Source: Propionibacteriales bacterium (GTDB lineage Bacteria > Actinomycetota > Actinomycetes > Propionibacteriales > Nocardioidaceae). From it: a DNA stretch of 36,686 bases. Below the pieces are notes generated by a model, which saw only the letters and a list, made by a program, of their open reading frames with translations, had not been told where the DNA came from and ran no database searches. The stretch is from assembly GCA_009377795.1 (NCBI GenBank), contig WHTJ01000006.1, positions 63,118 through 99,803 on the forward strand, given 5' to 3'. Shown piece by piece: positions 1-36,686 of this stretch (positions within the stretch are counted from its first letter, which is position 1; every line of letters starts with the position of its first letter). Both the position numbers and the translations under genes were made by a program.

Positions 1-219
1 GCGGCCCGGGAGTGCGAGCAGCTGGTCTGCGTGGTGCGGTCGCACAGTCCGGCGATGATGGCGTTGGTACGGCGCTGCGGGCTCAAGGCCCGGGTTCGCA
101 CCCACGACGGCGACGTACAAGTGCGCATCTCGCTGCGCGGCGTACCGCCGTTGTTCATCGCTTCTCCGGCCCGGCGGGCGCCGAAGCCGGAGCCGGAACC
201 AGCGCTGGCCGCTATCTGA
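1..219 (+). CDS. C-terminal end of a possible GNAT acetyltransferase (5' truncated)
   Basis: An open frame enters from the left edge and stops with TGA at 217-219, giving 72 visible residues. The segment CVVRSHSPAMMALVRRCGL followed by a short beta-strand-like VQVRISL resembles the last helix and strand of GNAT acetyltransferases, where 'N/S-PAM..L..R.GF' precedes the final strand. The tail is Pro/Glu-rich and probably disordered. It converges on the glpD pseudogene and overlaps its end by 8 bp. The family assignment rests on this short motif only; the catalytic part lies outside the window. Confidence 0.45.
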   Translation, partial: AARECEQLVCVVRSHSPAMMALVRRCGLKARVRTHDGDVQVRISLRGVPPLFIASPARRAPKPEPEPALAAI

Positions 220-1728
220 CCAGCGGCGGCTCGGCGCGGGCCAGCGCCTCCTCTGCCGCCGGTCGGGCCCTCTCCAGGTCGGTCGCGATCAGCCCGATCC
301 GGGCGCGCCGATGCAGCAGGTCGTCGACGTCCAGGGCTCCCTCGTGCCGTACGGCGAACAGCAGCTCGGCCGCGGTGACGTCGAGACCGTCGGCCACGGG
401 ACGCAGGTCCGCCGGGTCGCCCGCCGCCTCCCGGATGACGGCCGGAGCCTCCACGCCGTACCGCGAAATCATCCGCCGGGACGCCCGCACGTCGGCGAGG
501 ACGCGGGCCGGTGCGGCGCCCACCAGCGGCAGCCGTCGGGTGCGGCACGGGCCGGCCTCCAGACCGGAGCTGCGTACGGCGGCGTCGACCGCCTGCTCGG
601 CCATCCGGCGGTACGTCGTCAGCTTGCCGCCGACGATCGTGACCACACCGGTTCGGGAGACCAGCACGGCGTGCCTGCGCGAGAGGTCGCTGGTGTGCCC
701 GGAGCGGGTGTCGAGCAGCGGACGGAGTCCGGAGAAGGCTCCGGCGACGTCCCGCCGGGTCACGGTGGTGTGCAGCACGGTGTTGAGCGTTCCCAGCAGG
801 TAGTCGTACTCGTCGTCGGTGGGTTCGGGTACGTCGGGAACCGGGCCGTCCAGCGGCTCGTCGGTGGGGCCGACGTACACCCGGCCGTCCGGTTGCGGCA
901 GCACCAGCACGAACCGGCTGACCTCGCCGGGCACGGCCAACGTGAGGCCCGTGCGCAATCCGCCGAGGGCCGCGGCGTCCCGGAACACCAGGTGCGTGCC
1001 CCGGCTCGGCCGCAGCCGGATCTCGTCGACCAGATCGCCGGCCCACACCCCGGTGGCGTTGACCACCGCGCGAGCCCGCAGGCGGAGCCGGTCGCCGGTG
1101 AGCTCGTCGTGGAGCAACGCCCCCTCGCCGGTGACGTCCCGCGCCGAGCATCGGGTGATCACCCGCGCGCCGAGGCCGGCGGCCGTGCGGGCGAGCGACA
1201 CCACGAGCCGGGCGTCGTCGGCCAGCTGGCCGTCCCACCCGAGCAGTCCGCCCGAGATGCGATCCCGGAGCCCGGGTGCGAGGTGGAGCGCCTCCGCCCG
1301 GGTGACCCGGCGGCCGTGCGGAAGCGTCGACCCGGGCGTCCGGGCGGCGCGGCGTGGGTACGAGGCGTACCCGGAAGCAGCGGGAGCATGGCCGGCGCCG
1401 CGCGAACCAGGTGTGGTGCGGTGTACCGGAACATGATGTCCCGCTCGACCGCGCTCTCCATGGCGACACTGGGATGGCCCTGGACGAGGTACCGCAGCCC
1501 GCCGTGCACCAGCTTCGAGCTCCACCGGCTGGTGCCGTGCGCGAGGTCGTGCCGCTCCACGAGTACGACGGACAGTCCGCGGGCCGCGGCGTCGAGCGCC
1601 GTACCCGCCCCGGTCACGCCGCCCCCGATCACCAGCAGATCGCAGGTCGGGTCGGCGTACAAGCGCTCGAGGTCGCGCCGTCGGCGACGCGCGTTCAGCG
1701 AGGTGGAGGGCTCAACGTCCGGTGTCAA
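212..1728 (-). pseudogene. glpD: Glycerol-3-phosphate dehydrogenase, disrupted by deletion and frameshift
   Basis: FAD-dependent sn-glycerol-3-phosphate dehydrogenase, which oxidises glycerol-3-phosphate to dihydroxyacetone phosphate at the membrane. The N-terminal part (TTG start at 1728) has the FAD-binding LLVIGGGVTGAGTALDAAAR and the GlpD signature TSRWSSKLVHGGLRYL, and runs to LVRAAPAMLPLLPG. The rest (TLPHGRRVTRAEALHLAPGL, then GGKLTTYRRMAEQAVD and the C-terminal helical domain) lies in another frame. The switch falls near 1365-1380. Compared with the family, about 15-20 residues between 'PLLPG' and 'RRAARTP' are also missing, so the lesion looks like a deletion of a length not divisible by three, not a single-base reading error. 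The start overlaps the end of the TetR gene by 17 bp, so the two were probably translationally coupled. Without frameshifting, no complete enzyme is made. Confidence 0.85.
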
Positions 1729-2317
1729 CGGCCCGCTCCTTCGGCTGAACGGCGAGATAGCCGTGCAACAGTCCGGCCAGCTCGGTCAGCTGCTGGTCCG
1801 GCGGCACGCTCTCGACGATCGTGTCGCCGGAGAACACCACCGACTGGGCGGTCAGCAGCGTCATGTGTGCGAGTACGCCGGGGTCGCCCAGGCGGATCGA
1901 CCCGTCCGCCTGCCCGTCGAGGATCGCCTCTCGGAGGAACTCAAGAGCCGCCCGCTGGCCGGCACCGAGACGGTCGAGGACGTAGGTCATCACCACCTCG
2001 GGATCCACGTCGTGAATCTTGCGGAACAGGGGATCCTCGCGAAGCGCGCCGACGACCGCGAGCACCTGGGCGACCAGCCGCTCGCGCCCCGAACCGTGAC
2101 GGTCGCGCTGGTCGTGGATCTCGGCGAGCAGCCGTCCGACCTCCCGGGTCTGCAGGTCGGCGACCAGGGTCGACACGTCGCCCCAGCGGCGGTAGATGGT
2201 CGGACGGCTCACCCGGGCGCGGCGGGCGATCTCGGTCAAGGTGGTGCGGCGTACGCCGAACGCGAGCACGCACTGCCGGGTCGCGTCGAGGATCCGCTCT
2301 TCGTTACGAATTGACAT
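1712..2317 (-). CDS. TetR/AcrR-family transcriptional regulator
   Basis: 201 residues, the usual TetR length. The N-terminal HTH is clear: RILDATRQCVLAFGVRRTTL followed by TEIARRARVSRPTIYRRWGD (about residues 9-50). The C-terminal ligand-binding domain is helical and not assignable to a ligand. The ATG at 2315-2317 was chosen because the residues before it in the same frame are not TetR-like. It lies upstream of, and overlaps, the glpD pseudogene, and is divergent from the AGPS-like oxidase with only 18 bp between the start codons. It most likely represses its own operon and the oxidase. That role is inferred from position. Confidence 0.9.
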   Translation of the reverse strand: MSIRNEERILDATRQCVLAFGVRRTTLTEIARRARVSRPTIYRRWGDVSTLVADLQTREVGRLLAEIHDQRDRHGSGRERLVAQVLAVVGALREDPLFRKIHDVDPEVVMTYVLDRLGAGQRAALEFLREAILDGQADGSIRLGDPGVLAHMTLLTAQSVVFSGDTIVESVPPDQQLTELAGLLHGYLAVQPKERAVDTGR

Positions 2318-2326
2318 CGAATGTAA
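2304..2326. promoter_or_regulatory. Possible TetR operator between divergent genes
   Basis: The 18-bp gap between the two start codons and the first bases of the TetR gene contain TTAC (2304-2307) and GTAA (2323-2326) facing each other, and a direct repeat of GAAT. The arrangement suits a dimeric repressor that would cover both start sites. The inner bases are not well paired, so this is a weak call. Confidence 0.3.
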
Positions 2327-2335
2327 CAATAGCTC

Positions 2336-3952
2336 ATGGGCACACCGCAACCCAGCACACGCGAGATGGACTGGTCCGGATGGGGCGACCCTGCCCGGCG
2401 CCGCCCGCTGCCCGAGTCGTTGCAACGGCTCCTGGAACAGGCGCTCGGGATGCGCGCTCCGTCCGGCACTCCGGTGGCCCGGGAAGAGGTGCGGCTGCCG
2501 TCCGTCGCGCTGACCGCCAAGGTGGAGGGGGCCCTGGCGGCCGTCGTGGGCGAGGCGGAGGTGCACACCGACGTGGCCTCCCGGCTGGCGCACGCCGGCG
2601 GCAAGAGCACCCCGGATCTGCTCCGCCGCCGGTTGGTGGAGCAGTCCGCGCCCGACGCGGTGGTGCGTCCCGGGTCGCACGACGAGGTGGTGGATCTGCT
2701 GCGGGTGTGTGCGGAGGGCTCGATCGCGGTGGTCCCGTTCGGGGGCGGGACCAGCGTGGTCGGTGGCGTGCAGCCGGCGCGGGACGGCCACGCCGCGGTC
2801 GTCGCGCTGGACGTCGGCCGCCTGGACCGGCTGGTGGAGGCCGACAAGACGTCCATGACCGCGCGACTCGAGCCCGGGCTGCGCGGGCCGGAGGCCGAGC
2901 GGCTGCTCGGCGGGCGCGGGCTCACGCTCGGGCACTTCCCGCAGAGCTTCGAGTACGCGACGATCGGCGGCTTCGCCGCGACCCGGTCGTCCGGCCAGGC
3001 GTCGTCCGGTTACGGCCGGTTCGACGAGATGGTCGTCGGGCTGCGTCTCGCGACCCCGCGGGGCACGCTCGAGCTGGGCCGCGCGCCGGCGTCGGCGGCG
3101 GGTCCGGACCTTCGGCAGCTCGTGCTTGGTTCGGAGGGGGCGTTCGGCGTCATCACCGAGGTGACCGTCCGGGTGCACGCCGTACCGGAGGAGTGCGTCG
3201 ACGAGGCGTGGCGGTTCGCGGACTTCGGGTCCGGCGTCGAGGCGTTCCGCCGGCTCGCGCAGGCCGGCCGGCTGCCCACGATCGTCCGGCTGTCCGACGA
3301 GGCGGAGACGTTCGCGAACCTGGCGATGGCCGACGACGTCGGCGGGGGCGGCGCGCCGGAGGGCGGCTGTCTCGCGATCCTCGGCTTCGAAGGGGACGCC
3401 GAGCGGGTCGCGGCGTCGCGGGGGGAGCTGGCCGGTCTGCTGGAGGAGTACGGCGGTTCGCCGCTCGGGACCGAGCTCGGTGCGCGGTGGCGGGAGGGCC
3501 GCTACTCCGCGCCGTACCTCCGCGACGCCGTCCTCGACGCCGGCGGGCTGGTCGAGACCCTGGAGACGGCGACGTCGTGGAGCCGGCTGCAGACGACGTA
3601 CGCCGCCGTGCGCGACGCGCTCACCCGCGCTCTGGCCGACCAGGGGACGCCGCCGCTAGTGCTGTGTCACGTGTCGCACGTCTACCCGACCGGCGCGTCA
3701 CTGTACTTCACGGTCGCGGCGGCACAGGGAGCCGATCCGATATCTCAATGGGTGCAGGCAAAAACGGCGGCCAGTGATGCGATCGCCGAATGCGGCGCCA
3801 CGATCTCGCATCACCACGCGGTGGGGCTGGACCATCGCGACTGGATGGAGGCCGAGATCGGCGAGCTTGGCATCGAGGTGCTCCGCGCGGTCAAGAACAC
3901 CCTCGATCCGGACGGCATCCTCAACCCCGGCAAGCTGGTGCCGCCCGCCTAA
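2336..3952 (+). CDS. FAD-binding oxidase, alkyldihydroxyacetonephosphate synthase-like
   Basis: 538 residues. The N-terminal FAD_binding_4 (PCMH-type) domain includes PDAVVRPGSHDEVVDLLRV and the flavin-loop VVPFGGGTSVVGG. The C-terminal FAD-oxidase domain carries the AGPS-type His motifs CHVSHVYPTGASLYF and ATISHHHAVGLDHRDW and ends DPDGILNPGKLVPPA. AGPS enzymes replace the acyl group of acyl-DHAP by a fatty alcohol in ether-lipid synthesis; bacterial homologues such as mycobacterial AgpS are mostly uncharacterised, so the substrate is open. Homologues start close to a 'W.GWGDP' motif, so the ATG at 2366 (MDWSGWGDP) is a good alternative start. Glycerol-3-phosphate dehydrogenase makes DHAP, which fits the neighbouring glpD remnant. 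Confidence 0.88.
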   Translation: MGTPQPSTREMDWSGWGDPARRRPLPESLQRLLEQALGMRAPSGTPVAREEVRLPSVALTAKVEGALAAVVGEAEVHTDVASRLAHAGGKSTPDLLRRRLVEQSAPDAVVRPGSHDEVVDLLRVCAEGSIAVVPFGGGTSVVGGVQPARDGHAAVVALDVGRLDRLVEADKTSMTARLEPGLRGPEAERLLGGRGLTLGHFPQSFEYATIGGFAATRSSGQASSGYGRFDEMVVGLRLATPRGTLELGRAPASAAGPDLRQLVLGSEGAFGVITEVTVRVHAVPEECVDEAWRFADFGSGVEAFRRLAQAGRLPTIVRLSDEAETFANLAMADDVGGGGAPEGGCLAILGFEGDAERVAASRGELAGLLEEYGGSPLGTELGARWREGRYSAPYLRDAVLDAGGLVETLETATSWSRLQTTYAAVRDALTRALADQGTPPLVLCHVSHVYPTGASLYFTVAAAQGADPISQWVQAKTAASDAIAECGATISHHHAVGLDHRDWMEAEIGELGIEVLRAVKNTLDPDGILNPGKLVPPA

Positions 3953-3972
3953 GCGCTGCTGCGTGGACGAGA

Positions 3973-4569
3973 CTAGGCCGCCCGGCCGAGCTCCGTGAGT
4001 ACGTCGTCGCGGAGCGCGTCCGGTTCGACGCCGAGACGGCGAAGCACCTCCACCGCGACGTTGCCCTCGGGATCCAGCAGGCCCAGCAGTACGTGCTCCA
4101 CACCGATGTAGTTGTCCTGCAGAGCCTGTGCCTCCCGAAACGCTCGCTCGAGCGCGCGCTTCGCTCTCGGGGTGAACGGGATGTGGCCCGTGAGGCCGTC
4201 CGTACAGCGATTTCTGCGCCAGGGCAATGACGAACGCCGGATCTGCCCGGGCGATATGTCGAGTGCGCCCGGCCCGAAGCTGGCCTCCACCCGGCGGCGT
4301 ACCTCGTCCAGATCGATGCCGAGCGTCCGCAGGGCCTCGGAGTCCGTGGGGCTCACCGGGCCCCCGAGCACCTCGTGGATCGCCGTCCGACGAAAGGACG
4401 CGGCGGAGATGCCCCGCCGGGTCACCGCGGTCACTCCCGGTGCGTCCGGTTGCGTGAGCGCGGCGAGAAACAGATGCTCGGCGCCGACGTAGTTGTGGCC
4501 GAGTGCCCGGGCTTCGGTCTGTGCGCGTACGGCGACCTCGCGTGCCTCGCGGGTGAACCGTTCGAACAT
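3973..4569 (-). CDS. Clp amino-terminal domain protein (ClpC N-domain-like, no ATPase)
   Basis: 198 residues made of two Clp_N-type repeats. The first begins FERFTREAREVAVRAQTEAR and contains NYVGAEHLFLAAL; the second begins FTPRAKRALERAFREAQALQ and contains NYIGVEHVLLGLL. There is no AAA+ module, so the protein is a stand-alone version of the adaptor- and substrate-binding N-domain of ClpC/ClpA. The start at 4569 has GGAGG upstream, inside the end of the preceding HTH gene 3 bp away, so the pair forms one operon. Such proteins are widespread in actinobacteria and plausibly sequester or present Clp substrates or adaptors; the exact job is unknown. It ends about 20 bp from the convergent AGPS-like gene. 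Confidence 0.9.
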   Translation of the reverse strand: MFERFTREAREVAVRAQTEARALGHNYVGAEHLFLAALTQPDAPGVTAVTRRGISAASFRRTAIHEVLGGPVSPTDSEALRTLGIDLDEVRRRVEASFGPGALDISPGQIRRSSLPWRRNRCTDGLTGHIPFTPRAKRALERAFREAQALQDNYIGVEHVLLGLLDPEGNVAVEVLRRLGVEPDALRDDVLTELGRAA

Positions 4570-4572
4570 GAC

Positions 4573-4782
4573 CTACCTCCGCCCGTGCTTCTTGTGCACG
4601 GCCTGCTTGCTCACGCCGAGAGCGGAGCCGATCTGTTCCCACGACCATCCGTGGCGGCGTGCGTTATCTACTTGTAGCGCTTCGAGGCGCTCGGCCAGCC
4701 GCCGGAGGGCCGCGACCGCGCGGAGGCCGACCCGCGGATCCCGGTTGGTCGCGGCCTCGGCCGCATCCGTCGCCTCCGTCAT
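4573..4782 (-). CDS. Small helix-turn-helix protein, partner of the Clp_N protein
   Basis: 69 residues from the ATG at 4782. An amphipathic helix (ALRRLAERLEALQVDNARR) is followed by a compact HTH, WSWEQIGSALGVSKQAVHKK, resembling sigma-70 region 4 or small XRE-type readers. I preferred this ATG over an in-frame upstream start at 4842 because the upstream codons run through two palindromes that look like operators. It is the first gene of an operon with the Clp_N protein and probably autoregulates by binding those palindromes. The Clp_N partner could control its stability or activity; that link is inferred from the tight pairing. Confidence 0.8.
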   Translation of the reverse strand: MTEATDAAEAATNRDPRVGLRAVAALRRLAERLEALQVDNARRHGWSWEQIGSALGVSKQAVHKKHGRR

Positions 4783-4786
4783 GGTT

Positions 4787-4829
4787 GTCAATCTAGGTTG
4801 ACGATCGTGGTTTGTCAACCTTTGTTGAC
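4787..4829. promoter_or_regulatory. Two tandem palindromic operators before the HTH/Clp_N operon
   Basis: Two 16-bp inverted repeats lie just upstream of the HTH start: GTCAATCTAGGTTGAC at 4787-4802 and GTCAACCTTTGTTGAC at 4814-4829. The second is a perfect 6+6 repeat with a 4-bp spacer. The half-sites begin at 4787, 4797, 4814 and 4824, and the two palindrome centres are 27 bp apart. The sites flank or cover the probable promoter and suggest autorepression by the small HTH protein. Confidence 0.65.
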
Positions 4830-4897
4830 CGTCGTGACGCACACCTGGTGCTTGACGGACGGTTCCGGTCCGCCGGCGAGAAGTGCGCTGGTTATGG

Positions 4898-5182
4898 CTA
4901 GGGGCAGTGCGTGGCGTCGTCGCCGTCGATCTCCCCGAGGAACGCTCCGAAGTCGCCGATGTGGGCGTCCTCTCCCAGGATCAGCCGACTGACATTGCCC
5001 AGGCCGAGGCGGGGTTCCTCCTGCGCGGACGCGTGCTCGCCGATGTCATGGTGAGCCACGGCGCGCTGGGCACTGACCACGCCGAAGCAGTTCGGGTTCG
5101 CCGGGGTGTCGGCGACCGCGGTCGCCGGAAGCGAGACGAGGGCAGATCCGCCGAGCGCGAGGGCGGCACTGATCAATCGCAT
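4898..5182 (-). CDS. Small secreted protein of unknown function
   Basis: 94 residues. The N-terminus MRLISAALALGGSALVSLPA is a signal peptide with a likely cleavage after AVA near residue 24. The mature part starts DTPANPNCFGVVSAQRAVAH and continues HDIGEHASAQEEPRLGLGNV, ending in an acidic GEIDGDDATHCP. It has two cysteines (NPNC and THCP) that could form one disulfide. This pattern occurs in small exported proteins of streptomycetes and relatives; I know of no assigned function. Confidence 0.75.
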   Translation of the reverse strand: MRLISAALALGGSALVSLPATAVADTPANPNCFGVVSAQRAVAHHDIGEHASAQEEPRLGLGNVSRLILGEDAHIGDFGAFLGEIDGDDATHCP

Positions 5183-5340
5183 GACTCTGGTCTCCTCAGT
5201 TAGTGTTTAAGTCGCGGTAGGCGACCAGGCGCCGCCGCGCGGACCCATCGAAGGACCTGCCGAACGTTAAGCGCGGCTGCGTCGAGGGTGCGAACGGTTC
5301 GGTCGTCGACGAATCGTTTGTGCTGACAGGGGTGTGAGAC

Positions 5341-6293
5341 ATGCTGCGGCTTCGGATGAGCGTGGAGGACATCGCACTCACGTGCGTCGCGGCGCCAGGC
5401 ATGTGCGAGCTGTCGGTGAGCGTGCAGGCGCTTCAGCAGGTCGGGCATCCCTATCGAGGATTGTGGCGCTCCGCGAAGGGTGAGCTCCCCCGTCAGGCGG
5501 CTCGCTTGTGGGAGCTCATCCCCGCGCGCGGAGACGTCCCGCTGTTCCTGGCGCCGGAGATGGTGGACGACATCGACGAGGCAGTCGAGATCGTGCAATC
5601 CACACCGGCGGCACGGATTCGGGCCGAGGTGACCGCCGGCCAGGCGGCAGCCCGACCTCTTCCGTGGGTCGAGGACCTCTGCCATGGCCGACGGCGGGCG
5701 CTCCACGAGTTGGGAGTGGCGATGCACGCGTATATCACGACCAGGTGATGGCGCCGCTGTCGCCGGTACACGGTCGCGCTGTGGCGGCCGAGCGGAGCCA
5801 ACGGACCCGTCAGATTGCGGCGGAGGGCATCGCCGCGACGTTGAACAGCCTGCATCCGGCGATTCGGTGGCGCGCGGGCGTCCTCGAGGTCGCGGGTCCG
5901 GTGCATAGCGACGTCGATCTGTCCGGTCGAGGACTTCGGGTGATGCCCTCGGTGTGGCCCCGCCCCGGGGTCGCCCTCGACTGGAGCCAACCCACGCTGG
6001 TCTACCCGATTCCGTATGCCATCTGGCTGGCCGAGACGAACGCCGGGTACGACGGCGCGAAGGCCGCGCTCGGGGCTACCCGCGCCACCGTGCTGCAGAC
6101 ACTGGTCGCCGAACACACCACGACATCGCTGGCCCGCGCCATGGCGCTCAGCCCGTCATCGGCTTCTGCGCACGCCTCGGCCCTGCGACGCGCCGGCCTG
6201 GTCGCCAGTCGGCGTCGGGGCAAGGCGATGGTGCACTCCCTCACACCGTTGGGGCTGGAAATCATCACGGCGTCCAGAGGTGGGGGAGTTTAG
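5341..6293 (+). pseudogene. ArsR-like winged-helix regulator (DUF5937-type), frameshifted
   Basis: Two reading frames make one regulator. The first (5341-5748) starts MLRLRMSVEDIALTCVAAPG and ends GVAMHAYITTR. The second carries HDQVMAPLSPVHGRAVAAER, ATLNSLHPAIRWRAGVLEV and a C-terminal winged helix (ATRATVLQTLVAEHTTTSLA, then SSASAHASALRRAGLVASRR and GKAMVHSLTPLG). At 5731-5735 the sequence reads TATAT. Removing one TA restores a single frame of about 316 residues joining AMHAY directly to HDQVM. The original protein would be a one-component DNA-binding regulator. Either a dinucleotide duplication inactivated it, or the base call is wrong here. Upstream lies the convergent-side secreted protein gene; downstream is a perfect palindrome. 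Confidence 0.75.
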
Positions 6294-6308
6294 GGTCCGC
6301 GTGACGCC

Positions 6309-6332
6309 GCCGCCTAGGTATACCTAGGCGGC
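6309..6332. promoter_or_regulatory. Perfect 24-bp palindrome
   Basis: The bases from 6309 to 6332 are identical to their reverse complement, with core CCTAGGTATACCTAGG and no loop. It starts 15 bp after the regulator pseudogene stop and 117 bp before the next start codon. With no loop it suits a dimeric repressor site better than a terminator hairpin, though a transcript could still fold there. It could be an operator for the downstream small gene/LAL pair or for the broken regulator. Confidence 0.6.
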
Positions 6333-6448
6333 CCTCAGGCCCACATAGGTAGCGGCGGGTCGGCTAAGTTAGGTAATCGATACTGATGGATGGTGATCCT
6401 TACAGATGCAGGATGGACTCATCGTCGAGGAACCGCGAGGAGAACGAC

Positions 6449-6679
6449 ATGAACACCCATCCCTACGTTGCACAAGCTCTGCTGGAGGACCGCCATCGCG
6501 AGCTGATCTCCTACGCCGAGAAGCGGCGCCGGCTGTCCGCGGCGCTGCGGTGGCGCCGAGCGCGGGCGAAGGCGTACGCAAGGGCAAGCGCCCGCGACAA
6601 GGCGAACGCGACGCCTAGCGGACGCGACGCCGGTAACCTGACCTCGTGCGGAGAACGCGCGGTGGTGCCAGCCCGATGA
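6449..6679 (+). CDS. Small basic protein upstream of the LAL regulator
   Basis: 76 residues from the ATG at 6449, preceded by GCGAGGAGA as ribosome binding site. The sequence has an N-terminal [20 protein letters not shown] helix and an Arg-rich helix, [20 protein letters not shown]. Short proteins with this acidic-then-basic helical layout are common in actinobacteria and have no known role. Its TGA overlaps the ATG of the LAL gene as ATGA, so the two are translationally coupled. The Arg-rich helix could bind nucleic acid, but nothing shows it. Confidence 0.6.
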
Positions 6680-9438
6680 TGGTCGGGCGCGACGGCGAGC
6701 TGCGTCACCTCATGGAGCTCGCAGCGTCCACCCATCCACACATCGCACTCGTCGCGGGGGAGCCGGGAATCGGCAAGACCCGGCTGATCCGCGAACTGCT
6801 GTCCGCTCTCCAGCCCGAGCCGGTCGTGCTGGTCGGCCAGGCGGAGCCCGGGTCGCTCGCCCGTCCGTACGAAGTGCTGCTGGACGCGATCGCCCACCGT
6901 GACGACATCGACCGGGCCCACCTGGAGGCGCTGGTCGACCCGGCCCGCAGCTCGGTGGAACGGCTGCACACCGGCCTGACGATCGTGGACGACGTCGTCG
7001 GCGACCAGTCCGCCGTGATCGTCTTCGAGGACCTCCACTGGGCCGATTCCGAGAGCGCGGCGCTGTTCGAGCGGATCGCCGACCACACCGGCCCGCGACT
7101 GCTCATCGGGACGTACCGGCCGGATGAAGTGACCAGCCGCCACCCGATGGCCGCGCTCCTGGGCCGCCTGGAACGCCGCCACTCGGTCAGTCACCTGGGG
7201 CTGCGACGGCTCGACGAGTCGGAGACCGCCGCGTTGCTAGCGGGCATCACCGGAGCCCCCGCGCCGTATCGGCCCGTGGCCACCCTGCATCAGCGCACCG
7301 GCGGGAATCCGTTCTTCCTCGAGGAGCTGGTGCGCGGACACGAGGGCGAGGACCTCGAGTCGTTCTGCGAGCGCCCGCTGCCATGGAGCCTCGTCGAGGT
7401 CTTGCGCCGGCAGGTCGACGACCTCGATCCCGAGAACCTGGGCATCGTGGAGGCGGCCGCCGTACTCGGCTATCGCGTTCCGTTCGACCTGCTCGCGGCC
7501 GTGACCGGCGCGAGCGAGGAGGAGCTCATCGCCGCGCTGCGGGATCTCGTGACCCGCGGTGTTCTGCTGGAGTCCGGCGAGGACGAGTTCAGCTTCCGGC
7601 ATGCGCTTGTCCAGGAGGCGATCGCGGAGCAGATGCTCGGGAGGCAGCGCCGGCGTATCCACGAGGCCGCGCTCGAGGCGCTACTGGCCGCCGGAGGTTC
7701 GGATCCGGCCCTGGTCGCCCACCATGCGCAGGCGGCCGGACGGTACGACGACGTGGTCGACGCCGCCCGGCGCGGGGCCGAGATCTACCTGTCGATCGGG
7801 TCGCCGTACCAGGCCTTGCAGCTCGCGGAGATGGGACTGGACGAGAACAGCGATGATACGGACCTGCTCTCCGCCGCCGCCCGGTCCGCCTGGCTGGCCG
7901 GCCTGCTCGACGACGCCGTCGGATACGCCCGGCGCTGGCGGGCGAAATGCGTGACGCCGACCGACTGCGCGGAGGCGCTGTACCTACAGATCCGGCTGGC
8001 CTGGGAGGCCGGGGGTGGCTTCGAGTACGTCGAGAACATGTCCGAGCAGACCGAGGAGATGGAGGCGCTCACCCACGAGGTCGAGGCGCTGATCGACGAG
8101 CTGCCACCCGGCGAGGACCAGGCGAGGGCGATGACGGCGGTCGCCCAGTCGGCGATGTTGCGCGACCAGGGCGAGGAGGCGCTTACGTGGGCGGATCGGG
8201 CTCTGACGCTGGCCGATGAGCTCGACCTGCCTCGGATCCGCCTGGCCGCCCTGGTGGAGAAGGGTTACGCGCTCACCGAACACTGGGACACCGCGGACGA
8301 GGGCAGGGGGATCCTGGCCGGCCTCGTCGACGAGGCGGAGAAGCTCGGCGAGTGGGTGCTGGCCGCCCGCGCGCTCAACAACCTGGTGAACGCGGCGCCG
8401 CCGGCGTCACCGACCGATCATGCCGAGATGCTCGAGCGGATGCGCGCTGACGCCGAACGTGCGGGTTTCGAGTCGCTCGCGGTCGCGGCCTACTTCCACG
8501 GGCTGGCCCGGGTCGCGGTTCGGGATGGGGACCTGGACGCCGCGCTCGCGGCGCTGGAGCAGGGGCGCGAGCGCGACCAGACGTACGAGCGACGAGGCCG
8601 CCGATCCGACTTCCACGCCGTTTTCCTCGCTGGTCTGTCTCTGGAGGCCGACGACCTGGATCGGGTCGACGCGATCGTCAACGACCTACGCGTGCTTCCT
8701 GGAGCGTCTGCGCTCACCGTTCCGGCGTTGGCCTTCCATCTCGCCTGCCGGCGCGGTGACCTCGCGGCCGCGGAGCAGACTCTGGACGAGGTTTTCGCCG
8801 CACTCGCTGAACAAGCCTGGCGCAGTGGATCACAGGCGCACGACCTCGTCTCGGCTGCGTTGTTCGCCGGCCTGCCGATGCGCCGGCTGGAGCGGATGAT
8901 CCGGGAGCTGCTGGACGGGGAAGTTCTGGAGCCCTATCGGGTCCTGGTCGGCGCCCAGCTCACCGAGACACAGGGCGACGCGGCCGCCGCCCTGGAGGAA
9001 TATGAGTCGGTGGCGGACGAGACCATCCTCCCGCCGTCCGTGCGTGGTACCGCACGCGTCGGCGCCGCGCGTTGTGCGCTTGTCCTTCGGCGTACCGACT
9101 CAGCCGTCGAGCAGGTCACGTCGGCCGCGACGCTGCTCGCCAGATGGCGCGGCTGGCGGGTCGCCCAGCTGGACCAGGTGCGGGCCCAGCTGGGCATGAC
9201 GCCGACCGACCGCCGTACCGCCGTGAGCGGTACGGCGGCACTCACCAGACGGGAGCGCGAGGTGGCACTTCTGGTGGCGGACGGGCTGACCAATACCGAA
9301 CTCGCGCGGCGGCTCTACATCTCGCCGAAGACCGCCGCGATCCACGTCTCGAACATCCTGCGCAAGCTCGGCGTCAGCTCGCGCACCGAGGTGGGGAACG
9401 CGATCGCCGAGGATTCGCCGGTCTCCGGTGCCGGCTAA
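6676..9438 (+). CDS. LuxR-family transcriptional regulator, LAL type with AAA ATPase domain
   Basis: About 920 residues. The N-terminal AAA_16 domain has Walker [10 protein letters not shown] (about residues 28-36) and Walker [13 protein letters not shown] (about 113-124). A long helical TPR-like middle follows (repeated [15 protein letters not shown] helices). The C-terminal LuxR/GerE HTH is [20 protein letters not shown] then [20 protein letters not shown]. The layout is that of the large ATP-binding LuxR regulators (MalT-like). I chose the ATG at 6676 because it forms an ATGA overlap with the preceding gene; a GTG at 6646 is also in frame. It may activate nearby genes, but the target cannot be read from the sequence. 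It overlaps the convergent ABC lipoprotein gene by 4 bp. Confidence 0.9.
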
Positions 9439-10439
9439 GGCTGGTAGACGACATCCTCCATCGGCGGGACCTCGTCGATCAGCTCGAAGTCCACCATGAG
9501 CTCCCCGATACGCTCCACCGACGGCACGTCCACCGGTCCACCCCACGGTGGCAGCTGGACAGCGTCGGCGACCTCTGGGTTCAGGTCAGCCAAGTCGACG
9601 AGGGCAGCGCGGAACTCCTCCGGGTTGTCGGCGACGTGCTCGCCGGCCGCGCTGATGCCGGCGATGAACCGATCGATGACGTCCGGGTTCTGCTCGATGA
9701 ACTCGTCAGAGCTGAAGTAGGACCCGATTGCCATACCAGGCTGAGTTCCGGCGTAGGGCGCGATGATCGGACGCATTCCTTCCTCCAGCCCGATCGACAG
9801 GAACGGTTCGATCACGTGGGCCGCATCGACCTGCCCGTCCTGCAGAGCGGGGATCATGTCCGGGAACTCCATCTCGACGAAGTCGATGTTCTCGTGCTCG
9901 GCGCCGGCGGCTTCTATCGAGCCACGGATGGTGACCTCGGCGATGTTGGCGAGGGTGTTGACGGCCACGGACCGACCGTCCAGGTCAGCGGGGCTCTGGA
10001 TGGGGCTGTCCGCGGGGACCACGACCTGGGAGAAATCGGCGTCGGCGTCTTCCGCAGCGAACGTGCCGGCGCTGACCATCTTGAGCTCCAGGCCCTGGCT
10101 GCGGGCCAGCAGCACCGACACGACGTTGGAGCCGGCGATCTCGAAGTCGCCAGACTCCACCCCGGGGATGTTCGCCGCACCGCCCGGGTTGGCCTCGACC
10201 GCGACGTCGAGGCCCTGCTCTTCCATGAAACCCTGGTCGACGGCGAACTGCAGGAACGCCGACGGTATGCCGAGAATGTCGCCGACGGTCAGACTGACGT
10301 TCTCCGTCTCCTCGACACCACCCTCGGCACCGTCCTCGCCGCCGCCCTCGTCGTCGGCGCAGCTCGCGGCTACCAACCCGAGTGCCATGACCGCGGCAGC
10401 GGCCCGTAACGCCTTATGCCTGACCCATCCGTTCCTCAT
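9435..10439 (-). CDS. ABC transporter substrate-binding lipoprotein (NMT1/SsuA/TauA-like)
   Basis: 334 residues from ATG 10439. A lipoprotein signal peptide ends at Cys27 (LVAASC). The acidic Gly-rich linker is followed by a type-II periplasmic-binding fold: [35 protein letters not shown], then [20 protein letters not shown] and [20 protein letters not shown]. These are hallmarks of the NMT1/THI5-like family that feeds SsuABC/TauABC-type importers for sulfonates, aromatic acids, nitrate or pyrimidine precursors. It is the last gene of the operon, overlapping the ATPase gene end by 26 bp. The ligand is unknown; the divergent IclR and ACMSD-like genes suggest a small carboxylate or aromatic compound. 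Confidence 0.9.
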
Positions 10440-11226
10440 CGCTCCTGCTCCTCCTTGCGTGCTTGATGGTTCGCATAACTTCGGTGCGAAGCTTGGTGAA
10501 CTCGGTGAGTTCTTTGGTCGTGATCTGGTCGCGTGGGCGTGGCAGCTCGACGGGCACCTCCATCTGCACGGTCGACGGGCGGTCGTTGAGGACGAACACC
10601 CGGTCGGCGAGGTAGACTGACTCGTCGATGTCATGAGTGACGAACACCGTCGTCACGCCGTACCGTGCCCAGACGTCAAGCAGAAGGTCCTCCAGGTCGC
10701 TGCGGGTCTGCGCGTCCACCGAGGCGAACGGCTCATCCATCAGCAGGATCTCCGGCTCGTACGCGAGCGCGCGGGCGATGGCCACGCGTTGCTGCATGCC
10801 ACCCGACAGCTGCCACGGATAGTGGCGGGCGAACTCGCCGAGCCCCACTACCCGCAATGTCTCCTCGGCGAGCGCCGCTCTGCGATCGGCGCTGACACCC
10901 TTGTGCCGCAGCGGGAACGTGATGTTGTTCTCCACCCTCAGCCACGGCAGCATCGAGTTGCTGTAGTCCTGGAAGACGAACGCCATGTTCGGCGGGGGTC
11001 GGCGTACCGGCTCCCCGTTCAACTGCACCTCGCCGGCGGTCGGGCTGAGCAGGCCCGCGAGACACTTCAGCAGGGTCGTCTTCCCGCACCCCGACGGCCC
11101 GACCACACAGACGAACTCACCCGAGGCCACGCGGAACGAGACGTCGGCGATCGCGTCGGTAGTGCCGTTCCGTGACTGGTAAGACTTGGCCAGCGAGGTG
11201 ACTTCGAGCATGGCGCGTCCGCTCAT
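10414..11226 (-). CDS. ABC transporter ATP-binding protein (SsuB/TauB-like)
   Basis: 270 residues from the ATG at 11226. All ABC motifs are present: Walker A GPSGCGKTT (43-51), Q-loop VFQDYSN (Gln86), signature LSGGMQQRVAIARAL (140-154), Walker B ILLMDEPFASVDAQT, and the switch His in VFVTHDI (about 198). The short length and the DVWARYGVTTVFVTHDIDES region are typical of the nitrate/sulfonate/taurine importer class. Its start overlaps the permease stop as ATGA, and its end overlaps the lipoprotein start. It energises uptake through the two permeases upstream in the operon. Confidence 0.93.
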   Translation of the reverse strand: MSGRAMLEVTSLAKSYQSRNGTTDAIADVSFRVASGEFVCVVGPSGCGKTTLLKCLAGLLSPTAGEVQLNGEPVRRPPPNMAFVFQDYSNSMLPWLRVENNITFPLRHKGVSADRRAALAEETLRVVGLGEFARHYPWQLSGGMQQRVAIARALAYEPEILLMDEPFASVDAQTRSDLEDLLLDVWARYGVTTVFVTHDIDESVYLADRVFVLNDRPSTVQMEVPVELPRPRDQITTKELTEFTKLRTEVMRTIKHARRSRSDEERMGQA

Positions 11227-11993
11227 CGTGCCGGTCCCTTCGACTCCCGGTGCCAGCGCAGCACACTTCGCTCGGCGCGTACGAACAGGAAGTTGGCGAC
11301 GTAACCGATGATGCCGAGCAGAACGATCCCGGCCCACATGTCACTGATCGCGAACCGGCGCTGGGACTCCAGGACGAAGTAGCCGAGGCCGTTGCGGCTG
11401 GCCACCATCTCGCTGACGACCATCAGAATGATGGCGATGGAGAGGCTGGTGCGCATCCCGGTGACCACTCGGGGCAGCGCGGCCGGGACCACGATCTCGC
11501 GTATGCGCCCCCACCGGCCCACGTTGTACGCGCGTGCCATCTCCAGCATCTCCGGGTCGACGCCGCGCACTCCGTCGATGGTGTTCAGCAGGACCGGCCA
11601 GATCGCACCGATCACGATGATGAAGATCTTCATCGTGTCACCGACGCCGAACACGAGCATGCCGAACGGGATCAGTGCGACCGCCGGCAGTGCCCGCAGG
11701 AACTCGGCGAACGGTTGAACCGCCTGCTGGACCAGCCGGAACGCCCCCAGCACCAGGCCGATGCTCACGCCCAGCACCACCAACAGGACGTACCCGATCG
11801 CGAGCCGGCGCAGGCTCGGGAGGGCGTCCTGAACGAACCGGTCGGAGAGCCACAGCTCGACGAAACGTTCGCCGATGCCATCCAGCGGGGGGAAGTAGAA
11901 CGACTCCTTCGCGCCGGCCCAGGCGGCGTACATGGCAAGCAAGATCAGTGGTACGGCGATCTCCAGCGCCAGGAGTAGCCCGCGACGGGTCAT
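11223..11993 (-). CDS. ABC transporter permease (SsuC/TauC-like)
   Basis: 256 residues with about six membrane segments, including LLLALEIAVPLILLAMYAAW, YVLLVVLGVSIGLVLGAF and MWAGIVLLGIIGYVANFLFV. The EAA-type cytoplasmic loop that docks on the ATPase is seen at EMARAYNVGRWGRIREIVVP then AALPRVVTGMRTSLSIA. It is one of two permeases in the operon and probably pairs with the other as a heterodimer. The stop overlaps the ATPase start by 4 bp; 1 bp separates it from the upstream permease gene. Confidence 0.92.
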   Translation of the reverse strand: MTRRGLLLALEIAVPLILLAMYAAWAGAKESFYFPPLDGIGERFVELWLSDRFVQDALPSLRRLAIGYVLLVVLGVSIGLVLGAFRLVQQAVQPFAEFLRALPAVALIPFGMLVFGVGDTMKIFIIVIGAIWPVLLNTIDGVRGVDPEMLEMARAYNVGRWGRIREIVVPAALPRVVTGMRTSLSIAIILMVVSEMVASRNGLGYFVLESQRRFAISDMWAGIVLLGIIGYVANFLFVRAERSVLRWHRESKGPAR

Positions 11994-11994
11994 G

Positions 11995-12807
11995 TCACAC
12001 CACGGCCTTCTCCCGCTGCGCGGGGTGCCAGTGCAGCGCCCTGGCCTCCGCAGCCTGGAAGGCGGTGTTCAGCAGCCAGCCCAGGGTGCCGGTCACGGCG
12101 ATGAACGCGTACATCGTGGGAATCTGGGCGGCCGTATGGGCAGCCGCGATCGCTTGGCCGAGACCAGGCGCGCCGACGACGAGCTCGGAGGTGACGGCCA
12201 GGATCAGGGCGATCGCCGACGAGATGCGTAGACCGGTCGCGACGTAGGGGAGCGTACTGGGGAGGATCACCCGCATGAACCGGCTGACCGGTCCCAGCCC
12301 GTAGGCCCGGGCGGTCTCCTTCACGCCGGGGCTGATGTCTTGTACGCCGTAGATGGCCTGGAACAGGATCGGCCAGAACGAGGCGAACGCGACCAGGAAG
12401 ACCTTCATGCTCGATCCGATGCCGAAGATCAACACAGCGGCCGGGAGTAGCGCGACCGAAGGGATCGGGCGCAGGAACTCGATCACCACCCGAAGCGCTC
12501 GATAGATCGCTTCGACCGAGCCGACCAGCATCCCCAGTGGTATGGCGAGTACGGCTGCGACGGCCAGCCCGACACCCCAGCCCCACAGGGTGCGGCCGAT
12601 CTCACTCCACAGGTCACCGGTGGGGAGGAGGTCGGCCACAGCGCCGAGGACCACCGTCACCGGCGGAAACCAACGGGACGGCAACAGCTCGAAACGGGCG
12701 ACCAGTTCGAGCGCCGTCATCACGAGGAGCACACCGACCAGGCCGACCCAGAACGAAGTGCCTGGCCAGGGGTTGGTGTCCCGTCCGTCTCTGGCAACCT
12801 TCGCCAC
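11995..12807 (-). CDS. ABC transporter permease (SsuC/TauC-like), first gene of operon
   Basis: 270 residues from a GTG at 12807 with GAGG upstream. Membrane segments include FWVGLVGVLLVMTALELVA, GWGVGLAVAAVLAIPLGML and SVALLPAAVLIFGIGSSM. The EAA-loop is ETARAYGLGPVSRFMRVILP followed by STLPYVATGLRISSAIALIL. It is the first gene of the four-gene importer operon and is divergent from the IclR gene. Two non-identical permeases are unusual for the SsuABC type, where one subunit normally forms a homodimer, so a heterodimeric channel is likely here. Confidence 0.92.
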   Translation of the reverse strand: MAKVARDGRDTNPWPGTSFWVGLVGVLLVMTALELVARFELLPSRWFPPVTVVLGAVADLLPTGDLWSEIGRTLWGWGVGLAVAAVLAIPLGMLVGSVEAIYRALRVVIEFLRPIPSVALLPAAVLIFGIGSSMKVFLVAFASFWPILFQAIYGVQDISPGVKETARAYGLGPVSRFMRVILPSTLPYVATGLRISSAIALILAVTSELVVGAPGLGQAIAAAHTAAQIPTMYAFIAVTGTLGWLLNTAFQAAEARALHWHPAQREKAVV

Positions 12808-12861
12808 CGCGGCACCTCACGGGAACTCTTCGTCCTAGAAGATTCTTTTTGCCCGGGCTTG

Positions 12862-12912
12862 GTGTTCTGTACTGCGGGACAATCTTGACGATGTAGTCTA
12901 TGTGCGGAACAA
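12862..12912. promoter_or_regulatory. Candidate IclR operator between importer and IclR genes
   Basis: A 21-bp imperfect palindrome, GTGTTCTGTA-C-TGCGGGACAA, lies at 12862-12882. A third half-site TGCGGAACAA follows at 12903-12912, 30 bp downstream in the same orientation. The half-site TGCGG(A/G)ACAA thus occurs three times in 51 bp of the 144-bp divergent promoter region. IclR proteins typically bind such repeated palindromic sites. One protein could therefore control both directions. Confidence 0.55.
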
Positions 12913-12951
12913 GGATGCGTCAAACGGTCGAGGAGTCCCTCGGAGGGAGCC

Positions 12952-13734
12952 ATGGGTGACGTCGCGCTCCACACGCCGGACGCGCCGGGCTATCCCGTAC
13001 GCTCGGTCGGCAAGGCGCTGGAGATCCTCTTGATGCTGCGCGATCGCGAGACGATCGGGATCGCCGAGGCCAGTCGCGAGCTGGGCATTGCTCGCTCGAC
13101 AGCCCATCGGCTGCTGAGCATGCTGGAGCATTACCGTTTCGCACAGCGGGACACGAAGTCACGGGGCTATCGGTCGGGCCCGGCTCTGGTCAGCCTCGGT
13201 CTGGCGGCCGTGGTGCGCATGGATATCCGCCGTCTCGCTCGCCCGCACATGGAACGGTTGGCCCACGAGATCGAGGAGACCGTGACACTCATGTGCCTCG
13301 AGGGCGCGGACGTCCGCTTCCTTGACTCGGTCGAAAGCCCGCGTCCGGTCCGGGTCGCCGGACGGACCGGTCTTCTCCGTCCCGCCCATTGCACGTCGGC
13401 CGGCAAGGCGATTCTGGCCGACCTGCCTTCCGAGCAACTCGAGAAGTTGTATCCGGATGAACCGCTACGAACGCTCACCGAGCGCTCGATCGGCAGCCGC
13501 CGAAGGCTCCTCACCGTCCTCGAGGAAGTACGCCGGGCCGGCTACGCCACCAACCTCGGCGAGAGCGACGCCGGCTTGGTGGGTATCGGCGTAGCGATCC
13601 CCAACCTGGCCGGTTCACCATCCGCCGGCATAGGCATCGCGGCTCCCGAGTCGCGGCTCGCACCGGAGCAGATTCGAGAGATCGCGGACGCCGCGCTGCG
13701 GACCGCCAACGCCATCGCGAACACATTCGAGTGA
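12952..13734 (+). CDS. IclR-family transcriptional regulator
   Basis: 260 residues, the normal IclR size, with GGAGGGAG before the ATG. The N-terminal winged HTH is VRSVGKALEILLMLRDRETI followed by IAEASRELGIARSTAHRLLS (about residues 16-60). The C-terminal effector domain has the family pattern SVESPRPVRVAGRTGLLRPA, HCTSAGKAILADLP and GYATNLGESDAGLVGIGVAI. It is divergent from the ABC importer and 15 bp upstream of the amidohydrolase, so it most likely senses the imported compound or its product and controls both units. The ligand is unknown. Confidence 0.93.
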   Translation: MGDVALHTPDAPGYPVRSVGKALEILLMLRDRETIGIAEASRELGIARSTAHRLLSMLEHYRFAQRDTKSRGYRSGPALVSLGLAAVVRMDIRRLARPHMERLAHEIEETVTLMCLEGADVRFLDSVESPRPVRVAGRTGLLRPAHCTSAGKAILADLPSEQLEKLYPDEPLRTLTERSIGSRRRLLTVLEEVRRAGYATNLGESDAGLVGIGVAIPNLAGSPSAGIGIAAPESRLAPEQIREIADAALRTANAIANTFE

Positions 13735-13749
13735 GGAAGGGCGCTACGT

Positions 13750-14763
13750 ATGTTGAAGATCGACACGTTCAACCACATCTTTCCTGTTGAGTATTTCGAA
13801 AAGATGAACGACGTGGCTCCCGGGTTGGAGGACATCGGCAAGCGTGTTCGCAACATACCCGTGCTGGTCGATGTCGACGCTCGGCTTCGGATGATGGAGG
13901 AGTTCGGGGACGAGTACGTGCAGGTGTTGACGCTCTCCTCGCCACCTATCGAGCGGGTCGCTGGCCCAGGGACCAGCCCGGAGCTGGCCACCGTGGCGAA
14001 CGACGGGATGGCCCGGCTGGTTGCCGAGCAGGACAAGTTCGTGGGGTTCGTGGCTTCTCTGCCCATGAACAATCCCGACGCCAGCGTGACCGAAGCCAAG
14101 CGAGCCATCGACCAGCTCGGCGCGACCGGCGTGCAGGTGTTCACGAACGTCAACGGCCGTGCGCTCGACCACCCGGATTTCCTTCCGATCTTCGAGTTGA
14201 TGGCGGCCTACGACCTTCCGATCTGGGTTCATCCAGCGCGTGGCGCAGAGATGCCCGACTACCTCGATGAAGATGAATCCAAGTACGAGATCTGGTGGAC
14301 ATTCGGCTGGCCATATGAGACCAGCGCGATGATGGCCCGACTCGTCTTCGGCGGATACTTCGACCGTTTCCCCGACCTCAAGATAATCACCCATCACCTG
14401 GGGGGCATGGCACCCTACTTCGAGGGCCGCATAGGGCCCGGTATGGACCAACTCGGCGCCCGAACGAGCGACCAGGACTTGAGCCTGATTCTGGATCGGC
14501 TGGAGAAGCGTCCATTCGACTACTTCAAGCAGTTCTACGGCGACACCGCCGTCTTCGGCTCGGCCGCCGCCACCCGTTGCGGGCTCGAGTTCTTCGGGCA
14601 GGACAACGTGCTGTTTGCCTCCGACTGCCCGTTCGACCCGGAGAAGGGACCGGGCTACATCAGAGAGACGATCCGGGTGCTCGATGACCTCGATGTCTCC
14701 GACGACCTGAGGACCCAGATCTACGAGGGCAACGCCCGGCGGATGCTGCGGCTGCAGCTATGA
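13750..14763 (+). CDS. ACMSD-like amidohydrolase/decarboxylase (Amidohydro_2, COG2159)
   Basis: 337 residues with GAGGAAGG before the ATG. The fold is the TIM barrel of the aminocarboxymuconate-semialdehyde decarboxylase and resorcylate/carboxyvanillate decarboxylase group. Visible metal-site residues are His9 (FNHIFP), His161 (IWVHPARG), His215/216 (IITHHLGG) and Asp292 (FASDCPFDP). The usual DxHxH start is DTFNH, so the first metal-binding His is Phe7. It is cotranscribed with the IclR gene and divergent from an importer, which suggests that it processes the imported acid, either by non-oxidative decarboxylation or hydrolysis. The substrate cannot be read from the sequence. Confidence 0.87.
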   Translation: MLKIDTFNHIFPVEYFEKMNDVAPGLEDIGKRVRNIPVLVDVDARLRMMEEFGDEYVQVLTLSSPPIERVAGPGTSPELATVANDGMARLVAEQDKFVGFVASLPMNNPDASVTEAKRAIDQLGATGVQVFTNVNGRALDHPDFLPIFELMAAYDLPIWVHPARGAEMPDYLDEDESKYEIWWTFGWPYETSAMMARLVFGGYFDRFPDLKIITHHLGGMAPYFEGRIGPGMDQLGARTSDQDLSLILDRLEKRPFDYFKQFYGDTAVFGSAAATRCGLEFFGQDNVLFASDCPFDPEKGPGYIRETIRVLDDLDVSDDLRTQIYEGNARRMLRLQL

Positions 14764-14812
14764 CGGTTCGCCCGGGCGCCGCGCAGTAGGACAGCGGATT
14801 GGGAGACGCGGC

Positions 14813-15067
14813 CTAGGTCTTCCGGGAGCCCGAGGCGCCCTCGGCGACCCCGATGAGCAGCAGGGCCGCGATGACGGCGACGACGAAACCCAGCACGTTG
14901 AGCTCGAAGATGCCGCCGGTTCCCAGAATGTTCGCCACGCCTCCGCCGATCACCGACCCCACCAGCCCGAGCAGGAGTGTCATGAGCAGGCTCAGATTCT
15001 GCTTGCCGGGCTTCACGAGGCGCGCCAGAGCGCCGATGATGAGTCCGGCGACGATGAATCCGATCAT
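14813..15067 (-). CDS. GlsB/YeaQ/YmgE-family stress-response membrane protein
   Basis: 84 residues, three hydrophobic segments (MIGFIVAGLIIGALARLV, LLMTLLLGLVGSVIGGGVAN, and VLGFVVAVIAALLLIGVAEG). The PGKQN loop after the first segment and the glycine-rich second segment are characteristic of the transglycosylase-associated (GlsB/YmgE) family, small inner-membrane proteins induced by general stress. AGGAGA precedes the ATG. It stands alone, converging on the amidohydrolase gene. Confidence 0.9.
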   Translation of the reverse strand: MIGFIVAGLIIGALARLVKPGKQNLSLLMTLLLGLVGSVIGGGVANILGTGGIFELNVLGFVVAVIAALLLIGVAEGASGSRKT

Positions 15068-15130
15068 GATCGCTTCTCCTGACGTCGAGGGCTCATGCCG
15101 TTGTCACCGACGACGATACAACGACCAAAC

Positions 15131-15161
15131 GCTGGTCACGCCGACGGCTGGTCACGCCGAC
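15131..15161. repeat. 15-bp tandem duplication at the end of the SDR gene
   Basis: GCTGGTCACGCCGAC occurs at 15131-15145 and again at 15147-15161, separated by one base. The right copy covers the stop codon of the SDR gene. This looks like a recent slippage or duplication that left the stop intact. Confidence 0.6.
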
Positions 15162-15970
15162 CGCAGGGTCGAGGTCACGAGCTCGTCGCTCAGCCTGCGC
15201 AGCCGGGCCCGGGCCTGTTCGTCGTACGCCGTTCGGTCCGGCCGCGCCTCGCGCCGTCCGTCGAAGAACCGCCCGGTGACGGCGGCGAGCGCCTCGTCGG
15301 TGACGAGCCGCAACGTGGCCGCGCCGCCTTCCTCGACGGTGCTCATGGGCGCGGCGCCGTGCTCGAACACCATGGAGGTGTTCATGAACGTCGCCGGGTG
15401 CAACGCGTTCACCGTGACGCCCCGGTCGCGTAGCTCGTGCGCGAGATCGAGGGTGAACATGACCTGGGCCAGCTTGCTGCGCCGGTAGGCCGTGATGCCG
15501 TCGTACGACGCCTCGAGCATCGGATCGTCGAAGTCCAGCGGCTGTTGCCCGATCGAGGACACGTTGACGATCCGGGCGGGCGCCGACTCGACCAGCAGGG
15601 GGAGCAGGCGGCGGGTCAGGCGGTAACCCGCGAGGTAGTTGACCGCGAGCCGCAGCTCGATCCCGTCGCCGGACAGCTCCCGCTCCCCACCGGGCGGTCC
15701 GAACCCGACCCCCGCGTTGTTGACCAGCACGTCGAGCCTCGGGACCCGTTCGAGCAGCTCGTCGGCCATCGCGTCGACGTCCCGCAGTCGAGCGAGGTCG
15801 GCCCGGACGGTCTCGACGCCCAGGTCGTCCCGCAACCGGCCGAGCTTGCTCGGGTTGCGGCCGTGCGCGACCACGCTCGCGCCGCCGGCAGTCAGCTCGC
15901 CGGTGAGGTACCGGCCGAGACCGTCGGTCGCACCCGTGACCAGAACGACCTGGCCGGTTCGACTGTTCAT
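15152..15970 (-). CDS. Short-chain dehydrogenase/reductase
   Basis: 272 residues from ATG 15970. The NAD(P)-binding TGATDGLGRYL, the NNAG motif (DVLVNNAGVGFG), the catalytic Ser region (IVNVSSIGQQ) and the YxxxK active site (YRRSK) are all present. The end, HPATFMNTSMVFEHGAAPMS, resembles the retinol-dehydrogenase-like, WW-domain-oxidoreductase-type SDRs. It is divergent from the LLM flavin oxidoreductase across a 235-bp region in which I see no clear operator. Substrate unknown. Confidence 0.92.
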   Translation of the reverse strand: MNSRTGQVVLVTGATDGLGRYLTGELTAGGASVVAHGRNPSKLGRLRDDLGVETVRADLARLRDVDAMADELLERVPRLDVLVNNAGVGFGPPGGERELSGDGIELRLAVNYLAGYRLTRRLLPLLVESAPARIVNVSSIGQQPLDFDDPMLEASYDGITAYRRSKLAQVMFTLDLAHELRDRGVTVNALHPATFMNTSMVFEHGAAPMSTVEEGGAATLRLVTDEALAAVTGRFFDGRREARPDRTAYDEQARARLRRLSDELVTSTLRSA

Positions 15971-16205
15971 CGTGGACAACGGTATGAGTAAGGGCGCGCT
16001 CGAAGCCAGCCGCGCCGAATGGCGGACGTAATGACAGAGCACGCAGCCGGTTGGACGCCCTCGACGGGTGCGCTGCCGGACCTCGAAGGGCGTGCGGCGG
16101 AGGCCGCCCAGCGGTAGCCGCCTTTGGTGGGTTGTCGGTCGCGTCCGGCATCCTGTCGGCAGGTCTGGATCAGCGGTCCGGATCACCGGCCGAAAGGGGA
16201 TGCAG

Positions 16206-17084
16206 ATGCCGGGACCGACATTGGGTGTCGTGTTCAGACCCCAGCTCGCACCGGAGCGCCTGCGCGGGGTCGTCGAGGCGGCGGACTCCTCTGGGCTGGA
16301 CGAGCTCTGGTTGTGGGAGGACTGCTTCCTGGAGGGCGGCGTCTCGGCCGCGGCGATGGCGCTCGCCTGGAGTGAGCGGGTGCGGGTCGGGGTGGGGCTG
16401 TTTCCGGTGCCGCTTCGCAATCCCGCGATCGTGGCGATGGAGCTGGCCACCCTGACCCGCGCGTTTCCCGGCAGGTTCCGGTTCGGCCTCGGCCACGGCG
16501 TGCAGGACTGGATGGCGCAGGTCGGCGCCCGCGCGGCTTCGCCGCTGACGCTGTTGCGCGAGTACGCGACCACCGTACGCGGCCTGCTGGCCGGCGAGAC
16601 CGTGACGGTCCGGGGCGACTACGTGCAGCTCACCGAGGTCTCGCTCGGCTGGCCGCCGGACGGTCCGCCGGAGGTGCTCATCGGGGCGTCCGGACCGAAG
16701 ACTCTGGAGCTGTCCGGGTCCGTGGGGGACGGCACGATCCTCACAGCCGGTACCTCGGTCGTCCGGTTGGGTTGGGCCCGGGAGCGGATCGACGCCGGCC
16801 GCTCCGCCGCGAACCGCTCGGAGCCGCATCGGGTCGTGCTCAATCTGCTCGCCGCGAGGGGGTCGATGCCGCGCGAGCGGGCGCATGCCGAGCTGGCCGG
16901 TGAGGAGGTGGACGACGTCACGGTGTCCGGTGACGCGGAGTCGATCGCAGCCGGCGTACGCCGCTGGGCCGCCGCGGGCGCGGACACCGTCGTCCTGCAG
17001 CCGCTCGCGGGCGAACCCGACGTCGAGGGGTTCGTGCGGTTCACCGCCGAGCAGGTCGCTCCTCTGGTCCGCGAGGGGTGGTGA
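16206..17084 (+). CDS. LLM-class flavin-dependent oxidoreductase (bacterial luciferase-like)
   Basis: 292 residues. The TIM-barrel pattern includes LRGVVEAADSSGLDELWLWE, VRVGVGLFPVPLRNPAIVAM, RFRFGLGHGVQDWMAQVG and PPEVLIGASGPKTLELSG, as in FMN- or F420-dependent luciferase-like monooxygenases. AGGGG lies 6-7 bp before the ATG at 16206; another ATG at 16200 overlaps the binding site and is less likely. The cofactor cannot be decided. It may work with the divergent SDR, but no shared operon shows this. Confidence 0.88.
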   Translation: MPGPTLGVVFRPQLAPERLRGVVEAADSSGLDELWLWEDCFLEGGVSAAAMALAWSERVRVGVGLFPVPLRNPAIVAMELATLTRAFPGRFRFGLGHGVQDWMAQVGARAASPLTLLREYATTVRGLLAGETVTVRGDYVQLTEVSLGWPPDGPPEVLIGASGPKTLELSGSVGDGTILTAGTSVVRLGWARERIDAGRSAANRSEPHRVVLNLLAARGSMPRERAHAELAGEEVDDVTVSGDAESIAAGVRRWAAAGADTVVLQPLAGEPDVEGFVRFTAEQVAPLVREGW

Positions 17085-17114
17085 GATCCCGGCGTACCCT
17101 CACCGAGCCGTCCC

Positions 17115-17828
17115 TCACGACGGGCTGCAGCGCCAGATCGTGAGCCGCCAGAAGAACCGGCTGCCGCGGCGGGTCAGCCGGATCACGCCGTCGGAGAGCA
17201 GCCGGGCCACGTCGCGCGCGCGGGTGATCGTCTCGGGCAGCGGGAAGTCGCGGGTCGCGACCGCCTGCATGCCGTCCCCGAATACCTGGCGGGCCGCCTG
17301 CAGGACACGGGACTCGTCCTGGATGCTGCCGGTCGGCAGGTAGGCGTGCCCTCCCGGCGCGATGTGGTCGGCGAGGCCGTCCAGCATGGCGACCGGCAGC
17401 TCGGCGCCGGTGGGGCCTCCTCCGTGCCCGTCGGGGAACCAGCCGGTGGTCTTGGCGATGACGTCGGGTATGCCGCTGACGTCGGCGATCACGATGTCGG
17501 CGCGTATGTCCTGTACCGGTTCGAACAGCGAGCCGCACCGGAACTCGGTGATGTCGCTCAGACCGAGCTCCCGTGCGTTCTTCGTGGCGCACTCGACCGC
17601 CGCCGGCGACACGTCGCAGCCGATCACCCGGGCCGCGCCGAGCCGGGCCGCGGCGAAGCTCAGTACGCCGCACCCGCATCCGGCGTCCAGCACCGTGTCT
17701 CCCTCGCGCACCTGCATGGCGTCCCCGAGGACTCGGCTCGTGCTGCTGGGTGTAAATACGCCTTCGTCAACCGCCAAGGTGAACGGTCCCCCGGCGCCCG
17801 TCCACTTGTAAGACCGGCTTTCGTTCAC
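17115..17828 (-). CDS. Class I SAM-dependent methyltransferase (PrmA-like)
   Basis: 237 residues from a GTG at 17828 with GAGAGGA upstream. Motif I is VLDAGCGCGVLSFAAA (about 47-62), followed by VIGCDVSPAAVECATKNA and VIADVSGIPDVIA, the layout of ribosomal protein L11 methyltransferase-like and other protein methyltransferases. The N-terminal FTLAVDEGVFTPSSTSRVLG also fits that group. Its start overlaps the stop of the preceding small gene as GTGA. The likely target is a protein or peptide. The small partner is a candidate; the sequence does not prove it. Confidence 0.85.
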   Translation of the reverse strand: MNESRSYKWTGAGGPFTLAVDEGVFTPSSTSRVLGDAMQVREGDTVLDAGCGCGVLSFAAARLGAARVIGCDVSPAAVECATKNARELGLSDITEFRCGSLFEPVQDIRADIVIADVSGIPDVIAKTTGWFPDGHGGGPTGAELPVAMLDGLADHIAPGGHAYLPTGSIQDESRVLQAARQVFGDGMQAVATRDFPLPETITRARDVARLLSDGVIRLTRRGSRFFWRLTIWRCSPS

Positions 17829-18010
17829 CAGGCAATCCTCTCTCTGACCTCCAGCTGAGCTGGGTAGTGCAAGGTGACGGAACGGGTACGCCGCGTGATC
17901 GTGCCACCCGATCGCGATCCCTCGGCGTCTTCGTCGTCGCCTTCGATGACGACGACACGGTAGCCCTCGTACGAGTCGGACGTCCACGCCGCCGTCATCG
18001 GGTCGGTCAC
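17825..18010 (-). CDS. Small protein coupled to the methyltransferase
   Basis: 61 residues from a GTG at 18010 (preceded by GGGAGG, six bases away), or 83 residues from 18076. The first part is acidic (VVVIEGDDEDAEGSRSGG), the second a basic, beta-strand-like TITRRTRSVTLHYPAQLEVR. The stop overlaps the methyltransferase start by 4 bp. I do not recognise the family. It could be a binding partner, a regulator or the substrate of the methyltransferase. There is no leader/core pattern strong enough to call a peptide natural product. Confidence 0.55.
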   Translation of the reverse strand: MTDPMTAAWTSDSYEGYRVVVIEGDDEDAEGSRSGGTITRRTRSVTLHYPAQLEVRERIAW

Positions 18011-18453
18011 CTCGACCTCCCAGGTGGGGTCAATCTTCGCTGGCCCGCTCGACGGCGTATGCAGCGGCCCCCTCATCGCGCGCTTATCGGACGGGGATGC
18101 GTGCTCCGTCGTAGCCGTCGATGACGGTGCGGGCCCTCAGCGGCTCGTGCAAGACCAAGCCGGGGCGCCCTGAGTTTCGCAGGTGTACGCGCGCATCCCG
18201 CACCATGCCGCCGAGTGCGCGTGTCCAGCCCGGGTACCGCGATCGGGGAACCCGGCTGACCATCTGCACCGATCAGTGCAACGTGCGGGTTGCCGCATCG
18301 GACCAAGGCGGTATTGCAGACTCGCGTGCCTGACGGTGACAAACCGACATTGTTCACAGCCAGTTAGGGACTTCTGACCCTATGCGGCGCTGGCCTGGCT
18401 GCGTACGTTCAGACGAAGGGGAATCAAGATTTGCCGAACTCGGGAGCTGGGAC
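18011..18453. other. Gene-poor stretch between divergent units
   Basis: About 440 bp without a convincing gene. A minus-strand frame at 18084-18269 ends VIDGYDGARIPVR and could be a decayed gene fragment, but has no recognisable domain. The stretch contains a DosR/DevR-like box at 18367-18380 and probably the promoter for the protease region. Confidence 0.4.
18367..18380 (+). promoter_or_regulatory. DosR/DevR-like box before the protease region
   Basis: GGGACTTCTGACCC matches the established DevR/DosR core GGGACTTNNGGCCC with one mismatch (A for G at position 11). It lies 73 bp before the possible small gene at 18454 and about 290 bp before the protease start. A short box can arise by chance in GC-rich DNA; a second, better box at 33239 raises interest. 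Confidence 0.35.
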
Positions 18454-18708
18454 ATGAATGAGTCCCATACCGGCGGTGGGGAAGTCGAACTATCTCGACA
18501 GCTCCTTCCTGTTCTGCTCGCCCTGGCACGATCCGGCGGTCTAGCTGGATCGCAATCTTTTCGTCTTCGAGATCACGTAGTCGGTCAGCTACCGACGCCA
18601 GGACCGCGAGAAGAACTGAATTCGACCATCGCCGTGGTGGTGATGGAGGGCACCTGGTTACGAGGAGGGGAAAATGAACACCGAAGACCTACACGCGGCG
18701 CAGGCTGA
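18454..18708 (+). CDS. Possible small gene upstream of the protease
   Basis: 84 residues from ATG 18454, preceded by GGGAG. The segment VELSRQLLPVLLALARSGGL is an amphipathic helix, followed by RLRDHVVGQLPTPGPREELN. It overlaps the protease start by 35 bp. Its helical start and position recall the small adaptor modules that accompany trypsin-like effectors in bacteria, but there is no recognisable domain and the tail is low-quality coding. It could be chance. Confidence 0.3.
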   Translation: MNESHTGGGEVELSRQLLPVLLALARSGGLAGSQSFRLRDHVVGQLPTPGPREELNSTIAVVVMEGTWLRGGENEHRRPTRGAG

Positions 18709-19687
18709 GGCAATTCCCGAAGCTCTGGTCGCTACGGCGGAGTCGAAGGCTGCCGCCGAGGAAAGCTTGCTAGCCAAAGAAAATGTTGTTGGAGTGGGGG
18801 TGGGCTGCAAGATCACTAACGGCGTGCAAAGCGATACCCCGAGCGTGATGGTGTTGGTCAGCCAGAAGCTGCCGGTAGATCTGCTCAGCGACGCCGACGC
18901 AGTGCCGGAGACGGTCGACGAGGGGCCGACCGACGTGCTGGAGGTCGGCACACTTTTCGCCGGAGACTCGGAGGAGACGACCACTTTATCCGGAATGGGA
19001 ACACAGGAAGTGGACGCGCTCACGCTCGCCACTCGGTCGCGGCCGGCCCGACCGGGTTACAGCGTTGGTCATTTCCGGATCACTGCCGGCACGATCGGTG
19101 CTGGGTGTTACGACCTCCGCCCGCTACCGGGGATCCCGCCGCGCTACTACATCCTGAGCAACAATCACGTGCTGGCCAACTCCAACGCCGCGAACATTGG
19201 CGATCCGGTACTGCAGCCGGGTCCGTTCGACGGCGGTGTCCTGGCCAGCGACGTGATCGGGCGCCTGTCGAGGTTCGTGCCGATCAAGTTCGACGGCTCG
19301 TGCAACAGCGTCGACGCGGCCGTCGCCGAGGTGCCCTTCCACATGATCGACAGGGATGTGTACTGGACCGGCTACCCCGCCACTGCGGCCAAGGCGGCGA
19401 CCGTCGGCATGCTGCTGAAAAAGACCGGGAGGACCACCAACTTCACCACCGGCCGGGTCACTGCGATTGGCGCCACCGTGAACGTCAACTACGGCGGAGG
19501 AAAGGTTGCGAAGTTCTGCAACCAGATCGTCACGTCGAATATGTCGGCCGGCGGCGACTCAGGCTCACTGGTGCTGGACTGGCAGAACAACCCGGTCGGG
19601 CTGCTGTTCGCCGGCTCGAGTGTGGCGACCATCCTCAATCCGATTGCCTCGGCCCAACTCGCACTGAACGTGCGAATCTGGCCGTGA
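18674..19687 (+). CDS. Trypsin-like serine protease with N-terminal propeptide-like domain
   Basis: 337 residues; GAGGAGGGG immediately precedes the ATG. Residues 1-95 form an N-terminal domain with VVGVGVGCKITNG and PSVMVLVSQKLP and end PTDVLEVG. The protease domain has the triad His165 (SNNHVLA), Asp214 (SVDAAVAEV) and Ser296 (GGDSGSLVL), with paired cysteines at 145, 210 and 282. No signal peptide is visible, so it is probably cytosolic, like the NAL1-type trypsin family. Its base composition is slightly lower in GC than its neighbours. Next to it, convergent, lies a small gene resembling its N-terminal domain. Confidence 0.88.
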   Translation: MNTEDLHAAQAEAIPEALVATAESKAAAEESLLAKENVVGVGVGCKITNGVQSDTPSVMVLVSQKLPVDLLSDADAVPETVDEGPTDVLEVGTLFAGDSEETTTLSGMGTQEVDALTLATRSRPARPGYSVGHFRITAGTIGAGCYDLRPLPGIPPRYYILSNNHVLANSNAANIGDPVLQPGPFDGGVLASDVIGRLSRFVPIKFDGSCNSVDAAVAEVPFHMIDRDVYWTGYPATAAKAATVGMLLKKTGRTTNFTTGRVTAIGATVNVNYGGGKVAKFCNQIVTSNMSAGGDSGSLVLDWQNNPVGLLFAGSSVATILNPIASAQLALNVRIWP

Positions 19688-19713
19688 CCCAACCACAGTA
19701 GAGGGTCTGCATT

Positions 19714-19756
19714 GTGGTGACGCCTTCTCAGCCTCCCGCTGTGAAGGCGTCACCAC
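19714..19756. terminator. Perfect 14-bp hairpin between convergent genes
   Basis: GTGGTGACGCCTTC (19714-19727) is exactly complementary to GAAGGCGTCACCAC (19743-19756), with a 15-base loop. It lies 27 bp after the protease stop, and its loop and right arm carry the stop and last codons of the convergent small gene. There is no T-tract. It probably ends transcription of both genes, or blocks read-through between them. Confidence 0.75.
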
Positions 19757-19979
19757 GCTCTACTCGGACAGGCAGCCCTTCGCACTCGTCGGGTAACCGC
19801 TGTACCGCAGGTGCCTCCGGCTCCAACACGTACACCACGACGCACGGTTCACCTGATTCAGTGGCCCCGATCGCCACACCCTGCACACCGTCGCCGACCC
19901 ACTCCTGAGCGCTCTCCAGCGCCCGCCGCGACCGCTCATCCACTGCAGGCACCTCAGCCCTGAGGTCTTCCTCACTCAT
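19728..19979 (-). CDS. Small protein resembling the protease N-terminal domain
   Basis: 83 residues from ATG 19979. A helix (DERSRRALESAQEWVGDGVQ) is followed by GVAIGATESGEPCVVVYVLE, a Leu-Pro region and GLPVRVERGDAF. This order (G-V-x-I-G, then P-x-V-x-V-x-V, then LP, then a closing V-x-V) matches residues 38-95 of the neighbouring protease. It may be a stand-alone inhibitor or chaperone for the protease, like a propeptide acting in trans; this is inferred. The stop codon lies in the loop of the 19714-19756 hairpin. Confidence 0.65.
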   Translation of the reverse strand: MSEEDLRAEVPAVDERSRRALESAQEWVGDGVQGVAIGATESGEPCVVVYVLEPEAPAVQRLPDECEGLPVRVERGDAFTAGG

Positions 19980-20118
19980 GCCATGAACTCCAAACCGTGG
20001 GTGCTGGCCCCCGGTTTCCCCGCAAAACCATGCTACGCCGCGGCATATCGAGCTGCCGCAACTTGCGCTCATAGCCGATAAGCGGGCGGCCTGGACTTCT
20101 CTCCATTAGATTTGACGG

Positions 20119-21138
20119 GTGGACCAGACCACTGACGCGGTCGTCATCCGCAAGCACGGCGGCGACGACCGGCTTGAGCTGACCCAGGTCCCCATGCCCG
20201 CGCCCGGGCGAGGCCAGATGCTGGTCACCGTCGAGGCGAGCGGAGTCGCCTACGCCGACGTCCTCATGCGCCGGGGCATCTACCCCGAGACCCCGCCCCT
20301 GCCGTTCACCCCGGGCTACGACCTAGTGGGCCGTGTCGTTGCCGCGGGCGCCGACGTACAGGATCTGCGCGAAGGTGACCGGGTGGCCGCGCTGACCGTC
20401 ACCGGTGCCAACGCGACCCACGCGCTGGCCGAGGCGGCGCTAGCGGTGCCGATCCCTGACGAGCTGCCCGCGCCCGAGGTCTGCGCGCTGGTGCTGAACT
20501 GGGTGACGGCCCACCAGATGCTGCACCGCATCGCCGCGGTCCCGCGGCAAGGGAGCGTGCTGGTGCACGGCGCCGCCGGTGGAGTGGGTACGGCGCTCCT
20601 CGAGCTGGCCCGGGCGCACGACGTACGGGCCTATGGTGGCGCATCGGGTGACCGGACCGCCGCCGTCGCCGAGCGTGGTGGGATCCCGCTGGACCGACGA
20701 GCCGTCGACGTCGTCGACGAGGTACTGCGGCACGAGCCAGCCGGTGTCGACGCGACCTTCGACCCGGTCGGCGGCACGCACCTGCGCCGCTCGCGAGCGG
20801 CGACCCGGCGTGACGGCGTGGTGCTCAGCTACGGGGTGTCCTTCGGTGTCGATGAAGGCCGCGGCCGGCTCGGCACGCTGGTCCGCCAGGGCACCGTGCT
20901 GGCCGGGGTCCGCTTGACGCCCGGGGCGGCAGTGCGGCTCTACGTCATTGCCGGACGGCGCGGCTACGCCACCCGCCACCCCGACCACTTCCGCCAGGAC
21001 CTGGGTGCGCTCATCGGGCTGCTGGGCGAGGGGCGGATCCGCCCCGAGGTGACCATCATGCCGCTGCGTCAGGCCGCCGACGCCCATCGGGCTCTGGAGG
21101 CCGGCAAGGTCACCGGCAAGCTGGTGCTGGTGCCGTGA
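20119..21138 (+). CDS. Medium-chain dehydrogenase/reductase, quinone-oxidoreductase-like
   Basis: 339 residues from a GTG at 20119. The N-terminal GroES-like domain contains VEASGVAYADVLMRRGIYP and PFTPGYDLVGRVVAAGADVQ. The Rossmann domain has VLVHGAAGGVGTALLELA, the NADPH-binding pattern of zeta-crystallin-like enzymes. The catalytic-zinc Cys/His set of alcohol dehydrogenases is absent, so a zinc-independent NADPH:quinone or enone reductase is likely. It has no operon partners. No strong ribosome binding site is visible. Confidence 0.9.
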   Translation: MDQTTDAVVIRKHGGDDRLELTQVPMPAPGRGQMLVTVEASGVAYADVLMRRGIYPETPPLPFTPGYDLVGRVVAAGADVQDLREGDRVAALTVTGANATHALAEAALAVPIPDELPAPEVCALVLNWVTAHQMLHRIAAVPRQGSVLVHGAAGGVGTALLELARAHDVRAYGGASGDRTAAVAERGGIPLDRRAVDVVDEVLRHEPAGVDATFDPVGGTHLRRSRAATRRDGVVLSYGVSFGVDEGRGRLGTLVRQGTVLAGVRLTPGAAVRLYVIAGRRGYATRHPDHFRQDLGALIGLLGEGRIRPEVTIMPLRQAADAHRALEAGKVTGKLVLVP

Positions 21139-21197
21139 CGACGTCGTCGGTTTGATGGACAGCTACTCCATCTCGGGAGCTGACTCGACGCGCGTCG

Positions 21198-21800
21198 TCA
21201 GGGTCCGCCGTGTCCTTGGCCCATGTCCGTCGACTCGACGCTTGGAGTCTCCGACGAATTGGCGCGAGGCCTCGTCCTGCCGACGAGATACCGAGTAACG
21301 ACCGCGCCTGCGACCAGCGCCGCAGCCACAAAGACGCCCACGTGAGCTACGCGCTCGATCGGCGTCAGAAAGATCGGCCCGGCATAAGTGAGCTCGTACA
21401 CAGTCATGCCAAGGGGCAGCACCAGCCCGGCAAGCAGACCCACGAGACCTTGTCTGCGCATGCACGCGCCCAATGCGTCGAGGAACGGCCCGAAGATGAC
21501 GCTCGCTGGCCACCACCAACCCACGTCCGACCTGCCCAAGTCTGACCAATACCATGACAGCGGCTGCTGCTGCAGCACGGGATAGAGGACGTAGTAGGCC
21601 GTCGTAGCGACCAACAAGCCGAGTACACCCCCGATCGCCCCGACAGCCAGTCGTTTGGCAATCCATCCGACGAACAGCCCCAACCCGGCCCACGCCCAAG
21701 CTGAGTGGATCCACAATCCTGCGAGCTTCGCGGGTGTCGCAACCCACGACAGTCCCGCGTCCGCTAGATGACCACCAAGGTTGCCGTACGGGGAGGCCAC
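21198..21800 (-). CDS. Multi-spanning membrane protein of unknown function, 5' end doubtful
   Basis: 200 residues from the GTG at 21800, with about five hydrophobic segments (LWIHSAWAWAGLGLFVGWIA, VGAIGGVLGLLVATTAYYVL, LVGLLAGLVLPLGMTVYELT and VGVFVAAALVAGAVVTRYLV). It resembles small actinobacterial membrane proteins of the DUF6518 type. The frame stays protein-like for about 21 codons upstream of the GTG (TLSVVIGAGFGAADALLND) back to a TGA at 21873, with no ATG, GTG or TTG codon in it and no ribosome binding site at 21800. The true N-terminus therefore seems lost, and the gene may be damaged. Confidence 0.6.
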   Translation of the reverse strand: MASPYGNLGGHLADAGLSWVATPAKLAGLWIHSAWAWAGLGLFVGWIAKRLAVGAIGGVLGLLVATTAYYVLYPVLQQQPLSWYWSDLGRSDVGWWWPASVIFGPFLDALGACMRRQGLVGLLAGLVLPLGMTVYELTYAGPIFLTPIERVAHVGVFVAAALVAGAVVTRYLVGRTRPRANSSETPSVESTDMGQGHGGP

Positions 21801-22053
21801 GTCATTGAGCAGCGCGTCAGCGGCCCCGAATCCTGCACCGATAACGACGCTGAGGGTGGCCGTACAACTCGATCAAGCCTCGGCGGATGAGGTGTGCGCC
21901 ATCTGTGACCCAGTCTTCGATGCTGCCGACGTCGGGTTCGTCAGACAGGTTATGCGTGATGCAGGCGGGGGGAGCCGTCGGTGCATGGTGGAACACTGAT
22001 TATGTGACCCGAGACGGATCACCGAGCCCGCTGGCCGGTGTGAGGGAGGGCGG

Positions 22054-22437
22054 ATGCCTGTCCAGTTGAACCACACGATCGTGGCGGTGCGCGACAAGCA
22101 CGAGTCCGCGACATTTCTGTCCGAGATCCTCGGGGTAGGCGAGCCGGTGCCGTTCGGCCCCTTCCTGGTCGTCCAGGTCGACAACGACGTCTCCCTCGAC
22201 TTCACCGACGACCATGGCCCGCTGCATCCGCAGCATTACGCGTTCCTCGTCGACGAGGAACGGTTCGACGAGATCTTCGGCCGTATCCGCGAACGCGGGC
22301 TGATCTACTGGGCGGACCCGTTCCGGCGCCACCAGGGCGAGATCAACACCAACGACGGTGGCCGCGGCGTCTACTGGGAAGACCCCAGCGGCCACTTCCT
22401 GGAGATCATCACCCGCCCCTACGGCAGCGGAACCTGA
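22054..22437 (+). CDS. VOC-family protein (glyoxalase/dioxygenase superfamily)
   Basis: 127 residues with GAGGGAGGG before the ATG. The two beta-alpha-beta-beta-beta units of the VOC fold are visible: LNHTIVAVRDKHESATFLSE then ILGVGEP, and HYAFLVDEERFDEIFGRIRE then VYWEDPSGHFLEIITRPYG. Candidate metal ligands are His7 and the second-unit His/Glu near the C-terminus (GHFLEII). The substrate is not determined. It overlaps the convergent lipoprotein gene by 19 bp. Confidence 0.9.
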   Translation: MPVQLNHTIVAVRDKHESATFLSEILGVGEPVPFGPFLVVQVDNDVSLDFTDDHGPLHPQHYAFLVDEERFDEIFGRIRERGLIYWADPFRRHQGEINTNDGGRGVYWEDPSGHFLEIITRPYGSGT

Positions 22438-23105
22438 GCCCCAAGGTACGCACTCATCTGCCGCTGGGTGATCGCATCGCCTGCTTCGTGCAGGTCACCG
22501 GTCAGCGATCGAAGTGGCGGGCCAGGTGGAGCCATCCAGGAGTGCTCGGTTGCCCAGGGGCTCGCGTAGGTGCAGCGGAGTCCGGGCGTGAGCACGGGAG
22601 CGAGCGAGCAGTCGCCCCAGCTGGCTGCATCCCAGCCGCCGGGAACCTGGTTCAACGTCACCACCTGGCCATGCGGGCCGGGGCCGTTGCGATCCCACGG
22701 GCCCGTGGCCACCGTCAGTTCACCGTCGGATTTCCCAAGCACGTACCACTCCGCGTCGCCGAGAGGCGTGTCCTGCAGTGCCGTCGGGGCATCCATCCCG
22801 GCGCGCTGCACCAGCTGCTCCAAGGCGGCGGTGACCTCGTTGTGGTCGGCCAGGTTCTGCACGCCCCCGGTCATCGCGGCGGCCGTGAACCCAGGCCCGT
22901 GCCCGCAACTCAGCAGGGGTTCGCCATCCACGGTGACCACTGGTGATTCGGGTTCGTCGGCGCTCGTCGCGGTAGACCCTTCGACGGCACGATCAGGGCT
23001 GCCGCAGGCGACAAGTCCGGCCAACACAGCGACCAGGACCCCGACCTTTACCAACCACATGGCGGCCACGCCCATGGGACGCAGTCTGGCCGGACCCGGT
23101 TCCAT
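22419..23105 (-). CDS. Secreted lipoprotein of unknown function
   Basis: Up to 228 residues. A lipoprotein signal peptide, MWLVKVGVLVAVLAGLVACG, ends at a lipobox LVAC. The start could be the ATG at 23105, 23075 or 23060; none has a strong ribosome binding site, and 23060 gives the most typical signal peptide. The mature domain is Gly/Thr-rich with GGWDAASWGDCSLAPVLTPG and several cysteines. I do not recognise its family. It may bind a surface ligand. Confidence 0.7.
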   Translation of the reverse strand: MEPGPARLRPMGVAAMWLVKVGVLVAVLAGLVACGSPDRAVEGSTATSADEPESPVVTVDGEPLLSCGHGPGFTAAAMTGGVQNLADHNEVTAALEQLVQRAGMDAPTALQDTPLGDAEWYVLGKSDGELTVATGPWDRNGPGPHGQVVTLNQVPGGWDAASWGDCSLAPVLTPGLRCTYASPWATEHSWMAPPGPPLRSLTGDLHEAGDAITQRQMSAYLGAQVPLP

Positions 23106-23197
23106 CCGGGGATGAAATCACGGAATCCGAACGTCCGGATCAGCCGCTGTGTGCGCGGTCATGTCGACGACAGCGCGGGTGCGCAGTCGAAGGTAAG

Positions 23198-23945
23198 TCA
23201 GGGTGCCAGCGTCTCTGCGTGCGTGGCGATCCAGTTCGCGTCCTGAAGATAGATATTGACGTGTGAGCGCAGGGGGTCATGCTCTCCCGTGGCGCGCTCT
23301 GCTGTGAACCTTGCCAAATCGCGGAGCCGATCCACCGCCACCAGGATCACGGCCTCGGGCTCGCATCCATGGCCGTAGGCATCACACAACAGCCGTAGCC
23401 GGCGAGCCGATTCAGACAGGGAGTGGCCTTCCACGTCTGGGTTACCGGGGCCGACCAGCGGGACAAGGCGGTACGCGAGGTAGGCCAAGTCCCAGATCCG
23501 AGGGCCAGGCGACGCGGTATCCCAGTCGATGACACCGCTCAGCTGGTGGTCGGTGAAGACCATGTTGTAAGGCGCGAAAGTCGTTGTGACACACCACCGA
23601 TGGGGTGATGCGCCGGAAGTTGCCACACGCCATCCGCGTCCTCGAACGTCGCAGTCACCTCATGCAGGTTCGCCAACCGTTCCGCAGCCTCGATCAGCAC
23701 CTCGTCGTCCCAGACCCACGCGGGGAGCGGATACTGCGGGACCTCGCCCGACATGAATGAGACAACCTCGTGCCCACTGTCATCGGGGCCCATCGGCGCA
23801 GGCACCCACCTGATGCCGTGCCTGCGCAAGTGCAGCACAGGCGATGGATCGTGGGCGTCCACGGCCCAGCCTCGCGGCGCACGGTCTCGCCAACCCGCGT
23901 TGCTCCGCTCATGTGTCCGCCGCTGAGCGCCTCCTCGGAGTCCAT
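23198..23945 (-). pseudogene. Aminoglycoside phosphotransferase-like kinase, three frameshifts
   Basis: Three frames carry pieces of one APH/choline-kinase-fold protein. The start (MSGATRVGETVRREAGPW) lies in one frame; HLRRHGIRWVPAPMGPDDSG and FMSGEVPQYPLPAWVWDDEV in a second; the catalytic VVCHNDF in a third; and APYNMVFTDHQLSGVIDWDT to YLAYRLVPLVGPGNPDVEG in a fourth segment. Breaks fall near 23835, at 23591-23600 and at the AAA run 23577-23579. The last two flank the catalytic HNDxxxxN motif. One extra base at each of these two sites would explain it. No active kinase can be made without repair. The kinase was probably a small-molecule or antibiotic phosphotransferase. Confidence 0.8.
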
Positions 23946-24052
23946 CCTCAGAGTCTCTCAATCACCGCACGTGTTTCTATGCCGCGATCGGTGCTCCATG
24001 TCGCTTTTTTGTGGTGGCACGGCACATTTCATGGGGCGGATTGGCTCGGGTG

Positions 24053-24929
24053 TCAGGCGTGGATGCCTGCTCGGGCTGCTGCCGCTCTTACGGCCTCGGG
24101 CATGGTGGTGGTTGGGCGGCCGAGGAGTCGGCTCAGGTGGCCGGTCGTGACCAGCAGGTCGGCCCGGGCGATGCCGAGGTCGGAGTTGGCGAGGACTGCG
24201 GCGTATGGCTCGGGCAATCCGGCTTGCACCAGCACCTTGGTGTACTCATCGGGCGGCAGGTCGCGGTAGCCGACGGGACGGCCGGTGGCCTCGCTGACCC
24301 TCTCCGCCAGTTCGGCCAGGGTGAAGGCCTCGTCGCCGCCGAGCTCGTAGGTCTGGCCGGCCTGGTCGGTCGCTGAGCAGCACCGCTGCCGCGGCCTCGG
24401 CGTAGTCGGCTCGGGTGGCGGCGCTGACCCGACCGTCGCCTGCGCTGCCGAGCACCGCACCGTGCTCGATGTAGGTGGCAAGTTGGTCGGTGTAGTTCTC
24501 CAAGTACCAGCTGTTGCGCAGCAGTGTGTACGAAACCCCGGAGTCGGCAAGGGCCTGCTCGGTGGCCTGGTGATCGGCCGCCAACTGCATGACGGTGTTG
24601 TCGGCGTTCGCGATGCTGGTGTAGACCAACAGCCCGACACCGGCGGCCTTCGCCGCGTCGATGGCGTTCTGGTGCTGCCCAGTGCGCTGGCCGACCTCGC
24701 TACTGGAGACCAGCAGCACCTTCTCGGCATCTGCGAAGACCTCGCGCAGAGAGTCGACGTCGTTGTAGTCGGCGGCGCGGACCCGCACGCCGCGATCGGC
24801 GAGGTCAGTGATCCGGTCGAGCGCTCGGCCGGCGGCGACGATCTGGTCGGCCGGCACATCACGGCTCAGCAGGGCCTCGACGACAAGGCGGCCCAGGTGT
24901 CCGGTGGCGCCGGTGATCACATAGGTCAT
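24053..24929 (-). pseudogene. NmrA-like NAD(P)H-binding oxidoreductase, broken by 4-bp duplication
   Basis: From ATG 24929 the frame reads MTYVITGATGHLGRLVVEAL, VLLVSSSEVGQRTGQHQNAI and SYTLLRNSWYLENYTDQLAT, all typical of the NmrA/QOR2-type atypical SDR family that senses or reduces quinones. After AAAVLLSD it leaves frame. The C-terminal part (QAGQTYELGGDEAFTLAELA to AAARAGIHA) lies in another frame. On the + strand GGTC is duplicated at 24364-24371; removing one copy gives VLLSDQAGQTYELGG, exactly as expected. The gene is divergent from the HxlR regulator, as usual for this family (e.g. QorA/QorR-type pairs). Confidence 0.82.
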
Positions 24930-24987
24930 GGTGTTCCTCTCATGGACGGGTGACGACTCGCATCCATCGCCAACCGCGCCGGACACC

Positions 24988-25012
24988 GCGTACTTCCCAA
25001 CGGAGAGTACGC
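24988..25012. promoter_or_regulatory. HxlR operator
   Basis: GCGTACT (24988-24994) and AGTACGC (25006-25012) form a perfect 7-bp inverted repeat with an 11-bp spacer in the 104-bp divergent promoter region. A further half-site GGTACT follows at about 25025. GTAC-containing inverted repeats are typical of HxlR/QorR-type regulators. The site suits dimer binding that controls both directions. Confidence 0.7.
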
Positions 25013-25033
25013 ACTTTCAGGTAAGGTACTGGT

Positions 25034-25411
25034 ATGGAAGTAAGTGCTCACCTGGGGCCGCTCCGTCAACGTTTCCCTGACGGCGTGTTTCCCGCCGGCT
25101 GTCCCAGCCGTGTTCTGCTCGACCACATCACCAGCAAGTGGGGCGTGCTGATAATCATCTCCCTTGCCGATGGCCCGCACCGCTGGAGCGAACTACGCCG
25201 CCGGGCGCAGGGAGTGAGCGAGAAGATGCTCGCCCAGACCCTCAAGACGTTGGAACGCGACGGGCTCGTGCACCGCTCCCCTCAGCCCGTCATCCCGCCG
25301 AGGGTGGACTACAGCCTCACCGACCGCGGCCAGGAGCTCGCGGCATTACTTGTCTCCCTGGTCGGCTGGGCGGCCGAGCACGCCGACGAGATCCTCACCC
25401 AGACCCCCTGA
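25034..25411 (+). CDS. HxlR-family transcriptional regulator
   Basis: 125 residues. The winged-helix pattern is CPSRVLLDHITSKWGVLIII, then RWSELRRRAQGVSEKMLAQT and LKTLERDGLVHRSPQPVIPP, ending RVDYSLTDRGQELAALL. A single Cys near the N-terminus of the HxlR domain (GCPSRV) is where redox- or electrophile-sensing members carry their reactive thiol. It is divergent from the NmrA-like gene and probably controls it in response to quinones or aldehydes; the target gene is now broken. Confidence 0.92.
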   Translation: MEVSAHLGPLRQRFPDGVFPAGCPSRVLLDHITSKWGVLIIISLADGPHRWSELRRRAQGVSEKMLAQTLKTLERDGLVHRSPQPVIPPRVDYSLTDRGQELAALLVSLVGWAAEHADEILTQTP

Positions 25412-25516
25412 GTCCACCAGGGCAAAATCGCACTGGTCATGCCGCCGTCCGCTCAGTCGTGCCGAGGGGTGGTCGCCCGGGAATTCGCTGGGTGTTCGGC
25501 GGTGCGAGACGATGGC

Positions 25517-26845
25517 GTGGTGGGTGGTGTCTACGTCGAGACCGAGCGGCTTGTGCTCCGTAAGTTCACCGAGGACGACGTCGACAACCTGGTCGAGCTG
25601 GACGCCGACCCCGAGGTGATGCACTTCATCACCGGCGGGCGGCCGACGCCGCGGGAGGACATCGAGCGGGTGATCCTGCCCCGGTGGCTCCGCTACTACA
25701 CGGAGTCGCCGGGGATCGGGTTCTGGGCCGCCGAGGAGAAGGCCACCAGGCAGTTCATCGGCTGGTTCCACCTCCGGCCGGGTGAGGGGCATCCCGTTGA
25801 CGAGCCGGAGCTCGGTTACCGGCTCCGCCGGTCGGCCTGGGGGAAGGGGTACGCCACCGAGGGCTGCCGGGCCCTGATCGACAAGGGCTTCGCCGAGCAC
25901 GGGGTACGCCGGGTGCTGGCCGAGGCGATGTTCGTGCACGCCGCCTCCCGGCGGGTGATGGAAAAGGCTGGTCTGCGGCTTGTGCGGGTGTTCCACGCCG
26001 ACTGGCCCGACAAGATCCCCGGCGACGAGCACGGCGACGTCGAGTACGCGCTCGACCGGGAGGATTGGGAGCGGCGGCCGGCGGACGACAGCCACCGATC
26101 ACGACACCTGAGAGCGACTCGACGAGTTGGAGTCCGTCTCGCACTGACGGACGTATCCGGCCGGACCCATGCGCTTGGGGGACTCTTCACCTTCCGGGTG
26201 CGGGGTCTGAGACTCGTCCGAAGAATCTTTGCCCGGAGACGCAACGTGGGGAACCATATCTGCGTGTTTAGGGGCATGAGTGGACAAGCAGCCGTCCCTC
26301 GGGGCGACGTCGTCGCCTCCACGGGGGAGGGCTTCGAGAGCTGGGTGCGCGCCAGCAGTCCGCGTCTCAGGCGACTCGCGTACCTGCTCACGGGGAACCT
26401 AGACGAGGCCGAGGACCTGCTGCAGTCGGCCTACGCCAAGGTGCTGCCGCGGTGGCACAGGATCTCGACGTACGACTCGCCCGAGGCCTACATGCACCGG
26501 GTGATGGTGAACCTGAGGACGTCGTGGTGGCGCCGCTCCCGCAACCGGGAGTGGTCGACCGACGAGATCCCCGAGGCGTCCTGGCGCGCCGGCACCCCCG
26601 GCGAGGGAGACGCCGTCGTGGAGTCCCAGGTGTTGCTGGCGGCGTTGCGGGCCCTGCCGGAGCGGCAGCGGGCCGCCGTCGTCCTCCGGCACTGGTGCGA
26701 CCTCTCCGAGGCACAGACCGCGGACGCCATGCAGTGCTCCGTCGGCACGGTCAAGAGCAGTGCATCCCGGGGCCTGGCGCACCTGCGCGCCGCCCTGGCC
26801 CAGACCCCCGACAACCCCGGCACACGGAAGGGAGGCCCCCGATGA
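25517..26845 (+). CDS. GNAT acetyltransferase in one frame with an ECF sigma factor
   Basis: The open frame from GTG 25517 to TGA 26845 encodes 442 residues. The first about 187 are a GNAT acetyltransferase: VETERLVLRKFTEDDVDNLV, then YRLRRSAWGKGYATEGCRAL (acetyl-CoA loop) and AEAMFVHAASRRVMEKAGLR. From about 26078 to 26275 an Arg-rich linker follows (RHLRATRRVGVRL, RVRGLRLVRRIFARRRNVGN) that has no domain. An ECF sigma factor begins at 26276. Either the GNAT stop codon was lost and the linker is former intergenic DNA, or this is a real fusion. The linker's look and the internal ATG favour a lost stop. An ATG at 25439 is also in frame. Confidence 0.6.
   Translation: MVGGVYVETERLVLRKFTEDDVDNLVELDADPEVMHFITGGRPTPREDIERVILPRWLRYYTESPGIGFWAAEEKATRQFIGWFHLRPGEGHPVDEPELGYRLRRSAWGKGYATEGCRALIDKGFAEHGVRRVLAEAMFVHAASRRVMEKAGLRLVRVFHADWPDKIPGDEHGDVEYALDREDWERRPADDSHRSRHLRATRRVGVRLALTDVSGRTHALGGLFTFRVRGLRLVRRIFARRRNVGNHICVFRGMSGQAAVPRGDVVASTGEGFESWVRASSPRLRRLAYLLTGNLDEAEDLLQSAYAKVLPRWHRISTYDSPEAYMHRVMVNLRTSWWRRSRNREWSTDEIPEASWRAGTPGEGDAVVESQVLLAALRALPERQRAAVVLRHWCDLSEAQTADAMQCSVGTVKSSASRGLAHLRAALAQTPDNPGTRKGGPR
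26276..26845 (+). CDS. RNA polymerase sigma factor, SigE-family ECF type (internal start)
   Basis: 189 residues from the ATG at 26276, with AGGGGC just before it. Region 2: FESWVRASSPRLRRLAYLLT followed by NLDEAEDLLQSAYAKVLPRW. Region 4: LRALPERQRAAVVLRHWCDL, then SEAQTADAMQCSVGTVKSSA. The pattern W..LYLLTG..AEDLLQ is that of the SigE-like ECF group of actinobacteria. Upstream, GGAACC and CGTGTT at 26250-26267 could be an ECF-type promoter for autoregulation. It sits inside the longer GNAT frame. Its stop overlaps the start of the membrane protein gene as ATGA. Confidence 0.85.
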   Translation: MSGQAAVPRGDVVASTGEGFESWVRASSPRLRRLAYLLTGNLDEAEDLLQSAYAKVLPRWHRISTYDSPEAYMHRVMVNLRTSWWRRSRNREWSTDEIPEASWRAGTPGEGDAVVESQVLLAALRALPERQRAAVVLRHWCDLSEAQTADAMQCSVGTVKSSASRGLAHLRAALAQTPDNPGTRKGGPR

Positions 26846-27675
26846 ACAACACCACCGACCCCATCTTCGAGGCGCTCGACCGCCTCGCCCGGGTCGCCGA
26901 CACCAACCCGGTGGGCGACCCGATGCCGGGCATCATGCGCAAGGCCCGCGCCAACCGCCGTCGTGCCACCGCCCTCGCGGCCGGCGGCGTCGCCGCCGTC
27001 GTGGCCGTCGGTTTCGGCGTCGCGTCGGCCCTCGACGTCTCCGGCTCGGCCGGCCCCTCCGGCCCTGTAAGCCCCCCGAGTACGACCCCGACCCCGACCC
27101 CGTCACCCACGGAGCCGGCCCTAGAGGAATTCGAGCGGGCCCCCGCCGACGTGGACGGCGACGGCGCTGTCGACATCATCCGGGTCATGGTCCCCCCGGC
27201 CGATGCCAAAAATGCTCGTGACTCGATCGTGGACAGCAAGGACGTGCGGCTGCAGGTCAAGCTGGACGGGGGCGGCAGGGAAGAGGTCAAGCTCGGCAAG
27301 GCGCCCGTCCCGACCATCGCCGGGACTCCGGACCTGGACGAGAACGGCACCGCCGATGTGGTCCTGAGCTTCAGCGGCGGCGACGCCGGGTGGCTCAGGG
27401 TCTTCACCTGGGATGGCGACACCGTGGTCCAGGCCGAGCCGGCCGCCGGCTCGCCGGCGGACCTCGTTAACGACGGCGGCCTCTACACGGCCGCAGAAAT
27501 CGTCAGCTCCGCGTTGGTCGACGGCGACCTGATCAGCTGGGTCCCCACCGCGGACACGTCCGCGCCGTACGAGGTGCGGACCTGGACCTGGCAGCTCGAC
27601 AAGAACCGGCTCGTCGCCACCGAGTCGGGTATCCAGTGCTGGAACCCCGACGATCTGAGCCTCACAACCTGCTGA
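26842..27675 (+). CDS. Membrane protein partner of the ECF sigma factor (putative anti-sigma or sensor)
   Basis: 277 residues, GGGAGG before the ATG, start overlapping the sigma gene as ATGA. Residues 1-40 are cytoplasmic and could bind the sigma factor (IFEALDRLARVADTNPVGDP). A single membrane helix (ALAAGGVAAVVAVGFGVASA, about 43-62) is followed by a Pro/Thr linker and an outside domain with two Asp-rich loops, DVDGDGAVD and DLDENGTAD, like calcium-binding FG-GAP/VCBS repeats. No ZAS zinc motif is seen. Topology and coupling suggest an anti-sigma factor that senses an outside signal, but this is inferred. Confidence 0.75.
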   Translation: MNNTTDPIFEALDRLARVADTNPVGDPMPGIMRKARANRRRATALAAGGVAAVVAVGFGVASALDVSGSAGPSGPVSPPSTTPTPTPSPTEPALEEFERAPADVDGDGAVDIIRVMVPPADAKNARDSIVDSKDVRLQVKLDGGGREEVKLGKAPVPTIAGTPDLDENGTADVVLSFSGGDAGWLRVFTWDGDTVVQAEPAAGSPADLVNDGGLYTAAEIVSSALVDGDLISWVPTADTSAPYEVRTWTWQLDKNRLVATESGIQCWNPDDLSLTTC

Positions 27676-27731
27676 CCCGCAGAGGGCTCGGGATCGTGCC
27701 GTCCAGCTGCGGCTGGAGCTTGGGACTGCCG

Positions 27732-28595
27732 TCAGTACGAATGCTTCTTGGCCATGATCCCTTTGATGCGGGCCTCGTCAAACTCCTCACCAAGCCAATC
27801 AAACAGACCACGCAACTTGTCCGGCTCTTGCGCGTAGTCGTCATAGTGGATGTGGTAGGCGTCATCGCCGAGGCTGGCCTTGAGTGCAAGTATCCGTTCC
27901 TCGGTCTTGGTGAGGACCTCTCGGGCGTCGCTCCTCTTGGCCCACCATTTGCTGACGGCCACTTCATCCAGGTTGCGCGTGTTGATGACGAACCGGGCGC
28001 CCGGAAAGACGGCACGCAAGAACTGGACGTACTCGCCCAGGTCCTTCTGATGCCACTTGATTTCCTTGAATCCCACAACTCTGGAGTCCTGCTCCGGACG
28101 GATAACGGTCGCGAGCAGCAGCCACCGCAGCTCCCTCAGCGCGAGCTGCGTCGGGTAATCCCCGATGCCGAACCAGGCACTCCGTGGGCTTCTCCACCCT
28201 CGGCTGGACTTGCGGCGGTGTTCCGCGATGGTGTGGAACTTGTAGAGGTGGTACGCCGCACCGCCGTTCTCACCACGGATCAGATAGCCCGGGATCGACG
28301 AAAGGATGCCTTGGAGCAGCGTCGAGCCCGAGCGGCCATAGGTCACGATGAACACGAACCGCAGGTCGCCGCGGTCGCCGACACGCGCCTCCTCCAGTTC
28401 GGCGCGTAAGGATCGGTTTGCCGCACGCAGTCTCGCGTTACGCCTCTTCAGCTTGCGAAGCCGTGCACCCCGCTGCTCCGGATCGTTGCGTTGTTGGACC
28501 AGGCGTCCGAGCGAGTGGACGAGGGGGATGGCGATGCCGACCAACAAGTAGCTGACCGTACTGCTACGCGGCGTCATGGTCGTCGACCCTGTCAT
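27732..28595 (-). CDS. PAPS-dependent sulfotransferase, membrane-anchored
   Basis: 287 residues from ATG 28595 (or 28577). The N-terminus has a possible membrane anchor, SYLLVGIAIPLVHSLGRLV, then a coiled coil (RLRKLKRRNARLRAANRSLR). The PAPS 5'-phosphosulfate loop is IVTYGRSGSTLLQGILSSI, and the 3'-phosphate region RFVINTRNLDEVAVSKWW is present, as in Sulfotransfer_1/3 proteins. It probably adds sulfate to a glycolipid or cell-surface glycan. It lies convergent to the sigma-partner gene, with the tRNA cluster upstream. The coiled coil between anchor and enzyme is a notable extra. Confidence 0.85.
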   Translation of the reverse strand: MTGSTTMTPRSSTVSYLLVGIAIPLVHSLGRLVQQRNDPEQRGARLRKLKRRNARLRAANRSLRAELEEARVGDRGDLRFVFIVTYGRSGSTLLQGILSSIPGYLIRGENGGAAYHLYKFHTIAEHRRKSSRGWRSPRSAWFGIGDYPTQLALRELRWLLLATVIRPEQDSRVVGFKEIKWHQKDLGEYVQFLRAVFPGARFVINTRNLDEVAVSKWWAKRSDAREVLTKTEERILALKASLGDDAYHIHYDDYAQEPDKLRGLFDWLGEEFDEARIKGIMAKKHSY

Positions 28596-28682
28596 GCACA
28601 ACAAGTCCTGTCGCTGTAGGTATCGGGATGGAGGACCGCGTCCACAGCCCTGCACCAACACATAGCAGACGTGATCCTGCCT

Positions 28683-28710
28683 CAACCTCAGCCGATTTCG
28701 GCTGAGGTTG
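28683..28710. terminator. Perfect 13-bp hairpin downstream of the tRNA cluster
   Basis: CAACCTCAGCCGA (28683-28695) pairs with TCGGCTGAGGTTG (28698-28710), two bases apart. It lies about 95 bp past tRNA-Phe and about 90 bp before the sulfotransferase start, so it most likely ends the minus-strand tRNA transcript. No T-tract follows, as is common in actinobacteria. Confidence 0.7.
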
Positions 28711-28803
28711 CAAGGCCGTGCGCCGGGGCGCTGATCGCCAACCCGAGCCTGGAGCCCTGCTCGTCTCATGGCACGTACGGTGCGTGATCACGCCTGCTGA
28801 GAG

Positions 28804-28880
28804 TGGTGGGCAGGGGCGGGATCGAACCGCCGACCTTCCGGTTTTCAGCCGGACGCTCGTACCAACTGAGCTACCTGCCC
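28804..28880 (-). tRNA. tRNA-Phe (GAA), CCA encoded
   Basis: The cloverleaf is complete: acceptor GGGCAGG pairs with CCTGCCC, D-arm GCTC/GAGC, anticodon arm TCCGG/CCGGA with loop CTGAAAA (anticodon GAA), and T-arm GGCGG/CCGCC with TTCGATC. Discriminator A at 28807 is followed by an encoded CCA (28804-28806). It is the last of three tRNAs on this strand. Confidence 0.95.
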
Positions 28881-28954
28881 GCCGTCAACGGCGGAACCCT
28901 CGGCCGTTGGGGCGCAGGCCACCATACCGTAGCGGCGCTTGGACTCAGAATGAG

Positions 28955-29034
<80 letters not shown>

Positions 29035-29082
29035 TCGTTGTGTGCCAAAGCAGCGCACGAATCCTACTCCATGCACACACCG

Positions 29083-29155
29083 TGCCCCCAACGGGATTCG
29101 AACCCGTGCTACCGCCTTGAAAGGGCGGCGTCCTAGGCCTCTAGACGATGAGGGC
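29083..29155 (-). tRNA. tRNA-Glu (TTC)
   Basis: Acceptor GCCCTCA pairs with TGGGGGC (one G-U). The anticodon loop CTTTCAA gives TTC; the T-arm ACGGG/CCCGT carries TTCGAAT. Discriminator A, no encoded CCA. It is the first tRNA in the Glu-Asp-Phe cluster. Confidence 0.95.
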
Positions 29156-29265
29156 TGGGCCGCCTTGACACGGATCTCGTGCCGTCGGGGACCGATCAAG
29201 CATAGGTGCTGGTCACGCATCCATCCAAACCGCCTACCGGCCACCCGTCCAGGCAGAATGGTCGC

Positions 29266-29619
29266 GTGATCCAGATGAGTCGCGAGCGGTTCGAGGAGCT
29301 GGTCGCCGAGGCACTCGACACGATCCCGGCCGAGCTGGCCGAGGTGATGGACAACGTCGCGATCTTCGTACAGGACGAGGCGCCGCCCGATGATCCGACC
29401 CTGCTGGGACTCTACGAGGGCGTGCCGCTGACCGACCGGGACACCTGGTACGCCGCCGGCTCACTCCCTGATCGCATCTCCATCTTCCGCTACCCGATCC
29501 TCGCGATCTGTGACGACGAGTCCGACGTCGTGGACGAGGTCGGCATCACTGTCGTACACGAGATCGCCCATCATTTCGGCATCGACGACGCCCGGTTGCA
29601 CGAGCTCGGCTACGAGTGA
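29266..29619 (+). CDS. Zinicin-like metallopeptidase family protein
   Basis: 117 residues from GTG 29266 (MIQMSRERFEELVAEALDTI); homologues begin the same way, and the ATG at 29275 is the alternative. The HExxH zinc motif is VVHEIAHHFGIDD, and the upstream pattern LAEVMDNVAIFVQDEAPPDD then LGLYEGVPLTDR is typical of the small metallopeptidases often found near tRNA genes in actinobacteria. Substrates are unknown. It begins about 110 bp from tRNA-Glu, on the other strand. Confidence 0.92.
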   Translation: MIQMSRERFEELVAEALDTIPAELAEVMDNVAIFVQDEAPPDDPTLLGLYEGVPLTDRDTWYAAGSLPDRISIFRYPILAICDDESDVVDEVGITVVHEIAHHFGIDDARLHELGYE

Positions 29620-29640
29620 CGCGAAGAAAACGGCCAGATG

Positions 29641-29686
29641 TGCAATCTCGGCGCGAGAGGGGGCGGCATGTCGCGCCGAGATTGCA
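29641..29686. terminator. Perfect 16-bp hairpin between convergent genes
   Basis: TGCAATCTCGGCGCGA (29641-29656) and TCGCGCCGAGATTGCA (29671-29686) pair without mismatch over a 14-base loop. It lies 21 bp after the metallopeptidase stop and 16 bp after the fluC stop on the other strand. A bidirectional terminator is the simplest reading. Confidence 0.85.
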
Positions 29687-29702
29687 CCGATGTCCGGTCT
29701 GG

Positions 29703-30080
29703 TCAGATCAGCGACCCGAGCGCATAGCCGACGGTCGCGGCCGCCAGCCCGGCGGTCAGCGTGGTGCCGACGTTGAGCGCGGCCGCACCGAGCGCGCCGT
29801 CCTCGATCTGGCGCATGGTCTCCCAGGTGAACGTCGAGAACGTGGTGTATGCCCCGAGGAAGCCCGCACCCGCGACCGTCACGAGATCCGGCGACAGCCG
29901 GTACGCGTCCTCGGTCGCGACCAGCAGACCGAGGGCGAACGCTCCGCTCACGTTGACCACCCACGTGCCCCACGGGAATACCCGCTCGTGGCCGCCCTGG
30001 ATCATCTGGTCGAGCACGTACCGGCCGGCCGCGCCGGCGGCGGCGGACAGCGGGAAGAGGCAGAGCGCGAGGACGCTCAT
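29703..30080 (-). CDS. crcB: Fluoride channel subunit FluC/CrcB, second copy in operon
   Basis: 125 residues. CrcB motifs are [32 protein letters not shown] and [20 protein letters not shown], with four membrane segments. FluC proteins form dual-topology dimers that let fluoride leave the cell. The start overlaps the DUF190 stop as ATGA. Together with the first copy it probably forms a heterodimeric channel, as in other organisms with two adjacent fluC genes. Confidence 0.94.
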
Positions 30081-30430
30081 TCCTCCCTCCCGTCCGCTTC
30101 TCGTCCCGCGTACGTGATGACCTGCACGTCGTCCAGGATCACCAGCCCCTCGGTGATCAGCTCGTCGAGCTGCGGCAGGAAGTCCGCGATGCGTTCGGCA
30201 ATGTCGACGATCACGATGGCGATCGGCAGGTCCTCGGACAGGCTGAGGATGCGGGTCGTGTGCACGTGCCGGCTTGCGCCGTACCCCTCGATCCCGCGCA
30301 GTACGGAGGCGCCCGCAAGCCCCGCGGCGTGTGCGCGGTGCACGATCTCGGTGTAGAGCGGCTTGTGATGCCACACGTCGGTCTCGCCGACGAAGATGGT
30401 CAGACGTTGTGCGGAGCCCTGCAGCTTCAT
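30077..30430 (-). CDS. DUF190 domain protein
   Basis: 117 residues. The DUF190 pattern is [20 protein letters not shown] followed by [20 protein letters not shown] and [20 protein letters not shown], then [20 protein letters not shown]. These PII-like ferredoxin-fold proteins are commonly encoded with crcB and may regulate or bind the channel. Both ends overlap the two fluC genes by 4 bp, so the order fluC-DUF190-fluC is one translationally coupled operon. Confidence 0.92.
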
Positions 30431-30966
30431 CTCGACACCTCTCGAGCTCGATGACGGCGTACGACGATTCCACGACCCAGCACCAGGCCGAGGCTGGTCG
30501 CCGCCAGGCCGGCGGCGACCGCCGGGTGGCCGTCGGCCGTGAGTGCGTGCACTTCGAGCATCCACGTGCTGAACGTCGTGAACGATCCGAGGAAGCCAAC
30601 CGCCAGAAATGGCCGCAGATACCGGTACGGCACCCAGGATTCGAGCAACAGCGTGAGCAGGAGCGCGAGCACCGCCGCTCCCGACACGTTGACCGTGAAC
30701 GTCGCCCACGGCACCTGACCGGACTCGGCGGGCATCACCAGATCGATGCCCAGCCGGGCGTAGCCGCCGAGCGCCCCGCCGAGCGCGACGGCCCCAATGG
30801 CGCCGGCGCGCAGCCGTGCGGGCATACGGGTGGCCCGCCTGGACTCGCGGAACGGATCGGTGGCTCCCGACGGGGCAATGTCAGGCGGATCGTGCGCCAT
30901 GGCGTACGGATCGCCTGACCCGGCGTCCGGATCCACAGGAGATCCCTCGGTCGGCGTTCTCGGCAT
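30427..30966 (-). CDS. crcB: Fluoride channel subunit FluC/CrcB, first copy in operon
   Basis: 179 residues from ATG 30966 with GGAG seven bases upstream. After about 55 extra residues (acidic, Pro/Asp-rich, cytoplasmic) come the CrcB segments [38 protein letters not shown] and [20 protein letters not shown]. The N-terminal extension is longer than usual. It is the first gene of the operon, behind a candidate fluoride riboswitch, and its Shine-Dalgarno sequence lies in a stem that the switch could open. Confidence 0.92.
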
Positions 30967-30975
30967 GTGTGCGAC

Positions 30976-31056
30976 TCCTACCCGGGCATGCTTCATCTGC
31001 GTGGGTAGGGACCGTTGGTCGCAACGCCGCGACGGTTGACGGCAGGCCCCACTGCC
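30976..31056 (-). promoter_or_regulatory. Candidate fluoride riboswitch with Shine-Dalgarno-masking stem
   Basis: Minus strand, upstream of fluC. Hairpin 1 is GGCA-GTGGGGCC-TGCC (31056-31041), matching the Thermotoga fluoride aptamer hairpin at 12 of 16 positions. A second hairpin (TCGC/GCGA) follows, then GGTCCCTACC (31013-31004). Loop bases GGGGCC can pair with GGTCCC as the 6-bp pseudoknot, in the same order as in known crcB switches. Next, CCTACCC (31009-31003) can instead pair with GGGTAGG (30983-30977), which hides part of the GGAG of fluC. So the pseudoknot would free the ribosome site. The conserved UGAUG before the last strand is not found (CCAAC), so it is divergent. Confidence 0.5.
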
Positions 31057-31141
31057 GGGGATCCGGGCCAGTCTAGCCATCGGCGTACGTCGTCGAACCC
31101 GGCGCACCTGCGGCCGGCTCGCCAGCTCCTATCCTGGCCAT

Positions 31142-31927
31142 ATGGCCTCAGTCGAGGGACCTCCGCGGGGGCTGACCCGAGACGTCGACGTACGCCGATC
31201 CGGGGACCGGTTCCGGACCAAGACCGACTGGCTGGACTCCGCGCACTCCTTCTCCTTCGGCCCGCATTACGACCCGGCGAACACGCATTTCGGCTTGCTG
31301 TGCGTGCACAACGACGACGTCGTACAACCCGGAACCGGTTTCGACCCGCACTCGCACCGCGACATGGAGATCGTCACGTGGGTGCTGGAGGGCTCACTGG
31401 TGCACGAGGATTCGGCGGGTCATCGGGGCCTGATCTACCCCGGTCTCGCGCAGCGGATGAGCGCCGGTACGGGCATCGAGCACTCGGAGCGCAACGATTC
31501 CTGGCGACTGGGGGAGGAACGCCACTCCGACCCGGTGCACTTCGTTCAGATGTGGTTGCCTCCGGACACGGAATCGCTGTCGCCCGGTTATGAGCAGTTC
31601 GACGTCTCAGCGGCGCTTGCGGGCGGGGGGCTTGTGACGCTTGCCAGCGGAATGCCGGAGCATCGGGGCGCGGCGGCGGTGCGAATCGCCCAACAAGATG
31701 CGGCTTTGCACGCGGGGCGCCTGGACACCGGGGGACGCGTACGGCTACCGGTGGAGCCGTACGTCCAGCTGTACGTGGCGCGCGGCGCCGTAGACCTCGA
31801 GGGAAGTGGTCGACTGGAGCGCGGTGACGCGGCTCGGATTACTCGCGGGGAGGGCGAGCGCGTGACCGCCGTCGCTCCGACCGAGGTTCTGGTGTGGGCC
31901 ATGCGATCCCGACTTGCCGGCCTGTAG
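31142..31927 (+). CDS. Pirin-family protein (bicupin, YhhW-like)
   Basis: 261 residues. The N-terminal cupin has FDPHSHRDMEIVTWVLEGSL and MSAGTGIEHSERN, giving the His/His/His/Glu metal site typical of pirins and quercetinase-like YhhW. The C-terminal domain has LPVEPYVQLYVARGAVDLEG, a second cupin without ligands. Function is a possible iron-dependent oxygenase or redox sensor. It is divergent from the fluoride operon. Its last 183 bp are also read on the other strand as the tail of the IrrE-type protease gene. Confidence 0.93.
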   Translation: MASVEGPPRGLTRDVDVRRSGDRFRTKTDWLDSAHSFSFGPHYDPANTHFGLLCVHNDDVVQPGTGFDPHSHRDMEIVTWVLEGSLVHEDSAGHRGLIYPGLAQRMSAGTGIEHSERNDSWRLGEERHSDPVHFVQMWLPPDTESLSPGYEQFDVSAALAGGGLVTLASGMPEHRGAAAVRIAQQDAALHAGRLDTGGRVRLPVEPYVQLYVARGAVDLEGSGRLERGDAARITRGEGERVTAVAPTEVLVWAMRSRLAGL

Positions 31928-33148
31928 CGAGGAACTCCCCGCCGGAGCGGACTGAGCGCTCGCGTCCTCCTCGGTCTCGGCCGGTGGACTCGTCTCCTCC
32001 TCACTCGGCTGCTCCTCTTCTCCCTCGCCTTCGTCGTCCTCGCTGTTCAGGAGTTCCATGCTCTCGGCGAACGCGTGGATCTCGTTCTTGGGGCACGGCT
32101 TGGCCAACGTGTTGCGGGAGGCCGCGAGTGCACGCTTCGTCTTGTCGCCTTTGGTCCACATCAACCAGCAGCGCTTCGGATCGATGTCCGCCCCCTTCTT
32201 CTTCACCACGACGGTGTCGTCCAGACCCCAGGTCTCGCACGAGTCCTCCCGCGCGACCGTTTCCTTGTCACCGGTCACCGTCCAGCAGACGTTCCTGAGG
32301 GTCACCATCGACGTCGACTCGTCGTCCGGATTCTCGGTCGAATGCTCCTTCGGACCGTCGTTCGAGCCGCCACCGGACTTCGGATCCGCCGGTTCCACGG
32401 TCGGCGTGGACGATGGCGCCGCCGGGCTCGGGTTGTCGTCTTCCGGTGCGGACGGCGGCTCGGACGCCGGCGGGGTCGTGGCCGGTGCCGCGGAGTCGGA
32501 GGCTGACGTATCCCCCTCGGCGCTCGAGCTCACGGTCCCGGTGACGCTCGCCGAGCCATCCTCGTCGTCGGACGAGACGACCGGCGGGGACGTGGAAGAG
32601 CGGTCGAGAGCCTGGCTCGGATCCGGGATGGCGACCATGGCCTCCTCTCCACCCGCGGGTTGCCAGTTCGCGACCCACCACCCGCTGGAGACGAGCGTGA
32701 GGATGGCTGCGGCGACGGTGAGGGTGGCGACGGCCGACCTCCGCCGCCGGTACATCCACCCGATCAGCTCCAGTTTGCCCGCGGACTCCAGCCTGATCCG
32801 CAGGGTGTCCACGTCGACCCTCAGGATCTCGGCCGCCCGGGCCATCGACGGGGTCGCGCGCAGGGTCTCCATCATCTCGTCGAAACCGACGAGCCATCGG
32901 GCCGACTTCGTATCCGCCCGGCGTTCCTGCTTGTGCTCGTGCCATGCGCTCGGCGCCGCCCCCTCCCCGCGCTCCGCATGCGCCAGCTCGTGTGCCAGGG
33001 TGGCTCTTCGCTGCCCGGGCGTCAGCCCGTCGTGTACGAAGACGGTATGCGTATCGGCGTCGTACAGGCCGTCGACACCGATGCTGCTCAGGTCGCGTTC
33101 GACTACGTGAACTCCGAGACTTTCCAGCTTGTCCTCAGGGTCAAACAC
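31745..33148 (-). CDS. Membrane-anchored ImmA/IrrE-type metalloprotease with Cys-rich outer domain
   Basis: 467 residues from GTG 33148. The protease domain has HELAH (LAHELAHAERG, 53-57) and the third-ligand region ERRADTKSARWLV (75-87), as in ImmA/IrrE proteins. A helical stretch (ARAAEILRVDVDTLRIRLES) precedes a single membrane segment (AVATLTVAAAILTLVSSGWW, 139-158). Outside are a long Ser/Thr/Pro/Asp linker and a domain with four cysteines (NVCWTVTG, EDSCETWG, KRCWLMW, KPCPKN), then an acidic tail. The last about 61 codons run antisense through the pirin gene and look non-native, so the original stop was probably lost. A XRE gene lies upstream, as with ImmR/ImmA pairs. Confidence 0.8.
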   Translation of the reverse strand: MFDPEDKLESLGVHVVERDLSSIGVDGLYDADTHTVFVHDGLTPGQRRATLAHELAHAERGEGAAPSAWHEHKQERRADTKSARWLVGFDEMMETLRATPSMARAAEILRVDVDTLRIRLESAGKLELIGWMYRRRRSAVATLTVAAAILTLVSSGWWVANWQPAGGEEAMVAIPDPSQALDRSSTSPPVVSSDDEDGSASVTGTVSSSAEGDTSASDSAAPATTPPASEPPSAPEDDNPSPAAPSSTPTVEPADPKSGGGSNDGPKEHSTENPDDESTSMVTLRNVCWTVTGDKETVAREDSCETWGLDDTVVVKKKGADIDPKRCWLMWTKGDKTKRALAASRNTLAKPCPKNEIHAFAESMELLNSEDDEGEGEEEQPSEEETSPPAETEEDASAQSAPAGSSSLQAGKSGSHGPHQNLGRSDGGHALALPASNPSRVTALQSTTSLEVYGAARHVQLDVRLHR

Positions 33149-33238
33149 CCGACCAAACCTCTCGCCCGGTTGCTTCCAGGGCTCGGACCTACTTACGTGC
33201 TCAGCTTCGTGAGACTACTACCGGTGACGGCGAGGGGA

Positions 33239-33256
33239 ACGGGACTAAAGTCCCGT
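33239..33256. promoter_or_regulatory. Perfect DosR/DevR-type palindrome
   Basis: ACGGGACTAAAGTCCCGT is an 18-bp perfect palindrome between the XRE stop and the protease start (91 bp upstream of the latter). It fits the published DosR box TTSGGGACTWWAGTCCCSAA at all 16 central positions. DosR/DevR answers hypoxia and nitric oxide in mycobacteria and has orthologues in other actinobacteria. So the protease may be a dormancy-type target. No dosR gene lies in the window. Confidence 0.65.
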
Positions 33257-33318
33257 CGGCCAGGCCGAGATTCCCTGGGTGGCGCGTTCACACGTCCGGT
33301 ACAGGGGTACGCGAGACC

Positions 33319-33690
33319 TCAGCGACGGTCGGAACGACGCGTCCGGCGTGCCGCGGCCCGGCGCGCCAGTTCCGCGAGCAGGGCCTCCTCGCTGGCCTTG
33401 GTCAGGTCCACGTCGCGGCTCTCGCTGCCGGTCGCCGCGTGGAGCGTGGTCGGGAGCTGGTAGCCCGCGGCCTCCAGCGACTCCTCGGCCGGTCGGCCAA
33501 GAGTCTCGGCCGCGAGGACGGCCAGGTCCCAGGACGGGCGCTGCTCCCCCTTCAGCCACTTGCTGACCCGGCTGTCGTCGATCACCGGTCGCCCGCTGGC
33601 CTTGACTCCGCTGTTGCGCACCAGGAAGACGTTGGGACGGCCCTCCATCGCATCGCGAAGCCAGACGTCAAAGTTGTGTTCCTTGGCCAC
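33319..33690 (-). CDS. XRE-like helix-turn-helix regulator
   Basis: 123 residues from GTG 33690. The HTH region is FDVWLRDAMEGRPNVFLVRN, then IDDSRVSKWLKGEQRPSWDL and AVLAAETLGRPAEESLEAAG, like the XRE readers that accompany bacterial ImmA-type proteases. The C-terminus is charged and ends in an Arg-rich segment. It lies 170 bp upstream of the protease gene on the same strand. By analogy with ImmR/ImmA, the protease could cleave this repressor, but here the protease is membrane-bound. Confidence 0.8.
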   Translation of the reverse strand: MAKEHNFDVWLRDAMEGRPNVFLVRNSGVKASGRPVIDDSRVSKWLKGEQRPSWDLAVLAAETLGRPAEESLEAAGYQLPTTLHAATGSESRDVDLTKASEEALLAELARRAAARRTRRSDRR

Positions 33691-33838
33691 AGGCAAAATA
33701 TAGCACCACCCCGCACTCCGACCAGCCGGATGAGCCATGAGGTCTCTCACACGCCTGTCGCCCGGTTGTTCGCGCGTAGTCGCCGTGAAGGGTGTGGGGC
33801 GATCCGGATTTCGCGCCACATTGAGGTGGAGAAAGGAC

Positions 33839-33867
33839 TTGCCTTGAGCCTAGATGACTGCTAGTGT
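33839..33867 (+). promoter_or_regulatory. Candidate promoter of the small RNA
   Basis: TTGCCT (33839-33844), a 17-bp spacer and TAGTGT (33862-33867) fit a housekeeping actinobacterial promoter. No start codon with a ribosome site follows in the next 150 bp, so a non-coding transcript is likely. Confidence 0.45.
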
Positions 33868-33873
33868 CCTTGG

Positions 33874-34025
33874 TCATAGGCAAACCACTTCTGGGGGGAT
33901 TGCCCGGCGGAGTGTGAGGGCACACCGCTGGGACCGTGAACACAGAGGCAGGCAGCCGAAGCAGGGGAGGCGGGGAGAAGGCCCCCGGACGCTGAACCAA
34001 AGCGCAGCGTGCGGGGGCCTCCCCT
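33874..34025 (+). ncRNA. Candidate structured small RNA
   Basis: About 150 bases in a 374-bp intergenic stretch. A promoter lies upstream. Inside, TGGT...ACCA and GGCA...TGCC can pair, followed by a hairpin CGGAGTGTG/CACACCG (with one bulge). A very strong stem at 33979-34020 ends the unit, followed by CCCCTATTT. No gene frame uses this stretch convincingly. I do not recognise an Rfam family (not 6C, SRP, tmRNA or a known riboswitch). It could instead be a leader remnant or part of a lost gene. Confidence 0.45.
33979..34020. terminator. Strong hairpin at the end of the candidate RNA
   Basis: GGCCCCCGGACGCT (33980-33993) pairs with AGCGTGCGGGGGCC (34006-34019) with one mismatch; an A-T pair extends it outward (33979/34020). 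The loop is 12 bases. CCCCTATTT follows on the plus strand. It lies 45 bp after the cupin stop on the minus strand, so it can act for both directions. Confidence 0.75.
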
Positions 34026-34064
34026 ATTTGCGCGGGGTGGTTTGCGCACATGGAGAGGCGCTGA

Positions 34065-34460
34065 TCAGCCGAGCTCGTGGCCGGTGGTGCTGTCGACGTG
34101 ATCGGGGATCTCGCCCTCGTGCCGGTCGCCGGTGGTCGAGGTCGTCGACGGCTCGAACATGAGGACCGACCCGCCCGGCGACGACGGCTTGTGCTCGGTT
34201 CCCTTGGGTACGACGAACGTGTCCCCCTTGTGGAGCACGACGGTGTTCTCGTTGCCGTCGGCGTCCCGCATCGCGACGTCGAGCCGGCCCTCCAGCACCA
34301 GGAAGAACTCGTCGGTGTCGTCGTGTACATGCCAGACGTGATCGCCTCTCGCATGCGCTATTCGCACGTCGTAGTCGTTCATCCGGGCGACGATCCGCGG
34401 GCTGTAGATCTCGTCGAACGAGGCCAGGGCCTCGGTCACATTTACGGGTCTCGTCTGCAT
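34065..34460 (-). CDS. Cupin-domain protein
   Basis: 131 residues from ATG 34460. The cupin motif 1 is HVWHVHDDTDEFFLVLEGRL (His-X-His plus Glu), and motif 2 is DTFVVPKGTEHKPSSPGGS (His). That makes a 3-His/1-Glu metal site. The tail is polar. It is a single-domain cupin whose substrate is unknown. It is divergent from the MFS exporter gene across 134 bp. Confidence 0.93.
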   Translation of the reverse strand: MQTRPVNVTEALASFDEIYSPRIVARMNDYDVRIAHARGDHVWHVHDDTDEFFLVLEGRLDVAMRDADGNENTVVLHKGDTFVVPKGTEHKPSSPGGSVLMFEPSTTSTTGDRHEGEIPDHVDSTTGHELG

Positions 34461-34594
34461 GCCGCCATTCTTGCTCGCCTCTTGCTCGCCGCATGCGGGA
34501 CCACACATTCTCGGCGTCGCCGCGCGTCCCGAACCGTAGGCCGACGCCCATCGAGGGCGGGAAGAAAACGGCTCCCGGATCGCTTCCAGTCACC

Positions 34595-36085
34595 ATGAGT
34601 CCCGCCGAGTCCCGTTCCGCGGTCGCCGAGCCGGCGCCCCTGGCTTCGGCGCGCGGTCGTTGGTTGCTGGCGGCGACGGTGTTGGGGTCGGGGATGGCGT
34701 TTCTGGATGGCACGGTGGTGAATGTGGCCCTGCCCGCGATCGGGCGGGATTTGGGTGGGGGGCTGTCGACCCAGCAGTGGGTGCTGGATGGGTATCTGCT
34801 GACGTTGTCGGCGTTGTTGTTGCTGGGTGGGGCGCTGGGTGATCGGTATGGGCACCGGCGGATCTTCACGATCGGGCTGGTGTCGTTCACGGTGGCCTCG
34901 CTCGGGTGTGGCATCGCGTCCACCGGTGAGACGCTGATTGTGGCGCGGCTGGTACAGGGTGTCGGTGCGGCGGCGCTGGTTCCGGGCAGTCTTGCGTTGA
35001 TCAACTCCTTGATCGTGGAGGAGGACCGGGGGCGTGCGGTCGGCTTGTGGGCCGGGATCTCGGGTGTGACCACCGCGCTGGGACCGTTCGTGGGTGGCTG
35101 GCTGGTCGACGCCGCGTCCTGGCGGTGGGTCTTCCTGATCAACCTGCCGCTGGCGGCGGTGGCGGTCTACATCGTGTCGCGGCACGTCAGTGCGACCCGA
35201 GCTTCAGGGGTGGACGAGCCGCTCGACCTCGCGGGTGCGGCGGCGATCACGGTCGGGCTCGGTGGATTGATCTACGCGCTGATCGAGATTCCGACGCGAG
35301 GATGGACGTCGCTGACGACGTCCGCGATCATCGTCGGTGGCGTCGCGCTGATTTCCTTTCCGTGGCTCGAAATCCGGAGCCGTGCTCCGCTGCTTCCGAT
35401 GAGCTTGTTCCGGTCCGCGCAGTTCACCGGAGCGAACGTCACGACGTTGGCGGTCTACGCCGCGTTGGGCGGCGGGCTGTTCCTGCTGACCCTGCAACTG
35501 CAACAAACACTCGGCTACTCGGCTCTCGAATCCGGAGTCGCCACTCTCCCGATCACCATCTTGTTGCTGTTGCTGTCTCCGCGCGTGGGCGTGCTCGCGC
35601 AACGCACCGGCCCGCGGCTGCCGATGACCCTCGGCCCGCTGATCACCGCCGTCGGCATGGCACTGATGGCGCGGGCGGTCCCTGGTGCGACGTACCTGAT
35701 GGACGTCCTGCCGGGCGTACTGGTGTTCGGGATCGGCCTGTCCATCACGGTGTCACCGCTCACCTCCACCGTCCTCGCCTCCGTACCCGAGGAGAACGTC
35801 GGCGCCGCCTCCGGCGCGAACAACGCCGTCTCCCGAATCGCCTCCCTACTGGCGGTCGCCGTACTCCCCCTCGCCGCCGGCATCGACGCCGCTCCCGGCG
35901 AACCGCTCGGACCCGGCTTCGAGCGCGCCATGCTGATCTCGGCCGCACTCTGCGCCGCCGGTGGCCTCGCCTCCGCGTTGTCGATCCGGCGGGCGACGCC
36001 GGTGCGCCCGAGCGTGCTGCCCGGCGTCAACCACGCCTGCCAGGACCCGTGCACCCGGGAGCCGGAGGCCAGCCAGGCGGCTTAG
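34595..36085 (+). CDS. MFS exporter, DHA2 (EmrB/QacA) family with 14 membrane helices
   Basis: 496 residues from ATG 34595. DHA2 markers: FLDGTVVNVALPAIGRDLGG (motif D1), GALGDRYGHRRIFTIGLVSF (motif A), and LVPGSLALINSLIVEEDRGR then GISGVTTALGPFVGGWLVDA (motif C). These proton-coupled antiporters export drugs and metabolites. The first third has a different codon flavour (many gtg, ttg, ggt codons, 34660-35150) from the C-ending codons of the last third, so the gene may be mosaic. No TetR-type regulator sits beside it. Confidence 0.93.
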   Translation: MSPAESRSAVAEPAPLASARGRWLLAATVLGSGMAFLDGTVVNVALPAIGRDLGGGLSTQQWVLDGYLLTLSALLLLGGALGDRYGHRRIFTIGLVSFTVASLGCGIASTGETLIVARLVQGVGAAALVPGSLALINSLIVEEDRGRAVGLWAGISGVTTALGPFVGGWLVDAASWRWVFLINLPLAAVAVYIVSRHVSATRASGVDEPLDLAGAAAITVGLGGLIYALIEIPTRGWTSLTTSAIIVGGVALISFPWLEIRSRAPLLPMSLFRSAQFTGANVTTLAVYAALGGGLFLLTLQLQQTLGYSALESGVATLPITILLLLLSPRVGVLAQRTGPRLPMTLGPLITAVGMALMARAVPGATYLMDVLPGVLVFGIGLSITVSPLTSTVLASVPEENVGAASGANNAVSRIASLLAVAVLPLAAGIDAAPGEPLGPGFERAMLISAALCAAGGLASALSIRRATPVRPSVLPGVNHACQDPCTREPEASQAA

Positions 36086-36092
36086 GCCGTGC

Positions 36093-36473
36093 CTAATCGG
36101 CCGGCTCGCCGAGCACGCGGTTCGCGACCGCGAAGGCGGAGTTGGCCTCCGGGACTCCGCAGTACACCGCGCACTGCAACAGCACCTCACGCACCTCCGC
36201 CGGGCTGAGACCGTTGCGCAGGGCGGCCCTGAGGTGGAACTCCAGCTCCGCCAGATGACCGCGCGCGACCAGTGCCGTCAGCGTGACGATGGACCTGCTG
36301 CGCCGGTCGAGATCCGTGCGCGTCCAGATCCCGCCCCAGGCGTACGTCGTGATGAACTCCTGAAAGTCGCGGGTGATCTCCGTCTTCGCGGACTCGGCCC
36401 GGTCGACATGTGCGTCGCCGAGCACCTCGCGGCGTATCCGCATGCCGGCTTGGTAGTCGGCGCTGTGGGTCAT
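36093..36473 (-). CDS. Carboxymuconolactone decarboxylase-family protein (PcaC-like)
   Basis: 126 residues. The CMD/AhpD-like fold is seen in FQEFITTYAWGGIWTRTDLD, SIVTLTALVARGHLAELEFH and LRAALRNGLSPAEVREVLLQ, with CAVYCGVPEANSAFAVANRV following. The length and the single-domain form match PcaC, which decarboxylates 4-carboxymuconolactone in the protocatechuate branch of the beta-ketoadipate pathway. No other pca gene is in the window, so a related hydroperoxidase-like or unknown role remains possible. It lies 7 bp from the convergent exporter gene. Confidence 0.92.
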   Translation of the reverse strand: MTHSADYQAGMRIRREVLGDAHVDRAESAKTEITRDFQEFITTYAWGGIWTRTDLDRRSRSIVTLTALVARGHLAELEFHLRAALRNGLSPAEVREVLLQCAVYCGVPEANSAFAVANRVLGEPAD

Positions 36474-36509
36474 GAGGACTCCTCGCTCTCGCTCGAGCAG
36501 ACTCTATGA

Positions 36510-36533
36510 GCCTCGCCGTGGCGATCGCGAGGC
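36510..36533. terminator. Hairpin after the truncated right-end gene
   Basis: GCCTCGC (36510-36516) pairs with GCGAGGC (36527-36533) over a 10-base loop. It lies directly after the stop codon of the minus-strand gene entering from the right edge. There is no T-tract. Confidence 0.55.
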
Positions 36534-36537
36534 GGAG

Positions 36538-36686
36538 TCAGGCCGATGCCGCGCCTGCGGTCTCACGCTCTCCGGTGTATTCGGGTGCGTTTTCGAGGTG
36601 GGTGACGGTGTTGTAGCCGAGGTTGCGGAAGAGTCGGTTTTGGGCGCTGAGGAGGAGGACGTCGGAGTTTTGGTCGGCCACGTGCT
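36538..36686 (-). CDS. C-terminal end of an unidentified protein (truncated by window edge)
   Basis: A minus-strand frame enters from the right edge and stops with TGA at 36538-36540, giving 48 residues: HVADQNSDVLLLSAQNRLFR, NLGYNTVTHLENAPEYTGER and a short Ala/Gly tail. The coding strand is strongly C-ending and A-containing (AAC, CTC, ACC). I cannot assign a family from this piece. Confidence 0.5.
   Translation of the reverse strand, partial: HVADQNSDVLLLSAQNRLFRNLGYNTVTHLENAPEYTGERETAGAASA

Follow-up and report, generated by a model that had tools for sequence, protein, structure and literature searches.

A probable fluoride riboswitch of a G10-C38 subtype upstream of a fluC operon in a Propionibacteriales bacterium

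Results

The fluC operon and its leader

We analyzed a stretch of 36,686 nucleotides from a Propionibacteriales bacterium (Nocardioidaceae; assembly GCA_009377795.1, contig WHTJ01000006.1, positions 63,118 to 99,803 of the forward strand). We call this whole stretch the window, and all coordinates are window positions. On the minus strand, a leader with an RNA element is directly followed by the operon fluC-DUF190-fluC. The first gene, fluC1 (30427-30966, with its ATG at 30966), encodes a CrcB family fluoride channel of 179 amino acids (PF02537, 78.7 bits, where the cut-off is 32.9). It is followed by a DUF190 gene (30077-30430; PF02641, 129.7 bits) and a second CrcB family gene, fluC2 (29703-30080; PF02537, 80.7 bits); the starts of these two genes are approximate. 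On the other side of the element, a pirin-family gene begins at 31142 on the plus strand. Three consecutive tRNA genes lie downstream of the operon (28807-29155, minus strand).

The leader contains a complete fluoride-riboswitch (crcB) fold on the minus strand at 31056-31005, with the sequence GGCAGUGGGGCCUGCCGUCAACCGUCGCGGCGUUGCGACCAACGGUCCCUAC. (Core positions follow the B. cereus numbering.) A first-pass annotation of this DNA had described, upstream of fluC, an aptamer-like hairpin that resembles the known crcB motif, whose loop could form a pseudoknot of 6 base pairs with one G-U, and both are present. P1 pairs GGCA (31053-31056) with UGCC (31041-31044), and the 8-nt loop of this hairpin (31056-31041) carries the 6-nt pseudoknot strand GGGGCC (positions 12-17; 31045-31050), which pairs with GGUCCC (positions 42-47; 31008-31013) as an H-type pseudoknot (31050-31045 with 31013-31008). 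The junction J1/3 is GUCAACC (31034-31040), in which AACC is conserved as in the crcB motif, and it is followed by P3, a hairpin of 6 base pairs (GUCGCG GCGU UGCGAC, the last pair being G-U; 31018-31033), so that junction and helix together span 31040-31018. The stems and the pseudoknot were assigned from sequence and covariation (for P3, also from relatives), and the junction and the core strand from the Rfam match and relatives.

The core differs from that of the known aptamer. The core strand is C38 A39 A40 C41 (31014-31017) instead of the canonical UGAU, and position 10 (31052) is G instead of A. In known structures, positions 10 and 38 form a reversed Watson-Crick pair (PMC10687018), which is A10-U38 in the known aptamer; in the window, these positions are G and C. 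G39 and U41 are conserved in RF01734 and are A39 and C41 here. The bases of the linchpin pair A40-U48 (PMC8752731, PMC10687018) are kept, with A40 at 31015 and U48 at 31007, the first base of U48 A49 C50 (31005-31007). Among distinct cores, U48 is present in 125 of 125 (our model anchors at this base), and A40 in 122 of 125. The annotation had also stated that the conserved UGAUG was missing, which is partly right: U38, G39 and U41 are changed (UGAU-G to CAAC-G), but A40 remains.

The fold is similar to RF01734 and covaries in relatives

The Rfam model for the fluoride (crcB) riboswitch, RF01734, picks exactly this stretch (31065-30999), with 21.7 bits and an E value of 0.0014 (for 701 bases and 4227 Rfam families). 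This is below the gathering cut-off of 34 bits, which is a curated threshold and not a structural feature. At the gathering cut-off, Rfam finds only tRNAs across the window, and the site was not among the matches listed from a whole-genome Rfam search; models based on relatives did recover it. A covariance model that was built from 14 relatives, without the window, gives the element 59.3 bits (E = 4.1e-13, genome-wide), and the element is the only clear match in its genome (the next is 21.1 bits). Given both E values, the fold is not due to chance.

In successive genomes of the same family, sub-threshold Rfam matches lie directly before fluC and share the motif GGCGGUGGGGCUCGCCGACAACCGC...GCCAACAGUCCCUACC. 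(A scan of contigs for FluC gave mostly distant loci, and those from Streptomyces were without a riboswitch match.) In a seed alignment of 18 sequences, 99.3% of cells are paired, and 10 of 16 pairs show two-sided changes. The covariation score is 0.386, versus 0.183 for shuffled alignments; none of 500 shuffles scored as high, and slid controls were far lower. Part of this signal reflects relatedness, because the seed mixes RNAs with G-C and with A-U at positions 10 and 38. Upstream of fluC in relatives, covariation is seen in P1, in P3, in the pseudoknot (a check that the annotation had proposed) and between positions 10 and 38.

A subtype with G10-C38

Searches of the family, the class and the phylum, together with retrieved loci, gave 126 distinct hits (including three weak matches, L163, L164 and L165, that look false). 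Of these, 78 have G-C at positions 10 and 38, 44 have A-U, and 4 have neither. They vary together, as expected of a conserved pair, and we infer that G10-C38 would take the place of the reversed Watson-Crick A10-U38 pair. A39 accompanies G10-C38 in place of G39, and U41 is usually replaced by C. At positions 39-41, 67 of the G-C type RNAs read AAC, and 38 of the A-U type read GAU. In a tree of FluC, the 10-38 label requires about 4 changes on the best tree and 1 on well-supported branches, and the tree is poorly resolved. With about four independent changes and such a tree, a phylogeny-corrected test of the joint change at 10 and 38 cannot give a significant result, so a Fisher value for the association of the two positions should not be taken at face value as a probability.

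RNAs of the G-C type were found in about 73 genomes or records, which belong to 18 coded families, and five genomes have both types. Rfam gives the G-C type RNAs that we tested 19.8-25.2 bits or no match, while A-U type RNAs score 32.2-51 bits. For example, two nearly identical RNAs, both before fluC, differ mainly at positions 10, 38 and 39, plus a few letters in the P3 loop: L152 (A10-U38-G39) scores 35.1 bits and L148 (G10-C38-A39) scores 24.1 bits. L152 also has C41 and still passes the cut-off, which shows that members of RF01734 can lack U41.

The change from A10-U38 to G10-C38 would be the swap of a tertiary pair, and the G10-C38 RNAs are a coherent and widespread actinobacterial subtype that lies under the cut-off of the standard model. 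The annotation's term "variant class" is apt if it is taken to mean a structurally coherent subtype, with no sign of a different ligand. In the literature that we searched, we found no earlier description of the subtype, which may nonetheless have been noticed before.

Outside of the Actinomycetota, there were no G-C type RNAs in 299 genomes from the phylum of L057, in a search that lacked a positive control. The phylum of L062 has one likely G-C type RNA, L274; two other matches, L275 and L276, look like chance. L274 (1501-1553; Trueperaceae) combines a G-C aptamer with a matching Shine-Dalgarno helix, and might reflect transfer or a contaminated assembly.

A predicted alternative helix that would cover the Shine-Dalgarno sequence

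The Shine-Dalgarno sequence of fluC1 is AGGAG (30975-30979), 8 nt before the ATG. The annotation had proposed that bases next to the pseudoknot could pair there instead, and this helix stood up well. At the 3' end of the aptamer, the sequence CCUACCC (31003-31009) is fully complementary to GGGUAGG (30977-30983), which is followed by AG, completing AGGAG. These 7 base pairs are in the predicted minimum-energy fold. The anti-Shine-Dalgarno strand includes both U48 and the two final C of the pseudoknot strand, so the two folds are mutually exclusive.

The helix covaries in relatives. Among 59 G-C type loci with a Shine-Dalgarno candidate, the strand that starts with CCUAC at position 46 pairs with the Shine-Dalgarno strand in most. 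Beyond CCU/AGG, a locus has an average of 4.2 pairs between its own arms, versus 2.8 if the arms are swapped between loci (0 of 1000 swaps were as high). Matched changes are found in L154 (CCUACGUUG/CAACGUAGG), L259 (CCUGCGUG/CACGCAGG), L174 (CCUACAC/GUGUAGG), L162 (CCUGUCUG/CAGACAGG) and L265 (CCUAUCUCG/CGAGAUAGG).

In the window, the predicted energy of the Shine-Dalgarno duplex is -11.4 kcal/mol, and that of the pseudoknot duplex alone is -9.8. In the fold without the pseudoknot, pairs of the Shine-Dalgarno helix have probabilities of 0.73-1.0, and blocking the pseudoknot bases abolishes the helix in the predicted fold. In our proxy for the bound (holo) state, 2 of the 5 Shine-Dalgarno bases remain paired elsewhere. 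The folding stability of the whole leader is not unusual (z = -1.0), which is uninformative.

A putative -10 box, TAGACT (31070-31075, minus strand), starts about 19 nt upstream of P1, and a simple scan found no sigma-70 consensus pair. Of 79 FluC-linked relatives, 43 have TANNNT at 9-24 nt upstream of P1, while shuffled sequences average 4.1 and reach 12 at most. The position of this motif suggests that transcription begins at the aptamer. In some relatives (L193-L198, L226 and L232, from families f19 and f20), an extra hairpin such as CCGCGA...UCGCGG lies between the -10-like box and P1, which places the box farther away, about 31-37 nt upstream; the window has no such hairpin. We also considered transcription attenuation, but rejected it because no terminator was found in the leader. 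This agrees with a high-throughput assay in which transcriptional fluoride riboswitches were almost absent from Actinomycetota (PMC13273304).

Discussion

A probable fluoride-induced switch for translation

Taken together, the window's RNA is very probably a fluoride riboswitch of the G10-C38 subtype that turns on fluC1 at the level of translation, probably along with the coupled genes DUF190 and fluC2. Without fluoride, CCUACCC would pair with GGGUAGG and hide the ribosome site AGGAG. With Mg2+ and fluoride, GGGGCC would pair with GGUCCC, and A40 with U48; the CCU of the anti-Shine-Dalgarno strand would then be occupied, and the ribosome site would open. The net effect would be a translational on-switch. 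Several observations count against this reading: the unremarkable stability of the leader fold, the two Shine-Dalgarno bases that stay paired in the holo proxy, the few changes of the 10-38 pair on the FluC tree, and the core, where C41 replaces U41, and U38 and G39 also differ. In B. cereus, changing U41 to A abolished the response (PMC11077080).

Could the changed core imply a changed ligand? In other riboswitch families, a variant core can point to a new ligand (PMC7266159), and here three or four of the bases that are most conserved in the core change jointly. We consider it unlikely that the G10-C38-A39-C41 RNAs are a class of their own whose ligand properties have changed (to another ion, or to a strongly shifted affinity for fluoride) and which exists alongside the canonical type within the same genomes to give two levels of response. 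That the RNA is crcB-like but of altered specificity, sensing some other small anion or ion state, seems very unlikely. A fluC gene lies within 500 nt downstream of 61 of the 78 G-C type RNAs, and the remaining gene families are as for the canonical type. Other partners of the G-C type include a Na+/H+ exchanger (L046), a PPE protein (L251), Dynamin_N GTPases (L160 and, by sequence, L179 and L255) and MFS transporters (L192 and, by sequence, L264 and L210). The A-U type precedes an exchanger (L209), a GTPase (L207) and a PPE gene (L250). That both types precede the same gene families argues for the same ligand. Also, the fluoride pocket consists of Mg2+ ions that are held by backbone phosphates (PMC8752731), so a swap of bases need not alter selectivity.

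It is also highly improbable that the RNA is a relic, decayed or blind to fluoride, and now works only as a hairpin that blocks the Shine-Dalgarno sequence (giving constitutively low translation, or a thermometer). The element is below Rfam's cut-off, and it scores less than the commonest subtype (64 vs. 75 bits). However, the window itself has compensatory changes in P1 (A-U for G-C; relatives have GGCG/CGCC) and in the pseudoknot (C-G for U-A), which show selection on the aptamer fold, and the core bases of the subtype are all intact. Finally, we give almost no credence to an ordinary canonical riboswitch that has drifted at random: its architecture, context and partner genes would be the same, but the substitutions recur together in about 76 other RNAs from 18 actinobacterial families, and mixed pairs are nearly absent.

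Comparison to known RNAs

As a probable fluoride riboswitch of the G10-C38 subtype, the element shares P1, the AACC junction, P3, the 6-bp pseudoknot, A40 and U48 with RF01734 (such as the crcB RNAs of T. petrophila and B. cereus), as well as a place before fluC and overlapping partner genes. It differs by having G10-C38, A39 and C41 for A10-U38, G39 and U41 and by its score (21.7 bits, with the cut-off at 34), and where the crcB RNAs of RF01734 have a terminator, the window would block the Shine-Dalgarno sequence instead. The fluoride riboswitches of P. syringae and B. pseudomallei, which served as translational controls (PMC13273304), are more similar in this respect: they have no terminator, and their control is presumed to operate at the ribosome site. 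They were treated as ordinary members of RF01734, and we found no mention of a swap in the core (PMC13273304).

The alternation of a tertiary pair between G-C and A-U has a counterpart in an unrelated molecule. In tRNA, the Levitt pair (15-48) is a reversed Watson-Crick tertiary pair that can be either. As this is a different RNA, it is only an analogy for why the swap at 10-38 would be structurally allowed.

Because the subtype scores below Rfam's cut-off, fluoride regulation is probably under-annotated in many actinobacterial families. The exchange of A10-U38 for G10-C38 would show, from natural sequences, that selection acts jointly on the two bases of this tertiary pair, which is known from published structures, and the change of position 39 along with it points to a contact that could be tested. 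The near-identical L148 and L152 offer a ready-made test of the pocket with three bases.

Some of the relatives have unusual contexts. One RNA of each type lies directly before PPE-family genes (L250, 4551-4597, and L251, 120-176); in the literature that we searched, we found no paper that combines fluoride riboswitches, Mycobacterium and PPE. Genes for dynamin-family GTPases, an unexpected partner for control by fluoride, follow both types (L160, L179, L207, L214 and L255). And one actinobacterial genome (G208; L237, L242, L247 and L249) has eight fluoride-riboswitch-like elements, three of the G-C type and five of the A-U type, some of which are back to back.
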